Assembly: GCA_000508305.1 (NCBI GenBank)
Contig: CP006977.1
Location: forward strand, 310,001-374,000
Direction of reading: 5' to 3'
Source of the DNA: Sulfolobus acidocaldarius SUSAZ
GTDB taxonomy: Archaea > Thermoproteota > Thermoprotei_A > Sulfolobales > Sulfolobaceae
DNA length: 64,000 nt
Position 1 is the first letter of the stretch, and each line of letters begins with the position of its first letter. Shown here one piece after another: positions 1 to 64,000 of this stretch. Position numbers and translations under genes: made by a program. The notes beneath the pieces are model-generated. The model saw only the letters and a program-made list of their open reading frames with translations. It did no database searches and had not been told where the DNA came from.

Positions 1-112
1 CATTGTCGTCAAAGGTAAAGGACACCATTTTGCCGACTCTCCAGACCTTCTTTATCTTTGAAGTGTCTACTTCTTTCTCTTCACCCTTATACTTAAACCT
101 CACTTTTGCCAT
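1..112 (-). CDS. sac7e: Sac7e/Sul7d-type 7-kDa chromatin protein (partial, C-terminus outside window)
   Basis: The first 37 codons are present and the rest lies before base 1. The reading begins [16 protein letters not shown] and continues to [16 protein letters not shown], matching the Sul7d family of small, abundant, monomeric DNA-binding proteins of Sulfolobus that bind the minor groove, kink DNA and raise its melting temperature. The known intercalating and contact residues W24, V26, M29 and S31 are all present. The Ala-Lys-Val-Arg start is closer to what I remember of Sac7e than of Sac7d. Residue 34 is Phe where I recall Tyr in the family. The gene is transcribed away from the molybdopterin oxidoreductase. 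Confidence 0.9.
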
Positions 113-145
113 ATTTGTTCATGTATATCTTAAATTCGCCATTAA

Positions 146-206
146 TTAATATTATCATTAATATACCAGTATTACATTAATATCCAAATATCATTAGTAT
201 CACATT
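146..206. repeat. Three degenerate tandem AT-rich units upstream of sac7e
   Basis: About 35-95 bases upstream of the sac7e start lie three loose copies of a unit resembling TATTATCATTAATATCC with a period of about 19-20 bases (roughly 150-169, 170-188 and 189-205). A TATA-like AATTTAAG lies between them and the start codon. They may be upstream activator or nucleoid-protein sites for a very highly expressed gene, or simple AT-rich drift. The sequence is seen directly; the function is a guess. Confidence 0.35.
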
Positions 207-211
207 ACAAT

Positions 212-1963
212 TTATTTCAAAATAGCCCTAACTTTTGTGAAATTTATCTGAGGAGTACCACCATATTCATTTATAGCATTATTTACTATGCTATTTACAG
301 GTCTGTCATCTAAGTCGAACAACCCTGACTTGTACATGTAATATACTCCTTTAGGGACACGTTCAGATATCTTAAATATTACGTGAATTCTGCCGAAGTC
401 ACTCTCCAAGTAACCCTCTCCCTCATAACAACAGTTATAAACTATGGGTTGAGGTCTGTCATATATCTCGTTGAATTGGCTGTTTGTATGATTTGGATGA
501 GAGGAGAAAACGAGATATTCACCCATTGGTGGGTCTTTAAGTCTAGGTAAGGGGTTTACCTTGACTCTCTGGAAGCCATCGTAGTACTTCTTGACCTTAA
601 CTACTTTCTGTTTAACCAACTCTTCTAAACTTACACCTGTTCTTCGTATTGCGTAATCCACCGCCTTCCATTCATCCTCTTCTATCAAGGGATGAGAAAT
701 ATCTAGTTGTCTCGCAATTAACCTCATCAACCTAATCTCATCAACTCCCTTAGGCTCATAGATTGGTTCGTTATATACTAGATAATCATGCCAATAACTG
801 TAGACAACATCCCTTTTTTCAAGGAAAGTCGGTGAAGGGATAACTACGTTGGAAAGCTTAACACTTTCATTATGGAATGGGTCATGTGTAATTAAGGTTA
901 ATCTGCCCTCTTTTATCGCATCCACTATCCTATCACTATTAGGCAGAGAGTGTATGGGATTAGAATTCCAGGCGAAGATAACTTTTATATTTCCCTTTTC
1001 TACTTCCTCTCCGACTTTACCCATTGGGACAATTCTGGCTGGTTTCGAAACATGTAATCCCCTCAAATAGCTAAAGTCTATTCCCCACCCTTGGCTGTTA
1101 GAATAGAAGAACCCCCTTCTTAGACCTAATAAGGCTGGAATCAAAGATATTAGTGATACTGCATCTCCGCCATAATATGTCCTTCCTAAGGCAAACCCCA
1201 TAATGGTCAATGGTCTACGATCGTAGTAAAGATCTCCTAACTCTTCAATATATTTCCTATTGAGCCCAGTTACACTCTCAATCTGATCCCAAGTATAACT
1301 ATTCATATACTCTCTGAGAGTCACTTCATCATCTAGTATATTCGCACTTACACCGCGAGTGAAAATTCTCTTCATGACTCCAATTGCTAGAAATCCGTCA
1401 CTGCCAGGTCTTACCAAATAGTATTTGTCACTTCTCCTTGCAGTTTCACTAATTCTCACATCCACTGTGATCTTGTATTTATTATGTAACAATTTCCAAC
1501 CATGTATAAAGGAGATTGCGCTTTCGCTACCCCAAAAAACTACGCTGTCATATTTCTCAAATTCTTCAGGCAGAGCACCAAAGGAGCTACCGTAATGCGC
1601 CTTGATAGCTTCATGACCTTCAGATGAACAAATAGAGTAGTCTATAGATAACGTACCTAATAAATTCCACAATCTGGCTGGATAATACCAGGTAAGTAAT
1701 CCTTGATTACCATCATACTCGACATGAATTATCTTGTCTTTAGGAGTCTCTTTAATAATCTTACTTATGTATTTCACAGAGTCCTCTAGGCTAGTCTCCT
1801 TTCCCTCTACAAGAGGACTTAGGACTCTATTGATCTTATTTCTCCTTAAGTCAGCATTGCCTCTTGAACATGTAAAACCTAAAAAGGGAAAAGATTTTAA
1901 AGGTTTATAATTATCATCGAAAATGCACGTATCATAGCAGTCCCTTGTGCAGGCAATTACCAT
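212..1963 (-). CDS. Molybdopterin oxidoreductase, DMSO-reductase superfamily
   Basis: Catalytic subunit of a molybdo-bis(MGD) oxidoreductase of the formate dehydrogenase/thiosulfate-reductase kind; the substrate cannot be read from sequence. The N-terminus carries the [4Fe-4S] motif as C5-x3-C9-x3-C13 and C32 (TCSRG). A central molybdopterin domain follows, and the C-terminal part from about residue 470 resembles the molybdopterin-dinucleotide binding domain. At about 584 residues it is short for the family. No Tat or Sec signal is visible, so it is probably cytoplasmic, and no Fe-S or membrane partner subunit lies beside it. An ATG five codons upstream (1978) is possible, but a TATA box 26 bases before the ATG at 1963 favours the shorter leaderless start. 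Confidence 0.82.
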   Translation of the reverse strand: MVIACTRDCYDTCIFDDNYKPLKSFPFLGFTCSRGNADLRRNKINRVLSPLVEGKETSLEDSVKYISKIIKETPKDKIIHVEYDGNQGLLTWYYPARLWNLLGTLSIDYSICSSEGHEAIKAHYGSSFGALPEEFEKYDSVVFWGSESAISFIHGWKLLHNKYKITVDVRISETARRSDKYYLVRPGSDGFLAIGVMKRIFTRGVSANILDDEVTLREYMNSYTWDQIESVTGLNRKYIEELGDLYYDRRPLTIMGFALGRTYYGGDAVSLISLIPALLGLRRGFFYSNSQGWGIDFSYLRGLHVSKPARIVPMGKVGEEVEKGNIKVIFAWNSNPIHSLPNSDRIVDAIKEGRLTLITHDPFHNESVKLSNVVIPSPTFLEKRDVVYSYWHDYLVYNEPIYEPKGVDEIRLMRLIARQLDISHPLIEEDEWKAVDYAIRRTGVSLEELVKQKVVKVKKYYDGFQRVKVNPLPRLKDPPMGEYLVFSSHPNHTNSQFNEIYDRPQPIVYNCCYEGEGYLESDFGRIHVIFKISERVPKGVYYMYKSGLFDLDDRPVNSIVNNAINEYGGTPQINFTKVRAILK

Positions 1964-1982
1964 TAAATAGTTATTCATGCAG

Positions 1983-1993
1983 AATTATAAAAA
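1983..1993 (-). promoter_or_regulatory. TATA box of the molybdopterin oxidoreductase gene
   Basis: Read on the minus strand this is TTTTTATAATT, centred about 26 bases before the ATG at 1963. That spacing fits a leaderless Sulfolobus transcript starting at that ATG rather than at the ATG at 1978. Confidence 0.6.
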
Positions 1994-2037
1994 GGTAGTG
2001 ATGAGTGCGACCGTGCCTGAATTGTGATGTGATTCCT

Positions 2038-3234
2038 TTAACCTGACTTAACAATTATCCACTTTCTAATGAGAGTTGAAAATATGTAGCTTCCCAAGAA
2101 TGTAGTAATTAGAGCCATAATCACTATTTGCGAGTATTGAGATACATCAAGAACATTTCCTGATAACCCAACAGTTGCAACAACTAGACCAATTTCTCCT
2201 CTAGGTATCATACCTACAGCTGTGATAATAGATTGCTTCAGGTTCTTAGTGTAAAAGTAGGCAACAGGTAATATCCCAAATATTTTCCCTACAATCGCAA
2301 GAAACGATAGCAGTAAACCCAAAAGTAAATCATTTAAATTAAAGAAAATGTAGAATGGAGTTTCCATACCTACATAGACAAAAAACAGAGGACCAAATAT
2401 GGAAATAAGGGTTTCAGTGAATCCATTAACTCTTTTTGACTTTACGCTCTCTGCTATAGCTACACCTGCGATGAAAGCAGCTATGATAGGCGAGAAGCCA
2501 ACCACAAGCATAATCAGAACTAGGACAAACAAGATTACCAGCGATATATTGTCTACTATCTCATCTCTAACTACGGTCAAAATTTTAGGAATCAAAAATA
2601 CTGCCACAAAAAATATGACTATCCACGCCAGTGAAAGTTCAAGAACTTTTAGTGTGGTTTGAACAAAGGGAAGACTACCTAGTGTTATTAATTCCACCAC
2701 TGTGGATAAGATTATCAGTGCAACTACATCATCTATAGCTGCAGCAGATATAAGGAGCCTGGAAAAATTTTCTCTATATAACTTATATTCATCCACTATG
2801 GATACAGTTGCAGCTAGGCTGGTTGCTGCGCTCGCTGCACCCATGAGTAGGGCTACCTGTGGATCGTAGACTATAGAAAATACTACGAACACTAGGTAAG
2901 TGGGGATCACTGCACCTAAAGTAGCTGCCAAAAAGCCTAGAAATCCGGAGGATCTAAGGTTCTTAAAACCGTGCGAAAGACCTGCGGCGAAAATAAGCAG
3001 AATTACTGAGAAGTTTGCAAATAAAACTATATAATTGTTAATGGAAAATAGACTAACCTGCAAAATACTGTTAATTATACCTCCTAGAGCGTAAGGGCTG
3101 AATACAATCCCAACTATTATTTCAGCTACAAGGGCTGGGATAAAATATTTCCGAAGAAGTAGTCTACCACCTTGAGCGAGAGCTAGTAGTGAGAATAACT
3201 CAAGTAATGCTACATATATTTCATCTGTTTCCAC
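2038..3234 (-). CDS. Cation/proton antiporter, CPA2 (NapA/Kef) family
   Basis: Integral membrane antiporter of 398 residues with about 12 hydrophobic segments, a normal length for the membrane domain of CPA2 proteins; no C-terminal TrkA-N or RCK domain follows. The transport motif with two adjacent acidic residues is visible as AAAIDDV (D168, D169), typical of electrogenic Na+/H+ exchangers such as NapA. The Ala/Ser-rich stretch before it (around 133-146) and the late GMIPRGEIGLV motif also match the family. In an acidophile it would take part in pH or sodium homeostasis. The start is GTG. It is divergent from the next gene across a 57-base gap. Confidence 0.88.
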   Translation of the reverse strand: METDEIYVALLELFSLLALAQGGRLLLRKYFIPALVAEIIVGIVFSPYALGGIINSILQVSLFSINNYIVLFANFSVILLIFAAGLSHGFKNLRSSGFLGFLAATLGAVIPTYLVFVVFSIVYDPQVALLMGAASAATSLAATVSIVDEYKLYRENFSRLLISAAAIDDVVALIILSTVVELITLGSLPFVQTTLKVLELSLAWIVIFFVAVFLIPKILTVVRDEIVDNISLVILFVLVLIMLVVGFSPIIAAFIAGVAIAESVKSKRVNGFTETLISIFGPLFFVYVGMETPFYIFFNLNDLLLGLLLSFLAIVGKIFGILPVAYFYTKNLKQSIITAVGMIPRGEIGLVVATVGLSGNVLDVSQYSQIVIMALITTFLGSYIFSTLIRKWIIVKSG

Positions 3235-3291
3235 TTTTTGCTCTACTGAGTATGAGATTTAATTTTTAACTTTTAAGTAGTAGATATTACA
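3235..3291. promoter_or_regulatory. Divergent promoter region, antiporter and unknown gene
   Basis: Only 57 bases separate the two divergent start codons. An AT-rich block at about 3256-3272 holds TATA-like elements readable both ways, at about 25 bases from the GTG at 3234 and about 26 bases from the ATG at 3292, so both transcripts are probably leaderless and may compete for the same block. Confidence 0.5.
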
Positions 3292-4254
3292 ATGCCACTA
3301 TTTGGATCAAAGGAAGAGGAGAAGAAAATTTACCATATTGATTCTTTAAATGAACACATGAGGAATGTAATTAAAACTGTAATGGACGTTAATATGAATG
3401 ATCTTGCATACTATTACGGTTTAAAATACTTAAGTCCAGTTATTGGAGAGCCTATATTTATACCCTATGGTAGGTTAGATGGAAAGTTTAATGATTTCGA
3501 GAAAGCTTTTGAAAAACTTTATCAGGAAATAGAGAAAATAAAAGACAAGGGATTGAAACAGTACTTAGAGTGGTATCCCGGATCCAAGTTCCTTGATCAT
3601 TATAGAATTGTATTTTACTCTGAAGTTCAAGAGGGAATAACTTATGGTATTGGAGCAGAGCCTTTAGCATTTATACCATCAAACAGTTTTGGATTGCCGA
3701 ACATTGAGGGAGAAGCAGTTGTGATAGGTATGCAATTGTTAAATCTTGCTGTTCTTAAGAAACTCAACCTCAAGTTTTATGACCTAGTCAAGGATAAGAG
3801 GGATGAGGTAATAGAGGCTTACAATTGGTTATATTCAGAGTTTCATGCTAAATATGATACTAAGGATAGGAAATTTTTGACCGACATAGCATCATATTAT
3901 ATGAGACGATTCTTTCAACAAGTTTATGATGTAGCAAAGGACTATACTACAGACAAATTAGAGGGTAAAATAGCCATAATTCCACTCGTTGAGAGTAAGG
4001 CTAAAAAGGATGGAAAAATCATTGATGTATGGAGAGAGGACTTAAGAGACCTATTGGAACAGGCTAGGTACTATTTAGTTGAAGCTATTCCCGCAATTTA
4101 CAATCAAGAACGCATGTCTAAGATACTTAAACAGGTTGGAAGTAACTTTGAAGAGATCATTTTAACATCCCAGAAGAAGCCGAAAATACCAGAAGAACTG
4201 AAAGACCTGAAGGTAAAAACTCAGGGAGATAAGTTCGTGGTGTTAACTAAGTGA
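3292..4254 (+). CDS. Unknown conserved-looking protein, 320 aa
   Basis: I do not recognise a family. The protein is soluble, rich in Lys, Glu and aromatic residues, without signal peptide or membrane segments. The start (MPLFGSKEEEKK) is charged and the middle is helical. A TATA-like box about 26 bases upstream supports the ATG. The stop overlaps the start of the CoA-transferase beta gene by four bases (GTGA), so the two are translationally coupled and the protein may act with that enzyme; this is inference from context only. Confidence 0.75.
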   Translation: MPLFGSKEEEKKIYHIDSLNEHMRNVIKTVMDVNMNDLAYYYGLKYLSPVIGEPIFIPYGRLDGKFNDFEKAFEKLYQEIEKIKDKGLKQYLEWYPGSKFLDHYRIVFYSEVQEGITYGIGAEPLAFIPSNSFGLPNIEGEAVVIGMQLLNLAVLKKLNLKFYDLVKDKRDEVIEAYNWLYSEFHAKYDTKDRKFLTDIASYYMRRFFQQVYDVAKDYTTDKLEGKIAIIPLVESKAKKDGKIIDVWREDLRDLLEQARYYLVEAIPAIYNQERMSKILKQVGSNFEEIILTSQKKPKIPEELKDLKVKTQGDKFVVLTK

Positions 4255-4970
4255 TAGTAGAGCATATGATTAAAGCAATAGCGGAGATATTGGGAGACGG
4301 CGAGAAAGTATATGTTGGCTTAAATTCCATACTACCTGCATTAGGCTCCTTTCTAGCTAGAGACGTATATCATAAGAATATAAGAATATATGGCGTGGCA
4401 GAGGCTGATAACCCTCTAGATATAACAATTTCACCATCAACAGGAGATCCAATGCTAGCTCAATATACTCCAGTGTTTACCACAGTTGACTTATTTGATT
4501 TAGTTCAGAAGGGTAAACTAGATGTTATGTTCTTAGGACCAATTCAAATAGATGAAGAAATTAACATTAATGTTTCAGTTATAGGAAGCTATGAAAAACC
4601 TAAAGTGAGGTTACCTGGGGGTGCGGCGACAGCATTTATGATGCCACTAATAAGAAAACTAATACTGTGGAATTTCAGACATAATAGACAGAGTTTCCCT
4701 AAAAGAGTTGACTTTGTAACCGGGACAGCTAAACATTCTAAGAACGAAGTATATGTAGTTACAAATTTAGGAGTTCTTCATTTTAATAGGGAAAAGAATA
4801 GATGGGAAGTGATAGTTCTGTACCCCTGGAGTAATATTAACGAAATAAAGAGCAATACGGGATTTGATGTCTATGAGGGTGATATCAAGGAAATTAGAGT
4901 AACTGACAAGGACATAGAATACATTAGGAAACTGGATCCTTACAACCTGAGAGAAGGATTGATAAAATAA
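4251..4970 (+). CDS. CoA-transferase, beta subunit
   Basis: Small (239 aa) beta subunit of a family I CoA-transferase of the 3-oxoacid/glutaconate type, which moves CoA between carboxylic acids through a glutamyl-CoA thioester on the partner subunit. Family features visible are the N-terminal GLNSILPALGSFLAR helix, the LGPIQIDEEININ segment and the glycine-rich loop LPGGAA in the position of the family's GxGG loop. The GTG start is embedded in the upstream stop (GTGA). The matching alpha subunit is the next gene, but on the opposite strand and tail to tail. The acid substrate cannot be predicted. Confidence 0.82.
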   Translation: MIVEHMIKAIAEILGDGEKVYVGLNSILPALGSFLARDVYHKNIRIYGVAEADNPLDITISPSTGDPMLAQYTPVFTTVDLFDLVQKGKLDVMFLGPIQIDEEININVSVIGSYEKPKVRLPGGAATAFMMPLIRKLILWNFRHNRQSFPKRVDFVTGTAKHSKNEVYVVTNLGVLHFNREKNRWEVIVLYPWSNINEIKSNTGFDVYEGDIKEIRVTDKDIEYIRKLDPYNLREGLIK

Positions 4971-5726
4971 TCAAATAGGTTGAATGAGCTCGAGAACTTT
5001 TCCCCAGTCAACGTCATACACTCCAAACATACTTGTTGGTTCTGCACCCCTTGGAAGCTCCACAACAGCAGTCACATAGTCTGCATTAATTGTGGGTCTC
5101 TTGCCGTAAAAGTAGGATCTAGGCACTATCTCTTCAGCTGTTATAATAACAGTCCTTGACGCCTTTGCCTTAAACTCGTCTTCAAATAAAGGTCCCATAA
5201 TCTCTGCATTTCCCTCCTCGTCTGCTTTATGGACGTGTATTATAGCTACATCTGGAGTAATCGCTTTAACCAACAGAATCTCTTGTCCTGAGAAAGGATC
5301 CTTGGCAACTCTCCAACTTCCAGCTTTTTCATGTAATTTTACCAGATCAGACCCAAGTACACCTTTAACGGGCATAAATGGGATTCCAAAAGCCCCTGCC
5401 CTTATTCCTGCTATAAACGCACCACAGCTATCCTCAAGAAATTCAACTTCACCGCTCTCTACTTTTTTCCTGAAGTTTGAAGGAATACCTAGCCATTCCA
5501 ATGTTGCCATTGCAGCCCTTATTTTCTTCACAACGTTATACTTAAGTAAGATCTCCAGACCTAAACCTGGCTCTCTATCCACAAATCCCAAATTTCTTAC
5601 ATCACTATTCACTAGCGCAAATATAAAGCCCATGGGATTTCTATGAAATGATATACCACTTATTGTGATCCAATCTCCCTCCTTAACTAGCTTTATAGCT
5701 CTGTCTAAGCTCACTAGTTTTGACAT
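4971..5726 (-). CDS. CoA-transferase, alpha subunit
   Basis: Alpha subunit of a family I CoA-transferase. Visible family features are the N-terminal LVKEGDWITISG segment, the GxxFGIPFMPVKG region and the VAIIHVHKADEEGNAEI motif typical of alpha subunits. Its stop lies directly against the stop of the beta gene (4970/4971), an unusual arrangement since the two are normally one operon in one direction. A longer reading starts at 5759, but a TATA-like GTTTTTATATTT centred 25-26 bases before the ATG at 5726 supports the shorter start MSKLVSLDRAI. Confidence 0.82.
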   Translation of the reverse strand: MSKLVSLDRAIKLVKEGDWITISGISFHRNPMGFIFALVNSDVRNLGFVDREPGLGLEILLKYNVVKKIRAAMATLEWLGIPSNFRKKVESGEVEFLEDSCGAFIAGIRAGAFGIPFMPVKGVLGSDLVKLHEKAGSWRVAKDPFSGQEILLVKAITPDVAIIHVHKADEEGNAEIMGPLFEDEFKAKASRTVIITAEEIVPRSYFYGKRPTINADYVTAVVELPRGAEPTSMFGVYDVDWGKVLELIQPI

Positions 5727-5745
5727 AATATCTAGTACGTTAATT

Positions 5746-5757
5746 AAATATAAAAAC
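5746..5757 (-). promoter_or_regulatory. TATA box of the CoA-transferase alpha gene
   Basis: GTTTTTATATTT on the minus strand, centred about 25-26 bases before the ATG at 5726. It fixes the likely leaderless start eleven codons inside the longest open frame. Confidence 0.6.
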
Positions 5758-5841
5758 AATTCTTACATCAGTCTTTAATTTACCTGATCACCCTTCATTA
5801 CCAATATCCTAATAAACGAAAATAAGAACTAAATACAGCTT

Positions 5842-7368
5842 TTAAGAACCTTCACCACTCGAACCATATCCTCCTCCACCTAGAGTCTCAATTATTACTT
5901 CATCCCCTTCCTCCAACTCAACAACACACTTACTCTTTAAACTTACCAGTTCACCACTCCTCTTCCTAACTGTAGCTTTACCAGGTTTTCCCCTTTCTCC
6001 TCCGTTAAGACCCCACGGACCAATAATAAACCTATCAGCCATTAAGGCTAATCTAGTGGGAGATAGTACTTTGAAGGACCTAATAATTCCATCTCCACCC
6101 TTATACTTTCCTTTCCCTCCACTTCCCACTCTCACAGTATATGATGTAAATAGCAAAGGATAGACGCTTTCAGCAACTTCAATGGGAGTATTTAGTGTAT
6201 TTGTCATGTTTGAGTGGACTGCAGAAACACCGTCTTCAGTTGGTCTCGCCCCGCTGCCTCCTCCAATTGTCTCATAGTACGACCAATACCTTCCTTTGTA
6301 AAAGCCTCCCATCATAATGTTCATCATAGTTCCTGAGCTTGCTGCTGGAACAGGTAAGAATTTTGATAGGGATAAGAAAGTAACATCAGCTAACCTTTGC
6401 GATGTCTCCACATTGCCTCCACTAACTGGGGCAGGCTTAACTGGATTAACTAAAGTACCTTCGTCGGCTTTAACTTCGACAAATGAGTAAAAACCTTCAT
6501 TGGTTGACACTGACTTACCTAACGCTGATCTTATAGCAAATGACACTGCAGAATAGGTTACCCCGTAAACTGCATTCAAGGGACCATCAATCTGTGGATG
6601 AGTTCCACTGAAATCTGCGGTAACTCTATCCTTTCTCACCTTCAAGGTGAGTTTAATGGGCAGTAGTTTATCCTCCCATTCTAAATAGTCTTCAGCTTGA
6701 TAATCGCCCTCCTTCCAATTAATGTTACTAACCACATTTCTCGTATACTCTATGGTTTCGTCCCAACCCTCTTCTACATTCTGCAAACCATATTTCTCTA
6801 TTAGTTGTCTTACTCTAATTACTCCTAAACTGTTTGCAGATAGCTGAGCTCTTAGATCACCAATGGAGACTTCAGGCATCTTAAAATTCTCCTTTATGAT
6901 CTTTATTACTCTCTCATCTAGCTTAACAGGAGGTATCACTATTCCCTCTTCATACAATGTTTTAGCTAAGGGATTTAGACTTCCAGGGATTGGACCACCA
7001 ACGTCTACTTGATGGGCTTTATTTACAACATATCCGACTATCTTCCCTTGATAGTCTATAGGAGTCAATAGCCCGACGTCATTTAGATGTGTACCTGACA
7101 CGTAAGGGTCATTAAAGATGTAATTCTCCCCTGGCTTAATTTCATCTCCTAGATACTTGAGAACGTTTACCACGGCAACCTTAAACGAGCCTAAATGGAC
7201 TGGGATGTGCTCTGCTTGTGCAACAATCCTCCCTTGGCTATCTATAATAGCGCAACTATGGTCCATTCTCTCCCTTATGTTAGGAGATAATGCGGATTTC
7301 TTTAACATCACACCCATTTCTTCAGCTATAAATGTTGTAGCCTTATCGATTACCTCCCACGTTGTCAC
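5842..7368 (-). CDS. hyuB: Hydantoinase/oxoprolinase subunit B (HyuB family)
   Basis: 508-residue B subunit of an ATP-dependent hydantoinase/5-oxoprolinase/acetone-carboxylase-type enzyme. The family signature near the N-terminus is seen as [12 protein letters not shown] and [10 protein letters not shown], followed by [12 protein letters not shown] and a late glycine-rich [11 protein letters not shown] segment and the terminal GGGGYG. The GTG start overlaps the hyuA stop (GTGA) and has a strong Shine-Dalgarno GGAGGTGA six bases before it, so HyuA and HyuB are co-translated and form one enzyme. The cyclic amide or ketone substrate is not deducible. Confidence 0.88.
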
Positions 7369-9287
7369 TGCTTTCTCACCTCCATAAATCCCATTTTACC
7401 TACTTCTAACTCCCATCCATCCTTAACTAGTGTTGTAGAACTATACTCTTCCACAATTACCGGACCTTTTGCTCTAAATCCTTTAGGTAATTTCTCCTTC
7501 AAGTAAATATCCACACTGACCCAATCATCAATGTAAACTTTTCTAGTCTTTTTACTAATATTTCCTCCTACAGGGTCAGGTAAAATAGGCTTTACTGTCT
7601 TCCTCACTGCAAACACTCTAGCATTGACAACTTCTATTGGATAGGGTAAAGAGTAACCGTATACTGCCTTATGTCTTTCTTCAAAATCCCTCCTATAATC
7701 GTTCTTTACCAACACAGTAAGCTCCCAACCCTGACCTTTATACCTAGCATCCACATATCTTATAAAGTAATCAACACTGCCCATTCTCTCTCTTAAACTC
7801 TCCTCTAACTTTCGAAATTCACTATCTACGTCTCTTGGAAATGGACTCCTAGCCTCTATTTTCTCGTCTACTGCAAGAAGGGAGAGTGCACTGAAAAGAC
7901 CTGGATGAGGTGGAACTATTATCCTCTTGATTCCTAATTCTTCTGCAACATCTACAGCCCACTGGGGACCAGCACCACCAAAAGCGAATAAGGTGAACTC
8001 TGTAGGGTCTAATCCTCTCTCCACAGTCACTAATCTTATCGCTCTAGCCATTTCTATACTAGCTAATTTCACCGCTTGATAAGAAACTTCTATTGGATCT
8101 CCTAGCTTTTCTAGACCACTTCTGGCTCCTTCAACGTTTAATCTCATATTTCCTGAAAGTAAATATTCACTGATCCTACCCAGAACTAGATTAGCGTCAG
8201 TTAAAGTGGGTTTATCTCCTCCTTTCATATAGGCTATTGGACCTGGATCTGCCCCTGCACTTATTGGACCTACTCTTAAAGCTCCGCCCTCATCTCTCCA
8301 AATTATGGTACCACCACCTGCTGATACTTCAGCTAAATCTATAAATGGAAATCTTACCGGATAACCAGAACCCTTTACTAGTCTTCCATGATGAGCCTTC
8401 CCACCAACCTCATATTCGCTGGTAATCTCTATTTCATTGTTAACAATACTTCCTGCCTTTGCTGTTGTCCCTCCCATATCAAAACTTATGACATTACTAA
8501 TACCTAGTAATTGAGAGAATACTTGGGCTCCAACCACTCCTGCTGCAGGTCCACTCTCTATAATCTGCACTGGTCTTTTCTTAACTTCATCAACATCTAC
8601 GAGTCCCCCAGAACTTGACATTATGTACAGTGAGGGAATGTCTTTAGAGATACTCTCTAAGTATCTGGACACTATGGGCATGAGCATGGCGTTTATAACA
8701 GTTGTAGAGGTTCTTTCATATTCCCTCTGCTCAGGACAAACCTCATGTGAAATACAAACATAATTAAAGTGCTTTGAGAGAACTTCCTTTGCAACGTCTT
8801 CGTTCTCAGGGTTTGCATACGAGTGAAGAAAGGAAACAGCTACACTTTCAACGTCTTTTAGTCTAACAGCTATTTCATCAATTTCTAGGGGATTTAATTT
8901 AACTAGTACTCTACCGTCAAAAAGTGTTCTCTCGTTTACCTCAAATCTCAATTCTCTCGGTACCAAAGGCTTAGGCTTGTGAAAGTACATGTCATACAGT
9001 TCAGGTCTGTTTTGTCTGCCTATTTCAATTATGTCCTTAAAACCTTTAGTCGTAATTAAGGCAGTTTTTGGTAACTCGAGATTAACTTGACCTAAGAAGG
9101 CATTAGTTGCTACTGTGGTAGCGTGAATTACCCTATCAACTTTTACATTTAACTCTTCTATTGCCTTCCTTAAACCTACCTCAGGATTCCTAGGGGTAGA
9201 TAGACCTTTATAGTACTTTATGTTACCGCTTTCGTCTATCGCAATCGCGTCTGTAAATGTACCGCCCACATCAACAGCAACAATCAT
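7365..9287 (-). CDS. hyuA: Hydantoinase/oxoprolinase subunit A (HyuA family)
   Basis: 640-residue A subunit with the actin-like ATPase opening DVGGTFTD (residues 5-12), [10 protein letters not shown], the [11 protein letters not shown] segment and [12 protein letters not shown] phosphate-binding loop, all typical of HyuA. It uses ATP to activate the substrate for ring opening or carboxylation together with HyuB. A TATA-like GTTTTTAATC about 26 bases upstream supports a leaderless ATG start at 9287. A gamma-glutamyltransferase at 58218-59657 could release gamma-glutamyl units that cyclise to 5-oxoproline, so a 5-oxoprolinase role is possible, but acetone-carboxylase-like relatives cannot be excluded. 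Confidence 0.88.
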
Positions 9288-9308
9288 GAATTCTAAATAA
9301 GAAGCCTG

Positions 9309-9319
9309 ATTAAAAACTA
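9309..9319 (-). promoter_or_regulatory. TATA box of the hyuA-hyuB operon
   Basis: TAGTTTTTAAT on the minus strand, centred about 26-27 bases before the hyuA ATG at 9287, the spacing expected for a leaderless transcript. Confidence 0.5.
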
Positions 9320-9482
9320 TTTTCTAGGTTGGCTTCTGCAGGCATCACTAGAGTGAACTTTTCCCACTAACGTGCGTAGGACAAGAATTAAAGTCTGAAA
9401 GTAAAAACTTTCTGTGTTCTACAAGATAGTTACGATATTATTTTCTTTAAAGTTTTATTATTGAAGAGATGATCTTAAATTA

Positions 9483-9520
9483 TCTGACCTCCTCCCCGCC
9501 CTAAAGGGTTCCTTTAGAGC
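9483..9520 (-). repeat. Dispersed end-hairpin, copy A
   Basis: Plus-strand text TCTGACCTCCTCCCCGCCC followed by TAAAGGG. On the minus strand it follows directly after the stop of the TnpB-like relic, the position of an IS200/IS605 right end. It matches copies at 9791, 11815, 25801 and 37377. Confidence 0.55.
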
Positions 9521-9790
9521 GATTCACAGGTTTATGATTTACCGCCTTCACCCTCATCATCTCATAACTAGTGAGTATCACCCACTCCACACATCCAGCG
9601 GTAAACCAAAGGCTAGGTCTTCAGCCACTTTACCCCTATCCCTCTGGTCAAACCCTCATTCCACCCTCCTTGAGACTCAAGGATATTGTTTTTCAGCATG
9701 AGGACACTTAATTGAACTAATATACCCATTTCCATAGGTTTCCTCACGCACCATTTTAACCAAATTTAACATCTTAACGATACTATAAAA

Positions 9791-9820
9791 ACCCCACCCC
9801 GCCTTAAAAGACAAGGCTTG
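9791..9820 (-). repeat. Dispersed end-hairpin, copy B
   Basis: ACCCCACCCCGCC then TTAAAAGACAAGGC on the plus strand: the same CCCCGCC-TTAAAA-AAGGC core as the other copies, in the same orientation as copy A but without the TCTGACTTCC flank. It sits just before the methyltransferase pseudogene. Confidence 0.4.
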
Positions 9821-9834
9821 TCGATTCTCTGTTA

Positions 9835-10428
9835 GTGGATTTTGGAATATATCATCACTCAACCAAGGAAGATTCGGAAATGTTAAGGAGAATTGCTAAA
9901 GAGCTCTTTTTCGAAGCCTTTATGAGGACTGGCTTACCAAGAGATAAGGAGATAAGTGTTTTAGATGTAGGATGCGGATTAGGTTTTTTAAGTTATGTTG
10001 TAACCCAGTATTTTCCAAAGGCGAAAATATTATGAATAGACACTTTTGAAAACTCAAGTCTTCTGGATTCAGATATGAGGAAGGCTGAAGAAAACATGGA
10101 ACACTTAGGTATCAGGGACAGGGTATTCTTCAAAAGGTTAAATGTTTTAGATATCACTGAGGAATTAGGGCGCTTTGACATGGTTGTCTCCAATTTAGTT
10201 TTTCATAATTTAGGTAGAAGGAGATTCTAGGCATATGAAAAGATTACTAAAGTGATGAACCTTAGCTCGTTCTTCATAAATGGCGATATATTTTTTGGAA
10301 ATCAGCCCGAGAAATCTTTTAAAACAGAGATAAGTAGATTAAGCAAGATATTCAAACTAATATTCAGTAAGAGGTTAGAGTTAAAAGAATCAGTAACTTA
10401 CTACATATCAGTCCTAACTAGTGCTTAA
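9835..10428 (+). pseudogene. SAM-dependent methyltransferase pseudogene with two in-frame stops
   Basis: One continuous 198-codon frame reads as a class I methyltransferase: motif I is LDVGCGLGF (codons 43-51) and a later FDMVVSNLVFHN segment matches the motif II/post-II region. The frame is interrupted by TGA at 10033-10035, where a Gly codon would be expected in the strand-2 motif (KAKIL-stop-ID), and by TAG at 10228-10230. There are no frameshifts, so decay looks recent. The start would be GTG at 9835, next to the IS200/IS605 scar that may have removed the promoter. The 66-codon piece before the first stop could not form a complete methyltransferase. Confidence 0.75.
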
Positions 10429-10632
10429 ATTACGTAAGACGTGTTTATAGACGTAAAGAGATCTCTGCTGTTCCTGCGCGTTCTTTTCAACTAAGCCAGG
10501 TGAGTTGTTGTCTTGTAACTTCGGGGTATTAGACTATTCAAAGAGATGGTTGTAAAGCTTTTTAGGAGAATTTAAAATATAAAAATCTAAAAATCGATTT
10601 ACTTTGCCTAACATTTATTTGGGGCTTGTGTA

Positions 10633-11751
10633 ATGAGTAGAAAAACATATGTAATAATAGGCTTCATGATAATGTGCTTTAACTCTATTTATCAGTACTC
10701 TTGGAACGCATTACAACCGCTTTTAAAATCAGGGTTCAATGTGAATTTAGTCCAGGTTGCACTTGGTTTTACACTTTTTAGTATATTCTCTTCATTAGCA
10801 CAACCTTTAGGAGGTCATTTTGCTGATAAACAGGGACCTAAGAGAATAGGAATTATAGCAGGGATTTTATCATCTATAGGCTTCTTGGGAACATACCTTT
10901 CACCCAACATATATGTCTTCTACACTGTATGGTCAATAGGAAGTGCGGGAGAGGGAATCTTATACGGCATAGCTGCAAACCTAGCAATGAAATGGTTCGA
11001 AGGCAAAAAGGGAGTTGCTACAGGTATAGTCTCCATGGGCTTAGGAATAGGTTCAGCACTTCTTAACCCTTTCATAGCAATGGCAACAAGCTATAAGACA
11101 ATAACACTTGGTATTGGTTTAACTGAAGTTATCGTATTGCCAATTCTACTTTGGTTGTCAGACTATCCAAAACTGTTATCAGGACAAGCTCCTAGGCAAA
11201 TTATAACTACTACCCGATTTTGGCTCATATACGTTTCCTTTGTAACTGTACTTGTACCTTTCAGCGTGATATCCTCACAGCTATCAGTTATTGGAAAAGG
11301 AGTTCCACAACAGGAGCTGATTACCTTGATTTCACTTTTACCTTTATTGAGTGGTGGGCTGAGACCATTTTTTGGAATGATTGCAGATAGACTAGGTATA
11401 ATAAGAACCACATTAATTCTAGATTTAACGATAACATTGGGTGCGTTGTTTTTACTGTTGAACCAAATTGCAATTTCAACGATTTTAGTGGGTCTTTCGG
11501 GAGGATCAATGATAACACTTTATTTCAATGTTGCAGGGGAAATATTTGGAACACGATTCTCGACAGTAAACAGCGGGATACTTTATACGGGAAAAGCCCT
11601 TGGTGGGACATTAGGAAGTGTGGTCTTTGCAATACTCTATAGTATAAACCTACAGTTGTCAGAGATGTATTCGTTAATTTGTGGTATTATAGGCATTTTA
11701 GCTCTATTACTTGTAGTTTTTACAACACAACAACAAGCTCAACGAGTCTAA
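10633..11751 (+). CDS. Major facilitator superfamily transporter, OFA-like
   Basis: 372-residue membrane protein with about 12 hydrophobic segments. The MFS loop 2-3 signature is visible as GGHFADKQGPKR (about 60-71) and is repeated in the second half as GMIADRLG. The pattern of the fourth and fifth helices (GSAGEGILYGIAANLAMKWF, then GKKGVATGI) is like the oxalate/formate antiporter group, so an organic-anion substrate is plausible but unproven. A TATA-like AATTTAAAATATAAAA lies about 50-60 bases upstream, so unlike many neighbours this mRNA may have a leader. Confidence 0.82.
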   Translation: MSRKTYVIIGFMIMCFNSIYQYSWNALQPLLKSGFNVNLVQVALGFTLFSIFSSLAQPLGGHFADKQGPKRIGIIAGILSSIGFLGTYLSPNIYVFYTVWSIGSAGEGILYGIAANLAMKWFEGKKGVATGIVSMGLGIGSALLNPFIAMATSYKTITLGIGLTEVIVLPILLWLSDYPKLLSGQAPRQIITTTRFWLIYVSFVTVLVPFSVISSQLSVIGKGVPQQELITLISLLPLLSGGLRPFFGMIADRLGIIRTTLILDLTITLGALFLLLNQIAISTILVGLSGGSMITLYFNVAGEIFGTRFSTVNSGILYTGKALGGTLGSVVFAILYSINLQLSEMYSLICGIIGILALLLVVFTTQQQAQRV

Positions 11752-11814
11752 AAACCAAGACTTAACTGTTTGAAAGAGTGTATTTATCCTTAGCATATCC
11801 TGACAAATTAACGA

Positions 11815-11847
11815 CCATCCTCGCCCTTTAGGCGGGGAAGAGGTCAG
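11815..11847 (+). repeat. Dispersed end-hairpin, copy C
   Basis: CCATCCTCGCCCTTTAGGCG then GGGAAGAGGTCAGT. This is copy A's sequence read in the plus orientation (GCCTTTAGGCGGGGA-GAGGTCAG). No transposase remnant is seen on either side, so it looks like a solo right end. Confidence 0.5.
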
Positions 11848-11994
11848 TGTACGTAAAATTAATTAGCTTGCATAGACATATTACGGTGTACCTTTATCTC
11901 CTTTTAGACGTGTTTAATAAATTGTGAAAAGTATTCTTTCAAATAGTCATTTAAATGAAATAAAATATAAGTACTATAATCCTAATGGGTAGTT

Positions 11995-12006
11995 ACTTTT
12001 TTATGT
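11995..12006 (+). promoter_or_regulatory. TATA box of the M1 aminopeptidase gene
   Basis: ACTTTTTTATGT centred about 26 bases before the ATG at 12027, consistent with a leaderless transcript and supporting that start. Confidence 0.55.
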
Positions 12007-12026
12007 GAAAAGAATCATACGAAAAT

Positions 12027-14375
12027 ATGCAAATAAGTAAGTATGAGGTCTATTTGGACTTTGATTTTAAGAATTTAAGCTATAGAGGAAAAGAGAAAAT
12101 ATATTGTAGCATAGACGATGAGCTAGTTCTAGACGCTATAGGATTCTCTATTCACTCAGTCAAGATAAACGGTAAGGAAGTTGACTATAATTATGACGAA
12201 GAGAAGTTAAGGATAAAGACCGGTAAGTTCGATGGAGTAATCGAGGTAAACTTCACTGGAAAGGTAAGAGAAAGGGAACTTGTAGGGATTTATAAGGCTC
12301 CTTATGATGGTGGAAAGAATTACATTGTTTCCACTCAATTCGAATCAAATCATGCTCGAAAGTTTATTCCCTGTGTGGATCATCCCTCCTATAAGGCGGT
12401 ATTCAAAATACAGGTAAGGGTAGATAAAGATCTTGATGTCATATCGAACATGCCTATACAGAAGGTCACTGAAGAGGGAGATAAAAAGCTGGTTGAGTTT
12501 TATGAGACGCCAAAAATGTCGACATATCTCCTCTACCTAGGAGTGGGTAAGTTTGAGGAGATTAAAGATGAATTAGATGGTATACAAGTTATTGTGGCTT
12601 CAGTTCCAGGAAAAATATCTAAGGGAAGATTCTCCCTTGAAGTAGGAAAGAAAGTAATTAACTTTTACAATGAATACTTTGGCATAAAATACCAATTACC
12701 TAAGGAGCACTTAATTGCAATTCCTGAATTTGCCTTTGGAGCCATGGAAAACTGGGGAGCGATAACGTTCAGAGAAACTGCGCTACTAGCTGATGAGAAA
12801 TCCTCTGTAATCCAGAGGATGAGAGTAGCCGAAGTGGTAGCCCACGAGTTAGCCCACCAATGGTTTGGCGACCTAGTTACCATGAAGTGGTGGGATGACC
12901 TATGGCTAAATGAAAGTTTTGCCACATTCATGGGTTATAAAGCAATTGATCACCTATTTCCCAATTGGGACATGTTTGGAGACTTCATACACAGTGAAAC
13001 GTCAGGGGCAATGCTGAGGGACTCGTTATCAACAACCCATCCAATAGAGGCTCATGTCAAGAGCCCTGAGGAAATTGAACAGATATTTGACGACATAAGC
13101 TATGGAAAGGGAGCCAGTATACTGAGAATGATAGAAGGTTATATGGGCAAAGAGGCATTCCAGAAGGGAATTCAAAATTATCTTCAAAAATACAAATTCT
13201 CTAATGCTGAGGGACAAGACTTTTGGAATAGCCTTCAGGAGGCGTCAGGTCTACCAATCGCTGATGTCGTAAAAGACTGGATCACTAAGAAAGGCTACCC
13301 TGCAGTTAAGGTAGAGGTAGAGGGAACCAAAATAAGATTATACCAGGAGAGGTTCTCGCTAACGCCCCTTAATGAAAATACTACCTATCTTATTCCCCTT
13401 ACCTTAGAGGTAAATGGTAAAAGGATAACTCAGTTAATGAGAGAGCAGAGTATGACAATAGATGTTGGCAGTGAGGTGAAATCTCTAAAGGTCAATTTAG
13501 ATAGGGTTGGTTTCTATCGTGTAGAGTATGATAACCTGGATCTATTCCTGAATGCTTATCCTAACCATTATGAAAGGTGGGGATTACTTGATGACTATTA
13601 CAACTTACTACTGGCAGGTAGAATCAATTATGAAGTTTACGAGAATGCAGTTAAAGAACTAATGAACGACGATAATTACCTAGTTGTAGATGAAATAAGG
13701 GGACAACTCTTCTTCTTATGGACAGTAAATCCATCCAAATACACTTTAATAATTGATTTCCTAGAAATTCAGTTACCTAAATGGAGTAAGAGGACAGATG
13801 ACCTATCGCAAAGAGTTTATGGAAACCTCCTGAGAAGTTTTGCATATGTCGACGATAGGTTTGCTCAAGGATTATCAATATCATTCGACAACTATGATAG
13901 TTTGAATCCTAATTTAAAGGAGGCTGTTGCAATAGCCTATGCAATAACTCAAGGTGAAAATGGATATGACGAACTCCTAAGGAAATACAGAGAGGAGAAA
14001 TTTGATGAAGAAAAACAAAGAATACTAAACGCAATGCTAAGTTTTAGAGAACCTTACCTAGTGGTTAACACTTTGAGTTTAGCATTAAACGGGGAAATAA
14101 AGAGGCAGGATACAGCAAGAATAATTCCTTTGGCATCTGCAAATCCTTATTCCAGATTTGCTGTGTGGAGATGGACTAAGACTTATATGGAGTTCTTAAG
14201 GAGCATATACGCAGGTACAGGAATACTTGGAAGAAGCTTTAGAGGAGCTATTCCATACCTAGGTTTAAACATACCTGAGGTGGAAGAGTACTTCACGAGT
14301 AATAAATTCCCTGAAATGGAAGTAGAGATAAAGAGCGCCTTAGAAATCCTCAAAGCTTTGAAGAGATTAAGTTAA
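12027..14375 (+). CDS. M1-family zinc aminopeptidase (tricorn-interacting factor type)
   Basis: 782-residue metallopeptidase that removes N-terminal amino acids from peptides in the cytoplasm, probably downstream of the proteasome. The N-terminal beta domain is followed by the exopeptidase motif GAMENWG (about 238-244) and the zinc site HELAHQWFG (H273, E274, H277) with the third ligand in LNESFATFMG (about 296). The C-terminal ERAP1-like helical domain completes the normal length of the family (Thermoplasma F2/F3 about 780). Its 3' end overlaps the convergent leuS gene by nine bases. Confidence 0.93.
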   Translation: MQISKYEVYLDFDFKNLSYRGKEKIYCSIDDELVLDAIGFSIHSVKINGKEVDYNYDEEKLRIKTGKFDGVIEVNFTGKVRERELVGIYKAPYDGGKNYIVSTQFESNHARKFIPCVDHPSYKAVFKIQVRVDKDLDVISNMPIQKVTEEGDKKLVEFYETPKMSTYLLYLGVGKFEEIKDELDGIQVIVASVPGKISKGRFSLEVGKKVINFYNEYFGIKYQLPKEHLIAIPEFAFGAMENWGAITFRETALLADEKSSVIQRMRVAEVVAHELAHQWFGDLVTMKWWDDLWLNESFATFMGYKAIDHLFPNWDMFGDFIHSETSGAMLRDSLSTTHPIEAHVKSPEEIEQIFDDISYGKGASILRMIEGYMGKEAFQKGIQNYLQKYKFSNAEGQDFWNSLQEASGLPIADVVKDWITKKGYPAVKVEVEGTKIRLYQERFSLTPLNENTTYLIPLTLEVNGKRITQLMREQSMTIDVGSEVKSLKVNLDRVGFYRVEYDNLDLFLNAYPNHYERWGLLDDYYNLLLAGRINYEVYENAVKELMNDDNYLVVDEIRGQLFFLWTVNPSKYTLIIDFLEIQLPKWSKRTDDLSQRVYGNLLRSFAYVDDRFAQGLSISFDNYDSLNPNLKEAVAIAYAITQGENGYDELLRKYREEKFDEEKQRILNAMLSFREPYLVVNTLSLALNGEIKRQDTARIIPLASANPYSRFAVWRWTKTYMEFLRSIYAGTGILGRSFRGAIPYLGLNIPEVEEYFTSNKFPEMEVEIKSALEILKALKRLS

Positions 14376-17195
14376 AATGATTCCTGGTTTATAAGGCAAG
14401 GCTATTGATTTTTTACCCTTTATATCTGGAGTTGATGGATCCTTGGAGTTGTATATGTAAATCTCCTTTACGTCAAGTTTATTTAGAAGGAATTGGGCAT
14501 TAGAGGTCAGAATCTCGCTCTCATTTATACCAATTTCAGCTAAGTCCTTTATCTTATCTGGTAGATCTCCAGCTATCTCATAAGCCAACCTAGCCATTTC
14601 TTTATCTCCCACCTCTTTTTCGAAGTCCAGTAGACTCTTCCTCTCTTTAAGGGATTCAATGGCTTTCCTTATCAGCTCTCTCTGCATGTTATCCTCATTA
14701 ACATATATGATTACAGTTTCAGGTTCCTTTGGCATTTTTGACTTCATGGAGTTAATCAAATCTATTGTGTACCTCAAGTATTCTATCTCAAGTAAAGCTC
14801 TCTTCTCGTATTTTAACTCTCCTTTCACCGGGAATTTCTGTCTAACGACAAGTGAATTATCTAACTTGTGCCATAGTTCTTCAGCTAAATGTGGTGTAAA
14901 TGGAGCCATCAACCTTACCCAGACTGAGATTATATTTTTAACTATGTCCGAGTTTATTTTTCCGTTTCCAAGTTCTAGATAGTCTTTCAAATCTTCATAT
15001 ATATCATAATATATGGTCTTATAAGCTGTCCTCAAGTCAAGATTTGATAGACAATTATCAATTAGGTCAATATATTCTGAGATAAGCGATGATATCCACA
15101 AATCAACCTTTCTCATCTCATTTACAGACTGTAGTTTTAATAAGTTATATATAAAATCATGAATGTGCTTCAATTGTTCCGCGATACTCTTAGCTATGTT
15201 TGGACTAAACTCGATATCATCAGATAAAGAAGATGTTGAAGTTAAGGCAAGCCTGACCGTATCAACACCGTATTCCCGAATAGCCTTGTTTAGCGGATAT
15301 ACGTTTCCAAAGCTCTTACTCATCTTCTTTCCTCCAACCCTTATAAAGCCGTTTAGGACTATTCTCTTAGGAACTTTATCTTCTCCTAGTACCCCAACAT
15401 GATGATACAGGTAATATGGAATGTGGTTCTGAACCAGATCCCTTCCACTATGTCTTGAGTCTACTGGGTACCAATATTCCACTTCCTTTCTTAATTCTTC
15501 AAGTTGTTCCTTTGGAATTCCTAGTTCTCGAGATAACTGAGAGGAATCTCCCCTACCTAAAACTACATAATCCCAGAATCTCTCATTAAGTATACTGGTG
15601 GGATAAGACTTAACCTTGTTGGCTACTATATAAAATACTGTGTAGATTGTAGAGTCACTTAGACTGTCAATTATTTGTCTATCATCCCATGGCAGTCTTA
15701 CTCCTAAGCCCCTAGATCTTGTAAATGGTCTAGGTTTCATGTTGAATATTATCTTACTTATCTCTCTCTTTGCGTCTGAGGGTAAAATCTCAACTTTATC
15801 TAGATTTTTTAAAACTGACGATTTCCAAGTACTATTAGAATAATCAATGAACCATTGGTCATCGAAAACCTTTACAACAACCTCAGCTCCACACCTACAG
15901 TAAACCGGTCCGTTTATTATCTCGTAAATATCACCATGAACACCTAAATTTCTCAAAAGTTCAACAACACTTGACCTCGCTTCTCTCACACTTCTGCCTG
16001 CTATTCTCTCCCTCACAAATTGCTTCATGTAATCTGGGACGAGATCAACCACTTCATCTCTTATTGAGCCCTTATGAAACTCTAAGCGATAAAGTGTGTC
16101 TATGTAGTCCTTTAGCTCTTGTGCACTAGTAGTCTGAGCTGTTTCAAGAACTTCCATTGCAGGAAAATCACCGTAGTCCTCAGATTTAATCACAGGAACT
16201 ATCTCGAAACTTTCCTTTAATTCACTTAAAGCTAAATAATGTAAGGGTTCATGTGCAGGCACAGCCATTACTAGTCCTGTGCCTTGTTTAGATTCTACAT
16301 ATTTACTGGGTAGTACTGCCAGTTTCTTCAGCGTTACAGGATTTGTAACATTTAAGCCTATTAATTCTTCGCCTTTTTTCCTTTCTTCTTCAGTTAAATT
16401 CATCTGAAAGCTTAACTTCTTAAACGCCTCAGTAGATATCACAAGCCTTTTACCGCTTTTATTATCTATGACAACAGAGTAGTCGCTCTCTGGATTAATC
16501 AGTATTGCTACTGCACCAAAGATTGTCTCTGGTCTAGATGTTGCTGTGAGAAATAGTAATTTTTCACCTTGAAAGTATATTACATCTAAATCTATTATCT
16601 CAGGTTCTATGTCACCTCTAGTATCATGCATCCCCACAGGAAACTCATCCACAGGACAGTAAGCAACAGGTGCCTTTTCCTTTTTTATGTATCCTATCTC
16701 CTGAAGTCGTTTATATTGCCACTGTACAAATCGCTCAAAGGCTGGGTCTATAGTTGTAAACTCTCTTCTTCGATCTATACTTAAGCCCAGTGTTAATGCA
16801 GTATTTCGCATGTCTTCTTTAAAGTAAGCAGAAAGATATGAGGGGTCAGAGAACTTAGATATAACACCAATAGGTATTTGATAGACATTAGTAAACGTCG
16901 AAATTATTTCCTCATCTCCTCTCTTTACTGCGTCAGCTATGGACAAAATTGGAGTTCCTGTGAATTGAAAGGCGAATGGAAAGAGTACGTTATATCCTTT
17001 CATACGTAAATATCTGGCATAGATGTCAGCTGTGATGTATGTGCGACCATGACCTATATGTAAGGGACTATTAGTATATGGAAACGCTACTGTGATAAAC
17101 TTTTTCTCCTTCGTCCTATCAACATCTGCCTCATAAACTCTCTCGGAATCCCAAACCTTTTGCCATTTTGATGCTATTTCGTTTAGGAAATCCAC
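14367..17195 (-). CDS. leuS: Leucyl-tRNA synthetase, archaeal type, editing site altered
   Basis: 942-residue class I synthetase. The ATP-binding motifs are intact: HIGH at residues 46-49 and KMSKS at about 622-627. The CP1 editing insertion is present, with the TATSRPETIFG loop and GTGLVMAVPAHEP. In other LeuRS proteins a universally conserved Asp lies four residues after this His (archaeal AHAPYD; Asp345 in E. coli), but here the residue is His319 (AHEPLH). Sulfolobales are known to carry two LeuRS paralogues, one with missing catalytic or editing residues; this copy may be the divergent one. The gene is transcribed just before, and may be co-transcribed separately from, the radical SAM gene 27 bases upstream. 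Confidence 0.9.
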   Translation of the reverse strand: MDFLNEIASKWQKVWDSERVYEADVDRTKEKKFITVAFPYTNSPLHIGHGRTYITADIYARYLRMKGYNVLFPFAFQFTGTPILSIADAVKRGDEEIISTFTNVYQIPIGVISKFSDPSYLSAYFKEDMRNTALTLGLSIDRRREFTTIDPAFERFVQWQYKRLQEIGYIKKEKAPVAYCPVDEFPVGMHDTRGDIEPEIIDLDVIYFQGEKLLFLTATSRPETIFGAVAILINPESDYSVVIDNKSGKRLVISTEAFKKLSFQMNLTEEERKKGEELIGLNVTNPVTLKKLAVLPSKYVESKQGTGLVMAVPAHEPLHYLALSELKESFEIVPVIKSEDYGDFPAMEVLETAQTTSAQELKDYIDTLYRLEFHKGSIRDEVVDLVPDYMKQFVRERIAGRSVREARSSVVELLRNLGVHGDIYEIINGPVYCRCGAEVVVKVFDDQWFIDYSNSTWKSSVLKNLDKVEILPSDAKREISKIIFNMKPRPFTRSRGLGVRLPWDDRQIIDSLSDSTIYTVFYIVANKVKSYPTSILNERFWDYVVLGRGDSSQLSRELGIPKEQLEELRKEVEYWYPVDSRHSGRDLVQNHIPYYLYHHVGVLGEDKVPKRIVLNGFIRVGGKKMSKSFGNVYPLNKAIREYGVDTVRLALTSTSSLSDDIEFSPNIAKSIAEQLKHIHDFIYNLLKLQSVNEMRKVDLWISSLISEYIDLIDNCLSNLDLRTAYKTIYYDIYEDLKDYLELGNGKINSDIVKNIISVWVRLMAPFTPHLAEELWHKLDNSLVVRQKFPVKGELKYEKRALLEIEYLRYTIDLINSMKSKMPKEPETVIIYVNEDNMQRELIRKAIESLKERKSLLDFEKEVGDKEMARLAYEIAGDLPDKIKDLAEIGINESEILTSNAQFLLNKLDVKEIYIYNSKDPSTPDIKGKKSIALPYKPGIILT

Positions 17196-17221
17196 ATATC
17201 TTAATAATTAAAAAGAATATA

Positions 17222-18265
17222 TTAAGGTATAACTTCCGTGGAGTCCATAACCGGATCGTACTTTAGATCGCTTAGACTTATTATGTTATCTCTTATTAGC
17301 TCTTTGATCTCTTCTATTCCAGATAAAGTTAACCTCAGATACTCCTTAGTAACCTCATCAACTACCTTGAATCCCTCCTCACCCCAATACTTTTCCTTTA
17401 CAGCATAAAGGCATCTCCCACCACAATAACTCTTGAACTCACATGATTTACACTCCTCAGGCAATGGCTCATCTAAAAGCCTAAATGATTCCAGAGTTCC
17501 TAATTCAGCCCATTTTTCCCTAACTGCAATTGGACAGGAGAGTATTCTTCCATCTGTGGACACTGAAATGCTCTCATAACCGGCTCCACAGGCAACTCCT
17601 CTATATTTCTTGAAGAAATGTGAGCTGATTACTCCGAGGAATGGAATGAGCTGGACAATTCTTCCTTTCCTTAGCTCGCTCATGAAGTATTCGTAAAGTC
17701 TCCTTAATCCAGGCAAGTAGGACTTATACGCCCACGTTTCAAAATCCCATCTCTCACTCCATATCACATTTAATTGCCAGTGAACCTTATCGAAAATTCC
17801 TAGGGAAAGAAGATGCATAACCTCCTCATAGATATCACTATCCTCAGTAACAGCCATCCTCGCAATAGTTTCCACTCCGAACTCCTTAACGTATTTAGCA
17901 TTCCTAGTTACAACCTTATAAACTCCTCTCCCCCTATGCTTATCCGTAATCTCTTCTCTACCATCTATAGAGAATAAGGCTACATTCATCCTTTTCCAAT
18001 ATTTGTCAGGAAGTAGTTTAGCTCCTATTCCATTACTCTGAATTCCCCATCTGACAGCTTTGACATTATCCATAACGGACATTATGAATTTAGGGTTTAG
18101 TAATGGTTCTCCACCGTAAAATATAACAACTGCTTCACTGTCTCTCTCAATCACATTCTTTAATTTACTAACATCATACTTTACTTCCCAAGGCACTGCT
18201 TCCTTTGGAAATGAACCACCACAGTAATCACAAGTTAAATTACATTTTCCAGTAGTGAGTACCAA
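17222..18265 (-). CDS. Radical SAM/SPASM protein, PTO1314-type putative peptide-modifying enzyme
   Basis: 347 residues. The radical SAM cluster site is C8-NLT-C12-DY-C15 close to the N-terminus, with GGEPLLNP as the SAM-binding GGE motif. The C-terminal SPASM region has a Cys in [14 protein letters not shown], a Cys in ILSCP and a [14 protein letters not shown] cluster, so auxiliary Fe-S clusters are likely. I recall similar archaeal proteins annotated as putative peptide-modifying enzymes; no substrate peptide is visible nearby. The only in-frame start after the upstream stop is TTG at 18265; an ATG lies four bases before it out of frame. The gene follows the M20 peptidase by 11 bases, probably one operon. 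Confidence 0.82.
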
Positions 18266-18276
18266 CCATAGAATTT

Positions 18277-19548
18277 TTACTCACCTAGATGTCTTAGTAA
18301 GCTCTTTGTCCACTCTATACCCTTGTAGTAGTCATTAACTAATATATTTTCATTAAATGAGTGTATGTTTGACGAGTAGTTATCAACACCTACACCATCA
18401 GCTATTTGATTGACGTTAAGATATCTAGCAATCATTTCCATAGGACCAGTGCCAGGGCTGTTGGGTAATACAACAGGATCTTGATTATATACTTCCTTTG
18501 CCGAACGTATAAGTGCTTTAGCGATCTCACTATTTAGGGAGGTTCTATATGGTTTCACGGAACCATGTACTATTACTTCAATTTCTGGGTCTGATATGTA
18601 CCTTTTAAGTAAGCTCAGAATTTCCTGGGGATCTTGATTGGGAACTAACCTAAAATCTAATTTCACAAAGGCTAGGGAAGGGATTACAGTCTTTGAGCCT
18701 TCTCCAGTGTAACCGGAATAAATTCCATCAATATTACATGTGGGCTCTTCAACCAACTTTATCATAGAATCTCTGGGCACGTCTTGCTCAATAGCTTTAG
18801 CCAAGTACTCATCAGGAGTACGTAGATACTCCTTTTCTTCCTCACTGAGCCATACAACTCTATCATAAAAATTGGGAATTAGTACTTTACCTTTCTCGTC
18901 CCTCAACTTGTTTAATAAGTAAACTAAGTCCCATGCAGGATTACGAGCAATTGGTCCATACATTGAGTGTAAATCTTTAGGTGTTTTCTTTCTAAGCTCT
19001 ACATACAATAATCCCTTAACACCTAAAACGATCTCTGGGCGTCCCTCTGGAGATCTACCTGCACCTTCCCACAGAACGTAATCTGCACTTAATATCTTAG
19101 AGTAATCCTTCAGGAAATCCTCCATATTAGGGCTTCCTATCTCTTCCTCTCCCTCATAAAACAACTTAATGTTTACCTTCAATTTGTTTTCTCTCAACAG
19201 GTCTATAATTGCCTGAAGTCTAGCCATTAGTGTCCCTTTATCATCGCCTACTCCTCTAGCAAATATTTTACCGTCCTTAATTACTGGGTTAAATGGGTCA
19301 GAATTCCATTTCTCTAATGGTTCCACTGGTTGGACATCATAATGGTTGTATATTAGGAGTGTTTTCTTGGAACCTACATTGATCTCGCCGTAAACATAAG
19401 GATTCTTAGCCTTATGTTTAATAATTTTAGCCTCTATTCTATTATATTTTAAGTAATCAACTAGAAATTTAGCACCTTCTTCTCCTCTACCTTTAGCTGA
19501 TGTGGTGTCTATTTTTAGGAATTCGAACAAATCTTTTATGTAATCCAC
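18277..19548 (-). CDS. M20-family metallopeptidase (dipeptidase/deacylase type)
   Basis: 423-residue di-zinc amidohydrolase. Metal-site motifs are in order: YNHYDVQP (H69, D71), GVGDDKGT (bridging Asp about 98), [11 protein letters not shown] (catalytic and metal Glu about 133-134) and a C-terminal H in SNIHSFNE. Length and motifs fit the carboxypeptidase G2/CNDP dipeptidase branch more than DapE or ArgE, but the exact substrate is unknown. GTG start with a TATA-like element about 26 bases upstream, inside a short divergent promoter shared with the next gene. Confidence 0.88.
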
Positions 19549-19580
19549 GCTTTTATTTAGCCGTTTGAGTAAATTAAATT
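19549..19580. promoter_or_regulatory. 32-base divergent promoter, M20 peptidase and small unknown gene
   Basis: Start codons face away across 32 bases. TTTTATTT at about 19551-19558 is about 26 bases before the ATG at 19581, and AATTTAATTT on the minus strand at about 19571-19580 is about 26 bases before the GTG at 19548. Each TATA box thus lies next to the other gene's first codon, so simultaneous initiation seems sterically difficult. Confidence 0.5.
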
Positions 19581-19895
19581 ATGCTTAAGTACTACGAGTA
19601 TACGAGACACACATTATGTGAACCTCTCCTAACAATTAACATTTATAAGAAGGTAGAGGATGGAAAAGTTATAGCGCTAACCAGAATTTCAGTTTATAAA
19701 AATACTTCCGTCGTAACTTATGAGACAGACAAGTTAGACGGAGCAGAAATTTTAGAGTTAATCCCCACTGCTATAGATTCATTGATTAGAACTATTAAGA
19801 AATACTATGACTCTAAGTTTGATGATATAACAGTTCTTGGCGAGAGACAGTTAGTTGATTCGTTCCTGGAGAAATTCTATGAAGAGGAAGAGTGA
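19581..19895 (+). CDS. Small unknown protein, 104 aa
   Basis: I do not recognise it. A soluble alpha/beta protein starting MLKYYEYTRHTLCEP with a strongly acidic end (FYEEEE). Alternating hydrophobic strands around residues 17-50 are followed by a helix with EILELIPTAIDSLIRTIKKYY. No signal or membrane segments. A well-placed TATA box supports the ATG as a leaderless start. The next plus-strand gene is far away, so it is probably monocistronic. Confidence 0.65.
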   Translation: MLKYYEYTRHTLCEPLLTINIYKKVEDGKVIALTRISVYKNTSVVTYETDKLDGAEILELIPTAIDSLIRTIKKYYDSKFDDITVLGERQLVDSFLEKFYEEEE

Positions 19896-19954
19896 GTTTT
19901 ACCAAATGATGATAAAAAGCACGCGGAATTTATGACGAACCATTCATGCACTGA

Positions 19955-20413
19955 TCATGAGTTGAGAACCTTGAGAATCAACTCATACATCTCCTTGTCA
20001 TTACTTTCTATTTTTTTCAAGCTCCAAGGCTTCAAATTTTTACTTTTAACCCCTCTAACAACTGATCGTATCCACGATTCATATATCTTACTTCCTCCAT
20101 GTCTTCCGTAAAAATCTACCAGTATTTTAACAACATCTTCCTCACTCAAACCCTTTACATTTACTAAATATCTGCTTGCCACGTAAAGTATAAATCTCTT
20201 CCTAGCGTCAGGCAAACCCTTCTCAAGAATTTTGTCTATCCAATCATAATTTACTTTTCTAGGTATTGGTGGAAAGGAGCCCTCAACCTGGAATATAAAC
20301 TCCCCTTTTTCATTATATATCTTAGAAACTCTACCATCAAACTCTATGTATCCAGCCGGTGTATCGTCAGGGTAGTGTAAAATTATTCTCTTTCTTTTTC
20401 TATTTTCTTCCAT
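19955..20413 (-). CDS. priX: PriX-like third primase subunit
   Basis: 152 residues, the length I recall for PriX of S. solfataricus (about 154), the noncatalytic third subunit of the Sulfolobus PriSL primase that resembles the PriL C-terminal domain without its Fe-S cluster. The segment WIDKILEKGLPDARKRFILY with an Arg/Lys-rich loop, followed by SEEDVVKILVDFYGRHGGSK and SWIRSVVRGVKSKNLKPW, looks like the PriCT/PriL-CTD helical fold. There are no Cys residues for an Fe-S cluster. The gene follows the thiolase by six bases and is probably co-transcribed. Identification rests on pattern memory. Confidence 0.62.
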   Translation of the reverse strand: MEENRKRKRIILHYPDDTPAGYIEFDGRVSKIYNEKGEFIFQVEGSFPPIPRKVNYDWIDKILEKGLPDARKRFILYVASRYLVNVKGLSEEDVVKILVDFYGRHGGSKIYESWIRSVVRGVKSKNLKPWSLKKIESNDKEMYELILKVLNS

Positions 20414-20419
20414 TTCGTA

Positions 20420-21367
20420 TTACCTACTGACACTCGTTAGTTTCATCTTAGTAGCACAAAATGAACATATTTCTCTATCTTTAGTTGTGGGTCTTCCACA
20501 TATCTTACACTTACTCACTTCCTCAACTTTGGAGTATATAACTTCTAAGGGCTCTTGTATCTTGTCCGTGAAGTTTTGAACTAATAACAACATGAAACCA
20601 GGGATCTCGTCCTCCGTTTCTTCTAATTTCCTCCTAATTTTGTCTTGTGTAGCCCCACCCACTCTAAAAGTATGAGGACAGGAATCATATATGAAGGGTA
20701 TATTGTTCAGTATTGCGTATGTTAATATTTCCTTCTCGTAAATAAGGAAAAGAGGTTTAACTTTCTTCACTTTATATCCTCTGGTAGGAGGTAGAACGGG
20801 CTTTAGTCTAGATAAATTATTTACATCTCCACTGAAATATCCAGAGAGGACAAATTGTGCCATATCATTAAGATTATGTCCAGTAACCACAGTATCTAAT
20901 CCCTCCTCCTCAGCTATTTCCTCCATAGAATATCTCTTTACCAAGCCACAGGTACTGCATATAGGTCTTCTAATCTTAAATTTTGCCTCGTCTATTGTGA
21001 AACCGTATTTTTCCATGACATTTATTAATTTGTACTTCACTCCCAACATTTGAAAGTTTTTCAGTGCAAATTCTAAGCTCTTATCTGAATACCCCTTTCC
21101 CATATCTATACCTAAATGAATATGAATTCCGACGATCTCAAACCCTCTTTTTTGAGCCAACTTATGCATTAAATGTAGAAGTGTAGTGCTATCTTTCCCA
21201 CCAGAAACTGCTACTCCAATCCTATCTGACCCATCAAACATCTTATATTTCTCAACAACTCGCTCAAATCTATTCTCTAACCATTCTGTAAAGTGTCTCG
21301 CACATAAGGATATGTTAGCGTAAGGTATTTTTATTACTGCCTCATCATCACATTTACCGCATTTCAC
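20420..21367 (-). CDS. ncsA: tRNA 2-thiolation enzyme, NcsA/TtuA/Ncs6 family
   Basis: 315-residue N-type ATP pyrophosphatase that thiolates tRNA uridines (Ctu1/Ncs6 or TtuA-like). The N-terminal zinc knuckle is C3-x2-C6 and C22-x2-H25; the PP-loop is AVSGGKDST (SGGKDS, 55-60). The catalytic pair of the family is visible in [13 protein letters not shown] and the later DSCPHTFR. A second zinc finger closes the protein (CKICGRP and ICSFCATK). Whether it modifies U34 or U54 cannot be separated here. GTG start; TATA-like TAGTTTAAAT about 26-28 bases upstream, shared with the divergent gene. Followed by the PriX-like gene. Confidence 0.88.
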
Positions 21368-21388
21368 GTTATTATAGTGGAAACAGAA

Positions 21389-21400
21389 AAATTTAAACTA
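21389..21400. promoter_or_regulatory. Near-palindromic TATA box shared by two divergent genes
   Basis: The element AAATTTAAACT is centred at about 21395, midway between the GTG at 21367 (minus) and the ATG at 21423 (plus), about 27 bases from each. Because the TTTAAA core is palindromic, one box can position TBP for leaderless starts in either direction. Confidence 0.5.
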
Positions 21401-21422
21401 GACTATATGTGATGTAAAACTA

Positions 21423-22115
21423 ATGCAAGTATTGGCTGAGATACATGGAAAGACAAAGAAGGAGAAATTACTGAAGACCCTAATGAAGTTAGAAGAATAT
21501 GACGGGTTTAACATACCTGACTCCCCATTAGGATACCCATCAGTAATGCCTCCAGTTATAGCCACAGTTGTTAGAAACTTATACGGAAGTGATAAGAGAA
21601 TAATTATTAATCAAAGACTAGCAGACGTAAACGAACTATTTATTGTATCACTATCGTTAACCTCTAAGCTAGTAGAATTTGATGTAACTTTCACTATAGG
21701 AGACAAACCTAAAATCGGCAGAGAGGTGGGTTATATGACAAGTGAGAATGCAATAGCTCTCCTCAAGAAATATAGCCCTCTCACCAAAGCAGGAATGATA
21801 ATAAGTCTAAGGAAAAGTAAAGAAGAGATAGATAAAAGACTGAAATATAACGACGCAGATTTCTATCTGGTATTAAGACTTGAGGATCCAAACCAGATAG
21901 CCAACATGAATACCTCAAAGCTAATACCATACATCATTGTTCAAACAGAAAATAATAAGCAAGCCACAGCTGAATTAGAGCAACCTGTTTTTAGTATAGA
22001 AAAAGCAATAGAGTTAATATCAGTTCTAGGAAAGCTGGGTGTCCAAGCAGTGTTAATATCGACCTTAGGAGACGTAGATGGATTAGTGAGAGTAATTAAA
22101 CGCATCAGGACATAA
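21423..22115 (+). CDS. Methylenetetrahydrofolate-reductase-like TIM-barrel protein
   Basis: 230 residues, shorter than bacterial MetF (about 290). The pattern FNIPDSPLGYP at the first loop, NQRLADVNE in the next strand, FTIGDKPKIGREVGYMTSE and the closing VLGKLGVQAVLIST resembles archaeal MetF-like proteins that reduce or bind C1-carrying pterins (tetrahydromethanopterin-type in Sulfolobus). Flavin-binding residues cannot be confirmed. The ATG fits a leaderless start. The 3' end overlaps sfsA by 33 bases on the opposite strand. Confidence 0.5.
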   Translation: MQVLAEIHGKTKKEKLLKTLMKLEEYDGFNIPDSPLGYPSVMPPVIATVVRNLYGSDKRIIINQRLADVNELFIVSLSLTSKLVEFDVTFTIGDKPKIGREVGYMTSENAIALLKKYSPLTKAGMIISLRKSKEEIDKRLKYNDADFYLVLRLEDPNQIANMNTSKLIPYIIVQTENNKQATAELEQPVFSIEKAIELISVLGKLGVQAVLISTLGDVDGLVRVIKRIRT

Positions 22116-22760
22116 CTCAATGTCCTTTATGTACCATATCTTATTGTCTATAAGCTTAAGTAACTTTATTGTCACTTCGACTCCTTCTTCAACTGCCCTC
22201 TTGAATGCCATAGCGAATTTCTCGTCAGTCTTCCAGTTCGGGGAAAAACAGGTAGCGTCATCTCTCATGACCAGGATTAAGATTAATGACCTATAACCCT
22301 GCATTTTCAATCTTATCAGTTCTTCTAAATGCCTTTTGCCTCTCTCAGTAGGCGCATCGGGAAATAATGCTTTACCATTAACCACTAGACTACAGCCCTT
22401 TACCTCTACAAATGTGTTATCATAGTAGAAGTCTAACCTTGAGTTGTTGACCTTGACCTCTGATTTAACGTTTAAGGGAAGAAAATTTCTCGCTATTTTA
22501 TTATGAATTGAACTATCTGTTACAACCCACCCTGTCCCAGAGTAGGCAGCTACAACCATGTAATTAGTTTTCTTTCCTTTATGCTCTCTTATCAAAATCC
22601 TATTGCCTGCGTATATTAATTCCTTTAGTCTTCCTGGGTCATGTAAGTGACAGAATTTTCCGGACTTGGTTACAACAACAAATCTATTTATCCTTTCTTT
22701 AACAATATCTTCAAATAATGGAGTGTCGAAATCATAAACAACAAATGATGAAGTGGTCAT
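22083..22760 (-). CDS. sfsA: SfsA family nucleic-acid-binding protein / predicted nuclease
   Basis: About 225 residues from the ATG at 22760. The N-terminal OB-like domain carries the family motif HLHDPGRL, and the C-terminal nuclease-like domain carries RLDFYYD, EVKGCSL and DAPTERGKRHLEEL, where the acidic and Lys residues form a PD-(D/E)xK-type site. SfsA was named for maltose fermentation in E. coli, but its true function is unclear. A longer frame from 22826 would overlap the sir2 gene by 59 bases; the start at 22760, eight bases after the sir2 stop, gives a normal N-terminus. Confidence 0.85.
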   Translation of the reverse strand: MTTSSFVVYDFDTPLFEDIVKERINRFVVVTKSGKFCHLHDPGRLKELIYAGNRILIREHKGKKTNYMVVAAYSGTGWVVTDSSIHNKIARNFLPLNVKSEVKVNNSRLDFYYDNTFVEVKGCSLVVNGKALFPDAPTERGKRHLEELIRLKMQGYRSLILILVMRDDATCFSPNWKTDEKFAMAFKRAVEEGVEVTIKLLKLIDNKIWYIKDIELCPDAFNYSH

Positions 22761-22767
22761 ATCTGAT

Positions 22768-23526
22768 CTATGAGGAGCGGTGTAGGGACTGAATTTGAGA
22801 TATGACTTCAGGGAGGAATACCTCAATCCGTTCTCTTATTACTAAATCTGCATACTCGTCATATGGGGTCTCCTCTCCATTTAGAATTATTAGCCCCCCT
22901 CCGTTTCTTTTCACTATCAGGGGTATCTGGTTTGCAGGGTAAACTGTTAGTGAACTGCCTATCGCGAGCACTAGATCAGATTCGTTAGCTATTCTCATGG
23001 CTTCATATATGCCATGTACTGGCTCGCCAAATAGCACGACATCTGGTTTCAATATTCCACCACATTCGCATCTAGGGATAACTTCACCTTTTTCCACCCT
23101 CTTTAACACTTCTAGACTATCATAAGATCTAAGGCATGAGGTACAATAACTTTTCCTCATATTTCCATGAAGTTCAATCACATTCTTTGATCCAGCGACA
23201 CTATGTAAACCATCCACGTTTTGAGTTACTATAGCCTTAATGAGACCCATCTTCTCAAGTTGAGCTAATGCATAATGGGCTTGATTTGGCTTAGCTTCAA
23301 ATAACGATTTCATTCTTGTGGAGTAAAACTGCCAAAAGGCATCAGGATATTTTTGGAAATATTCAATGCTAGCTAACTCAGGAGAATATTTCTTCCATAA
23401 ACCTTGCGGACCTCTAAAATCTGGTATACCTGAAGCCGTACTTATACCTGCTCCTGTGAAAGCTATAGCATTAACTGACGAGAGAATCATCTCAGCAACT
23501 TTTTTTGCTTCTTCCACTAGATACAT
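22768..23526 (-). CDS. cobB: Sir2-family NAD-dependent protein deacylase
   Basis: 252 residues from the ATG at 23526. The Rossmann NAD site reads AFTGAGIS (22-29) with IPDFRG next; TQNVDGLH and the catalytic ELHG follow; the zinc knuckle has CTSC and later CECGG; GSSLTVYPA closes the NAD pocket. It is close in sequence to the Sir2 that deacetylates Alba in S. solfataricus, so removal of acyl groups from chromatin proteins is the likely role. A longer start at 23589 would add a 21-residue tail not seen in homologues I remember. Probably co-transcribed with sfsA. Confidence 0.92.
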   Translation of the reverse strand: MYLVEEAKKVAEMILSSVNAIAFTGAGISTASGIPDFRGPQGLWKKYSPELASIEYFQKYPDAFWQFYSTRMKSLFEAKPNQAHYALAQLEKMGLIKAIVTQNVDGLHSVAGSKNVIELHGNMRKSYCTSCLRSYDSLEVLKRVEKGEVIPRCECGGILKPDVVLFGEPVHGIYEAMRIANESDLVLAIGSSLTVYPANQIPLIVKRNGGGLIILNGEETPYDEYADLVIRERIEVFLPEVISQIQSLHRSS

Positions 23527-23589
23527 TAATCCAGAGTAGTTTAAAAATGATGAGTTTACCGAGTACGGAAGCATGAAGAACCCCTTCAA

Positions 23590-23942
23590 TCTGATTTAGA
23601 GATTTAGCCGAGGTCATTAATATAAATAAAAAAGTATATTCAAAATAAAATTTAGAGCAAGTAAAAATAATAAATTCCTTATAAAACAGTATAGTTCTAT
23701 GTTGTACTTAGTTTAAATCTTTTTTAACAATTAACAGCTTTAGTTAATTGAATTAATGCCTAGAATTTACCATAATTCGTCATGACATGAATATCTAAAA
23801 GACAGGATAAGGTATAGCTATGGTTTATTTGAAATATCAAATTAAATTTTTTGATTCACAATAAGCTTGTTTAAACCTTTTTTAGTAGTTTTCTTATTTT
23901 ACGTTTATTAATGAGTATATTACCCAATAGTAATTGAGTATT
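23590..23942. promoter_or_regulatory. 350-base AT-rich upstream region of the symporter with repeats
   Basis: No gene is seen here. A perfect inverted repeat CAATTAAC-7-GTTAATTG lies at 23728-23750; a second, ATCAAA...TTTGAT, at 23836-23855. Two similar segments with core GTTTAAA(T/C)CTTTTTTAG or -AAC lie at 23707-23730 and 23866-23888 as imperfect direct repeats. A TATA-like GTATATTA at about 23914-23921 is about 26 bases before the ATG at 23943. Together this looks like a regulated promoter with operator sites for a dimeric factor. Confidence 0.45.
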
Positions 23943-24137
23943 ATGCCAAAAAACGGATTTTATGTAGCTATGTTTATAGTAACGATAATAGACATAATTC
24001 TATTTTCAATATACCCAGTGTTTAATAATGCAACTATGACTTTTGCAGGGCTTACAATGTTCTACTTCTATCAAATAATAATGCTTATAGTGAGTACTGT
24101 TCTCTTCGTGGCTGTTTCTTTAATATTTAAGAGGTGA
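23943..24137 (+). CDS. Small two-helix membrane protein, symporter partner
   Basis: 64 residues with two hydrophobic segments (about 6-26 and 37-61), starting [13 protein letters not shown] and ending in the charged KR. Small proteins like this (DUF3311-like) commonly precede sodium/solute symporter genes, as here, and are thought to assist them. The stop TGA sits inside the Shine-Dalgarno GAGGTGA of the following gene. The ATG at 23943 is preferred over TTG at 23934 because of the TATA spacing. Confidence 0.65.
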
Positions 24138-24142
24138 GAAAA

Positions 24143-25702
24143 GTGGCAGGAATAAATGTTGATTATACAACTTTAGGAGTCTTTATAGGACTCTTTGTAG
24201 TATTTGCAATATTAGGATTTTATGGAGCCTATTGGAGAAAAGGAGACCTCTCGAAGCTCGATGAATGGGGTTTAGGAGGCAGAAGATTAGGTTGGCTATT
24301 AGTATGGTTCCTAATGGGAGCAGATCTGTACACAGCATATACTTTCATCGCAATACCCTCAGGTGTTTATGCAGGCGGAAGCTTATTCTTCTACGCTGTC
24401 CCCTATGTTGCATGGACGTTTGGAATTGCCTTATTGACAATGCCAAGACTTTGGAGTATATCGAGAAGGAGAGGATACATAACTGCAGCTGATTTTGTTA
24501 AAGATAGATTTAATAACAGATCATTATCAGTAGCAGTTGCCTTAACTGGAGCGGTTGCTGAATTACCATACATCGCATTACAGATATTTGGAATGCAAGC
24601 TGTCCTTACAGTTCTACTAATCGGACTAGGTGTAACAGGAACCTATGGAGGACTATCTGTAAGTGAATGGGCACTAATTATAGCTTTCATAGTGTTGGCT
24701 GCATTCACCATAACTAGTGGTTTAAGAGGAGCAGCCCTTACAGCTGTGTTTAAGGATATTCTTATCTGGATTACAGTATTAACTGTCATTATTGCAGTAC
24801 CATTGGCTTATGGTGGGTTCTCCCATGCCTTTTCTGCCATAGAGGCAATAAAAGGAAAGGGAGCTGCTGCATACGAATTTCTCAGTCCTAGTGCCATAAC
24901 AAACTATTTTACATTAGCTCTAGGGAGTGCAATGGCTCTGTACCTTTATCCGCATTCTATAAACGGTTCATTGTCAGCACAAGATACTGACAAGCTAAAG
25001 AAAAGCACATCACTACTCCCATTATATGGAGTAGGATTGGCACTATTAGCTCTGTTCGGAATACTAATTTATGCAGTGCCATCAGCTTTGAGTATAGTGG
25101 TCTCAAACAAAAACGGAGCCCTTACTGTCCCAAGTTTGATAGCTGCAACGATGCCTAGTTGGTTCGTAGGTTTAGGCTTAGTGGCAATATTCGTAGGAGG
25201 ATTGGTACCAGCGGCAATAATGGCAATAGGTGCTTCAAATCTATTGACAAGAAATGTAATAGGAGAGTTCAAAAAATTGTCATCAAGGACAGAGTCTAAC
25301 TTAGCTAAGATAATATCTACCGTGTTTAAATTCGCAGCCTTAGCCTTTATCTTTATTGTACAGGCTACATATGCTGTACAGCTTCAGTTATTGGGAGGAA
25401 TCTTAATACTTCAAACTCTTCCTGCAGTATTCTTAGGGCTTTACACTAACAAGCTAGAAGGGTATTCTACCTTCGCAGGTTGGATTGCAGGTATAGCTTC
25501 AGGTGTCTACATGGTACTATACACTAATAACTTCGGAACTTTATCAAAGTCGTATTTAGCTACTCCTTATGGTCCAATTTACATTGGAGTCCTATCGCTG
25601 GCAATAAACATACTTGTAACAGTTATTGGAACTTTAATAGCATATGGAGTAGGCTGGAGACCGTCTCAGAAAATTAAGGCGGAAGAATTTGAATTAATAT
25701 AA
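24143..25702 (+). CDS. Sodium:solute symporter (SSS) family transporter
   Basis: About 519 residues with some 13 membrane segments. The SSS pattern is recognisable: an N-terminal helix, then [10 protein letters not shown] and [17 protein letters not shown], matching the region of the family's helix 1-2, and DTDKLKKS in the middle loop. Substrates in this family include carboxylates, amino acids and sugars; the type with a small partner protein often moves organic acids. A GTG at 24134 is possible, but GAGGTGA at 24131-24137 is a good Shine-Dalgarno five bases before the GTG at 24143. Translationally linked to the small upstream gene. Confidence 0.87.
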
Positions 25703-26014
25703 AAAGTTATAAAATCAAGATATTCTCCTAAGTCATTTTTTTGTCCTTAATTCAAAATAGATATTTATTTCTATGCCTGAAGAAAAACTTACGAAGTGAA
25801 GAAAGCCTTGCCCTTTTAAGGCGGGAAGGAAGTCAGAATAGACAAATGACGATGAGATACCATGGCAAAGATTAATAAAGTTACAGACAAATGTAGTAGT
25901 ATGAGGTGTGATAGAATGATTAGAGATATAGATTTAGACTATTACCTTACCCTAGTTGCTCTAGGATTCTACTAAGATTCTTAATTTATTAGATAGAGTG
26001 CCTATTAGTTTAGA
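25703..26014. other. Intergenic region with a solo hairpin repeat
   Basis: 312 bases without a convincing gene. It holds hairpin copy D (25801-25838) and a 24-codon open frame at 25901-25975 (MRCDRMIRDIDL...) with no recognisable family, which I would not call a gene. A TATA-like AATTTATTAGA at about 25982-25992 precedes the next gene by about 27 bases. Confidence 0.4.
25801..25838 (+). repeat. Dispersed end-hairpin, copy D
   Basis: GAAAGCCTTGCCC then TTTTAAGGCGGGAAGGAAGTCAGA. Same core and flank as copy E in the opposite orientation, with a stem GCC(TT)/(AA)GGC. No transposase remnant is visible beside it. Confidence 0.5.
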
Positions 26015-26380
26015 GTGGAATACCCATATTTTGACTTGAAGACTGCAAGAGAATTGTTACCATGGTTAAAAGAAAAACTAAAGGAGATAAAGAGAGTGAA
26101 GAGATTAGTTGAGGAGAGTTTAGTTAGGGGCGATAAAAGCTCAATATTCAAGTACACTGTTCAAGTAGACATGATTGTAAGGGAAATCACAGAGAAAGGG
26201 ATTGTTCTAAGAGATCCTGATGTAGGATTAGTTGATTTTCCTGCCCTAATAAACAACAAACCAGCATACCTGTGTTGGAAACTTGATGAAGAAGATATTT
26301 TATACTGGCATTATGCTGAAGAAGGATTCAGGGGAAGAAAAAGAATATCTGGTACTGAGGACATTCTTAGTCTGACTTAG
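26015..26380 (+). CDS. DUF2203 family protein
   Basis: 121 residues matching DUF2203 proteins: an N-terminal helical part beginning YFDLKTARELLPWLKEKL, then GIVLRDPDVGLVDFPALING-like text (here INNKPAYLCWKLDEEDILYWH) and the closing EEGFRGRKRI. The function is unknown; the fold is expected to be a long hairpin of helices plus a small beta unit. GTG start supported by a TATA-like box about 26 bases upstream. The 3' end overlaps the convergent dehydrogenase gene by 14 bases. Confidence 0.8.
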   Translation: MEYPYFDLKTARELLPWLKEKLKEIKRVKRLVEESLVRGDKSSIFKYTVQVDMIVREITEKGIVLRDPDVGLVDFPALINNKPAYLCWKLDEEDILYWHYAEEGFRGRKRISGTEDILSLT

Positions 26381-27242
26381 ATTTAGGGGACTTCTTATAA
26401 ACTTCTACAACTGAGGAAAAATCACTATCTCCATAACCTAAACCGTCTGCTAATCTATATAATTGGAGTGATATAGAAGTTAAAGGAGTGATAACTTTAA
26501 GGTTTTGGGATTCTCTTACAGCTATTTCGAGATCTTTAGCCATATGCTTAGTTGCAAACTGTGTTGAATAGTCACCACTAATTACTTTAGGTAATTTGAG
26601 CTCCATGAAGGGAGACTTAACACTGGCATATTGAGATAAGATCGTCTTTATCTCTTCAGGATCCAAGCCAGATCTTACTCCAAAAGTAAAAGCTTCAGCT
26701 AATGCCGTCATATATATACCAGTGAGAAGATTATTGGCGATTTTAGTATAAAGAGCAGATCCGTTCTTGCCCACATAAATAATGTTAGCAGCTGTTTCCT
26801 TTAGAACGTCTTGAACTATGTTGAATTTTTCCTTAGGTCCTCCAACCAGTACAGTTATCTTCTTTTGCTCCACAGCAATGGTAGTGCCTATAACAGGCGT
26901 ATCAAACATAATACCTCCATGTTTAGATACCTCATTGGAAATTGAGATAGATGTAGATGGGGATATGGTTGACATATCTACTATTATTTTGTCTTTTACA
27001 TATGGAAGCAAAGGAGTGATAAAGGATTTCACAGCCTCGTCGTCTGAAAGCATAGTGATTAAAAAGTCTACTGACTGAATTAGCGACTTTGGGTCTTCAG
27101 CGTATTTAACACCGTACTCCTTATGGAATTGCTCAGCTTTACCCACTGTCCTATTATATACCATATTTAATTTTCCTGCCTTAGCTAAATTTGCTGCTAT
27201 CCTATAACCCATTAATCCTAAACCAGCTAATCCTATACGCAT
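26367..27242 (-). CDS. Beta-hydroxyacid dehydrogenase (3-hydroxyisobutyrate dehydrogenase family)
   Basis: About 291 residues. The N-terminal Rossmann motif GLAGLGLMG and the family signatures DMSTISPSTS (substrate site) and GNGSALYTKIANNLL with the catalytic Lys (here KIANN) are all seen, so NAD(P)-dependent oxidation of a beta-hydroxyacid such as 3-hydroxyisobutyrate, tartronate or the glyoxylate/succinic semialdehyde reductase reaction is likely. A GTG at 27260 opens a longer frame, but CCTTATATTC about 25 bases before the ATG at 27242 supports MRIGLAGLG as the leaderless start. Confidence 0.85.
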   Translation of the reverse strand: MRIGLAGLGLMGYRIAANLAKAGKLNMVYNRTVGKAEQFHKEYGVKYAEDPKSLIQSVDFLITMLSDDEAVKSFITPLLPYVKDKIIVDMSTISPSTSISISNEVSKHGGIMFDTPVIGTTIAVEQKKITVLVGGPKEKFNIVQDVLKETAANIIYVGKNGSALYTKIANNLLTGIYMTALAEAFTFGVRSGLDPEEIKTILSQYASVKSPFMELKLPKVISGDYSTQFATKHMAKDLEIAVRESQNLKVITPLTSISLQLYRLADGLGYGDSDFSSVVEVYKKSPKSKSD

Positions 27243-27408
27243 AGAAAGAAATATGACCACGAGAATATAAGGTTTTTATAAAATCAATTGACGTAAAGCC
27301 AGTTATAAGAGACTAGTCTCAACACGAAAATTATTTTGAGAAGAAAACATTAAACAGATTTTTAAACTTCATAGTTGGTATAGAAAAATAAAATATTATT
27401 TCATTTTC

Positions 27409-27795
27409 TTAGAATCCGTATCCGTGATGGTGATGATGGTGGAAGTGTTCTTCTGCATACATGTCTTCTTCCAGTTCTTCGGTCATATTCTTCTTCACTG
27501 TCTCAAGATTATTTAGAACGTCGTTCAATGTCTTTAATTCTGTTGGAACGTACTTTATTCTCCCGTGGCTCATCATATATGAACCAGGGCACAAGAACTG
27601 TTTGCCTACTATAATCGCCTCTGGTGGTGGATTTATAGCATTAAGTATAATGTCCATTGTAGCCTCTTTACTACCCATACCCGCATTTTCATACTGTTCT
27701 ACTTCTTTTTTCTCTTCGTCAATAATTCCTATAATTTCTGCCTCATCTAAGGGCTTTAGATTATACTCTCTATCATAGGTTACAGCTATTCTCAT
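27409..27795 (-). CDS. NifX/NifB-type dinitrogenase cofactor-like protein with His-rich tail
   Basis: 128 residues. The body matches the NifX/NafY fold (DUF-like 'dinitrogenase iron-molybdenum cofactor biosynthesis' proteins): IAVTYDREYN at the start, IIGIIDEEKKEVEQYENAGMGSK and a later Cys in GKQFLCPGSYMM. The C-terminus is YAEEHFHHHHHHGYGF, an unusual His-rich tail that could bind Ni, Zn or Co. No nitrogenase is known in this genus, so a metal-handling or Fe-S role is more likely. Probably monocistronic. Confidence 0.72.
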   Translation of the reverse strand: MRIAVTYDREYNLKPLDEAEIIGIIDEEKKEVEQYENAGMGSKEATMDIILNAINPPPEAIIVGKQFLCPGSYMMSHGRIKYVPTELKTLNDVLNNLETVKKNMTEELEEDMYAEEHFHHHHHHGYGF

Positions 27796-27979
27796 TTTTA
27801 ATCATTTACAAATCACTTTACAGGTTAATAAGTGTGAATATAATATGGAGGGAAACTATTATATTTCTTTTTATAGTAAAAATAAGATTTACGAAATCTA
27901 CACGACTAAATGCTAACCTTCTTCATTGCTTCAAAAGTTAATATTAAGACTTTTAAGCTAGTGGCTACATTATATCATT

Positions 27980-28222
27980 ATGCCGACCAATGTAAAAATA
28001 GTTTATTGTAGACCCTGTGGATTTTTAGATAGAGCCCTAAATTTAGCTAGAGACCTACTTTCCTATTATGAGGGAGTAAATGTAGAGTTAGAGCAAGGCA
28101 AGAATGGTATTTTCGACGTATATGTAGACGGTCAACTAATATTCTCGAGGTTCAAAGAGAAGAGATTCCCTGACAGTCAAGAAATATTGAAAGAGCTATC
28201 AAAGAAAGCTACAGCGCAATAA
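27980..28222 (+). CDS. SelW-like Rdx-family thioredoxin-fold protein
   Basis: 80 residues. The motif VYCRPCGFLDRALNLARDL gives a CxxC redox site at the end of the first strand, followed by the helix, then VELEQGKNGIFDVYVDGQLIFSRFKEKRFPD, which matches the Rdx/SelT-SelW-SelH family (with Cys in place of selenocysteine). Likely a small thiol-redox protein. A TATA-like ACTTTTAAG about 26 bases upstream supports the ATG. Confidence 0.8.
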   Translation: MPTNVKIVYCRPCGFLDRALNLARDLLSYYEGVNVELEQGKNGIFDVYVDGQLIFSRFKEKRFPDSQEILKELSKKATAQ

Positions 28223-28265
28223 GAGTAAAGAATTAAATCTCTCTTTTTATTTTATATTTACTGTT

Positions 28266-29264
28266 TTACATCTCTCTCAATTTTAACAATCTAGCCCCTA
28301 CACCTAGGAAGACCATAGTTAAGATGATAATCGTGATCAAGTAGATAGGATCTGGTAACACGTTAAACACTATTGCCTGCCTAACCACGTCATTAACAAT
28401 TGAAACTGGCTGGTACCGGGCAATTAAACCTAAAACTGATGGGAATATTGATGACGAGTAGAAAGCATTACTTATGAACATAAGTGGGAAAACAATAAAT
28501 GTAGGAACAACATTAGCTAAGAAGATCTTATCCTTAGGAGTCAAACCTAATATTATGGCACCAAGACCAGAAAACATCAACGTCGAGAGAATCAGTACTC
28601 CCAAGAACTCTAATATCGAAACAGGAGTGAAGCCCAATATTAATCCTAAACCTAACACAACAATAGAGGATAAGATAGTAATGAGAACCTCGTAGATCAT
28701 TAAAGATAATACCCATTCATAGTCACGTAATGGTGAAGAAGCTAATCTATCTACAAGTCTATCCCTATAATAACCTGACCCTACACCAGTGACACCAAAT
28801 ATACCATTAGATAAAGCTATTACCCCAATGACACCAGAAATCTCGTATGCTACTGGAGTATTTCTGGTTAAGATAAGTTGAGAACTAAATATACTAGTTT
28901 GATTTGTGTAGTATGAATTTAGATAAGACTGAAGTAAAGGGACATATTCTTGTTCTAGTTGATTATAGTAAACATTTTTAGACGTTAAGTTGATAAAAAT
29001 TACAGGCTCATACTTGACTGTAGAGGGAGAGCCACCAATATAAGCTGTAAATAGTCCTGACGCATTAACGTATTTTCCAACCTTCTGAGCGTTTTCACCA
29101 GTCAAATACACTGTAGCATGAGGTTGAAACGCGTTCCCCAATAGTGAAAACACCAGGGCTAAAATCAACGGGAAAAATATCACAAAACCTAAAGTAACTC
29201 TACTACTTAAGTTGTCCTTAACTATAGCTCTAGTAGTCGGAATTACGTTTCTCAACACTTTCAC
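28266..29264 (-). CDS. ABC-2 type transporter permease
   Basis: 332 residues: one N-terminal membrane segment (about 24-45), a large external loop (about 46-150) with several sequons, then five clustered segments, the ABC-2 layout. It forms an exporter with the ATPase upstream, whose 3' end it overlaps by 35 bases. The start is GTG; GGGTGA immediately before suggests GTG at 29258 (V3) as an alternative. The substrate is unknown; such two-gene exporters move lipids, drugs or glycans. Confidence 0.83.
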   Translation of the reverse strand: MKVLRNVIPTTRAIVKDNLSSRVTLGFVIFFPLILALVFSLLGNAFQPHATVYLTGENAQKVGKYVNASGLFTAYIGGSPSTVKYEPVIFINLTSKNVYYNQLEQEYVPLLQSYLNSYYTNQTSIFSSQLILTRNTPVAYEISGVIGVIALSNGIFGVTGVGSGYYRDRLVDRLASSPLRDYEWVLSLMIYEVLITILSSIVVLGLGLILGFTPVSILEFLGVLILSTLMFSGLGAIILGLTPKDKIFLANVVPTFIVFPLMFISNAFYSSSIFPSVLGLIARYQPVSIVNDVVRQAIVFNVLPDPIYLITIIILTMVFLGVGARLLKLREM

Positions 29265-29979
29265 CCTTTAATTCTCTCATTAACTCGAGATAAGCATCTT
29301 CCAAGGAGGAACTATTAAATTCATTTACCAACTCCCTGGGAGAAGTCTCCTTAATCATTTTCCCCTTATAAATAACTACAACCCTATCTGCTAACTTTTC
29401 AGCTTCATCTAAATAATGGGTGGCAAGAAATATTGTAATTTTCTTCTCCTTTAGAACTCTAATAATATCCCACATCTTTCTCCTTGACTCAGGATCTAGT
29501 CCAACAGTAGGTTCGTCCAGGAACACAATCTTTGGATTACCAACTATACCACAGGCTATAGCTACTCTCCTCTTTAATCCCCCAGATAAATTCCTGAATC
29601 TCTTCTTCTCGTGTTCTTTTAAATCTAAAAGTTCTAAAACCTCTTCGACCTTATTCTTGGCTCTATAAAGTGAGGCAAAGTACTCAATATTCTCTCTCAC
29701 AGTTAAATCAGCAAAACCTTGAAATTCCTGTGGTACACTACTTACCATTTCTCTTATCTTCCTACACTCCTTAGGAACTTCATAGCCTAAAATTACAACC
29801 TTACCCTTAGTTGGCTTTAACACACATGAGAGGATTTTTACTGTGGTCGTCTTTCCAGCTCCATTGGGACCTAGAATTGTAAAAACCTCTCCCTCATTGA
29901 CATTAAATGATATCCCCCTCAAAGCCTCTATTCCACCTTTATAAACTTTCCATAAATCTTCAATAGTTATAATACTCAT
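29230..29979 (-). CDS. ABC transporter ATPase
   Basis: 249-residue nucleotide-binding subunit. Walker A is GPNGAGKTT (about 37-45), the Q-loop lies in SSVPQEFQ, the signature is LSGGLKRR, Walker B is IVFLDEPTVGLDP and the switch His is in ATHYLDEAE. The DrrA-like C-terminal extension is short. The next gene is its permease. The start is supported by a TATA-like CATAATAG at about 30002-30009, which overlaps the first codon of the divergent AIR-synthase-like gene. Confidence 0.92.
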   Translation of the reverse strand: MSIITIEDLWKVYKGGIEALRGISFNVNEGEVFTILGPNGAGKTTTVKILSCVLKPTKGKVVILGYEVPKECRKIREMVSSVPQEFQGFADLTVRENIEYFASLYRAKNKVEEVLELLDLKEHEKKRFRNLSGGLKRRVAIACGIVGNPKIVFLDEPTVGLDPESRRKMWDIIRVLKEKKITIFLATHYLDEAEKLADRVVVIYKGKMIKETSPRELVNEFNSSSLEDAYLELMRELKGESVEKRNSDY

Positions 29980-30009
29980 ATACTTAGCATGAGTTAGGGA
30001 AACTATTAT
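29980..30009. promoter_or_regulatory. 28-base divergent promoter, ABC exporter and AIR-synthase-like gene
   Basis: The starts at 29979 (minus) and 30008 (plus) are 28 bases apart. TCATATACTT ahead of 30008 by about 26 bases covers the ATPase start codon, and ACTATTATG ahead of 29979 by about 26 bases covers the start codon of the other gene. The two core promoters interleave and should exclude each other. Confidence 0.5.
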
Positions 30010-30949
30010 GCGTTTCGGAAAATTAAACCCTAAAGCTTTCCTTCACAAACTACCCATAGGGAATTGTGTAGTATGCCCAGGCATAGGAGAAGATGATGCG
30101 TATGTAAAAGTAGAAGGCGAATATCTTGTTATACATTCTGATCCGATAACAGAAACAGGTAAGGATGCAGGATATTTGTCTGTTGTAGTTGCCTGTAATG
30201 ATGTAAATATGAAAGGGGTTGAATGTAAGTCAATAATTACCACCCTTTTACTTCATGACGAGGAAAGTTTATCCCCTGTTATTGATGGGATAAGTGAGGC
30301 ATGTAACATACTAAAGTGTAAGGTAGTTGGTGGACATACTGAGATAACCAAGGGATTAGACAGAGATATTGTAGTAACTACAGCTTTTTCATTTTCTAAT
30401 CAAGTGTTACGACTCTCAGACGCTAGGGAAAATGACTATATAGTTCTTTTCGGTAACCCCGGAATCGAGGGTACCTGGATTTTGGCAAATGAATATGAGG
30501 ATGAACTGAGTAGACTGGGAGTTAGTAGAAACCTCATTGAAAGAGCCAAGAGATTCAAGTATCTCATTCCAGTTCAGGATAAAGTTATGAAAGTTAAGGA
30601 CTATGCAATATCAATGCATGATGCTACGGAAGGTGGTATTTATCAAGCATTATTGGAAGTGGCTCAAGCTACTAACCTAAGAGTAGTTGTTGAAAAGGAA
30701 AAAATACCTTTACTAGAAGAGACTGTTGAGATCACTAAAGCACTGAATATAAACCCACTCACATTAATTTCGTCTGGCGCCTTCATAGTTATAGCTAGAG
30801 ACTACGAGAAATTGACTCGATTAGGAGGAGTTTTAATAGGTAAACTCAAGAAGGATACACCTGCACTTGAGGTAAATGGTGAAATCTACACTGAGGATTT
30901 TGAAGAGGAGTTGGTAAGGTTTGAAGGCTATAATAATGGCGGGAGGTAA
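30008..30949 (+). CDS. AIR-synthase/HypE-like ATP-dependent enzyme
   Basis: 313 residues of the PurM/ThiL/HypE/SelD superfamily. The N-terminal domain has GIGEDDAYVKVEG and HSDPITETGKDAGYLSVVVACNDVNMKG, and the ATP-site text VVGGHTEITKGL; the C-terminal domain has HDATEGGIYQALLEVA, which most resembles HypE. It lacks the C-terminal Cys that HypE uses for carbamoyl transfer (the end reads EGYNNGGR). A role in cofactor or purine-like phosphorylation is possible. It overlaps the CobY-like gene by 29 bases, so a cobalamin-linked or nucleotide function is worth considering. Confidence 0.72.
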   Translation: MRFGKLNPKAFLHKLPIGNCVVCPGIGEDDAYVKVEGEYLVIHSDPITETGKDAGYLSVVVACNDVNMKGVECKSIITTLLLHDEESLSPVIDGISEACNILKCKVVGGHTEITKGLDRDIVVTTAFSFSNQVLRLSDARENDYIVLFGNPGIEGTWILANEYEDELSRLGVSRNLIERAKRFKYLIPVQDKVMKVKDYAISMHDATEGGIYQALLEVAQATNLRVVVEKEKIPLLEETVEITKALNINPLTLISSGAFIVIARDYEKLTRLGGVLIGKLKKDTPALEVNGEIYTEDFEEELVRFEGYNNGGR

Positions 30950-31412
30950 GGGAAGTAGAATATCCCCATATAAACCAATTCTAGAAATATGTGGTTATCC
31001 TATGTACTATTGGGTTTATAGAAGTCTGAGAGAGTTTGCAGAGGAGATATACCTTGCAATTACCCCTTGGAGTTCCCTTATCTTCTCAGAAATTCCTAAG
31101 GTCATTACATATGGTAATGGTTATGAGAATGATGTTATCGAAGCTGTTAGACAAGTAGGATTTCCTGTTATAGTCTCACCTTCTGATACGCCCTTAATTC
31201 CTAAACACGTGTTTATGAAACTGATTAGTGACTGTAGGGCTCAAATCTGCTCCATTAAAGACGTAAAAGACTACGTAGGAATTAGCCTGTGGAAATCTTT
31301 GAAGTTAAACGAGTACCAGGATATACTAGTTGAGGAAGAAATCCTAAATGTAAACACTCCTGAAGATTATAGGAAAGTCAAAAATATATGTAACAATATA
31401 GATAAAAAGTAA
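30921..31412 (+). CDS. cobY: CobY-like nucleotidyltransferase (adenosylcobinamide-phosphate guanylyltransferase)
   Basis: 163 residues with the nucleotidyltransferase loop IIMAGGKGSR at the start and PSDTPLIP as the metal-binding DxP site. Size and the ending LNVNTPEDYRKV fit archaeal CobY, which attaches GMP to adenosylcobinamide phosphate in the nucleotide-loop pathway. CobS and CbiB, which act after and before it, are also in this window. MobA-like relatives are an alternative. The start is TTG, giving the expected N-terminus, and overlaps the upstream gene by 29 bases. Confidence 0.7.
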   Translation: MKAIIMAGGKGSRISPYKPILEICGYPMYYWVYRSLREFAEEIYLAITPWSSLIFSEIPKVITYGNGYENDVIEAVRQVGFPVIVSPSDTPLIPKHVFMKLISDCRAQICSIKDVKDYVGISLWKSLKLNEYQDILVEEEILNVNTPEDYRKVKNICNNIDKK

Positions 31413-32158
31413 TGGCTAATAGAATTATAGTCTTCTTTCCGGTCAGGGGAATTACAGCGATTCTTTACGTATTCCTCGCCTTATTTCTGTTCATTGTCTC
31501 ACTTAGTTACTTCACCTATCTATTTAGACTAATAGGACTCTCCCATGGACTAGCATTCGTTTTCTCTTCTTTATTAACAATCTTCAGCTTTTTATTCAGC
31601 TCCGTGAATATTGTTATCAAAGAGGTTCAAAGGGAAAGAGAGCTAGTACCAGAAGTAGATGTAGTTTATGTATTTGGAATCCCTCTTCCTGTTACAAGGT
31701 TATCCATAAAGCCTAGGAAAACATTGATAGCAATTAATGTGGGAGGATGCTTAATTCCCTTAATAATCTCGATTCTACTAATATACTTTGCTTTCCATAA
31801 TTTACACAACACAATACTTCTCGTTATAGACGTTATAATCCTGATTGCAGCCTCCAAATACTTTTCAAAAGTCATGGAAGGTGTAGGAGTAGTTATGAAT
31901 CCTTTAATTCCGCCAATTATTGCTGGGGTTTTCAGTGTTTTACTCTTTCTACATAACCCTTATCTAGTTCCTATATCGGCATATATCAGTAGTGTATTTG
32001 GCACACTAATTGGAGCAGATTTGCTTAATATAAGAAGTATACTAGAAGCTAACCCTCAAATTGTTAGCATAGGAGGAATGGGAACATTTGACGGAATATT
32101 CCTGTCAGGCTTATTCTCTATAATTATAGGAGAACTCCTTTTAGCCCTAATTATCTAA
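31412..32158 (+). CDS. DUF1614 integral membrane protein
   Basis: 248 residues with seven or eight hydrophobic segments. Conserved text of DUF1614 is visible: INVGGCLIPLIIS, VVMNPLIPPIIAG, SVFGTLIGADLLN and SIGGMGTFDGIFLSG. The function is unknown. Its ATG overlaps the stop of the CobY-like gene by one base (TAATG), so it belongs to the same operon and could be linked to cobalt or cobinamide handling; that is inference. The 3' end overlaps the convergent gene by eight bases. Confidence 0.78.
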   Translation: MANRIIVFFPVRGITAILYVFLALFLFIVSLSYFTYLFRLIGLSHGLAFVFSSLLTIFSFLFSSVNIVIKEVQRERELVPEVDVVYVFGIPLPVTRLSIKPRKTLIAINVGGCLIPLIISILLIYFAFHNLHNTILLVIDVIILIAASKYFSKVMEGVGVVMNPLIPPIIAGVFSVLLFLHNPYLVPISAYISSVFGTLIGADLLNIRSILEANPQIVSIGGMGTFDGIFLSGLFSIIIGELLLALII

Positions 32159-32438
32159 ACCTAAGTGGTTCTCCTCTCCTGGTCTTTATCTCAGCTATAC
32201 CTTCCTTTCCCTCCTTATATCTCATCTTAACCTTTCCACCTTCAAAGACAGCTTCAATATATCTAATATCCTCATCATCCCATCTAGCGTATTCTATAAT
32301 GTCACCTAGCTCAAACTTTTCAGAAATATACCTCAGCATCCTTAATTCATAGTCCCTTATTGGCTCTCTTCTTTTAGGTGTTGTAAAAGCGTATAGTCTT
32401 CTCACAATTATTACTCTTTGGTCATACCTAATAAGCAT
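32151..32438 (-). CDS. Small unknown basic protein, 95 aa
   Basis: I do not recognise a family. Very rich in Arg, Glu and Tyr (VIIVRRLYAF, RRGEPLRFR at the end), soluble and beta-rich in the second half (YIEAVFEGGKVKMRY). It follows cbiF after six bases and so is the last gene of the corrin-synthesis run, which may be chance read-through rather than a functional link. Confidence 0.6.
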   Translation of the reverse strand: MLIRYDQRVIIVRRLYAFTTPKRREPIRDYELRMLRYISEKFELGDIIEYARWDDEDIRYIEAVFEGGKVKMRYKEGKEGIAEIKTRRGEPLRFR

Positions 32439-32444
32439 ACCGTT

Positions 32445-33242
32445 TTATGCTTCATCAACCACTTTCTTTTTCGGTCTAAATGAATGCGCATGGGAAGGAT
32501 CGTATACACTAGACCTTATTTGATCCTTGTATCTACTTGGATCCGCAACCTTACCCACAATAATCATACTGCCCTTCGTCAACTTTTCAGCCTTAACTTT
32601 CTGAGCTATATCACCAACTGTTCCTTTGAGTATCTTCTGCTCTGGCCACGTTGCTTTGTACACTACAATCACTGGCATATCGTCAGGTACTCCCCCCTCT
32701 TTCAGTTCCCTGACTACCTTATCTATGAGTTGAACACCTGTATATATTGCCATTGAAGCGCCTTTCATAAGAAAAGGTGCATAGTCTTTTATTGAACCCT
32801 CCATCGGAACTGCACCGGAAGCTCTTGTAATAATGACTGTTTGTGAAATCTTAGGTAAGGTCAACTCAATACCTAGAACACTTGCGGTTGCTATTGCAGC
32901 AGTTATCCCGGGAACCAATTCATAAGGTACTCCTGCATCTTGAAGAGCCCAAATCTCCTCTATAAGGGCGCCATATATGGAAAAGTCTCCAGATTTTAAC
33001 CTAGCTATTAACTTTCCCTCATTGGCTTTCTTTATCATTATATCAGTTATCTCCTCCAAAGTTAAGCTTGCTGTATTTACTATCTCAGCGTCCTTCCTAG
33101 CCCACTTTAACACTTGAGGATTAACTAATGATCCAGCGTAAAGTACTACATCAGCGTCCTCTATAACGTTTTTAGCTCTTACAGTAATAAGTTCAGGATC
33201 TCCAGGACCTGCACCTATGAAAACAACTTTACCCTTTTTCAT
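32445..33242 (-). CDS. cbiF: Cobalt-precorrin-4 C11-methyltransferase
   Basis: 265-residue SAM-dependent methylase of the CobM/CbiF type. The P-loop GAGPGDPELITVRA and the LVPGITAAIATAS and YTGVQLIDKV segments mark the precorrin methylase family; the sequence RLKSGDFSIYGAL with KISQTVIITRASG is the pattern I associate with CbiF. It methylates C11 in the anaerobic corrin pathway. A C-terminal extension of about 20 basic residues (SFRPKKK) is unusual. Overlaps cbiL by 14 bases. Confidence 0.9.
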   Translation of the reverse strand: MKKGKVVFIGAGPGDPELITVRAKNVIEDADVVLYAGSLVNPQVLKWARKDAEIVNTASLTLEEITDIMIKKANEGKLIARLKSGDFSIYGALIEEIWALQDAGVPYELVPGITAAIATASVLGIELTLPKISQTVIITRASGAVPMEGSIKDYAPFLMKGASMAIYTGVQLIDKVVRELKEGGVPDDMPVIVVYKATWPEQKILKGTVGDIAQKVKAEKLTKGSMIIVGKVADPSRYKDQIRSSVYDPSHAHSFRPKKKVVDEA

Positions 33243-33900
33243 TATTTCTCACCCTACATATTAACATTGAAAAATAATCTTTATCGTACTCATTTTCACT
33301 CCACGGTATAACCTTCTCCCCGTCTAAATAACACCTCCTAGCATACAGAAGATCATATTCATCTTTAAGTTCCTCCGATATTTTATCCAAGTTCTCATTA
33401 CCTTTTAATACTATAATGGTCTCAAAGTCCTGTTTAACCTTTGAAATCAGATCTAATCGGTCAGCGGGAATAATTGCTATAGCCTCATTTCCCTGGGCTA
33501 AAGGCATGAAAGCCTTTGAAGCACATGCAGTTATAGACGAAACACCAGGAACAATTTCAACACTATTAAAACACCCAAGATAATTACTTACCCTAAAAAA
33601 TGTACTGTAAAGAGAGGGGTCTCCAAGGGTAACAAAAGCTGAAAGAGACTTAGATTTACTACAAATTTCCTCTCCTATTCTTTCCAAATCCTTTGGGTTG
33701 ACATCCTTTTTCATTGGAAAACCCAAAGTGACTATCTCTGCCTTACTGTACTTCTCCACTATACTCAAGGCTAAGCTCCTATTAGTGCCAGTCGAATAGG
33801 GTACAAAAACGACCTCAGCCTTACTTAGAATTTCCGAACCCCTTACTGTTATCAGATTTGGATCTCCAGGACCTAAACCTATAACATATAACTGTCTCAT
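33229..33900 (-). CDS. cbiL: Cobalt-precorrin-2 C20-methyltransferase
   Basis: 223-residue methylase opening with VIGLGPGDPNLITVRG; the motifs VTLGDPSLYSTF and EIVPGVSSITACASKA are typical of CobI/CbiL, the enzyme that methylates C20. The ATG overlaps the stop of cbiT (ATGA). Coupling through the cbi run suggests one polycistronic mRNA. Confidence 0.87.
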   Translation of the reverse strand: MRQLYVIGLGPGDPNLITVRGSEILSKAEVVFVPYSTGTNRSLALSIVEKYSKAEIVTLGFPMKKDVNPKDLERIGEEICSKSKSLSAFVTLGDPSLYSTFFRVSNYLGCFNSVEIVPGVSSITACASKAFMPLAQGNEAIAIIPADRLDLISKVKQDFETIIVLKGNENLDKISEELKDEYDLLYARRCYLDGEKVIPWSENEYDKDYFSMLICRVRNNEKG

Positions 33901-34475
33901 TTTTTCTCACCATATATTATGAAAATTGGGTTTCTTGAAATCATAGCATATCCCTTGCTCGTTTTCATTCCTTTTGCAACTATTACTTCAATCACTTCAG
34001 CCTTATAGCCTAATTCGCTGAGTGTATGTAAAGCCTTTACTGCACTTTCAATCAGAATGGCATCAAGGACAATCATACCTCCCCTTTTAATCTTTTCACT
34101 GACAACAGGTATGATCTCTTCTAACCTTTCAGTACCACCTATAAATGCAGAGTCAAGTTCATCATTTATTTTATTCAATACCTCTGGTGCTTCACCCTCA
34201 ATAATCTCCACGTTTTTAAGGGAGAATTTCTCAACATTTTTCCGCGTAAGTTCTACAGCCTGAGGATCCCTCTCAACAGCATACACTTTACCCTTCTCTC
34301 CAACAATTAGTCCTGCCTCTACAGAAACACTACCTGTTCCACTGCCCACATCTAGGAATTTTGCTCCGTAGAATAGCCTAGCCTTTGAAAGGGCTAAAAC
34401 TCTAATTTCCTCCTTAGTCATAGGGATCTTCTCTTCTCTTATAAATTCCTCATCAGAAATACCTGGGACTCTCAT
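33897..34475 (-). CDS. cbiT: Cobalt-precorrin-6B C15-methyltransferase (decarboxylating)
   Basis: 192 residues, a class I methyltransferase unlike the other corrin methylases. The SAM motif is FLDVGSGTGSVSVEAG; AVERDPQAVELTRKN follows, and FIGGTERLEEI is the CbiT signature. The opening PGISDEEFIREEKIPMTKEEIR is also characteristic. It methylates C15 and removes the ring-C acetate carboxyl. The ATG overlaps the cbiD stop (ATGA) with Shine-Dalgarno GGTGA three bases before. Confidence 0.92.
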   Translation of the reverse strand: MRVPGISDEEFIREEKIPMTKEEIRVLALSKARLFYGAKFLDVGSGTGSVSVEAGLIVGEKGKVYAVERDPQAVELTRKNVEKFSLKNVEIIEGEAPEVLNKINDELDSAFIGGTERLEEIIPVVSEKIKRGGMIVLDAILIESAVKALHTLSELGYKAEVIEVIVAKGMKTSKGYAMISRNPIFIIYGEKK

Positions 34476-35518
34476 ACTTCACCACTCTTAGCCATAATTT
34501 TACCATCCTCAGAGATAACTATAATACCCAGTTTTAATTTACTCACTCTTTTTAGTTTCTCGAGCGCTCTATCTGATACTACTTTCATAACCTTCTGTCG
34601 TTCTTCATCTGTGAGATATGATAACCCTTCTGAGATGGAAAGGGATTTCACTATTTTTTGAATTTTTTCCAGGGAAATCCCTGCTACTACTGACGAGAAA
34701 GTCAAAGTCTCTAACCTCGCATCACCAAATTTACTGTGAGTGTTTAGCATTCCTGCAGCTACCTTAACGAGTTTTCCAGGTAAACTGACAAGAATCGCGT
34801 GAGAAAACCCTAACTCTTCAGCTACTTTTAACGATGAACCTACGTTATCCCCTATTTTGATGACTTTATCACCGTAAATCTCCCTAGCAAACTTAAAACT
34901 AGTATTTCCTGGAGCAAGAACTAAAGTTTTATTACCTGTACTTTTTACTACACATGCTTCAGACTTTATATGCTCGATATAATCCTCATCACTTACAGGA
35001 TATTCAATTCCTGTAGTACCAAGTATTGAAATACCTCCTTCAACTCCAACTAAAGGGTTCATAGTGTTTCTTGCCAACTCCTCCCCCTTAGGCACATACA
35101 ATTTTACGTAAACACCTGAAGTTACCACTTCTTTTACAGCGTCAATAATCATCTGTTTAGCTATTGGGCTAATGGACTTATCTCCCACATCTCCTTTAAG
35201 TCCAGGTCTGGTTATTGTGCCCACCCCTTCTTCTGCTGTAATGGTTATGGTTTGAGAGTTACTCCTACCTGAACATGCGATAATTTCAAGACCGTCCAGT
35301 ATATCAGGATTGTCCCCAGAAAACTTCTTTGCAGATGCACAAAACTCACTCTCTTTTCTACTGTAATTTCCCACTGATATTTCTAGTCTCAAACCAATAG
35401 GTGTTGGAATGGTAACACTTTTTGGTGTCTCGTTTTTAAGCAAAAAGATAACTGAAGCCTTTGATGCTGCAGCAGCAGTTGCACCAGTAGTTATTCCAAA
35501 TCTCTTAAGTGTTGACAT
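34472..35518 (-). CDS. cbiD: Cobalt-precorrin-5B C1-methyltransferase
   Basis: About 348 residues. FGITTGATAAAASKAS near the start is the CbiD signature; GNTSFKFAREIYGDKVIKIGD and LVSLPGKLVKVAAGMLNTHSKFGDAR follow. It methylates C1 in the anaerobic pathway. The longest frame starts at 35539, but the ATG at 35518 gives the usual N-terminus and a 14-base overlap with cbiH. Confidence 0.92.
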   Translation of the reverse strand: MSTLKRFGITTGATAAAASKASVIFLLKNETPKSVTIPTPIGLRLEISVGNYSRKESEFCASAKKFSGDNPDILDGLEIIACSGRSNSQTITITAEEGVGTITRPGLKGDVGDKSISPIAKQMIIDAVKEVVTSGVYVKLYVPKGEELARNTMNPLVGVEGGISILGTTGIEYPVSDEDYIEHIKSEACVVKSTGNKTLVLAPGNTSFKFAREIYGDKVIKIGDNVGSSLKVAEELGFSHAILVSLPGKLVKVAAGMLNTHSKFGDARLETLTFSSVVAGISLEKIQKIVKSLSISEGLSYLTDEERQKVMKVVSDRALEKLKRVSKLKLGIIVISEDGKIMAKSGEV

Positions 35519-36260
35519 CAAGGCTGTATTTCCTCTCATACCCTCTTGGTGTCAATATTCTATTTCCCCACAAATAGCTATGTGAATTCCCAACAACCAC
35601 TGTAGTAATCATGTTAATTTTATCTTCGTATTCTCTCCAGTTCGAGAGCGTTGTTGTAAATACCTCTTCTGACTCCCTATAAGCACCCTTCACTATTCCC
35701 ACAGGAGTTTCAGGCTTCCTATACTCTGAAATAATCTTCATGGCTCTTTCAAGAAGAGGCTTATTTATAGGGTTATACAGCACTATTACAAAATCTGCCT
35801 CTGCAGCTTTTCTCACCCTGAATAGAATATCCTCTGCAGGAACTAGTAAATCACTCAGACTAATTGAGGCGAAATCCATTGATAGTGGCGAACCAAGTCT
35901 AGAGGCTGCAGCTAAACCTGCAGTAACACCGGGGATTACCTCAAAGTCAACCTGAATTTTATTCTTATACATCATTTCCAAAGTAATTCCAGCCATTCCG
36001 TAAACTTGTGGATCACCACTTGAAATAAGAGAGACAACATTTCCTTCCATTGCTTTTTCCAAGGCTGTTCTAGCCCTATAGATCTCCTCCTTCATTCTGG
36101 CAGTTATGACTTCCTTGCCGTCAGTTAGGTCTTTCACTAGATCGGCATAAGTGGTGTAGGCAACGATTACATTACTCTCCTTTATGGCTTGAACTGCCCT
36201 AATCGTTCTCATCTCTGGTGAACCAGGACCTACGCCTACAATATACAATTTGCCCTTCAT
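35505..36260 (-). CDS. cbiH: Cobalt-precorrin-3 C17-methyltransferase
   Basis: 251-residue corrin methylase with VGVGPGSPEMRTIRAV at the start, ISSGDPQVYGMAGI, VIPGVTAGLAAASRLG, and the DFASISLSDLLVP motif that marks CobJ/CbiH, the ring-contracting C17-methylase. The ATG overlaps the stop of the cbiX-cbiC fusion (ATGA). Confidence 0.91.
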   Translation of the reverse strand: MKGKLYIVGVGPGSPEMRTIRAVQAIKESNVIVAYTTYADLVKDLTDGKEVITARMKEEIYRARTALEKAMEGNVVSLISSGDPQVYGMAGITLEMMYKNKIQVDFEVIPGVTAGLAAASRLGSPLSMDFASISLSDLLVPAEDILFRVRKAAEADFVIVLYNPINKPLLERAMKIISEYRKPETPVGIVKGAYRESEEVFTTTLSNWREYEDKINMITTVVVGNSHSYLWGNRILTPRGYERKYSLDVNT

Positions 36261-37258
36261 ATCCTGACCCTCCTAATTAATTCATTAATTATTGCCACTG
36301 CAATATTACTTCCACCATAACTTCCCCTTACTACTATACATGGTATACCACTTTTTATCAGTTGTTCTTTTACTTCGCTTGCATTAGTAAATCCCGGAGG
36401 AGACGCAACAACTAACGGAATGTCCACCTTTCTTTCCTCATGAATCCTTAACACCTCTAGCAAAGCAGTAGGTGCATTGCCTATTACAACAATCTTTGAT
36501 GAGTTTAGCCCAAGTCTCATTGCAGCTGCAGTTCTGGTTATACCCATTTTTTTAGCTAATTCTGATGAGTTATCAAGGTAATTCTCGACCTGTTCCCACC
36601 TAATACCTGCCTTCACCATTTTAACATCAGTTAGTATTGGTATAGCCGATCTCAAAGCTTCTAGACCACTCCCTATTGCGTCATAAGATATGTATACATG
36701 TTTAGCTAATTCAAAGTTTCCAGATGCGTAGACAGCCCTTGCAATTACCTCCAACTCTTCATCATTAAAAACGCTTAAAATTTCTCTCAATTTCTCTCTT
36801 ATCATGTTCATAGTATTTTCCTCAATCTCCTCAGGGTCTTCAATATAATGACCTTCTTCGACGTCCTTAAATGCGGATTTTATCCTGTAAAAAATTGCAA
36901 GTTTAACTAGTTCAGAATCTGCTAAAGGTTTGGTTATATATGCATAAATCCTTTTTCCATTGTATACTGTTTCACTCCATCTGTAAAAGTCGGAAACGTT
37001 TAATTCGCCCATAATGTCATGGGCTACGTGATTTCCCCTGCCGAGAAATGCTAAGGCAAAAATAAAATGATCATAACCATGTGATAAAAGTTCATTTAAT
37101 CTTGTACGCCAATTAGGTTCAGTGAATTCATTATGTGTTAGATAAACTGGAATTCCCAGTTTCCTTTCAACGTATGTTGTAACCTCTCCCATATCTTCAA
37201 CAAACGTGTTCCTTCTAGAACCATGAGTTAAAATTAAAACTGCAGTATTTTCTCGCAT
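36257..37258 (-). CDS. cbiX-cbiC: Fusion of CbiX cobaltochelatase and CbiC precorrin-8X methylmutase
   Basis: About 333 residues. The first 120 are a short CbiX chelatase: LILTHGSRR carries the metal-binding His12, and FLGRGNHVAHDI supplies the second His site. From about residue 150 the protein is CbiC: TDVKMVKAGIRW, TRTAAAMRLG, VVIGNAPTALLEVLR, PPGFTNASEVKEQL and RGSYGGSNIAVAIINEL. Canonical CbiC has a catalytic His in an (I/V)HAxGD motif; here the text is VYASGNFE, with Tyr and Asn. One chain may therefore load cobalt and do the last ring rearrangement. TATA-like GTTTATATG about 27 bases before the ATG at 37258 supports this start over 37279. Confidence 0.85.
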   Translation of the reverse strand: MRENTAVLILTHGSRRNTFVEDMGEVTTYVERKLGIPVYLTHNEFTEPNWRTRLNELLSHGYDHFIFALAFLGRGNHVAHDIMGELNVSDFYRWSETVYNGKRIYAYITKPLADSELVKLAIFYRIKSAFKDVEEGHYIEDPEEIEENTMNMIREKLREILSVFNDEELEVIARAVYASGNFELAKHVYISYDAIGSGLEALRSAIPILTDVKMVKAGIRWEQVENYLDNSSELAKKMGITRTAAAMRLGLNSSKIVVIGNAPTALLEVLRIHEERKVDIPLVVASPPGFTNASEVKEQLIKSGIPCIVVRGSYGGSNIAVAIINELIRRVRI

Positions 37259-37279
37259 TATGATGGATAGGGTATCCAA

Positions 37280-37290
37280 ACATATAAACT
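37280..37290 (-). promoter_or_regulatory. TATA box of the cbiX-cbiC...cbiF operon
   Basis: AGTTTATATGT on the minus strand, centred about 27 bases before the ATG at 37258. It indicates a leaderless start and an operon running from here to about 32151. Confidence 0.55.
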
Positions 37291-37376
37291 TATGGCACCG
37301 ACACGAATCTCTATAAAACTAAAATCGGAAGCAACCATTTATAAAGCATCATAGATTACATTAGTTACGTTAAGAC

Positions 37377-37413
37377 TCTGACTTCCTCCCCCGCCATAAA
37401 TGGCGAGGCTTTT
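37377..37413 (-). repeat. Dispersed end-hairpin, copy E, inside the corrin gene run
   Basis: TCTGACTTCCTCCCCCGCC then ATAAATGGCGAGGC on the plus strand: the best-preserved copy, with a near-perfect stem CGCCA-TAAA-TGGCG. It lies in the 266-base gap between cbiE and cbiX-cbiC, splitting an otherwise overlapping gene run. Confidence 0.55.
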
Positions 37414-37524
37414 TCCTCATTTTGTAAAAATTCCCTCTATTTAGTCACGTATAACTTGTTCAAAAAGGCACACTCTCCATCTTACACATACAATAAACCT
37501 GAAACTTGTAACCCCTTGCATTGA

Positions 37525-38181
37525 CTAACTTAATTTTACATAAACTATACTCATGTCACTGAATTTCAAGTCCATATCCAATATTTCCTTTGCCATGAAA
37601 TGATTAACCTTTTCGTCAGTGAAACTAAGCCTCTCCATCACAACCATTTCAGGATTTAGACCCAAATCAACTAATCTCTCTGCTATCTTCTTTACTCCAT
37701 ATGAATAAGGTTCTGGGATTATCAATAAATCCCTGCCCAAGGCTATACTCTTATCTATTTGAGTGTAATCTAATTCCCCTCTGATATGAAAAGTCATAAA
37801 GACTACCTGAGATAAGTCCCTCTCAACTAAAGCCAAAGCTTTCAACACAGAGGATATCCCAGGTATAACCTCATATTTTACATCAAACTGTCTGCATGAT
37901 TCCCTGATCCTTCCAATGAACTGAAAATCAGAAACTGAGGGGTCACCATGGTCTAGTATAGCAACATCTTGTTCTCTGGCTCGTTTTACCAAATCCGGTA
38001 TTTGCCTATCTTGGTCTTTATAATTTAGATACACTAACTCTTTTCCTGATAAATTAAATCTAGAGACCACGCTCTGCCAGCCAGCAACTACTTTACACTT
38101 CTCTATAACTTTTAGAGCCTTAAGTGTTATTAATTCAGGATCTCCTGCACCAACACCCACTATGTAGAGCGTCTCAAACAC
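37525..38181 (-). CDS. cbiE: Cobalt-precorrin-7 C5-methyltransferase
   Basis: 218-residue corrin methylase with LYIVGVGAGDPELITLKA at the start and ILDHGDPSVSDF and EVIPGISSVLKALA further on; the ending text ERLSFTDEKV is like CbiE. It methylates C5, alongside CbiT at C15, which in aerobic bacteria are fused as CobL. GTG start, overlapping the cbiG stop by eight bases. Confidence 0.85.
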   Translation of the reverse strand: MFETLYIVGVGAGDPELITLKALKVIEKCKVVAGWQSVVSRFNLSGKELVYLNYKDQDRQIPDLVKRAREQDVAILDHGDPSVSDFQFIGRIRESCRQFDVKYEVIPGISSVLKALALVERDLSQVVFMTFHIRGELDYTQIDKSIALGRDLLIIPEPYSYGVKKIAERLVDLGLNPEMVVMERLSFTDEKVNHFMAKEILDMDLKFSDMSIVYVKLS

Positions 38182-39151
38182 CTGCTATTGCAACTGTTAT
38201 TTTGCTCTTATAACTTATTTTCCTTAAGATCAACTTCGCAGAAGGACCGCCTGCTATCAATGCACTGATTTCAGCTACGCCCTTTATTCCGAGTTCCTCC
38301 AATTTCTCACTGGGCGGGGTTAAACACTCATCATTAAATGAGTTTATAGTCTCCCAGTCGATCTTTTGAAACGGAATATTTAGACTTTTAGAGACTTCCT
38401 CTACCACCTCCCTTACCGAGGCTACCTTCAACACTCTGTCCAATCCTACTTTCAACTGACCTAGAGCAAAATATATTCCGTCCTTAATTTCCTCAACAGA
38501 GGCTTCTTTCTTTGCGCCTATTCCCACATACAATTTCAATGGTCTGAGATACACAATGTTGTCGTCACCCATGTTCTCATTTACGTCTTTAATAACCTTG
38601 ACGAAGTACTTACATTCACCATCTTTACCTAATACGTAATTACCCTTAACTTCTGGTAAAGAGTCTACGCCCTCAACGCATACCTTCTCTCCCCTAATCA
38701 AAGCTGAGGTTACCCTAACTATCGCGTTGACATTAATAACCTTGCATACTAGTAAATTTGCCAATTCTTCTACACTAGTCACCTGGTTTATCTCACTTGC
38801 TGTGGTTATTACGGGCGTGGCGTTTAACATTCTAGATATCTCAGAGGCAAGCTGGTTTGAACCCCAATGGGAGCCCAGTAAAGGAATAACAAACTTCAGG
38901 GAATCATCAACAACGATAACTGATGGATCTACGTCTTTACTCTTAGCGTACTTACATACAGTCCTTACAGCTCCACCTAATGCCATTACAAAAACTAACG
39001 CGTCATAACAATTCCAAACCTTGCCTAGCAAATTATCGTCATATTTAAAAAGCACACTTGGATACTCTTTCTTTATAATATTCCAGAGCTTTCGTGCACT
39101 GTCATCAGCTGTAGCGTAAATTACTGCTATTCCTCTCCTCCAGTATATCAC
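38174..39151 (-). CDS. cbiG: Cobalt-precorrin-5A hydrolase
   Basis: 325 residues. The central segment [24 protein letters not shown] and [17 protein letters not shown] is the CbiG N-terminal signature; [13 protein letters not shown] opens the C-terminal domain and [22 protein letters not shown] closes it. CbiG opens the delta-lactone and releases acetaldehyde in the anaerobic pathway. GTG start overlaps the preceding asparaginase-type gene (GTGA). Confidence 0.92.
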
Positions 39152-39978
39152 AGCTCTCCCTCAAATACGTAAATTCTTTTTACCTCACTGTCCTTTACCC
39201 CTCTTGCCATACCGACAGTATTATAATGAGCAGAAACGAAACCCTTACTGTCTAGTCCAATCATTCCTATATTGTCCTTACCGAAAATCGAGGTCACCTT
39301 ATTTATAACGCTTCTGATGGAGTCCTCGATAGAAATACCTAATGATACAAAAATGTCAACTTCTTTAGCAGGTAATGTCCTGAGTATAATTTCTCCTATT
39401 CCAGTGGAGGAAACTGCAACTCTCTCAGTTGCATAAAAACCTGCCCCGGGTATAGGCGAATCTCCAACCCTTCCGGGTAATTTCCCCGAAATCCCGCCAG
39501 TACTAGTTCCTGCAACCAGATTACCTTCTTTATCAAGTGCTACTGCACCCACAGTGTCGCCTGATCTTAAGGGAGATGCAATGGAAGTTTCTATGGCGAC
39601 GAGGGATTCCTCTCCCCTGTTACCTACCAATAACACATATCTTCCGTTCTTGAGAACTTTTAGAGCTTCCCTTATTGGGTTTTTAACTTTGACAGATGCT
39701 ACAGCGCCTGCCCTTAATGTGTTACCATGCATTAACCCTGCATCCATCTCGACCTCGCCTTTGGAATTTTTCACACTACCTACGCCTGCATCGAATACTC
39801 CGCAGTCCTCCATATAAGCTATAGCTTCCACAACAGCTTCGAGACTTGATCCCCTCTTAAATTCGTCATAGCCCCTTTCAAGAGCTTTCTCCAGTTCGAC
39901 TAAAGCTCTTTCATGATTTCTCTTATCCCAATTGCCAGCTCCACCATGGATACCTAAAATGGGAACTTTATATTTCAT
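39148..39978 (-). CDS. Isoaspartyl peptidase/L-asparaginase (Ntn hydrolase, T2 family)
   Basis: About 276 residues. HGGAGNWD near the start, [22 protein letters not shown] in the middle and [14 protein letters not shown] mark the family; self-cleavage before the Thr of GDTVG would create the catalytic N-terminal nucleophile. It hydrolyses asparagine or isoaspartyl peptides. It is the first gene of the cbiG-cbiE run and is translationally coupled to cbiG, an odd partner. TTTTTATGTG about 26 bases before the ATG at 39978 supports that start over the one at 40002. Confidence 0.87.
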
Positions 39979-39998
39979 AATTACTAGAGAAGGAGAAC

Positions 39999-40009
39999 AC
40001 ATAAAAATT
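39999..40009 (-). promoter_or_regulatory. TATA box of the asparaginase-cbiG-cbiE operon
   Basis: AATTTTTATGT on the minus strand, centred about 26 bases before the ATG at 39978. Confidence 0.55.
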
Positions 40010-40088
40010 ATTCGTGTCTTAGATAACTCTTCAGTACGTGTTCCTAAAGCGCATTAAGACTTTATATCCCGAAAATTTTTTCTGAACA

Positions 40089-40143
40089 CTATAAAAATTA
40101 GATAGGTAGGATGATGCACTTTCACCCTCACTGAAAGGTGAGG
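40089..40143. other. Interleaved inverted repeats with TATA-like element between two operons
   Basis: In the 266-base gap between the asparaginase start and the 444-residue surface protein's stop, four 6-base words follow one another: CTTTCA (40119-40124), CCTCAC (40126-40131), TGAAAG (40132-40137), GTGAGG (40138-40143). The first pairs with the third and the second with the fourth, so two hairpins are possible but exclude each other. CTATAAAAATT at 40089-40099 lies about 25 bases upstream on the plus strand. It might be a terminator of the surface-protein operon on the minus strand, or a small RNA on the plus strand. Confidence 0.35.
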
Positions 40144-40244
40144 ATGAGTCCGACTACTGACGTAATAGAGAACTCAAGGAGGGATTAACATTCACGTTTT
40201 CAGAAAGGCCGGGTGTGCTCATCAATCGCCTACTGGTGATGTCA

Positions 40245-41579
40245 TCACGAAGAGTATATTGTTGCGTAGACTATGCCCCAATTGGCATATAAACCTCCTG
40301 TATTTCCACCTATAGCAAAAGTGTATTGTCCAGCAGGATATTTAAGACCTACGTTATACGATAGAGTAGCAGTCTTACCACTATTTAAATCAGTAACTTG
40401 AGTGTATAACCATCCAGTAGATGGATTATAAGTAGCTTTCATACATACGTAAAAGTAATTGGAAGTCTGTTGAATTCCAAAACCGTTATTACCAAGTGGA
40501 CCATATGCTGTAATACTTTTACCATTTACATGCCCGTTATGAGGATTTGGCGTTACGTTAAATAAGTTAAACGCAGATGTGCTACTTGCCCCAGATTCGA
40601 TCCAATAAGGATCCCATTGTACCATGAAATAATTTCCTTTAGAGTAAGGAAATATAAGTAAGCCTTGCGCGTATAGATAGCTGGTTCCTATTGACGGATT
40701 TGATACATAATAATCATTTCCAAGACTCCCATTATTAATATTTACAGGGTTCATGAAAAAGTAAATTTCAAATCCATCTGCAGGAGGATTTGAACCTACA
40801 CCAAAACCACCAATTAAAAATACAGTAACATTTTTATTTGGCTGAGTAGTATAATTGAAGAATATTAGACCTTGATCATTAGTCGGTATACCTGAAGATG
40901 TGGGTACAACTAATTCTAAAGACTGCTGATAATAATTTGGTGACCAACCAGACGCAGACGTTATTATGGGAATGTTATTATAATAAAATATGATAATGGA
41001 TCCAAGTCCAAAATAGTCTAATGATCCGATCTGCCTATCTCCATCTAGGTAATTGAATATATTGGCTGAAGGCATCTTTGTTAAGGTAACAGACAGTTGA
41101 TAGTTGTATATTGAATTTGTTGATGTCGTAAAATTAATGTAAATATTATGTGTGAGTGGAAAACTTGTTAACCCGTTTGTAGACTCCAACAATAAATAGT
41201 TTCCTGAAGAAGCGTTTACTGGTAAAACATAGGACGACGTGAAGTTTCTTAAGCTTAGAGAAGCTCCCTGCAAATTCGAGTAACCACCAACATAGGATTT
41301 TGTGGAAAGACTGAAATTAAGAATGGAAGTATTCAACAGGTTATAACTATTTTGTGTAGCCTGAACCGTAATCGCTGGCACACTTTCGCTGTAAACTCCG
41401 TTGTTAACTGTTGGTGTGATTAAAGAAAAATAATCTGGTAAACATGAGTTTACCAAATTTTTCAGAGACACCAGAACAAAAGGTACAAAAATTAGCTGAG
41501 CCTGAAAGAAGTAATACACAGATGCTGACGCTATAACGAGAACTACAAATAATAGAGGCAACAAGAAGTAACGCCTCAA
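40245..41579 (-). CDS. Large secreted surface protein with lectin-like C-terminal half; candidate thread tip adhesin
   Basis: 444 residues. An N-terminal signal or anchor (RRYFLLPLLFVVLVIASASVYYFF) is followed by a beta-rich, sequon-rich region to about 165, then a roughly 275-residue domain resembling the concanavalin/L-type lectin fold: ADGFEIYFFMNP, MVQWDPYW in the position of the lectin 'VEFDT' strand, NPHNGHV, and a final QYTFAIGGNTGG. The layout (pilin-like part plus lectin part) is what a filament tip adhesin would look like. TTG start overlapping the previous gene's stop (TTGA), with GGGGTG as Shine-Dalgarno. Domain assignment is by eye, not by search. Confidence 0.65.
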   Translation of the reverse strand: MRRYFLLPLLFVVLVIASASVYYFFQAQLIFVPFVLVSLKNLVNSCLPDYFSLITPTVNNGVYSESVPAITVQATQNSYNLLNTSILNFSLSTKSYVGGYSNLQGASLSLRNFTSSYVLPVNASSGNYLLLESTNGLTSFPLTHNIYINFTTSTNSIYNYQLSVTLTKMPSANIFNYLDGDRQIGSLDYFGLGSIIIFYYNNIPIITSASGWSPNYYQQSLELVVPTSSGIPTNDQGLIFFNYTTQPNKNVTVFLIGGFGVGSNPPADGFEIYFFMNPVNINNGSLGNDYYVSNPSIGTSYLYAQGLLIFPYSKGNYFMVQWDPYWIESGASSTSAFNLFNVTPNPHNGHVNGKSITAYGPLGNNGFGIQQTSNYFYVCMKATYNPSTGWLYTQVTDLNSGKTATLSYNVGLKYPAGQYTFAIGGNTGGLYANWGIVYATIYSS

Positions 41580-42121
41580 GGAGGTACACCCCTAACTAGA
41601 CTATCAGTTCCATAAGAGTAATACATGGTAAGGGAAAAGCTGGATGTCTGGTAGGAGCCGGTTAAGTAAACTATGAAACTAACGTTGTAAACCTGGTTCT
41701 GATAAACCTTTAATGGAAACTGGGACTGGGAGAGAGGATAAATAGTATATGTAAAGGTTTTAGTTGAGTTTTTGAATACCATGTTTACCTTGTATACCAT
41801 ATTTTGAGAAGAAATTGTCACATTAGATATGTAAAAGTATCCATTGGAATTGACCAATATTTTAAGGACATTCAGAAAATAAGCTTGAGTGGAGTTAGTT
41901 ATATCGAGATATAATGAGACTTTACCTTGAGAAGACTTAGAATAGGCGAATTGGCTTTGACTTAAGCCCACAATCACTATCGGCGAATTACGGTATGATA
42001 TTGCATTCGTAGACGTATAAAAAAGCACGTAATCAGATAAGGTAGTCATAACAAGAGAGAACACAAATATAAGAGACAAAAACCAAAAAAACTTTTTTAT
42101 CTTATTCAAAACCCCTGCCAC
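41576..42121 (-). CDS. Small membrane-anchored or secreted pilin-like protein
   Basis: 181 residues. A basic start (VLNKIKK) and hydrophobic segment FFWFLSLIFVFSLVMTTL act as a signal or anchor; the rest is beta-rich with four N-x-S/T sequons and a Ser/Tyr-rich composition like the thread subunit in front of it. About 150 mature residues would form one immunoglobulin-like domain. Likely a minor subunit or adaptor between filament and tip. GTG start nine bases after the thread gene's stop; a TTG at 42109 with GGTGG before it is an alternative. Confidence 0.6.
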   Translation of the reverse strand: MAGVLNKIKKFFWFLSLIFVFSLVMTTLSDYVLFYTSTNAISYRNSPIVIVGLSQSQFAYSKSSQGKVSLYLDITNSTQAYFLNVLKILVNSNGYFYISNVTISSQNMVYKVNMVFKNSTKTFTYTIYPLSQSQFPLKVYQNQVYNVSFIVYLTGSYQTSSFSLTMYYSYGTDSLVRGVPP

Positions 42122-42130
42122 CTGCCCTTT

Positions 42131-42751
42131 TTATGGTGAGGGTAGAGGTACAGGTGGTGGAGCAGCTGTCATTGGTGAAAATCCGAAGTTGACTGTTATA
42201 GTAGCTATGCCATTAGAGGGATTCTTAGGTAATGTACCTTGGACTGGAGATATTAGTAGGCTCACCATGTAACTTCCAGCACTAATTTGTAACGGAGTAC
42301 TGGGTAGGGTACTGTTTGATTGACCATTTATAACTAATTTATATTTGTAGATAATCTGCCCTTGTTGGTTCATTATATATAGTGTAGCGTTCTGAATAGG
42401 ATTATTAGATCCTTGATATGAATATAATACTTTCGCTAGATATATATAGCCTGTCTGGCTAACCACTAATCCCATAAAGTTGAAGTAGTAATTGTATGTT
42501 GCGTTCGTGATATTTATATTAGCAGTAAATCCGCTTCCGCCTGTGGAGGGTTGAGCACTAATATAATTCGGAACATTAGAGTTGTTTCCAATCTTATTGT
42601 TACCTCCTGGTTGTGTCGCAAAATACATTGGTGGAGTTGTAGTATTTACAGTTATTTGCCCTTGGTAGTAGTAAATTACGTCTGCAACTAGCACTGGAAC
42701 AAAAACAGATACCAGAAATACCGACAGCAGAAGAAGTCTCTTCTTATTCAT
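42131..42751 (-). CDS. Thread filament subunit (matches S. acidocaldarius Saci_0406)
   Basis: 206 residues. A clear Sec signal (MNKKRLLLLSVFLVSVFVPVLVA, cut before DVIYYY) is followed by a beta-rich mature domain with six N-x-S/T sequons (NTT, NNS, NIT, two NAT, NST) and a Pro-rich end. From published work I recall that the S. acidocaldarius thread is built of one heavily glycosylated protein, Saci_0406, held together by donor-strand complementation; size, sequons, signal peptide and the adjoining genes fit it. Identity is inferred, not searched. The ATG at 42751 is preferred over 42757 because the TATA box is 26 bases before it. Confidence 0.7.
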   Translation of the reverse strand: MNKKRLLLLSVFLVSVFVPVLVADVIYYYQGQITVNTTTPPMYFATQPGGNNKIGNNSNVPNYISAQPSTGGSGFTANINITNATYNYYFNFMGLVVSQTGYIYLAKVLYSYQGSNNPIQNATLYIMNQQGQIIYKYKLVINGQSNSTLPSTPLQISAGSYMVSLLISPVQGTLPKNPSNGIATITVNFGFSPMTAAPPPVPLPSP

Positions 42752-43069
42752 AGTCATTCACTTTACTGCTTATTTTTAAAAATGCGTTTAAAAGCTTTTT
42801 ACCTCTTATTTTAAAGGAACTAAATTAGGTAGAGTCTTTTTTAACTTTCGTCTCTCAAAGTTAATAGTTGAAACGTGCATGAAACAACTGAATGGTAATT
42901 AATACTTCGCGTAAATTAATCCCAAATATCTGGGTTTGTAAAAAAGATGAATTACACTTATCCATAATGTTAGTATTAAAACTGTTTACGTAAATTTCAG
43001 ACTATAAAGTTCCTCATTAACATAAGACATGGAACAACATAATAACAAATGGAATTAGATGAAGATAAT
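42752..43069. promoter_or_regulatory. Upstream region of the thread subunit gene
   Basis: 318 bases with no gene. Near the thread gene, CATTTTTAAAAATA on the minus strand (about 42770-42783) is centred about 26 bases before the ATG at 42751. A second TTTTAAAC (about 42787-42794) and a T-rich run follow upstream. The short inverted repeat CCCA-AATATC-TGGG (about 42920) is the only other structure I see. The other end of the gap is the 3' end of the two-domain protein gene, so that gene and the thread gene are separate transcription units on the same strand. Confidence 0.45.
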
Positions 43070-43900
43070 TTAGTTTTGATAATTTATTTCCGTAGTTAGA
43101 TTAAACTCTTTCAGAATCTGATCTCCGTTTGATAGTTTATATTTCAGTAAAATGACTATACCAGCTGTGTATATATTTCCACTTTCTAGAGATGAAATGT
43201 GGAAAGGATTGTAACTTAATTTTATGGGTATTTTCACATAATTTGTACCCTGTATAAGCGAGATGTTAACGTACTTAATACTATTGTTTAACGGAACAGA
43301 CATGGCGGCTACGACTTCATTATTAGTATCATCATTTATGTAAGCGTTCTCAACATACTCTAGGGTACTGTTCAAAGGCGTTATAATCTTTAAGAAAAAT
43401 GTACCATAAGTTCCGTTAAACGAGACATTATAAAGACTAGCCACTAATATAATCTCTGGCTTAACTAGGTCACTGAAAGAGATGTAAAACCTTGTAAGAT
43501 TATACTCTCCTCCAATAATCCCCGAGATTTGTACATTACTTGTATTGACAACATATTGAAATAGACTTGAAGTTATGGGCAATGTTATATTAAATTCCCT
43601 AACAGAATGAGGAGGAACCAAAATTCCGGGGGATACAGAATAATTACCTACTCCAGGGATATACAGATAACCATTCATAAGAGGAATATATGTGGAGATG
43701 GTGTTATTTGCTATTAGTGATATTACAGTCTCATTGCCATACATGTTTATACTTACAACGTTTATATAAGGAGGTAAATTGGAAAACGTAACCACTCTTG
43801 CTAGTTTTTGCTGATAAAATGTTATAAATATAGAAGCCACTAGAGCAACTACTAAGACTAATATAAATATCTTATAATAAACGTTAGGACTCGAAACCAT
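43070..43900 (-). CDS. Membrane-anchored, probably two-domain beta-sandwich glycoprotein near the thread gene
   Basis: 276 residues. One N-terminal membrane segment (about 10-29, KIFILVLVVALVASIFITF) is followed by two stretches of about 110 residues (40-150 and 155-272) made of alternating beta strands with about twelve N-x-S/T sequons. The first has a GYLYIPGVGNYSVSPG loop and a PPHSVREFNITLP strand that recall the LEA14-like or immunoglobulin-like folds. It has no enzyme motifs. Placed just upstream of the thread gene, it may anchor or help to fold the filament subunits outside the membrane; the function is inference from context. A TATA-like GTTTTTATG about 24 bases upstream supports the ATG. 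Confidence 0.6.
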   Translation of the reverse strand: MVSSPNVYYKIFILVLVVALVASIFITFYQQKLARVVTFSNLPPYINVVSINMYGNETVISLIANNTISTYIPLMNGYLYIPGVGNYSVSPGILVPPHSVREFNITLPITSSLFQYVVNTSNVQISGIIGGEYNLTRFYISFSDLVKPEIILVASLYNVSFNGTYGTFFLKIITPLNSTLEYVENAYINDDTNNEVVAAMSVPLNNSIKYVNISLIQGTNYVKIPIKLSYNPFHISSLESGNIYTAGIVILLKYKLSNGDQILKEFNLTTEINYQN

Positions 43901-44105
43901 GTTATTGGACTAATTTGTCATAAAAACTTTGAATATTTATGCTTGCGTTAAAATCTTCACTAAAAACAACTTACTTAAAACATCTTTTAAAAATCAAGTT
44001 GTAACACGTTATAAACATGTACATCTTCTAGTTCTTCATGTGTGTCCTTTAGATATAAAGGTAGACATAAGATTTTTATTTAGTAATTTTATACATGTAT
44101 CTCAA

Positions 44106-44906
44106 ATGCGAACAGAGTCCATCATATCGTTCATTATAGCCATGGTCACGCTAGTATCACTGTTTCTCATACCTGCAATGGGCTTGTCAACTTACACTTA
44201 TAGCATTAAAATTTTGGGATTTCTAATGAGTGTTAGTTTTTACAACGTTAATTATACTATAATAATACCCTCAATGGTTACAACAATTCTATTTGTAGCC
44301 TTGTCTGGTATAGTTCCCCTGTTTTGGAAGTCCAGATATTCACTCTACACATCTTTTGCTTTTTCAGTTTTGTCCATTTCGATGTTAGTTGTTACTTATA
44401 TCTGGGTAAGTAGATACTTCCTTGTTAACAATTACCTTGTTGTACCTACAGAAAACGGAATATTCTATCAGCTCTCTTCCTATAATTTAACCTTAGGATT
44501 GTCGTCTTACTTATTGTTTGTAAATGCTTACTTTGATGGTATGGATGCAATATCTAGAAGTACATGGTTAGATCGATTAATAGGTAGAAAAGGAACATAT
44601 ATTGATCTAGTAATCGGCATAGCTAAGACATACAATATGCCGTATCAAAAGACTGAAGACGGCGTAATAGTCGGTAATGACATTTTAATTACACAGGGTA
44701 ACATAAGTCATGATAAGCTAGAATCTAAACAGATAAAGAAAGTGTATATGGTTAAAGATTCACATATTTTCCTCATAGAGACCGGTAAAAGTGGAAATGA
44801 CCCACAGGTCTTTGAGCTGAAGGAAGGTATGAAAAAACTTTTGTCAGATATTGTTGAAAAAGTGGGGGACAAGATAAACATAATGTATAAAGATGACTAT
44901 CCTTGA
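44106..44906 (+). CDS. Four-helix membrane protein with C-terminal soluble domain next to the thread locus
   Basis: About 266 residues from the ATG at 44106; the open frame extends upstream to 43929, but that part lacks a normal N-terminus. Four membrane segments are expected (about 7-25, 50-70, 78-100, 125-145), then a soluble domain of about 110 residues with short alpha/beta text (IGRKGTYIDLVIGIAKTYN, VYMVKDSHIFLIET). I do not recognise the family. It is divergent from the two-domain glycoprotein and could be part of the thread system or independent. Confidence 0.55.
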   Translation: MRTESIISFIIAMVTLVSLFLIPAMGLSTYTYSIKILGFLMSVSFYNVNYTIIIPSMVTTILFVALSGIVPLFWKSRYSLYTSFAFSVLSISMLVVTYIWVSRYFLVNNYLVVPTENGIFYQLSSYNLTLGLSSYLLFVNAYFDGMDAISRSTWLDRLIGRKGTYIDLVIGIAKTYNMPYQKTEDGVIVGNDILITQGNISHDKLESKQIKKVYMVKDSHIFLIETGKSGNDPQVFELKEGMKKLLSDIVEKVGDKINIMYKDDYP

Positions 44907-44944
44907 GTGGAAAAATTGATATATATTTGATCTAACTTTCTACC

Positions 44945-45964
44945 GTGAAAGCCGTAATTATTGAAAATGGTAGAGCGTCAATAAAGGAAGTAAACAAACC
45001 ATCAATCAGGGAAGAAGGAGATATTATAATAAAGATGAAAGCCTGTGGACTATGTGGTACTGATATTGAAAAACTTCACGGACAATATACAGCGTCTCAG
45101 CCAATTATAGGTCATGAGCCTTCAGGGATCATTGAGGAGTCAAGTGTAGATAGTCTAAAACCCGGTCAGAGAGTGTTCGCACATCATCACGTTCCTTGTT
45201 ATGAGTGTTATTATTGCACTCATGAAAGTGCAACCATGTGTCCTTACTACAGAAGGACTAATATTGAGCCCGGAGGTTTTGCAGAATACTTTAGAGTCCC
45301 AGCCTGGAATGTGAAAAGGGGAGGTGTACTAGTTCTTCCTGATCACGTTAGCTTTGAGGAAGGAGCCTTCATTGAACCTTTGGCAACTGTTGTAAGAGCA
45401 CAAAGGAGGGTCAAGTTAAACAGAGGAGATAATGTGTTAGTAGTAGGAGCAGGACCTATGGGATTGCTCCATGTTATGCTAAGTAAGGCAAATGGAGCCT
45501 CTAAAACCATAGTAACTGACATAGCAGATTTTAGGGTTGAGTATGCCTATAAAGTAGGTGCTGACTACTCATTTAATTCTAAAAAAATAGACGCTATAAA
45601 TGAGGTTAAGAAGCTAACAGACGGTAGAGGAGTGGATATAGCTATTATAGCTTCAGGTGCACCTTCAGCAATCTTATCAGGTCTTCTCTCTGTAAGAAAA
45701 GGAGGTCAAGTTCTCCTGTTTGGAGTTCCATTTAAGGGTACTGTTCTTAACTACGATATAAGTGATCTCTTAAACAACGAAATCTCAATAATCTCAAGTA
45801 ATGCCGCAATTGAAGAGGATACTATAGATGCGTTGAAAATAATATCTGAAAGAAAAATAGACGTCTCCATACTAGTAACCCATAAATTTACTATTGACCA
45901 ATTCAATGAAGCCGTAAGGGTAGCTGAAGAGGGACAAGCCATAAAGGTAATAATACAAGATTGA
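44945..45964 (+). CDS. Zinc-dependent medium-chain alcohol/polyol dehydrogenase
   Basis: 339 residues, MDR superfamily. The catalytic zinc site is in KACGLCGTDIEKLHG and GHEPSG; the structural zinc lobe reads CYECYYCTHESATMC, with four Cys. The NAD-binding loop is VVGAGPMGLLH. The family includes threonine, sorbitol and glucose dehydrogenases; the exact substrate is open. GTG start with a TATA-like ATATATTT about 22-26 bases upstream. Its last 93 bases overlap the 3' end of cbiB on the other strand. Confidence 0.88.
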   Translation: MKAVIIENGRASIKEVNKPSIREEGDIIIKMKACGLCGTDIEKLHGQYTASQPIIGHEPSGIIEESSVDSLKPGQRVFAHHHVPCYECYYCTHESATMCPYYRRTNIEPGGFAEYFRVPAWNVKRGGVLVLPDHVSFEEGAFIEPLATVVRAQRRVKLNRGDNVLVVGAGPMGLLHVMLSKANGASKTIVTDIADFRVEYAYKVGADYSFNSKKIDAINEVKKLTDGRGVDIAIIASGAPSAILSGLLSVRKGGQVLLFGVPFKGTVLNYDISDLLNNEISIISSNAAIEEDTIDALKIISERKIDVSILVTHKFTIDQFNEAVRVAEEGQAIKVIIQD

Positions 45965-46807
45965 AAAAATAACAAGAAAGAGAATTAGAGTCACTTTAAA
46001 TACATTTAGGGCAATTTTCACGTGGTTATCTTCTGGTAAATTCCATCCATTTAAACCCACGCTATAAAATCCAATTTTTTCTAACCGGACGTTTAGTATT
46101 GACGAAGCAAATGAGATGGGATACTTGGCATTAGGGCTTTCTATTCCGCTCTCTTTCAGTATCCTTAGAGTGCTTTTTGGTCTTAACCCTAGGAGATATG
46201 CTGAAAATAACATCAACAAGGCAGTTATTCTGGCTGGGATGTAGTTTAAAATAGTATCTAATTTAGCGGAGAACCATCCCTGTTCCCTGTACTCAGGTGT
46301 TTTATATCCGACCATGCTATCCATGGTATTCGCTAGCCGTTGTAGTAATGCACCTGGATAGCCCAAAACGAGAAACCAAAACATTGGGGATATTATTCCA
46401 TCGACAGTACTTTCAAATAATGACTCAATTACGGCAGATCTAACGTGACCCTCACTTAACTCATAAACATTTCTCCTGACTAACTGTTGTGAGTATGACC
46501 TACTGTAAGTGGTAACGGGTATGCTTTTCTTGACCAATGAATAGAGTAGCCTTATGGAAAAGGTGGTTTTCAGAAAAATGACCAGTAGTGGTAGTTCTAC
46601 ATACCAAGGAAAATATAAGGGCATACAGAGGATGAGCAGAATCGGAACGACAGACACTACCCAAAGGAATATTCCATAAAACCTGTTGGAGAAAGGTTTT
46701 ATTAATCTAGATGATATTTTCCCTACCCATACTACAGGATGTATTATAACTGGAGGTTCCCCTAAGGTAAGGTCAAAGAGTATTGAAAGATAAAGTAATG
46801 GTAACAA
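45872..46807 (-). CDS. cbiB: Adenosylcobinamide-phosphate synthase (CbiB/CobD), membrane protein
   Basis: 311 residues. The start LLYLSILFDLTLGEPPVIIHPVVWVGK is the CbiB signature, and ESLFESTVDGIISPMFW with MVGYKTPEYREQGWFSAKLD in the middle are family text. It joins aminopropanol phosphate to adenosylcobyric acid in the membrane. The start is TTG, inside cobS (46-base overlap). The C-terminal 28 residues lie wholly within the 93-base antisense overlap with the dehydrogenase gene and are longer than usual. Confidence 0.9.
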   Translation of the reverse strand: MLPLLYLSILFDLTLGEPPVIIHPVVWVGKISSRLIKPFSNRFYGIFLWVVSVVPILLILCMPLYFPWYVELPLLVIFLKTTFSIRLLYSLVKKSIPVTTYSRSYSQQLVRRNVYELSEGHVRSAVIESLFESTVDGIISPMFWFLVLGYPGALLQRLANTMDSMVGYKTPEYREQGWFSAKLDTILNYIPARITALLMLFSAYLLGLRPKSTLRILKESGIESPNAKYPISFASSILNVRLEKIGFYSVGLNGWNLPEDNHVKIALNVFKVTLILFLVIFSILYYYLYGLSLFSYPYGFIELVNSKFMGY

Positions 46808-47520
46808 GTCTTCTCAGCAACTAGTAAGTAAATTGGAAAAGATAAAGTTATAATAGCTCCTACTATATCGCCTGACATACCCTCAAAAACTAACTTAGCT
46901 ATTAAGTAGAACACAAGAAGTAAGATAATGTAAGCCAAGATAAGTGCAGGTGATGAGAAGAGTATTGCAAATATCTGTACGAGGAGGAATTTAACAGAGA
47001 ATAGTTTATCCCTCATTTTATCATGAAACACTTTTCCCAGATAGCTACCGGGAATTGGGTTCATTAAACCGAGAAGGGATATTGCGCTTGCCCTAGCTAG
47101 AACCTCAGATGGGAGAAAGAACCATAGGTAGCTTGCACTCAAGTTAAGTGTAGCTACAAGAAATATAGAAAAATAGACCAAAAATAGACCAATTGCACCT
47201 GACCCAGTCTGTAAGTCATGAAGAACTTGCGATCTCCTCTCTTTTCTCACCATTAGTGCGTCTCCCACGTCCAAGAGACCATCCAAATGGTGAAATCCCC
47301 TAATGATCTCAACTGTAGGTATTAATAGCAGAGCACCTAAGCTACCAATAAGCCTTATACCCAACAAGACGACAAACCAGTCTATTATACCTGTAATTAT
47401 ACCAACAATAAGTGGCGAGATGAAGGAGAATTGGGCTATCTCCTCTAATGACGCATTCGGAGAAGGTATTATTGTGAAAAATGATAGTTGCCCTAATATT
47501 GCCTTTAATATCCTTTTCAT
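46762..47520 (-). CDS. cobS: Adenosylcobinamide-GDP ribazoletransferase (cobalamin synthase)
   Basis: 252 residues, about six membrane segments. The active-site text HLDGLLDVGDALM with HDLQTGSGAIGLF is the CobS motif (Asp-rich metal site). It joins alpha-ribazole to adenosylcobinamide-GDP, the last stage of cobalamin assembly. Its ATG is only 14 bases from that of divergent cbiP; TTATAA on the minus strand near 47543-47548, inside the cbiP coding region, is about 26 bases before it. Confidence 0.9.
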   Translation of the reverse strand: MKRILKAILGQLSFFTIIPSPNASLEEIAQFSFISPLIVGIITGIIDWFVVLLGIRLIGSLGALLLIPTVEIIRGFHHLDGLLDVGDALMVRKERRSQVLHDLQTGSGAIGLFLVYFSIFLVATLNLSASYLWFFLPSEVLARASAISLLGLMNPIPGSYLGKVFHDKMRDKLFSVKFLLVQIFAILFSSPALILAYIILLLVFYLIAKLVFEGMSGDIVGAIITLSFPIYLLVAEKTCYHYFIFQYSLTLP

Positions 47521-47550
47521 AGGAATTAGTTATAATGGCAGTTATAATAG
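47501..47550. promoter_or_regulatory. Overlapping divergent leaderless promoters, cobS and cbiP
   Basis: The start codons (47520 minus, 47535 plus) are 14 bases apart. CTTTAATATCC, about 26 bases before the cbiP ATG, lies inside the cobS coding sequence, and CTATTATAAC, about 26 bases before the cobS ATG, lies inside cbiP. Each core promoter is therefore coding sequence of the other gene. Confidence 0.55.
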
Positions 47551-48914
47551 CTTCCACAATGAGTGATTCAGGAAAATCCACAATTGTGGCAGGCTTAAGC
47601 AAACTATTTCATGTTAAACCATTTAAAGCCCAAAACATGTCACTGAATAGTTATGCAACATTAGATTATGGGGAGATAGCCTTTATCCAAGCTTATCAGT
47701 CTATCGGTGCTGGCTTTTCCCCTGAGAGATATATGAATCCGTTATTACTTAAACCATCAGGTAACGGACTTTTAGAGGTCATCTTTTTTGGCGAATCGAA
47801 GGGTATATTCAGACCTCAAGACTACTATTCACGACTTAATTATTTTTGGACAGAAATAGAGAAAAATTTTTCTAATGAATTTATAGTAGAATCTGCTGGT
47901 GGCATTGAGCCAAACTTTTTAGATAAGGATTTAGCATTAAAAGTCTCGGCTAATTTTAACGTTCCAATTATCTTAGTTCTTGATATAGATAGGGGTGGAG
48001 CTTTCACATCAGCATTGGGATCTTATTTATCCCTGCCTGTTTCTTTGAGGGAAAAATTAAGGGGTTTTATAATAAATAAGTTTAGGGGGGAGGAAAAGTT
48101 CCTGGAACCAGGGATAAAGTGGCTTGAGGAGAGAACAGATATGAAATACTTAGGCAGCTTACCGTATTTCGAGGAACCATTAATAATGCCAGAGGACTCC
48201 ATGAACCTCAATGAGGTAGGAAGTGGAGAAATGGAAGTTAGTGTAATAGCTTATCCGCAGATGAGCAATTTCAATGAGTTTTATGCCTTAAATAACTCCA
48301 ATGCTCACCTTAAATTTGTAAAGAAACCTACGCAAATAACTGATTCAGACCTAGTGATCTTACCAGGTAGTAAAAATACAATAAAGAGTTTAGAGTGGCT
48401 TAAGAGCAGAGGTTTTACCGAATTCCTGAAGAGGAAACCCGTTCTCGGTATATGTGGGGGATTTCAGATCATGGGGAGTAAAATGATTGACAGTAGCGGA
48501 GGACTAGAACTTGGAGATGTTGATCAGGTGGATGGACTAGGATTATTCGAAATTAATACTGTGTATGAGAAGGAAAAAGTCGTAAGTTTATCATCAGCCC
48601 AGTTAGGAATAGAAGGGTATGAAATAAGGAGAGGAAGAATCGAATTCATTAATGAAGAGCCTCTAACCTACATCACAAGAAGAGGGAAAATGGCTGTTAA
48701 TGTGCCGGATGGAGTCCTTAAAGGAGATAAGTTAGGTCTAAGCATTCATGGTTCTATGTTCTCCCCAGGAGGAAAGAAAATCCTTAACGAGGTATTTGGT
48801 CTTAAAATATATGCTGAGGATTTGGAAACTGAGATAAAAAAACAGGTGGACAATCTCTCACGCGTTTTAAAGCAACACGTAGATGTGGATAAAATTTATG
48901 AGCTATACATTTAA
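47535..48914 (+). CDS. cbiP: Adenosylcobyric acid synthase (glutamine-hydrolysing)
   Basis: 459 residues. The N-terminal dethiobiotin-synthase-like domain has MSDSGKSTIVAGL and the CbiP text FKAQNMSLNSYATLDYGEIAFIQAYQ; LVLDIDRGGAFTSALG follows. The C-terminal class I-like glutaminase has LGICGGFQIMG with the nucleophile Cys and a late LSIHGSMFSP with its His. It amidates four side chains of adenosylcobyrinic a,c-diamide. Leaderless start, see the shared promoter with cobS. Confidence 0.93.
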   Translation: MAVIIASTMSDSGKSTIVAGLSKLFHVKPFKAQNMSLNSYATLDYGEIAFIQAYQSIGAGFSPERYMNPLLLKPSGNGLLEVIFFGESKGIFRPQDYYSRLNYFWTEIEKNFSNEFIVESAGGIEPNFLDKDLALKVSANFNVPIILVLDIDRGGAFTSALGSYLSLPVSLREKLRGFIINKFRGEEKFLEPGIKWLEERTDMKYLGSLPYFEEPLIMPEDSMNLNEVGSGEMEVSVIAYPQMSNFNEFYALNNSNAHLKFVKKPTQITDSDLVILPGSKNTIKSLEWLKSRGFTEFLKRKPVLGICGGFQIMGSKMIDSSGGLELGDVDQVDGLGLFEINTVYEKEKVVSLSSAQLGIEGYEIRRGRIEFINEEPLTYITRRGKMAVNVPDGVLKGDKLGLSIHGSMFSPGGKKILNEVFGLKIYAEDLETEIKKQVDNLSRVLKQHVDVDKIYELYI

Positions 48915-48936
48915 GCTAGTCTTGTAATTTTTACAC

Positions 48937-50058
48937 ATGGAGTTCGATCCGAAAAATTTCACTGATGAAGTAAAGCCACAATTAGAAAAGATATTGGATG
49001 GAAAGGCAATTGCTGCAGTTAGTGGGGGAGTAGATAGCACAACAGCTGCTACACTTACCTACAAATTAATGGGAGATAAGGTAATCCCTATAATAATCGA
49101 TACTGGATTTTTGAGAGAAGGAGAGGTTGAAAAAGTGAAAAATATGGTTAAAAACGTCTTACCTTTACAAGTCGTTGACGCAAGGGAAAAATTTCTTAGG
49201 GCATTGGAAGGATTATCTGATGCTGAGGAAAAACGAAAAACTTTCCGAAAGATATTTTATGATATATTGTCTGAGCTGGTTAGAAAATATAACGCGAAAT
49301 ATCTTATACAAGGTACTATAGCAGCAGATTGGGTAGAGACGCAGGGAGGAATAAAAACACAACATAATGTTTTAGTGCAATTGGGTATTGACACCGAGAG
49401 AGAATGGGGGTTTAAAGTTGTTGAGCCTTTAGCTGACCTTTATAAAAATGAAGTGAGAAAATTGGGTGAATATCTTGGATTACCAAAGGAGATATATAAT
49501 AGGCAACCTTTCCCTGGACCAGGGCTTTTGGTAAGAACCGTAGGTGAACTTACGGTGGAAAAACTAGAGCTGGTTAGAAAGGCTACCACAGTAGTCGAGA
49601 AATATTTAGACGGTATGGGTATATCACAGTATTTTGCATTTATTTTTGAGACTCAAAGTGAAAAACATGATGAACTTAGTGAAAGAGTTGGAAGTAATGT
49701 TTTTACATACAAGAAGATCAAAGCTACGGGTGTAAAAGGAGATGTAAGAGCTTACGGCAGGGTGGCTAAAATAGAAACTAATGAGGAAGACTATGAGAAA
49801 CTGAGAGAATTAATGGAAATGGTTACGATTAGTGACATCACCCATGTTGTTATACCAGTCACTAGCAGAGAAGATGGCGAATATACAGTAGGAATAAGAG
49901 CTGTCTCTACGGAAGATTTCATGACCGCTGAAATAACTAAACTTGATAGAGGGATTCTTAACAGAATAGGGAATGAAATACTCAATATATCTAAAAAAAT
50001 ACATGAAGTTGTTTACGATATTACTACTAAGCCACCGGCGACCATTGAGCTTGAGTAA
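48937..50058 (+). CDS. guaA: GMP synthase, ATP-pyrophosphatase subunit
   Basis: 373 residues, the archaeal separate subunit B of GMP synthase. The PP-loop is [13 protein letters not shown] (S29-S34), then [24 protein letters not shown], and the family's [17 protein letters not shown] and C-terminal dimer segment [12 protein letters not shown]. The glutaminase subunit is not in the window. ACATTTAAG about 26 bases upstream supports the ATG. The 3' end overlaps htpX by 32 bases. It is longer than the usual archaeal form (about 310). Confidence 0.92.
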
Positions 50059-51022
50059 ATTTGTCTAACAGCTTAATTCTTTTTGCTGGATGTGGATGGT
50101 CACTGAAAAGGTCTGATAATATTCCTACTTTTTGTGTCCTCCAATAATTAACAAGTTCCTGTGCTTTATATGATGGAATTTCCTCATTACTCACGTCAGT
50201 TCCAGAGAACAGTAGCATCTTTGCTACACCTCCACTTTTCTGCTTTACCCTATCAACTACACCTGGATCTGTGTAAATTACTATCTTAGCTAAAGCAGTC
50301 TGTAGGTTGCTTGCCCCATTGGGAATTGTAAGTGCTGAATTAACATCAGCGTATGCTTCTCTCATCCTATTAAGGAATAACACGAAAATGTTGAATACAA
50401 AACTGACAGCAATCAATGCTATGCCTATGAGAAACAGTAAACCAGAGTTCCCATTTCTTCCGCCACCACCACCTCCAAGCAATCCTCCCCACCATAATGA
50501 ATAGCCTAACCAATACATTAAGGTCGGGATTAAACTTACAGCTAATAATATCTCTGTGTCCCTATGTCTTAAATGACCTATTTCATGTCCTATTACCGCT
50601 TTAATCTCGTCCTTATTGAGTATGTTTATGAGAGGAGTCGTTATTGCCATATTCTTTCCAAATAAAGGACTACTAAATGCAAATGCATTAGGGAAATTTA
50701 CAGGTGCAACATAAACCTTAGGCATACTCATGTTGTTATAGGTTGCTACTTCCTGAACTAAGTTATATACCCAACCATAAGTTGGGTCGTCAGCCTTCAC
50801 TTCAATTAGCCTATACGCAGCTTTTATCATAAGAGGACCTAATAACCATTGTATGATTGTAAAAAATGTCACAAAGGCTAAAGCACCTGTAACAATAATC
50901 GATGTGTAAGCGAACCCAAACAAGTACCCAAGTAACCCATAAGCTACTAGAAATCCCAAAATAATGACAGATATTGCAGATAAAAACATTCCTAGTCTAA
51001 ATTTAAGGAGACTTACTGCCAT
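50027..51022 (-). CDS. htpX: HtpX-like membrane zinc protease (M48)
   Basis: 331 residues. Two N-terminal and two internal membrane segments frame the zinc site [10 protein letters not shown] (about 145-154), with the third ligand expected in [25 protein letters not shown] near the end is a family mark. It removes damaged membrane proteins under stress. A stretch of eight glycines interrupted by Leu ([13 protein letters not shown], about 183-195) in the loop between segments is unusual. It overlaps the 3' end of the GMP synthase gene. Confidence 0.92.
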
Positions 51023-51092
51023 TTATATGAAAATCCTTTTTTAACCTAATAAAGTTTTTTAACCTCGAGAGAATAGGGGTATGGATTAAAGC

Positions 51093-51488
51093 TTGAGTGA
51101 ACAGGATATTGTAAAGGAGTATATGAAATCACCAGTGATTTCAGTAGATAAGAAGACGAAAATTAGTGAAATAGCTAAAATAATGACAGAGAAAAATATT
51201 GGTTCTGTGATAGTTACAGAAAACAATAAGCCAATAGGCATAATCACCGAAAGAGACATAGTGAGAGCTATAGGTAAAGGTAAGAACCTGGAAACCACTG
51301 CAGAGGAAATTATGACAGTTTCATTAATAACCATAAGAGAGGATTCACCAATAGCAGGAGCATTATCCCTAATGAGGCAGTTTAACATAAGGCACTTACC
51401 TGTAATTAACGATAAGAGGGAATTAGTTGGGATTCTCTCCATTAGAGATGTAGCTACAGCTATAGATAACTTACTTGAAGGTGATTAG
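51093..51488 (+). CDS. Two-CBS-domain protein
   Basis: 131 residues consisting of two CBS motifs: MKSPVISVDKKTKISEIAKIMTEKNIGSVIVTENNKPIGIITERDIVR (about 11-57, quoted only in part as MKSPVIS and GIITERDIV) and IMTVSLITIREDSPI with LVGILSIRDV (about 72-122). Such pairs bind adenine nucleotides as energy sensors. The start appears to be TTG at 51093; an internal ATG at 51123 would remove part of the first motif. It is followed at six bases by a small unknown gene. Confidence 0.88.
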   Translation: MSEQDIVKEYMKSPVISVDKKTKISEIAKIMTEKNIGSVIVTENNKPIGIITERDIVRAIGKGKNLETTAEEIMTVSLITIREDSPIAGALSLMRQFNIRHLPVINDKRELVGILSIRDVATAIDNLLEGD

Positions 51489-51494
51489 ATTTCC

Positions 51495-51710
51495 ATGAGA
51501 ATCAAAGTGCCAAAAGAATGGTGTGAAATTTTAAACCAAATCGCAAAGAAAAAACATGTGACTCTTTCTATCTTAATCGTTGAAATAAGTAAATCCACAG
51601 AGTGCCTGGGGTTACCACATATCTCTTCAACACAATACAAGCAGATTAATGTCGACATAGAGGATAAACAAATAGAATGGAAAATAGAAAAATTCTTATT
51701 CTGTAACTAA
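51495..51710 (+). CDS. Small unknown protein, 71 aa
   Basis: I do not recognise it. It starts MRIKVPKEWCEILNQIAKKK, a helix that could be part of a small DNA-binding or coiled unit, and ends in a charged KIEKFLFCN. It has three Cys residues. It sits six bases after the CBS protein gene and is probably read from the same mRNA. Confidence 0.5.
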   Translation: MRIKVPKEWCEILNQIAKKKHVTLSILIVEISKSTECLGLPHISSTQYKQINVDIEDKQIEWKIEKFLFCN

Positions 51711-51797
51711 CTTCGACTCTAAGTTAGCAGTAAGTGACTCTAGAGATTTGTCTTAACAAGGATTAAAAATAAAGTTTGGATTAAGATACGGAAAAAC

Positions 51798-53297
51798 GTG
51801 GAAAGGAAAAAGGTGGAAGAGAAGAAAATAAGACCAATTTACGTTGGTTTATTTAATTTTGGTACGAGAATAGTTAGTGCTCCCATTTCATTCATATTTA
51901 CTTACCTAGTCGCTCATTACCTAAGTAATTTGAATAACGGACAAGTAATATTTGCCACATGGCAGTCCATGTTTGTACTGATAATGGGCTACTTTACCTT
52001 ACCTGCGGATATTTTCTCGTTAGTGACATCAAGGTTCTCTGCCGAAAACAGACCTGTAGGCGGAATATTATTAGTAAATTTAATAACAGGTGTTATCTCC
52101 TCCCTAATATACATACTATTAATCCCTTACCTCATGTCAACTATAGGATATTATAATACTGTTGCGCTTTATTCAGGAATAATAGTTATATTGATGTTTT
52201 ACGTCTTTCGTATAACTATTGCAATAACCAGAGCATTATCACCGAAGATGATTGGAATTTCAGGTTTGGTCTTTCAGATATCTAGATTGGCAATCGTTTT
52301 AGCATTGTTTTATGTTTTTAAAATAGATATACTGGCTGTTTCTTTAGCTTATGGAGTAGGTTATTTAGCTCAAACTTTGGTGTATTCAAAATTTATAAAG
52401 TCCAACCTTAAAGTTGATTTAAAAACAACTATAGAAATAATTAAAAAGTCGCTGATCACAATAATATCATTTATACAACTCATATTAGAGGCTACAATAG
52501 TGTGGATGACTCTTGCCATAACTAACGATGCAATTACAGTAGCTTACTTTGAGTCTGCAATAATCATCTCCAATATAGTCACGTGGACATATTCGCTCTA
52601 TGACGGGTTAATAACAAAATTGAGTGAAACCAAAAGCCCTGAGGTAGTAGAGAATTTTGTTAAACTTTATTTTGTAGTATCAGCCTTTTTTCTGTCCATA
52701 GTTATAATAGAGGGTAGAGGACTTTTATACCACCTTAGACCAGAATACATGCAAGCCTTTATAACTTTCATAATAATTTCAATCTCCTCTTTTCTGAGAG
52801 GGCTAAATACATTATTCTATCAGGCAATTGTGATGATTGATAGGGCTTTAGGTAGCGAAGAACGATTTGATATCAAAAAAAGTTACACTGCAAGGCTAAA
52901 TACCTCAAATACTATCTTTGCAATTTTAGGAGTCGGTATTACGACAATTCTAATCTATATTTATAGAGGATCTTCACCTGCTCTATTATCCTCACTGATG
53001 ACAATAGGAGTTACAGTAAATTCGGTTTGGATGACAATATCTTCAGCTAGGATTTGTAAATCCCTTTATTCAATGAAATTTCCAGTGAAAGACATCATAA
53101 CTTCCACCTTCATAAGTATATTTACCACATTAATAGGAATCATGTTCTTCTCCAGTGATTTCAGTTACCTTTATATGTTCATAACTGCTCTCATTGGGAG
53201 TGGCATTTTCATAAGCCTTAGTTATGTGTCAAGTCCCTTTGCAAGATATATTATTAAAAGAGGGTTAATGGAGATAAGAAAAATTCTTATGCAATAA
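51798..53297 (+). CDS. Flippase-like multi-helix membrane protein (MOP/Wzx type)
   Basis: 499 residues, 12-14 hydrophobic segments in two halves, the pattern of polysaccharide or lipid-linked-sugar flippases. It starts with the basic cytoplasmic tail ERKKVEEKKIRPIYVG and the helix NFGTRIVSAPISFIF. Sequence-specific motifs are weak, so the family call rests on topology and on the company of sugar genes downstream (aldolase, GT-C, uridylyltransferase, agl3). It may export lipid-linked N-glycan precursors. GTG start; TATA-like ATTAAAAATAA about 28 bases upstream. Confidence 0.6.
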   Translation: MERKKVEEKKIRPIYVGLFNFGTRIVSAPISFIFTYLVAHYLSNLNNGQVIFATWQSMFVLIMGYFTLPADIFSLVTSRFSAENRPVGGILLVNLITGVISSLIYILLIPYLMSTIGYYNTVALYSGIIVILMFYVFRITIAITRALSPKMIGISGLVFQISRLAIVLALFYVFKIDILAVSLAYGVGYLAQTLVYSKFIKSNLKVDLKTTIEIIKKSLITIISFIQLILEATIVWMTLAITNDAITVAYFESAIIISNIVTWTYSLYDGLITKLSETKSPEVVENFVKLYFVVSAFFLSIVIIEGRGLLYHLRPEYMQAFITFIIISISSFLRGLNTLFYQAIVMIDRALGSEERFDIKKSYTARLNTSNTIFAILGVGITTILIYIYRGSSPALLSSLMTIGVTVNSVWMTISSARICKSLYSMKFPVKDIITSTFISIFTTLIGIMFFSSDFSYLYMFITALIGSGIFISLSYVSSPFARYIIKRGLMEIRKILMQ

Positions 53298-53312
53298 CAT
53301 GAAGAGAAAATT

Positions 53313-54131
53313 ATGATTGGTTTTGAAATTAGGATGAAAAGACTTTTTGAGAGAGGAAAAGCCTTCGTAGTAGCTCTGGATCACGGTCTGGTAATGGGAC
53401 CATTGAAAGGTATTGAGAGGGTAGCAGAAGTTGTTAAAAAAATATCATTCAATGGACCAGACGCACTTCAAATGACGCCCGGTATGTTGAAAATCGTGAA
53501 AGAGAACTTCTTCTCTAGAAGATCTCCCATGTTAATTGTCAGACTAGATACGGCAAATGTGTGGAGATCTGATTACAAGAAATTTGAAAGTGGATATTAT
53601 TCACAAATATACTCTGTTAAGGATGCCATTGAGGCTGGAGCTGACGCTATAGTTACATATATGGTAGTAGGATACGGAGATGATCGCGTAGAGGGGTATA
53701 ACATCGAGAGTCTGGCTAAAGTAAGAGAAGAAGCAAATGATTATGGAATACCATTTATAATCGAGCCATTATTTATATCTCCTGAAAATCCAGATTCTGT
53801 TAAAGATCCCAAGTTAGTTAAATATGTAACTAGATTAGCCTCAGAGATAGGTGCAGATATCCTCAAAGTAGATTATACAGGGGACAAAAACTCCTTTAGA
53901 GAAGTAGTTGATTTAGCTTTTGCACCTATCTTAATAAGGGGAGGTCCTAAAACCAAAAATGATACTGAGTTCCTACAAATGCTAAAAGATGCTATTCAGG
54001 CAGGTGCCTCAGGAATTACGGTCGGGAGAAACTTATGGCAGTCTAAAGAGCCAGATAAAATGGCGAGAGCGATTTCTGGATTAGTTCATGAAGGAAAGGA
54101 TATTGGGGAAATATTAAAAATACTGGGTTAA
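53313..54131 (+). CDS. Class I aldolase, DeoC/LacD/FbaB family
   Basis: 272 residues forming a TIM barrel. ALDHGLVMGPLKGIE at the start is typical of archaeal-type class I fructose-bisphosphate aldolases; ADILKVDYTGD contains the Schiff-base Lys, and ILIRGGPKT and GITVGRN are the phosphate-binding loops. Fructose-1,6-bisphosphate aldolase is the usual activity, but the ADH-synthase and sulfofructose-phosphate aldolase branches share this fold. Here it lies in a sugar operon near UDP-sulfoquinovose synthase. Sixteen bases after the flippase-like gene, 12 before the GT-C gene. Confidence 0.8.
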   Translation: MIGFEIRMKRLFERGKAFVVALDHGLVMGPLKGIERVAEVVKKISFNGPDALQMTPGMLKIVKENFFSRRSPMLIVRLDTANVWRSDYKKFESGYYSQIYSVKDAIEAGADAIVTYMVVGYGDDRVEGYNIESLAKVREEANDYGIPFIIEPLFISPENPDSVKDPKLVKYVTRLASEIGADILKVDYTGDKNSFREVVDLAFAPILIRGGPKTKNDTEFLQMLKDAIQAGASGITVGRNLWQSKEPDKMARAISGLVHEGKDIGEILKILG

Positions 54132-54143
54132 AGTTTAAAACTT

Positions 54144-55283
54144 GTGCTTAAACAACTAATAATTAAATATTTTGGGATAATATCTGCCTTAATACTAGCA
54201 GCAATAATCTCTATTTACACCTTCTACACTGTTTCAACATTTGCGGGTATAAAGGATTATGTAGGAGACGAAGTGTGGTACCCCTCAGCTGCGTATAATA
54301 TATTAAAGCTTGTATTTCACGTCCAAGTACCTATGAATTTTCCTTACCCAAATGAAGCTAATATACAATACTACGTAAATCCGGAGCATCCTCCACTACC
54401 TAAGTATATCATGGCACTCTTCATATACGCTTTAGGCTATAACCCATTAGTCTGGAGAATACCTTCATGGATTTTAGGTGATCTCATAATTATTATTGCC
54501 TTTCTAATGGCTAGAAAACTTATCGGAAACAGTTTACTGGGAAATGTAACTGGATTAATTGCATCTATACTGATTGCATTAGACCCAAATATATGGGTTA
54601 TGCACGGACTTGCTATGCTTGAGATATATGCCGGATTTTTCTCCATCTTCACACTCTATCTTCTGCTCTCAAATAGAATAAAGTCGTCTTCTGTAGGTTT
54701 AGGTTTAGCATTCCTAGCAAAAGAGAGCTTGCTACCCCTTCTTATACCATACATATATTATCTAGGAGAGATAGTAAAACAGCGTACCAAGAGAGTTATT
54801 TATGGAATACTTATTCCGTTAGTAATATACGTGGCTTTTTCAATACCATTAATTATCTATTTTGGTGGTATAAAACAATGGTTAGACACATCATTTCTGC
54901 ACATGCTAAGTTGGGATGTAACTAATGGACACATTTCCCTGTCTGCAACAAACCAGATAAGTACACCGTGGGATTGGTTCTTTAATATTCACCCATTTTT
55001 CTTAGGCTATGGGCTATATGCTAATGTGAATCCGCTTCTAATGTGGGCTTGGGTTGTAACTACACCGTTAGCCTTTATAATGAAAGACATTAAACTTATA
55101 ATTTTCACCATGTCTGCATGGTCTATATGGCTAGGTTTCGTAGCTGTATATTTTCTGGGAAATCATACATTATTCAGCTTCTATGTTACTGATTTTGCTA
55201 CCATATCAGACGTCTTCATACCTATCTCATTATTTAAATTTCTTAACTGGATAGAACTAAGGAATAAGGGTGAAAATAATTGA
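54144..55283 (+). CDS. GT-C glycosyltransferase (PMT_2/GT39-like membrane protein)
   Basis: 379 residues, nine or ten hydrophobic segments. The first luminal loop has VGDEVWYPSAAYN with the acidic pair typical of GT-C enzymes that use polyprenyl-phosphate sugars, and a second loop has NPEHPPLPKY, matching the 'HPPL' text of protein-mannosyltransferase-like proteins. It would transfer a sugar outside the membrane to a lipid-linked glycan or protein. GTG start within an operon; the stop overlaps the start of the next gene. Confidence 0.72.
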   Translation: MLKQLIIKYFGIISALILAAIISIYTFYTVSTFAGIKDYVGDEVWYPSAAYNILKLVFHVQVPMNFPYPNEANIQYYVNPEHPPLPKYIMALFIYALGYNPLVWRIPSWILGDLIIIIAFLMARKLIGNSLLGNVTGLIASILIALDPNIWVMHGLAMLEIYAGFFSIFTLYLLLSNRIKSSSVGLGLAFLAKESLLPLLIPYIYYLGEIVKQRTKRVIYGILIPLVIYVAFSIPLIIYFGGIKQWLDTSFLHMLSWDVTNGHISLSATNQISTPWDWFFNIHPFFLGYGLYANVNPLLMWAWVVTTPLAFIMKDIKLIIFTMSAWSIWLGFVAVYFLGNHTLFSFYVTDFATISDVFIPISLFKFLNWIELRNKGENN

Positions 55284-56047
55284 TCGAGAAGGCTGTTATT
55301 ACTGCAGCAGGTAAGGGAAGTAGAATGAAATACATAACTACAGTGCTTCCAAAGGCACTTTTACCTCTTTTTAGTAGTGAGAATGGGGATCTTATTACAA
55401 GACCTGTTATAGATCTTATTTTTGATTCTTTGTCTTCTGTTGGAGTTAAAAAGTTCTGTATAGTTGTTGGAAAACACGGAAAATTATTGATGGACTATCT
55501 GTTTGATATGGGGGTTACTTTTGTATTTCAACCTCATCCGAAAGGGTTCGGTGATGCAGTATTAAAAGCTGAGGACTTCTCTAGTAATAATCCATTTATA
55601 GTTCATGCTGATGATGGTGTATTAACAGGAGGATATAAGGAGGCTGTCTCACTTTTTGATGAGGTAAAACCAGATGCCGTGCTTTTACTTAGAGAAGTTA
55701 AGAATCCTAAGAGATATGGCATAGTGAATGTTAAAGATGAAGGAGAGTATATGGGGCATAAACTGTACAGAGTAATTGAAGCTCAAGAAAAACCCCAAAA
55801 TCCTAAATCAAATATAGGTATATCTGCTGTATACATATTTTCTCCAAAAATATTCCAAGGTTTAAATAAGGTTAAAGTAGAAGAGGGAAAAGAGCTCGAA
55901 CTAACATACGGAATTCAAAATATCATAAGCGAAGGCGGTGAGGTATATGGAATTCTGTTGAAAGACGAAAAATGGTTAAATGTAGGAGATCCAGTAAGTT
56001 ATATCGATGCTTTAAACCTCACTTACTCTTTTCATGTTAAGAAGTAA
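55280..56047 (+). CDS. Glucose-1-phosphate nucleotidyltransferase (UTP-glucose-1-phosphate uridylyltransferase type)
   Basis: 255 residues. [24 protein letters not shown] is the GalU/RmlA-type nucleotide-binding loop (quoted in parts: AAGKGSRM, LPKALLP); VHADDGVL carries the metal Asp and IGISAVYIFSP and EKWLNVGDPVSY close the active site. GalU-type features (the long MKYITTVLPK spacing and the LTYGIQNII segment) favour UDP-glucose synthesis. UDP-glucose is the substrate of Agl3 encoded next to it. TTG start overlapping the GT-C stop (TTGA). Confidence 0.8.
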   Translation: MIEKAVITAAGKGSRMKYITTVLPKALLPLFSSENGDLITRPVIDLIFDSLSSVGVKKFCIVVGKHGKLLMDYLFDMGVTFVFQPHPKGFGDAVLKAEDFSSNNPFIVHADDGVLTGGYKEAVSLFDEVKPDAVLLLREVKNPKRYGIVNVKDEGEYMGHKLYRVIEAQEKPQNPKSNIGISAVYIFSPKIFQGLNKVKVEEGKELELTYGIQNIISEGGEVYGILLKDEKWLNVGDPVSYIDALNLTYSFHVKK

Positions 56048-56105
56048 TTCAGTGATTTTTGTAGAACAACGAAAGAATCAAGTAAAGGTAAAACATGATT
56101 TATGT

Positions 56106-57287
56106 TTATCTTACTCTTTTAACATATTGTGGTTTTCTCCATTTAGTCTTTGGCAATATAACATGCTTAAATCTCTCTAACCTAGTCTTATAAGGTAGTA
56201 GATCCTTTATCATTATTTTAACATCCTCAGGTAATCTCTTTTTGGGATAAAATCCTAAGGATGGTAAAACTTTCCTCTCTGGGTTGTAGTAATGTTCTTC
56301 CGCTTCCACTCTAGGATTTTCATATGAACCTATTTCTACATTTAATCCCAGCTCCTCCCCAGCCTTCTTTACAAAATCAGCTATTTTCTTAACACTATAT
56401 ATCTCTGCGAACTGATTAGCAACTCTATATTCCCCTTGTTTGGGAGGATTCTCCAAGAGCAGGGTCAATGCTTGGATACTGTCCTCTAATGATATAAATC
56501 CTCTAGTTTGACCACCCTTTCCATAAACTGTTAGTGGAAGCCCAAGGATGGCTTCTACACAATATCGATTAACCACAGTTCCCCAGACCTCGTCAAAGTC
56601 AAACCTAGTCCTCAGTGTTTCCTCCACGATCTCTTCTGTTCTAGTGCCGTATACAGGACCTTGCATTATGTCAGTAACAGTGAGCCCATACAATTCTTGG
56701 AAGTGAAGAAGAAAATCAGTATCATGAACCTTAGTCCAGTGATAAACAGAACCCGCTTTCCTAGGAACTATTATCTTATCTTTCTTACCATTAACTATAG
56801 CTTCAACATATATACTCTCAGGTATATCAAAAGCAGGTGTTCCATACTCACCCATGGTACCCATCTTCAATATATGTATTGTTGGGTCTACCTCCAACAC
56901 AGCCTGAATAACTCTCAAAGTACTTACCTCATTATTTATAACTGTGTAGACCGAATGATCCATATCTATCATGGAGTAAGGCGCAGATCTCTGCTCAGCG
57001 AAGTGCACTATGGCATCAGGTCTATGTCTCTGTACTATGTCCTTAAAGAATCCATAATTAGTAATATCCCCCACGTAAAAGGTTATGTCTACACCCAAAT
57101 GTTTCTTTGCCTCACTCACCCTCTCCTGTGGTTGAGGCAAAGGAAAAGCTGAATCTGATCCTACTTCTTCTGAAAACCTCCTTGTCGACAAGTTATCGAT
57201 ACCAATTACCTCATGACCTCTTTTAGCTAACCTTAATGCCAATGGCCATCCTAAATGACCATCAATTCCTAGCACTAGAATCCTCAT
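56106..57287 (-). CDS. agl3: UDP-sulfoquinovose synthase (Agl3, SQD1-type)
   Basis: 393-residue extended SDR enzyme. The Rossmann loop is GIDGHLGWPLA; IDNLSTRR and the insertion PLPQPQERVSEAKKHLG are the SQD1-specific text; the TGxY-like catalytic set is SVYHWTKVHD with Tyr-x3-Lys, preceded by KMGTMGEYGTP. It converts UDP-glucose and sulfite to UDP-sulfoquinovose. In S. acidocaldarius the homologue (I recall Saci_0423) supplies the sulfated sugar of the surface-protein N-glycan. It faces the uridylyltransferase tail to tail and is divergent from the hexokinase. Confidence 0.93.
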   Translation of the reverse strand: MRILVLGIDGHLGWPLALRLAKRGHEVIGIDNLSTRRFSEEVGSDSAFPLPQPQERVSEAKKHLGVDITFYVGDITNYGFFKDIVQRHRPDAIVHFAEQRSAPYSMIDMDHSVYTVINNEVSTLRVIQAVLEVDPTIHILKMGTMGEYGTPAFDIPESIYVEAIVNGKKDKIIVPRKAGSVYHWTKVHDTDFLLHFQELYGLTVTDIMQGPVYGTRTEEIVEETLRTRFDFDEVWGTVVNRYCVEAILGLPLTVYGKGGQTRGFISLEDSIQALTLLLENPPKQGEYRVANQFAEIYSVKKIADFVKKAGEELGLNVEIGSYENPRVEAEEHYYNPERKVLPSLGFYPKKRLPEDVKIMIKDLLPYKTRLERFKHVILPKTKWRKPQYVKRVR

Positions 57288-57298
57288 TACGCTTCAAG

Positions 57299-57322
57299 AA
57301 TATTTATATTATATAGATTAAT
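57299..57322. promoter_or_regulatory. Divergent promoter of agl3 and hexokinase gene
   Basis: 45 bases separate the starts at 57287 and 57333. The AT block TATTTATATTATATAG then ATTA is read as TATA in both directions: about 26 bases before the hexokinase ATG (centre about 57307) and about 20-27 bases before the agl3 ATG. Confidence 0.5.
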
Positions 57323-57332
57323 AAATGTAATC

Positions 57333-58232
57333 ATGATTATAGTTGGTATAGACGCAGGAGGAACAAAGACTAAGGGAATAGCTTACACTTGTGACGGTCA
57401 ATATATAGGCGAGGGGGAGACGGGACCAGGCAATTATCACAACGTAGGATTAAGTAAGGCAATTAACAACATAAGGGAGGCTGCCCTTAAGGCAACAAAA
57501 GGAGAAGAACCTGATGTAATATCAATTGGAGCTGCAGGGTTAGACTCGAGATATGATTATGAAAGTTTTAACTCGTTAGCGTCAACTGTAGCTAAAAAAG
57601 TTATAGTAAACCATGATGGAGTTATAGCCCTTTTTGCAGAAACATTAGGAGAGAAAGGTGTAGTAGTAATCTCTGGGACTGGAAGTGTAGTGGAGGGATA
57701 CGATGGAAAGGATTTTCACAGAATTGGTGGAAGAGGATGGTTGCTCTCTGATGTGGGATCAGCTTATTGGGTTGGTAGAAGAGCATTAAGAGCTGTTTTA
57801 GAGGTAATGGATGGACTTAGGCAAAAGAGTAACTTATATTATAAAGTTTTAGAGAAAATTAGAGTAAAAGACTTAGATGATCTGGTACTTTGGTCATATA
57901 CTAGCAGTTGTCAGGCGGATATAATAGCCTCAGTTGCTGAGGCTGTAAACAGCTCCGCACTCACAGGTGACGAACTGGCAATCAATATTTTGAAGGAAGG
58001 TGCGGAGAAGTTAGCAAATCAGGCTGTTTTAATGGCTAGAAGATTAAACGTTAACATTGTATATATGAAGGGAGGAATGTTTAAGTCACCAATCTACTTA
58101 GCGACGTTTAAGAACTATTTATCGTTGTATGGGATCAAAGGAGAAGTGGGAAAAAGAAGTCCTGAATTAGGAGCTATGGTCATAGCATTCAAGGAATTGG
58201 GGTGCGGTATAGAGAGATTACTGAACGGATAA
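57333..58232 (+). CDS. ATP-dependent hexokinase / N-acetylglucosamine kinase family (BadF/ROK-like)
   Basis: 299 residues. DAGGTKTKG at 6-14 is the phosphate-1 loop, AAGLDSR and NHDGVIAL form the sugar site, VVISGTGSVVEGY the phosphate-2 loop, RVGGRGWLLSD-like text (here RIGGRGWLLSDVGSAYW) the adenosine site, and KGGMFKSPIY the end of the fold. It is strongly similar to the broad-specificity hexokinase of S. tokodaii that phosphorylates glucose, mannose, glucosamine and GlcNAc. Glucose-6-phosphate from it could lead to UDP-glucose for agl3 next door. The 3' end overlaps ggt by 15 bases. Confidence 0.88.
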   Translation: MIIVGIDAGGTKTKGIAYTCDGQYIGEGETGPGNYHNVGLSKAINNIREAALKATKGEEPDVISIGAAGLDSRYDYESFNSLASTVAKKVIVNHDGVIALFAETLGEKGVVVISGTGSVVEGYDGKDFHRIGGRGWLLSDVGSAYWVGRRALRAVLEVMDGLRQKSNLYYKVLEKIRVKDLDDLVLWSYTSSCQADIIASVAEAVNSSALTGDELAINILKEGAEKLANQAVLMARRLNVNIVYMKGGMFKSPIYLATFKNYLSLYGIKGEVGKRSPELGAMVIAFKELGCGIERLLNG

Positions 58233-59657
58233 GCTTACACCCTCACTCCTTAAGTCAGCTACTGCATAGTATCTATCGCTTTTCCTCTTCAGAGCTTGAA
58301 CTACCCCTACCTCAGGTGTGAAATAGTCAAGTTGCTGGAAAGGCAAACTCAACCTCTTCTCCGCTACAATCTTATCACTTAATAATATGAATCTTGGAGC
58401 ATTAACAGCCTCATCAATCTCCATGTTGTAATCAGCATAATACTGAAACACTTCAGCATGAATTTGAGGTCTAAGATCTCCACCAGCACATCCTATGAAC
58501 AAGCTCTCGTCATCTTTTTCTGCATAAAGTATTGATAAGGTGTGCAATGGTCTCTTTCTGGGTTCTGGTTTGTTATTTCCTTCCGTAAATCCAAACCCCC
58601 TGTTATTAAACGGAAACTGTTTCACAGTGATTCCTGATCCGAAATGGAAAAATAGACTTTGTATAAAACCAACTTCATTTTCGCCATCTGCTACCACAAA
58701 GAAAGTTGTGTCCTCAGTTCTCAGTATACGGTTAGGTAATATACCCATCTCTCTCAATTTCACTCTTAATCCGTTTTCATCTAATAGGTTAATTTCCGGT
58801 GAGTAAAAACGAGGGTCAGTAACATATCTGTCCCTATCACTATATCCAATCGCAAAGATTTTCACCATCTCTTTTACTCTTTCTATATCGTCAAACTTAT
58901 GCTTCCAGGTCTCCACCATTTCAGACAACTTAAGTATTTCAAGAGTCGTTATGCCTTGACTGTTGGGAGGAAGTTCGTAAAGTGTGAAATCCCTATAAGT
59001 AGATTTTATAGGTTTAACCTCCTCACCCCTGAAATTGGCGAAATCAGAAAATTCCATTTCTACACCCTGTTTATTTAAGCCCAGAACTATTTCTTCCATG
59101 AGTTTGCCTTCATAAAACTCTCTAGGATTTCTAGAAACTACCTTCAGTGCTTCTCCTAACTCTCTAAGTTTAATTAAGTCCCCAGCCATTCTGCCTTTGT
59201 ACAGTTTAGACCAACTTTCAGGCATATCATTGGCTCTAGATATGGCCCTCCCCAGCTCTTTTCCTATATAGAAACCATTTGTAGCCAACTTTACGGCTGG
59301 TTGCAGAACAGTCTGCAAGTCTAAGCTCATGAATTTCCTCTCTATGTAATCCCACATGTCCACTAACCCAGGAACTAAAACTGTTGATGGGTGTCTAGGG
59401 CTCGGTATTTTTTGAATCTTCAGATTTTTTGAAGTCCACCCTGAAGCGTTATAGGCTATCAAACCCTCAGGGGTATTTGCCAAGAGAAAACCATCTCCAC
59501 CCAGTCCACTAGTATAGGGTAAAACAACCGAGAGAACCGCGCTTACTCCTACAGCCGCATCAAATGCATTTCCGCCCATTTCAAGTATCTTAGCGCCAAC
59601 ATATGTAGCCAACTGATTTTGACTAGCAACCACTTTTTTACCTATACTAACTTTCAT
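58218..59657 (-). CDS. ggt: Gamma-glutamyltransferase family Ntn hydrolase
   Basis: 479 residues. AAVGVSAVLSVVLPYTSGLGGDGFLL is the GGT N-terminal signature (seen as LGGDGF), and processing before the Thr of DTTFFVVADGENEVGF would give the catalytic N-terminal nucleophile (about residue 325). The FFHFGSGITV segment corresponds to the family's lid region. No signal peptide is seen, so it acts inside, unlike bacterial GGT. With no glutathione known in this genus, its substrates may be gamma-glutamyl peptides or cephalosporin-like amides. Divergent from the next gene by 37 bases. Confidence 0.9.
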   Translation of the reverse strand: MKVSIGKKVVASQNQLATYVGAKILEMGGNAFDAAVGVSAVLSVVLPYTSGLGGDGFLLANTPEGLIAYNASGWTSKNLKIQKIPSPRHPSTVLVPGLVDMWDYIERKFMSLDLQTVLQPAVKLATNGFYIGKELGRAISRANDMPESWSKLYKGRMAGDLIKLRELGEALKVVSRNPREFYEGKLMEEIVLGLNKQGVEMEFSDFANFRGEEVKPIKSTYRDFTLYELPPNSQGITTLEILKLSEMVETWKHKFDDIERVKEMVKIFAIGYSDRDRYVTDPRFYSPEINLLDENGLRVKLREMGILPNRILRTEDTTFFVVADGENEVGFIQSLFFHFGSGITVKQFPFNNRGFGFTEGNNKPEPRKRPLHTLSILYAEKDDESLFIGCAGGDLRPQIHAEVFQYYADYNMEIDEAVNAPRFILLSDKIVAEKRLSLPFQQLDYFTPEVGVVQALKRKSDRYYAVADLRSEGVSLSVQ

Positions 59658-59694
59658 ACCATGTTATTTTTTATCCAAAAGTAAATAAGAGAAT

Positions 59695-60060
59695 ATGATG
59701 GAAATTCCAGAGAATGTCAAAAAGGAACTGAAAGATGGCGTCTGCGTAGCCTGTTGCGATAACATTGTCATATGTATGAGTGAAGATTTACCCACTAACC
59801 CCAATGCAGATACAGATCTTGAGGTGGATAGAGAAGGTGGTGAAATAATAATTAGACACATAATTAAGGATAATCCTGATAATCCCTTATATCTAGAATA
59901 TCCTGCAGACAGGAAGTTTGTAGAAAATGTTAGTAAAGCGAACGGAAGCGTAAAAATATTCTTTGTAGATCAAAAGTTTAATGAAAAGTCAACATTCATA
60001 GTGAAGTTAAATAAAGAAGACTTGAGATTACTAAGGAGGGAAATTGGTCTTGGACCTTAA
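59695..60060 (+). CDS. Unknown protein, 121 aa, first gene of the tmcA operon
   Basis: I do not recognise it. A soluble protein with a Cys-rich N-terminal stretch (DGVCVACCDNIVICMSED, about 14-31) that could bind a metal, a very acidic middle (PNADTDLEVDREGGE) and beta-rich end. It starts a three-gene operon with MazG-like and TmcA genes. The TATA-like TTATTTTTTAT about 26 bases upstream supports the ATG at 59695 (a second ATG follows directly). Confidence 0.65.
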   Translation: MMEIPENVKKELKDGVCVACCDNIVICMSEDLPTNPNADTDLEVDREGGEIIIRHIIKDNPDNPLYLEYPADRKFVENVSKANGSVKIFFVDQKFNEKSTFIVKLNKEDLRLLRREIGLGP

Positions 60061-60295
60061 GTATATCCAGGAAAAGATGAAAGAGCTTTATTACCTTAAG
60101 GATTCAGAGAGAGGAGTATACGCTACTTTTACGTGGTTAGTAGAAGAGGTTGGGGAACTAGCTGAAGCATTATTATCAAAAAATAAGGATTCATTAGAAG
60201 AAGAGTTGGCTGATGTTTTAGCGTGGACTGTGTCAGTAGCTAACCTGGTAGGAATAGATTTGGAAGAAGCTTTAAGGAAGAAATACCACATATAA
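60044..60295 (+). CDS. MazG-like nucleotide pyrophosphohydrolase
   Basis: 83 residues. The helical EEVGELAEALLSK (about 29-41) with the downstream EEELADVLAWTVSVAN (about 48-63) supply the two acidic pairs that bind magnesium in all-alpha NTP pyrophosphatases (MazG/RS21-C6). Short but complete for this class. Likely hydrolyses non-canonical or excess nucleoside triphosphates. TTG start at 60044 with a good Shine-Dalgarno GGAGGG about five bases before it, overlapping the upstream gene by 17 bases. Confidence 0.85.
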   Translation: MVLDLKYIQEKMKELYYLKDSERGVYATFTWLVEEVGELAEALLSKNKDSLEEELADVLAWTVSVANLVGIDLEEALRKKYHI

Positions 60296-62617
60296 ATGAT
60301 GGAAAAAAAGGAATTCTTTGAAATTCTAAAGAGCTCAATATCAGATAGTAAGGATAGATATTACAGAAATTTAGTATTTATTCAAGATGAATCAGATAAT
60401 TTACGTCATGTTTTAGAAGTTTTACAGCTTTACTTAGACATAAATCCAGATCCCCTTATAGCATATGCATTTCATCCCTGGGCTAAGGGAGCTAAGGATA
60501 GACTTGAGGAACTAAGAAAGATTGTTAAAAATAGCGAGAGACTTGTAGATATCGATTACTCAAGCTCTGAAAGATATCTAGGTTCTACTTTTGATGTCGT
60601 TATTCTAGATTTAGTAGATAACTTTGAGCCCAATCATATAGGTAGATTAGTGGATTTAGTTAGAGGTGGCGGATTAATAATACTTTACACAAACGACTTA
60701 AAGAATAATAAGATATTTAAAAATTCTATCCTTAGGGAGGGAAAGGTACTTGATGTTTATGAAATGAGATTTATGAGAAAACTAACCGAGCATGAGGGTA
60801 TCTTTATCATATCTAACTCCGAATACTACGCAAAGCCTTTTAAGGGTGAGGTGAAGGAAAAGCCTTCACCACAATTACCCAAAAAACCTATAATGCCAGT
60901 AGAGTTACATTCCCTATGTCTTAGCTCTGACCAAAACAAAGTTTTAGAGTCATTTATCGGAATGAGATACGGATCAAGAAAAGTTCTAGTTATAACGGCG
61001 TCTAGAGGAAGAGGTAAAAGTGCGGTAACTGGACTAGGTATGGCAGGGCTAATATTTAAACATGGCTTTAGAAAAGGACGAAAATACAAAATAATAGTTA
61101 CTGCACCTTCGATAGCAAGCTCTTCACAGACTATGGAATTCCTTAAGAGAGGTCTTGACGCATTAGGAGTAGAATACAAGGAAAAGAGATCTCCTTTAGG
61201 ATTCATAAATAGCCTTGAAGGTGAAGGATTCAGGGTATTTTTCGAGATACCTGAAGCTACTTTGGAGCATGAGGGTGATTTACTTGTCGTAGATGAGGCA
61301 GCAGCGATAGGTATTGGGTATATTGATTCAGCTCTCAAGACATGGAAAAAGGTCGTTCTCGTAACAACTGTTCACGGTTATGAGGGTTCAGGCAAAGCAT
61401 TCCTAAGATACCTAAATAGATTGCTTAAGCAGAGGAAAACTACGGTATATTGGGAGGAAATGAGAAAACCTCTAAGGTATGCTGAAGGTGATCCTATTGA
61501 GAAATGGTTGTATGATTCATTATTACTTGATGCAGAGCCAGAGGATGTGCAACAAGAGATCGATAAAGTGTATTTCGAAACCTTAGACAAGGAAGAGTTA
61601 TTCTCTGACGATCGTAAATTGAGGCAAGTCTATGGAATTTTGGTCACAGCTCATTACAGAAATAATCCCAATGACCTGATGATAATGGGAGATGGGATTC
61701 ATCATACAATAAAGGGATTAAGTATTGAGGGCACGAACAATTACATAGGAGTAGTGCAGATAGCTAATGAGGGAGGTTTATCTGATGAGCTAATACATTC
61801 AGCATTAATGGGTGTGACATTTGATGGAGATCTTATACCAGATAGAATGATAAAACACTCTAGACTGATAGAATTCGGAAAGATGAAAGGATGGAGAATT
61901 GTAAGAATAGCAGTAATGCAAGAATTACAGGACAAGGGATTCGGGAGCCAGATGTTAGAGATGATAATCGAAGATGCTAAGAGGCAGGAAATTGATTGGG
62001 TTGGATCCTCATTTATGGGAGATATGAGAGTACTTAATTTCTGGATTAGAAACGGATTCTACCCTGTTCATGTTTCGCCCAAGAAGAATGAAAAACTTGG
62101 GGATTACCCTGTAATAGTAATAAAGCCTATAAGTGAAATTGCAACTAAGGCAGTAAGAGTAGCAGCATATGTATTGAAGGAAAAATTACTTAACACCTTA
62201 CATGATGTGTACTTTTCCATGGACCCGGAAATTGCCCAAATAATCCTCAGTGGTATAAAAGTTCATAAAGAAGTTAAGATAAACCCAATATACGTAGATA
62301 AAGCGGTAGCATTTCTTCAAGGAGTGAGCCCATATGAATCCTCAGCCGACGGGATTCACTTATTAACGTTAAAATATTTTTGGGATGCTAAAAGGGAATG
62401 GTCCTTAGAGCCTGAACAAGAAATTTTACTAATAGCCAAAATACTGCAAGGTAGACCATGGAGATTCACTTCAGCCTCACTAAATTCGAATAGAACCGGA
62501 GTTAATGAAATGTTATATCAGGCTGTTGCCGAATTATTATACAGGTACTATTCCTTAAATAGTGAAACAAAAGTAGGAATTAGCTTAGATAAATTGGATG
62601 ATGACCAAATAGACTGA
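60296..62617 (+). CDS. tmcA: tRNA/RNA cytidine acetyltransferase TmcA
   Basis: 773 residues, domains in TmcA order: N-terminal DUF1726-like domain, RecD-like ATPase with Walker A SRGRGKSA (about 238-245) and Walker B LVVDEAAAIG (about 329-338), then a GNAT domain with the acetyl-CoA loop QDKGFGSQ (about 543-550) and a tRNA-binding tail. It makes N4-acetylcytidine in tRNA and, in hyperthermophilic archaea, in many RNAs. ATG directly after the MazG stop, so co-transcribed. Confidence 0.93.
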   Translation: MMEKKEFFEILKSSISDSKDRYYRNLVFIQDESDNLRHVLEVLQLYLDINPDPLIAYAFHPWAKGAKDRLEELRKIVKNSERLVDIDYSSSERYLGSTFDVVILDLVDNFEPNHIGRLVDLVRGGGLIILYTNDLKNNKIFKNSILREGKVLDVYEMRFMRKLTEHEGIFIISNSEYYAKPFKGEVKEKPSPQLPKKPIMPVELHSLCLSSDQNKVLESFIGMRYGSRKVLVITASRGRGKSAVTGLGMAGLIFKHGFRKGRKYKIIVTAPSIASSSQTMEFLKRGLDALGVEYKEKRSPLGFINSLEGEGFRVFFEIPEATLEHEGDLLVVDEAAAIGIGYIDSALKTWKKVVLVTTVHGYEGSGKAFLRYLNRLLKQRKTTVYWEEMRKPLRYAEGDPIEKWLYDSLLLDAEPEDVQQEIDKVYFETLDKEELFSDDRKLRQVYGILVTAHYRNNPNDLMIMGDGIHHTIKGLSIEGTNNYIGVVQIANEGGLSDELIHSALMGVTFDGDLIPDRMIKHSRLIEFGKMKGWRIVRIAVMQELQDKGFGSQMLEMIIEDAKRQEIDWVGSSFMGDMRVLNFWIRNGFYPVHVSPKKNEKLGDYPVIVIKPISEIATKAVRVAAYVLKEKLLNTLHDVYFSMDPEIAQIILSGIKVHKEVKINPIYVDKAVAFLQGVSPYESSADGIHLLTLKYFWDAKREWSLEPEQEILLIAKILQGRPWRFTSASLNSNRTGVNEMLYQAVAELLYRYYSLNSETKVGISLDKLDDDQID

Positions 62618-62643
62618 AAGATGAAGAAATGCACCTCAACTGA

Positions 62644-63405
62644 CTAAATGCTAAACATGACCAAAGATAATACAATTGCGATTGAGAACAGTTGATGCAG
62701 TCCAATTACTATACCAGGCTTCTCAGGATTTCTGTTTATACCCCTGAACACTAGTAAACCCACTATGCCTTCTATCAGAGCTAGAGCCAATGGAATCCAC
62801 AACTGTAATAAAATTAATGAAATAAAGAAGATTACTCCTGCTATACTGTGTACAATCCATATCCATTGTAATCTGTTCTTAGGCTTTCTAACGTCGCCTA
62901 TACTGAACCTCATCTTCCTAGTTCCTGTTACCACACCGCCCATAAATATTACAAAATACAAAAAGTGTGGTGGAGTAATCGCGTCTATTATGAAACTAGT
63001 AAACCTGCTAGGATCAAAACCCATTGCTATTAAAAGATATATTACCATTGTAGTATAGGCTGCAATGTCATGAAAGCCTTGAAATATAGATGGTAATTTT
63101 CCTGCTAATACGTAGAGTGTTGCCATTCCAAGTAACGCTGTAAATATAACACTGATAAATCCGGCAATAGAGAGCAGGTTAAAATCAAGAATCAAAATAG
63201 CTAAGGAAAGTAAACCCACTAAAGTTGCAGATATTCTATGCATAGCCTCAGGATCTGCTTTTCTAACAGCAAGATGAACCATGTCTCTAGTATAAGGCCA
63301 TTTAGTACCTAAAGAAAGACCATAACCATAACCTTCAACTATACCCCCTAATACTATGGTCAACCCTGCTAGAAATGTGGTAGCTAAAGACAGTTCAATT
63401 ATCAT
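62644..63405 (-). CDS. CtaA/Cox15-like heme synthase membrane protein
   Basis: About 253 residues with eight hydrophobic segments. The opening LGGIVEGYGYGLSLGTKWP and EAMHRISATLVGLL resemble the first half of heme A synthase (the GxGLxxxxWP and E-x-x-HR motifs with an axial His); HDIAAYTTMV, the later IVHSIAGVIFF and GLHQLFSIA supply more His. It may oxidise heme o or a related archaeal heme. A TATA-like TTTTTTAAAC about 26 bases before the ATG at 63405 supports this start over 63423. Confidence 0.65.
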   Translation of the reverse strand: MIIELSLATTFLAGLTIVLGGIVEGYGYGLSLGTKWPYTRDMVHLAVRKADPEAMHRISATLVGLLSLAILILDFNLLSIAGFISVIFTALLGMATLYVLAGKLPSIFQGFHDIAAYTTMVIYLLIAMGFDPSRFTSFIIDAITPPHFLYFVIFMGGVVTGTRKMRFSIGDVRKPKNRLQWIWIVHSIAGVIFFISLILLQLWIPLALALIEGIVGLLVFRGINRNPEKPGIVIGLHQLFSIAIVLSLVMFSI

Positions 63406-63425
63406 ATGAGATAATTTTCTCATAT

Positions 63426-63436
63426 GTTTAAAAAAT
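63426..63436 (-). promoter_or_regulatory. TATA box of the CtaA-like gene
   Basis: ATTTTTTAAAC on the minus strand, centred about 26 bases before the ATG at 63405, indicating the six-codon shorter start. The ATG at 63423 would lie too close to this box. Confidence 0.5.
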
Positions 63437-63692
63437 TCATGTCAATGAAAATAGTTCAGAATTAAGATGTATTTTCACGACCTATAAGTTTGGAAATTAT
63501 AATTAAACGACATGATGGAAACTCTAGCGCAATTCACATCTAATATGGTTTCATGATACTGTTCGGGAGTAGACTTTATACAATTTGTCCTGAGGTAAAG
63601 ATAATTCTAGAAAATTAAGATAATTTCTTTTTGGTGTAAAACTTAATCTAACATAGATAAATGTTATATTCCTGTTGGTTTATGAACTTATT

Positions 63693-64000
63693 ATGAGCCT
63701 AATAGATATAATGTGGAAGCTAGTTAATTATAGTATACCTCTTGCAAATGATGATTTTGAAACGTATTTAACGAAAGATGGTACCATAACTGAGGAAGGT
63801 ATAAATTTGTGGAAAGATGCAATAAAAGCTATTAGAGAAGCATATAGCAAATTAGATAAGGGAGATAAGCAGAGTAGTTTTAAATTGTTAAGTCAAGCTT
63901 TAGAAAAGCTAAATTCCATAAAATCGAACAAACCCTTACCTCCGGACGCTAAAGTGAGATTCGAAGAAGTAAAAAATGATGTTTCAAAGGCAATAGAATT
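63693..64000 (+). CDS. Unknown helical protein (partial, runs off window end)
   Basis: The first 102 codons are present, starting MSLIDIMWKLVNYSIPLAND. The visible part is soluble, Lys/Glu/Ser-rich and predicted mainly helical, with EGINLWKDAIKAIREAYSKL and SSFKLLSQALEKLNSIKS as amphipathic helices. No family is recognised. TTATATT, about 26 bases before the ATG, supports a leaderless start. Confidence 0.65.
   Translation, partial: MSLIDIMWKLVNYSIPLANDDFETYLTKDGTITEEGINLWKDAIKAIREAYSKLDKGDKQSSFKLLSQALEKLNSIKSNKPLPPDAKVRFEEVKNDVSKAIE

What the first reader, a model, noticed from the sequence alone, without database searches (positions are those of the whole stretch)
40245..44906. Thread filament locus with several possible assembly components
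The 206-residue secreted, sequon-rich protein at 42131-42751 fits the S. acidocaldarius thread subunit. Same-strand neighbours at 41576, 40245 (tightly coupled) and 43070 are also secreted or anchored, beta-rich and sequon-rich, and a polytopic membrane protein lies divergently at 44106. Threads are joined by donor-strand complementation like bacterial chaperone-usher pili, but there is no outer membrane or usher in archaea and the assembly route is not known. Everything needed (subunit, minor subunit, possible tip, possible chaperone or anchor, membrane component) may lie in these five genes.
Basis: partly seen in the sequence, partly recalled or inferred. Interest (0 to 1): 0.85.

Follow-up and report, generated by a model that had tools for sequence, protein, structure and literature searches.

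The report
Archaeal thread pilus and assembly genes
These five genes are the known locus for an archaeal surface fibre called the thread, and comparison across about 90 related loci shows that two neighbours of unknown function, a membrane-anchored tandem-immunoglobulin-like protein and a four-helix membrane protein, travel with the fibre subunit (in many relatives as a dedicated signal peptidase plus membrane protein), which makes them the first well-supported candidates for the unknown thread assembly machine.

Summary
42131-42757(-) is the thread subunit, 84% identical to Saci_0406 (PDB 7pnb). The cluster and the cap idea for 41576-42121 are already published (Gaines 2022, 2024); assembly is stated there as unknown. 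New here:

In 22 Sulfolobaceae genomes, the 43070 and 44106 genes occur in all 8 genomes with a subunit and none of 14 without.
(2) The core recurs far away. The family of Vulcanisaeta and a third family have co-directional operons subunit / 43070-type / 4-TM, usually with a full-length relative of the 444-aa 40245 protein.
(3) In most other lineages the 43070 position holds a second, dedicated signal peptidase with a C-terminal ectodomain, next to a 4-TM gene (43 loci, never together with a 43070-type gene). Five loci keep that ectodomain without the peptidase.
(4) The 43070 gene is intact here but split by one base in the S. acidocaldarius reference ("Saci_0407/0408"). AlphaFold predicts a TM helix plus two Ig-like domains.
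(5) The 40245 protein looks like a tip adhesin.

Best model: signal-peptide cleavage at a membrane complex releases each donor strand for exchange. Gene association is well supported; mechanism and sequence homology of 43070 to the peptidase ectodomain are not proven.

The parts
42131..42757 (-). thread subunit (Saci_0406 orthologue)
   Evidence: 84% identical to PDB 7pnb, E 5e-110
42644..42682 (-). N-terminal donor strand of the mature subunit (DVIYYYQGQITVN), directly after the signal peptide
   Evidence: identical first residues to Saci_0406; most conserved stretch of the family
41576..42121 (-). minor subunit / published putative cap (Saci_0405 orthologue); divergent paralogue of the subunit with an N-terminal hydrophobic segment (GTG start)
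   Evidence: subunit profile hits it at E 7.8e-9; mature-only hhalign 9e-8; start codon and segment
40245..41579 (-). probable tip adhesin (Saci_0404 orthologue), 444 aa, translationally coupled to the 41576 gene
   Evidence: full-length homologue of the last gene of subunit operons in two other families, hhalign 1e-20 to 1e-25; 4-nt overlap
41484..41525 (-). donor-strand-like motif ASVYYFFQAQLIFV after the signal peptide of the 444-aa protein
   Evidence: motif matrix built without window/S. acidocaldarius ranks it 13th-16th of about 1,080 non-subunit ORFs; most of those above it are thread-locus proteins
40248..40874 (-). C-terminal beta domain of the 444-aa protein, legume-lectin-like
   Evidence: domain family alignment; weak matches only: PDB lectins E 0.45-0.53, Lectin_L-type E 0.098
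43070..43900 (-). membrane-anchored tandem Ig-like protein, intact counterpart of the split Saci_0407 + Saci_0408
   Evidence: homologues beside the subunit in all 9 Sulfolobaceae with threads and in the Vulcanisaeta family; AF2 pLDDT 85
43799..43888 (-). TM helix (residues 5-34) of the tandem Ig-like protein
   Evidence: AF2 model
43082..43768 (-). two Ig-like beta domains (residues 45-146 and 148-273)
   Evidence: AF2 model; Foldseek best matches are tandem Ig-like domains of transglutaminases, E 7.5e-8 but TM-score only 0.32
43395..43399 (-). T5 run where the S. acidocaldarius reference has one extra T that splits the gene
   Evidence: pairwise DNA alignment
44106..44906 (+). polytopic protein: four TM helices, two beta-rich external loops, C-terminal cytoplasmic domain
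   Evidence: homologues co-occur with the subunit; topology (low-confidence model) and hydropathy
42758..43069 (.). intergenic region; probable promoter of the subunit operon (T-rich/TATA-like sequence close upstream of the ATG)
   Evidence: sequence upstream of 42757; published RNA-seq places a separate promoter here

Best explanation
The locus encodes the thread filament and its dedicated assembly apparatus. SHOWN: 42131 is the filament subunit; 43070 (anchored tandem Ig-like) and 44106 (4-TM) are its conserved partners; 40245 is a conserved locus member with a donor-strand-like start and a second beta domain. INFERRED: subunits are exported by Sec while tethered by their signal peptides. 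Cleavage by a signal peptidase frees the N-terminal donor strand. A membrane complex of the Ig-like ectodomain and the 4-TM protein holds the last-added subunit and guides its freed strand into the groove of the incoming one. 40245 (tip lectin) starts the fibre at the distal end and 41576 starts or ends it. In most other Thermoproteota the Ig-position protein is itself a dedicated signal peptidase with an ectodomain, so cleavage and strand exchange would be coupled in one enzyme. In Sulfolobaceae a peptidase from elsewhere, probably the general one, would do the cutting.
For: Subunit identity. Co-occurrence 8/8 vs 0/14 in Sulfolobaceae, Fisher p about 3e-6, tree-uncorrected. Co-directional, partly overlapping operons subunit/43070-type/44106-type in Vulcanisaeta and its family, and subunit/43070-type/4-TM in a third family, usually followed by a full-length 40245 homologue (E 1e-20 to 1e-25). 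Subunit family in 75 of 229 genomes of the class and about 20 genomes outside it. Of 72 subunit loci, 61 have an ectodomain-type gene within 5 kb and 52 also a 4-TM gene. SPase-type 43, 43070-type 13, ectodomain-only 5, never two together. Catalytic Ser in 41/43 and His in 42/43; ectodomain-only proteins match the SPase ectodomain at 5e-15 over the whole domain. TIGR02228 over cut-off. The linked SPase is a second or third copy beside a short one. Of 48 co-directional ectodomain/4-TM pairs, 44 overlap or lie within 20 nt.
Against: Direct sequence homology of 43070-type proteins to the SPase ectodomain is at noise level (best E 5e-4; 1-5 of 60 shuffles as good), so equivalence rests on position, mutual exclusion, size and topology. 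44106-type vs SPase-cluster 4-TM is weak (E 0.0024, 0/60 shuffles), and the 4-TM proteins of the third family are not detectably related to 44106 by sequence. The 44106 model is poor. Some loci have neither partner (11 of 72, 7 near contig ends). Polarity is unknown. No signal peptidase is linked to the locus in this genome.
Confidence: 0.6

Rival explanations
1. 43070 and 44106 are not catalysts but the cell-proximal anchor: the Ig-like domains and the 4-TM protein hold the finished fibre at the membrane while strand exchange is spontaneous.
For: TM anchor plus two Ig-like domains; FimA rods can self-assemble in vitro without the usher, though slower, per an abstract returned; no energy source or usher in the locus.
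Against: The same position is held by a conserved active-site signal peptidase in 43 loci, which suggests action during maturation; Vulcanisaeta has a separate acceptor-only subunit that could serve as terminator or anchor.
Confidence: 0.22
2. Reversed polarity: 40245 is cell-proximal and its lectin-like domain anchors the thread in the glycosylated S-layer, while donor strands point away from the cell.
For: Polarity is stated as unknown in the literature; the lectin-like domain also occurs in membrane-anchored proteins of other Sulfolobaceae.
Against: A distal lectin is the usual logic of an adhesive pilus; no direct evidence either way.
Confidence: 0.15
3. The neighbours serve post-translational modification (for example the putative thread O-mannosylation or the isopeptide bond) rather than assembly.
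For: The 2024 paper suggests a thread-specific O-glycosyl transferase.
Against: No glycosyl transferase, sortase or other enzyme domain found in any of the five proteins; tandem Ig-like fold.
Confidence: 0.07

Closest known systems
Thread locus of Sulfolobus acidocaldarius (Saci_0404-0409; Gaines et al. 2022 PMC9715654, 2024 PMC11607397)
   Same: Same genes in the same order, 84-89% protein identity. It is the orthologous locus in a sister species.
   Different: The 43070 gene is one intact ORF here, whereas the S. acidocaldarius reference has two ORFs split by one extra T. The papers assign no function to 0404, 0407 and 0408.
Bacillus TasA/TapA/SipW fibres and archaeal bundling pili
   Same: Donor-strand fibres with a minor subunit; the distant thread loci found here also carry a dedicated signal peptidase with a weak SipW match.
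   Different: Thread subunit profiles do not match TasA or AbpA in PDB sequences. The thread-linked peptidases carry a C-terminal beta ectodomain and a 4-TM partner; no linked peptidase in Sulfolobaceae.
Bacterial chaperone-usher pili (Fim/Pap)
   Same: Donor-strand-joined beta subunits; two-domain tip protein by analogy.
   Different: No usher and no PapD-like chaperone detected. In 40245 the strand is at the N-terminus and the lectin-like domain at the C-terminus, the reverse of FimH.
Bacterial type V pili
   Same: Strand exchange triggered by proteolysis of the precursor N-terminus is the closest mechanistic parallel to the model proposed here (established knowledge).
   Different: Thread subunits are not lipoproteins (no Cys in the subunit sequence) and the protease would be a signal peptidase.

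Membership tests
Archaeal threads (Saci_0406 type) | Homologous subunit | tested here: met
   PDB 7pnb E 5e-110, 84% identity
Archaeal threads (Saci_0406 type) | Signal peptidase I-type leader followed by Asp and a triple-Tyr donor strand | tested here: met
   VLVA/DVIYYYQGQI identical
Archaeal threads (Saci_0406 type) | N-glycosylation sequons | tested here: met
   6 NxS/T in the subunit
Archaeal threads (Saci_0406 type) | Residues of the isopeptide pair Asp24-Asn57 | tested here: met
   Both residues present in the window protein; whether the bond forms is not testable here
Archaeal threads (Saci_0406 type) | Fibre joined by donor-strand complementation | not testable with these tools
   needs cryo-EM
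Archaeal threads (Saci_0406 type) | Conserved gene neighbourhood 0404-0409 | tested here: met
   colinear with the S. acidocaldarius locus L063
Chaperone-usher pili | Outer-membrane usher | tested here: not met
   no Pfam or NCBIfam match in the locus
Chaperone-usher pili | PapD-like periplasmic chaperone | tested here: not met
   43070 is tandem Ig-like but membrane-anchored, and no PapD-type entry is among the top 50 fold matches
TasA / archaeal bundling pili | TasA/camelysin-family subunit | tested here: not met
   no Pfam match; profiles A1 and A2 find only threads with confidence in PDB
TasA / archaeal bundling pili | Linked SipW-type signal peptidase | tested here: not met
   absent from the window locus; present in 43 relatives' loci
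Type V pili | Lipobox cysteine | tested here: not met
   no Cys in the subunit

The most novel reading that the evidence does not exclude
Threads are the visible part of a widespread archaeal surface-fibre system in which a dedicated membrane signal peptidase with a tandem beta ectodomain, plus a 4-TM partner, both matures the subunit and drives donor-strand exchange: an usher-free, single-membrane assembly machine spread over many families of Thermoproteota. In Sulfolobaceae and the Vulcanisaeta family it has been reduced to, or replaced by, a peptidase-less anchored Ig-like protein.
Probability: 0.45. Interest if true: 0.82.

Novelty: new member of a known kind. Interest (0 to 1): 0.62.

Why it matters
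How donor-strand fibres are built in cells without an outer membrane is an open question that the discoverers of threads state explicitly. The comparison reduces it to two or three named genes with clear deletion and active-site tests. It also extends threads from a few crenarchaea to many families of Thermoproteota, and supplies a dedicated signal peptidase as a mechanistic handle.

Tried and rejected
Homology of 43070-type proteins to the SPase ectodomain was tested repeatedly and against block-shuffled nulls: not established, so not claimed. Homology of the 4-TM families f1/f6/f4/SPase-type: only f4 vs SPase-type is solid (1e-10); f1 vs SPase-type is suggestive. AlphaFold of the 4-TM protein: pLDDT 56, used only for rough topology. 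Legume-lectin identity of the 40245 C-terminus: only E 0.1-0.5 matches, kept as 'lectin-like'. A MinD-like ATPase beside the locus was considered as an energy source, but it occurs in only 4 of 9 Sulfolobaceae thread loci and not in this genome. 'PapD-like chaperone' for 43070: no PapD-type entry among the top 50 fold matches. A second long signal peptidase in the genome (L196) is not near any thread subunit and its ectodomain does not match. The cap-type ORFs of other Sulfolobaceae share the donor-strand start but are not clearly alignable to 41576 (hhalign 0.04). The primary paper on archaeal bundling pili is not held.
Full report
WHAT IS THERE. The window (G000:C1:310001-374000 of a 2,061,920-base genome) comes from a sister species of Sulfolobus acidocaldarius (from memory, the size fits strain SUSAZ). 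The five ORFs of the finding are real. 42131-42757(-) is the thread subunit: E 5e-110 and 84% identity to PDB 7pnb. The 41576 gene starts 9 nt behind it. The 40245 gene overlaps that by 4 nt (TTGA), as in S. acidocaldarius. All five genes evolve under purifying selection (dN/dS 0.09-0.35).

WHAT WAS KNOWN. Gaines et al. 2022 (PMC9715654) solved the thread, named the cluster 0404-0409, proposed Saci_0405 as a cap, found 0407/0408 predictions inconclusive, and found no definite chaperone or usher. The 2024 paper (PMC11607397) says 0404, 0407 and 0408 are assumed to be assembly components of elusive function. Two text searches found no later assignment in the held library; subscription papers are not covered.

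ONE GENE, NOT TWO. In the S. acidocaldarius reference locus (L063; subunit as in 7pnb) the 43070 gene is two overlapping ORFs of 183 and 115 aa. They are separated by a single extra T in a T-run (T6 against T5 here). Both halves show the same strong constraint (dN/dS 0.11 and 0.09). So Saci_0408 + Saci_0407 (numbering inferred from order) are one gene, intact here and full-length in the other Sulfolobaceae seen. A sequencing error, recent mutation or phase variation cannot be told apart here. The intact protein folds with AF2 pLDDT 85 into a TM helix and two Ig-like domains. The best fold matches are the tandem Ig-like domains of transglutaminases (E 7.5e-8, TM-score only 0.32).

CONSERVATION. 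In the order-wide sample, the subunit (E 1e-20 or better), 43070-type and 44106-type genes are found in exactly the same 8 of 22 Sulfolobaceae genomes, within a few kb of each other in each; a ninth carries all three too (L133/L180). Gene order and strand vary between species. In Vulcanisaeta (L183, L185) they form a co-directional run: a 337-aa subunit variant, subunit, 43070-type, 44106-type (8-nt overlap), a donor-strand minor protein, and a 141-aa subunit that lacks the donor strand but aligns to the rest of the subunit at 6e-21. Other members of that family (L202, L205-L208) have subunit / 43070-type / 44106-type / 480-520-aa protein, and a third family (L072-L074) has subunit / 43070-type / a 4-TM protein not alignable to 44106 / the same long protein. 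That last protein is a full-length homologue of the window's 40245 protein (hhalign 1e-20 to 1e-25). The 43070 families of Sulfolobaceae and the third family are homologous (4e-10).

THE WIDER FAMILY. A profile of 20 subunits (A1) finds the family in 75 of 229 genomes of the class and in about 20 genomes outside it within the phylum. Mature-only profile comparisons confirm homology without the signal peptide (3e-15, 4e-7, 2e-8, 2e-25). Among 72 loci, 61 have an ectodomain-type gene and 52 also a 4-TM gene within 5 kb. In 43 loci that gene is a signal peptidase I with a roughly 190-aa C-terminal ectodomain, in 13 a 43070-type gene, and in 5 an ectodomain without peptidase; no locus has two kinds. 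The ectodomain-only proteins match the SPase ectodomain at 5e-15, and the catalytic Ser and His are kept in 41/43 and 42/43 SPases. These SPases are extra copies beside a short one, pass the archaeal SPase cut-off, and match SipW weakly. The 4-TM gene overlaps or nearly touches the ectodomain gene in 44 of 48 co-directional pairs. Many SPase loci also have a long protein starting with the subunit-like ASVF-YYP strand between subunit and SPase.

LIMITS. By sequence, the 43070 type is not demonstrably homologous to the SPase ectodomain (nulls). The claim is positional equivalence; remote homology is possible. The 44106-type link to the SPase-cluster 4-TM proteins is suggestive only (E 0.0024). 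Co-occurrence counts are not corrected for phylogeny.

MINOR AND TIP PROTEINS. 41576 is a divergent subunit paralogue (7.8e-9; 9e-8 mature-only). The 2022 paper found no Sec signal for Saci_0405, but both species have a GTG-initiated N-terminus with lysines and a long hydrophobic stretch ending TTLS/DYVLFY, so Sec export or membrane anchoring is plausible. 40245 begins, after a signal peptide, with ASVYYFFQAQLIFV. A motif matrix built without the two Sulfolobus species ranks it 13th to 16th of about 1,080 non-subunit ORFs, and most ORFs above it are thread-locus proteins. Its C-terminal domain has relatives on membrane-anchored proteins of other Sulfolobaceae and weak lectin matches.

MECHANISM (inference). 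If the lectin-bearing protein is distal and gives its strand to the first subunit, donor strands point to the cell and growth is at the base. The strand that must be freed for the next step is then the N-terminus still attached to a signal peptide. A dedicated signal peptidase at the growth site, or in Sulfolobaceae a general one working with the anchored Ig-like protein and the 4-TM protein, would couple cleavage to strand exchange. This resembles protease-triggered type V pilus assembly more than chaperone-usher assembly. It explains the peptidase linkage, the 4-TM partner and the acceptor-only subunit of Vulcanisaeta as terminator or anchor. It is untested.

VERDICT. The finding is correct and its key refutation test fails to refute. 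The locus itself is an orthologue of a published one. What is added is a conserved assembly module and a testable route.

Noticed in passing
L064 6037-6618, L065 4668-5300, L066 899-1486, L070 5412-5999: A MinD/ParA-like KGGVGKS ATPase gene lies directly next to the 44106-type gene in four Sulfolobaceae species; no match at E 1e-6 in the window genome.
   Followed up: partly
window 42131-42757; alignment A1: The published isopeptide acceptor Asn57 sits in a GNNSN loop found only in the two Sulfolobus species of the alignment; most other subunits have a deletion there, so that cross-link may not be general.
   Followed up: partly
L196 3794-6978 (G000:C1:1501793-1504977): A second long signal peptidase with secreted neighbours and flanking small putative regulators, conserved in S. 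acidocaldarius and related loci L198/L199; L200/L201 show long SPases beside secreted proteins that look TasA/bundling-pilus-like by eye.
   Followed up: partly
L183 8764-9777, L185 8841-9869: Vulcanisaeta thread operons start with a subunit variant carrying a Cys-containing CTAGYWKNH insert in its middle.
   Followed up: no
L183 12815-13240, L185 12908-13336, L203 10187-10615: Acceptor-only thread subunits lacking the donor strand, a candidate terminator or base of the fibre.
   Followed up: partly
L081, L122, L125, L126, L135, L148, L179: The 4-TM protein is fused to a further 430-670 residues in several loci; in L122 part of the fused protein matches the subunit profile (2e-5), suggesting 4-TM plus minor-subunit fusions.
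   Followed up: no
L084 6341-7534: The lectin-like domain of the 40245 protein also occurs behind a zinc-ribbon and TM segment in another Sulfolobaceae species without a thread subunit.
   Followed up: no
PDB 8q30 vs profile A1: Weak match (E 0.007) of the thread profile to a DUF4352 protein with 139 chains in PDB, possibly another filament.
   Followed up: no
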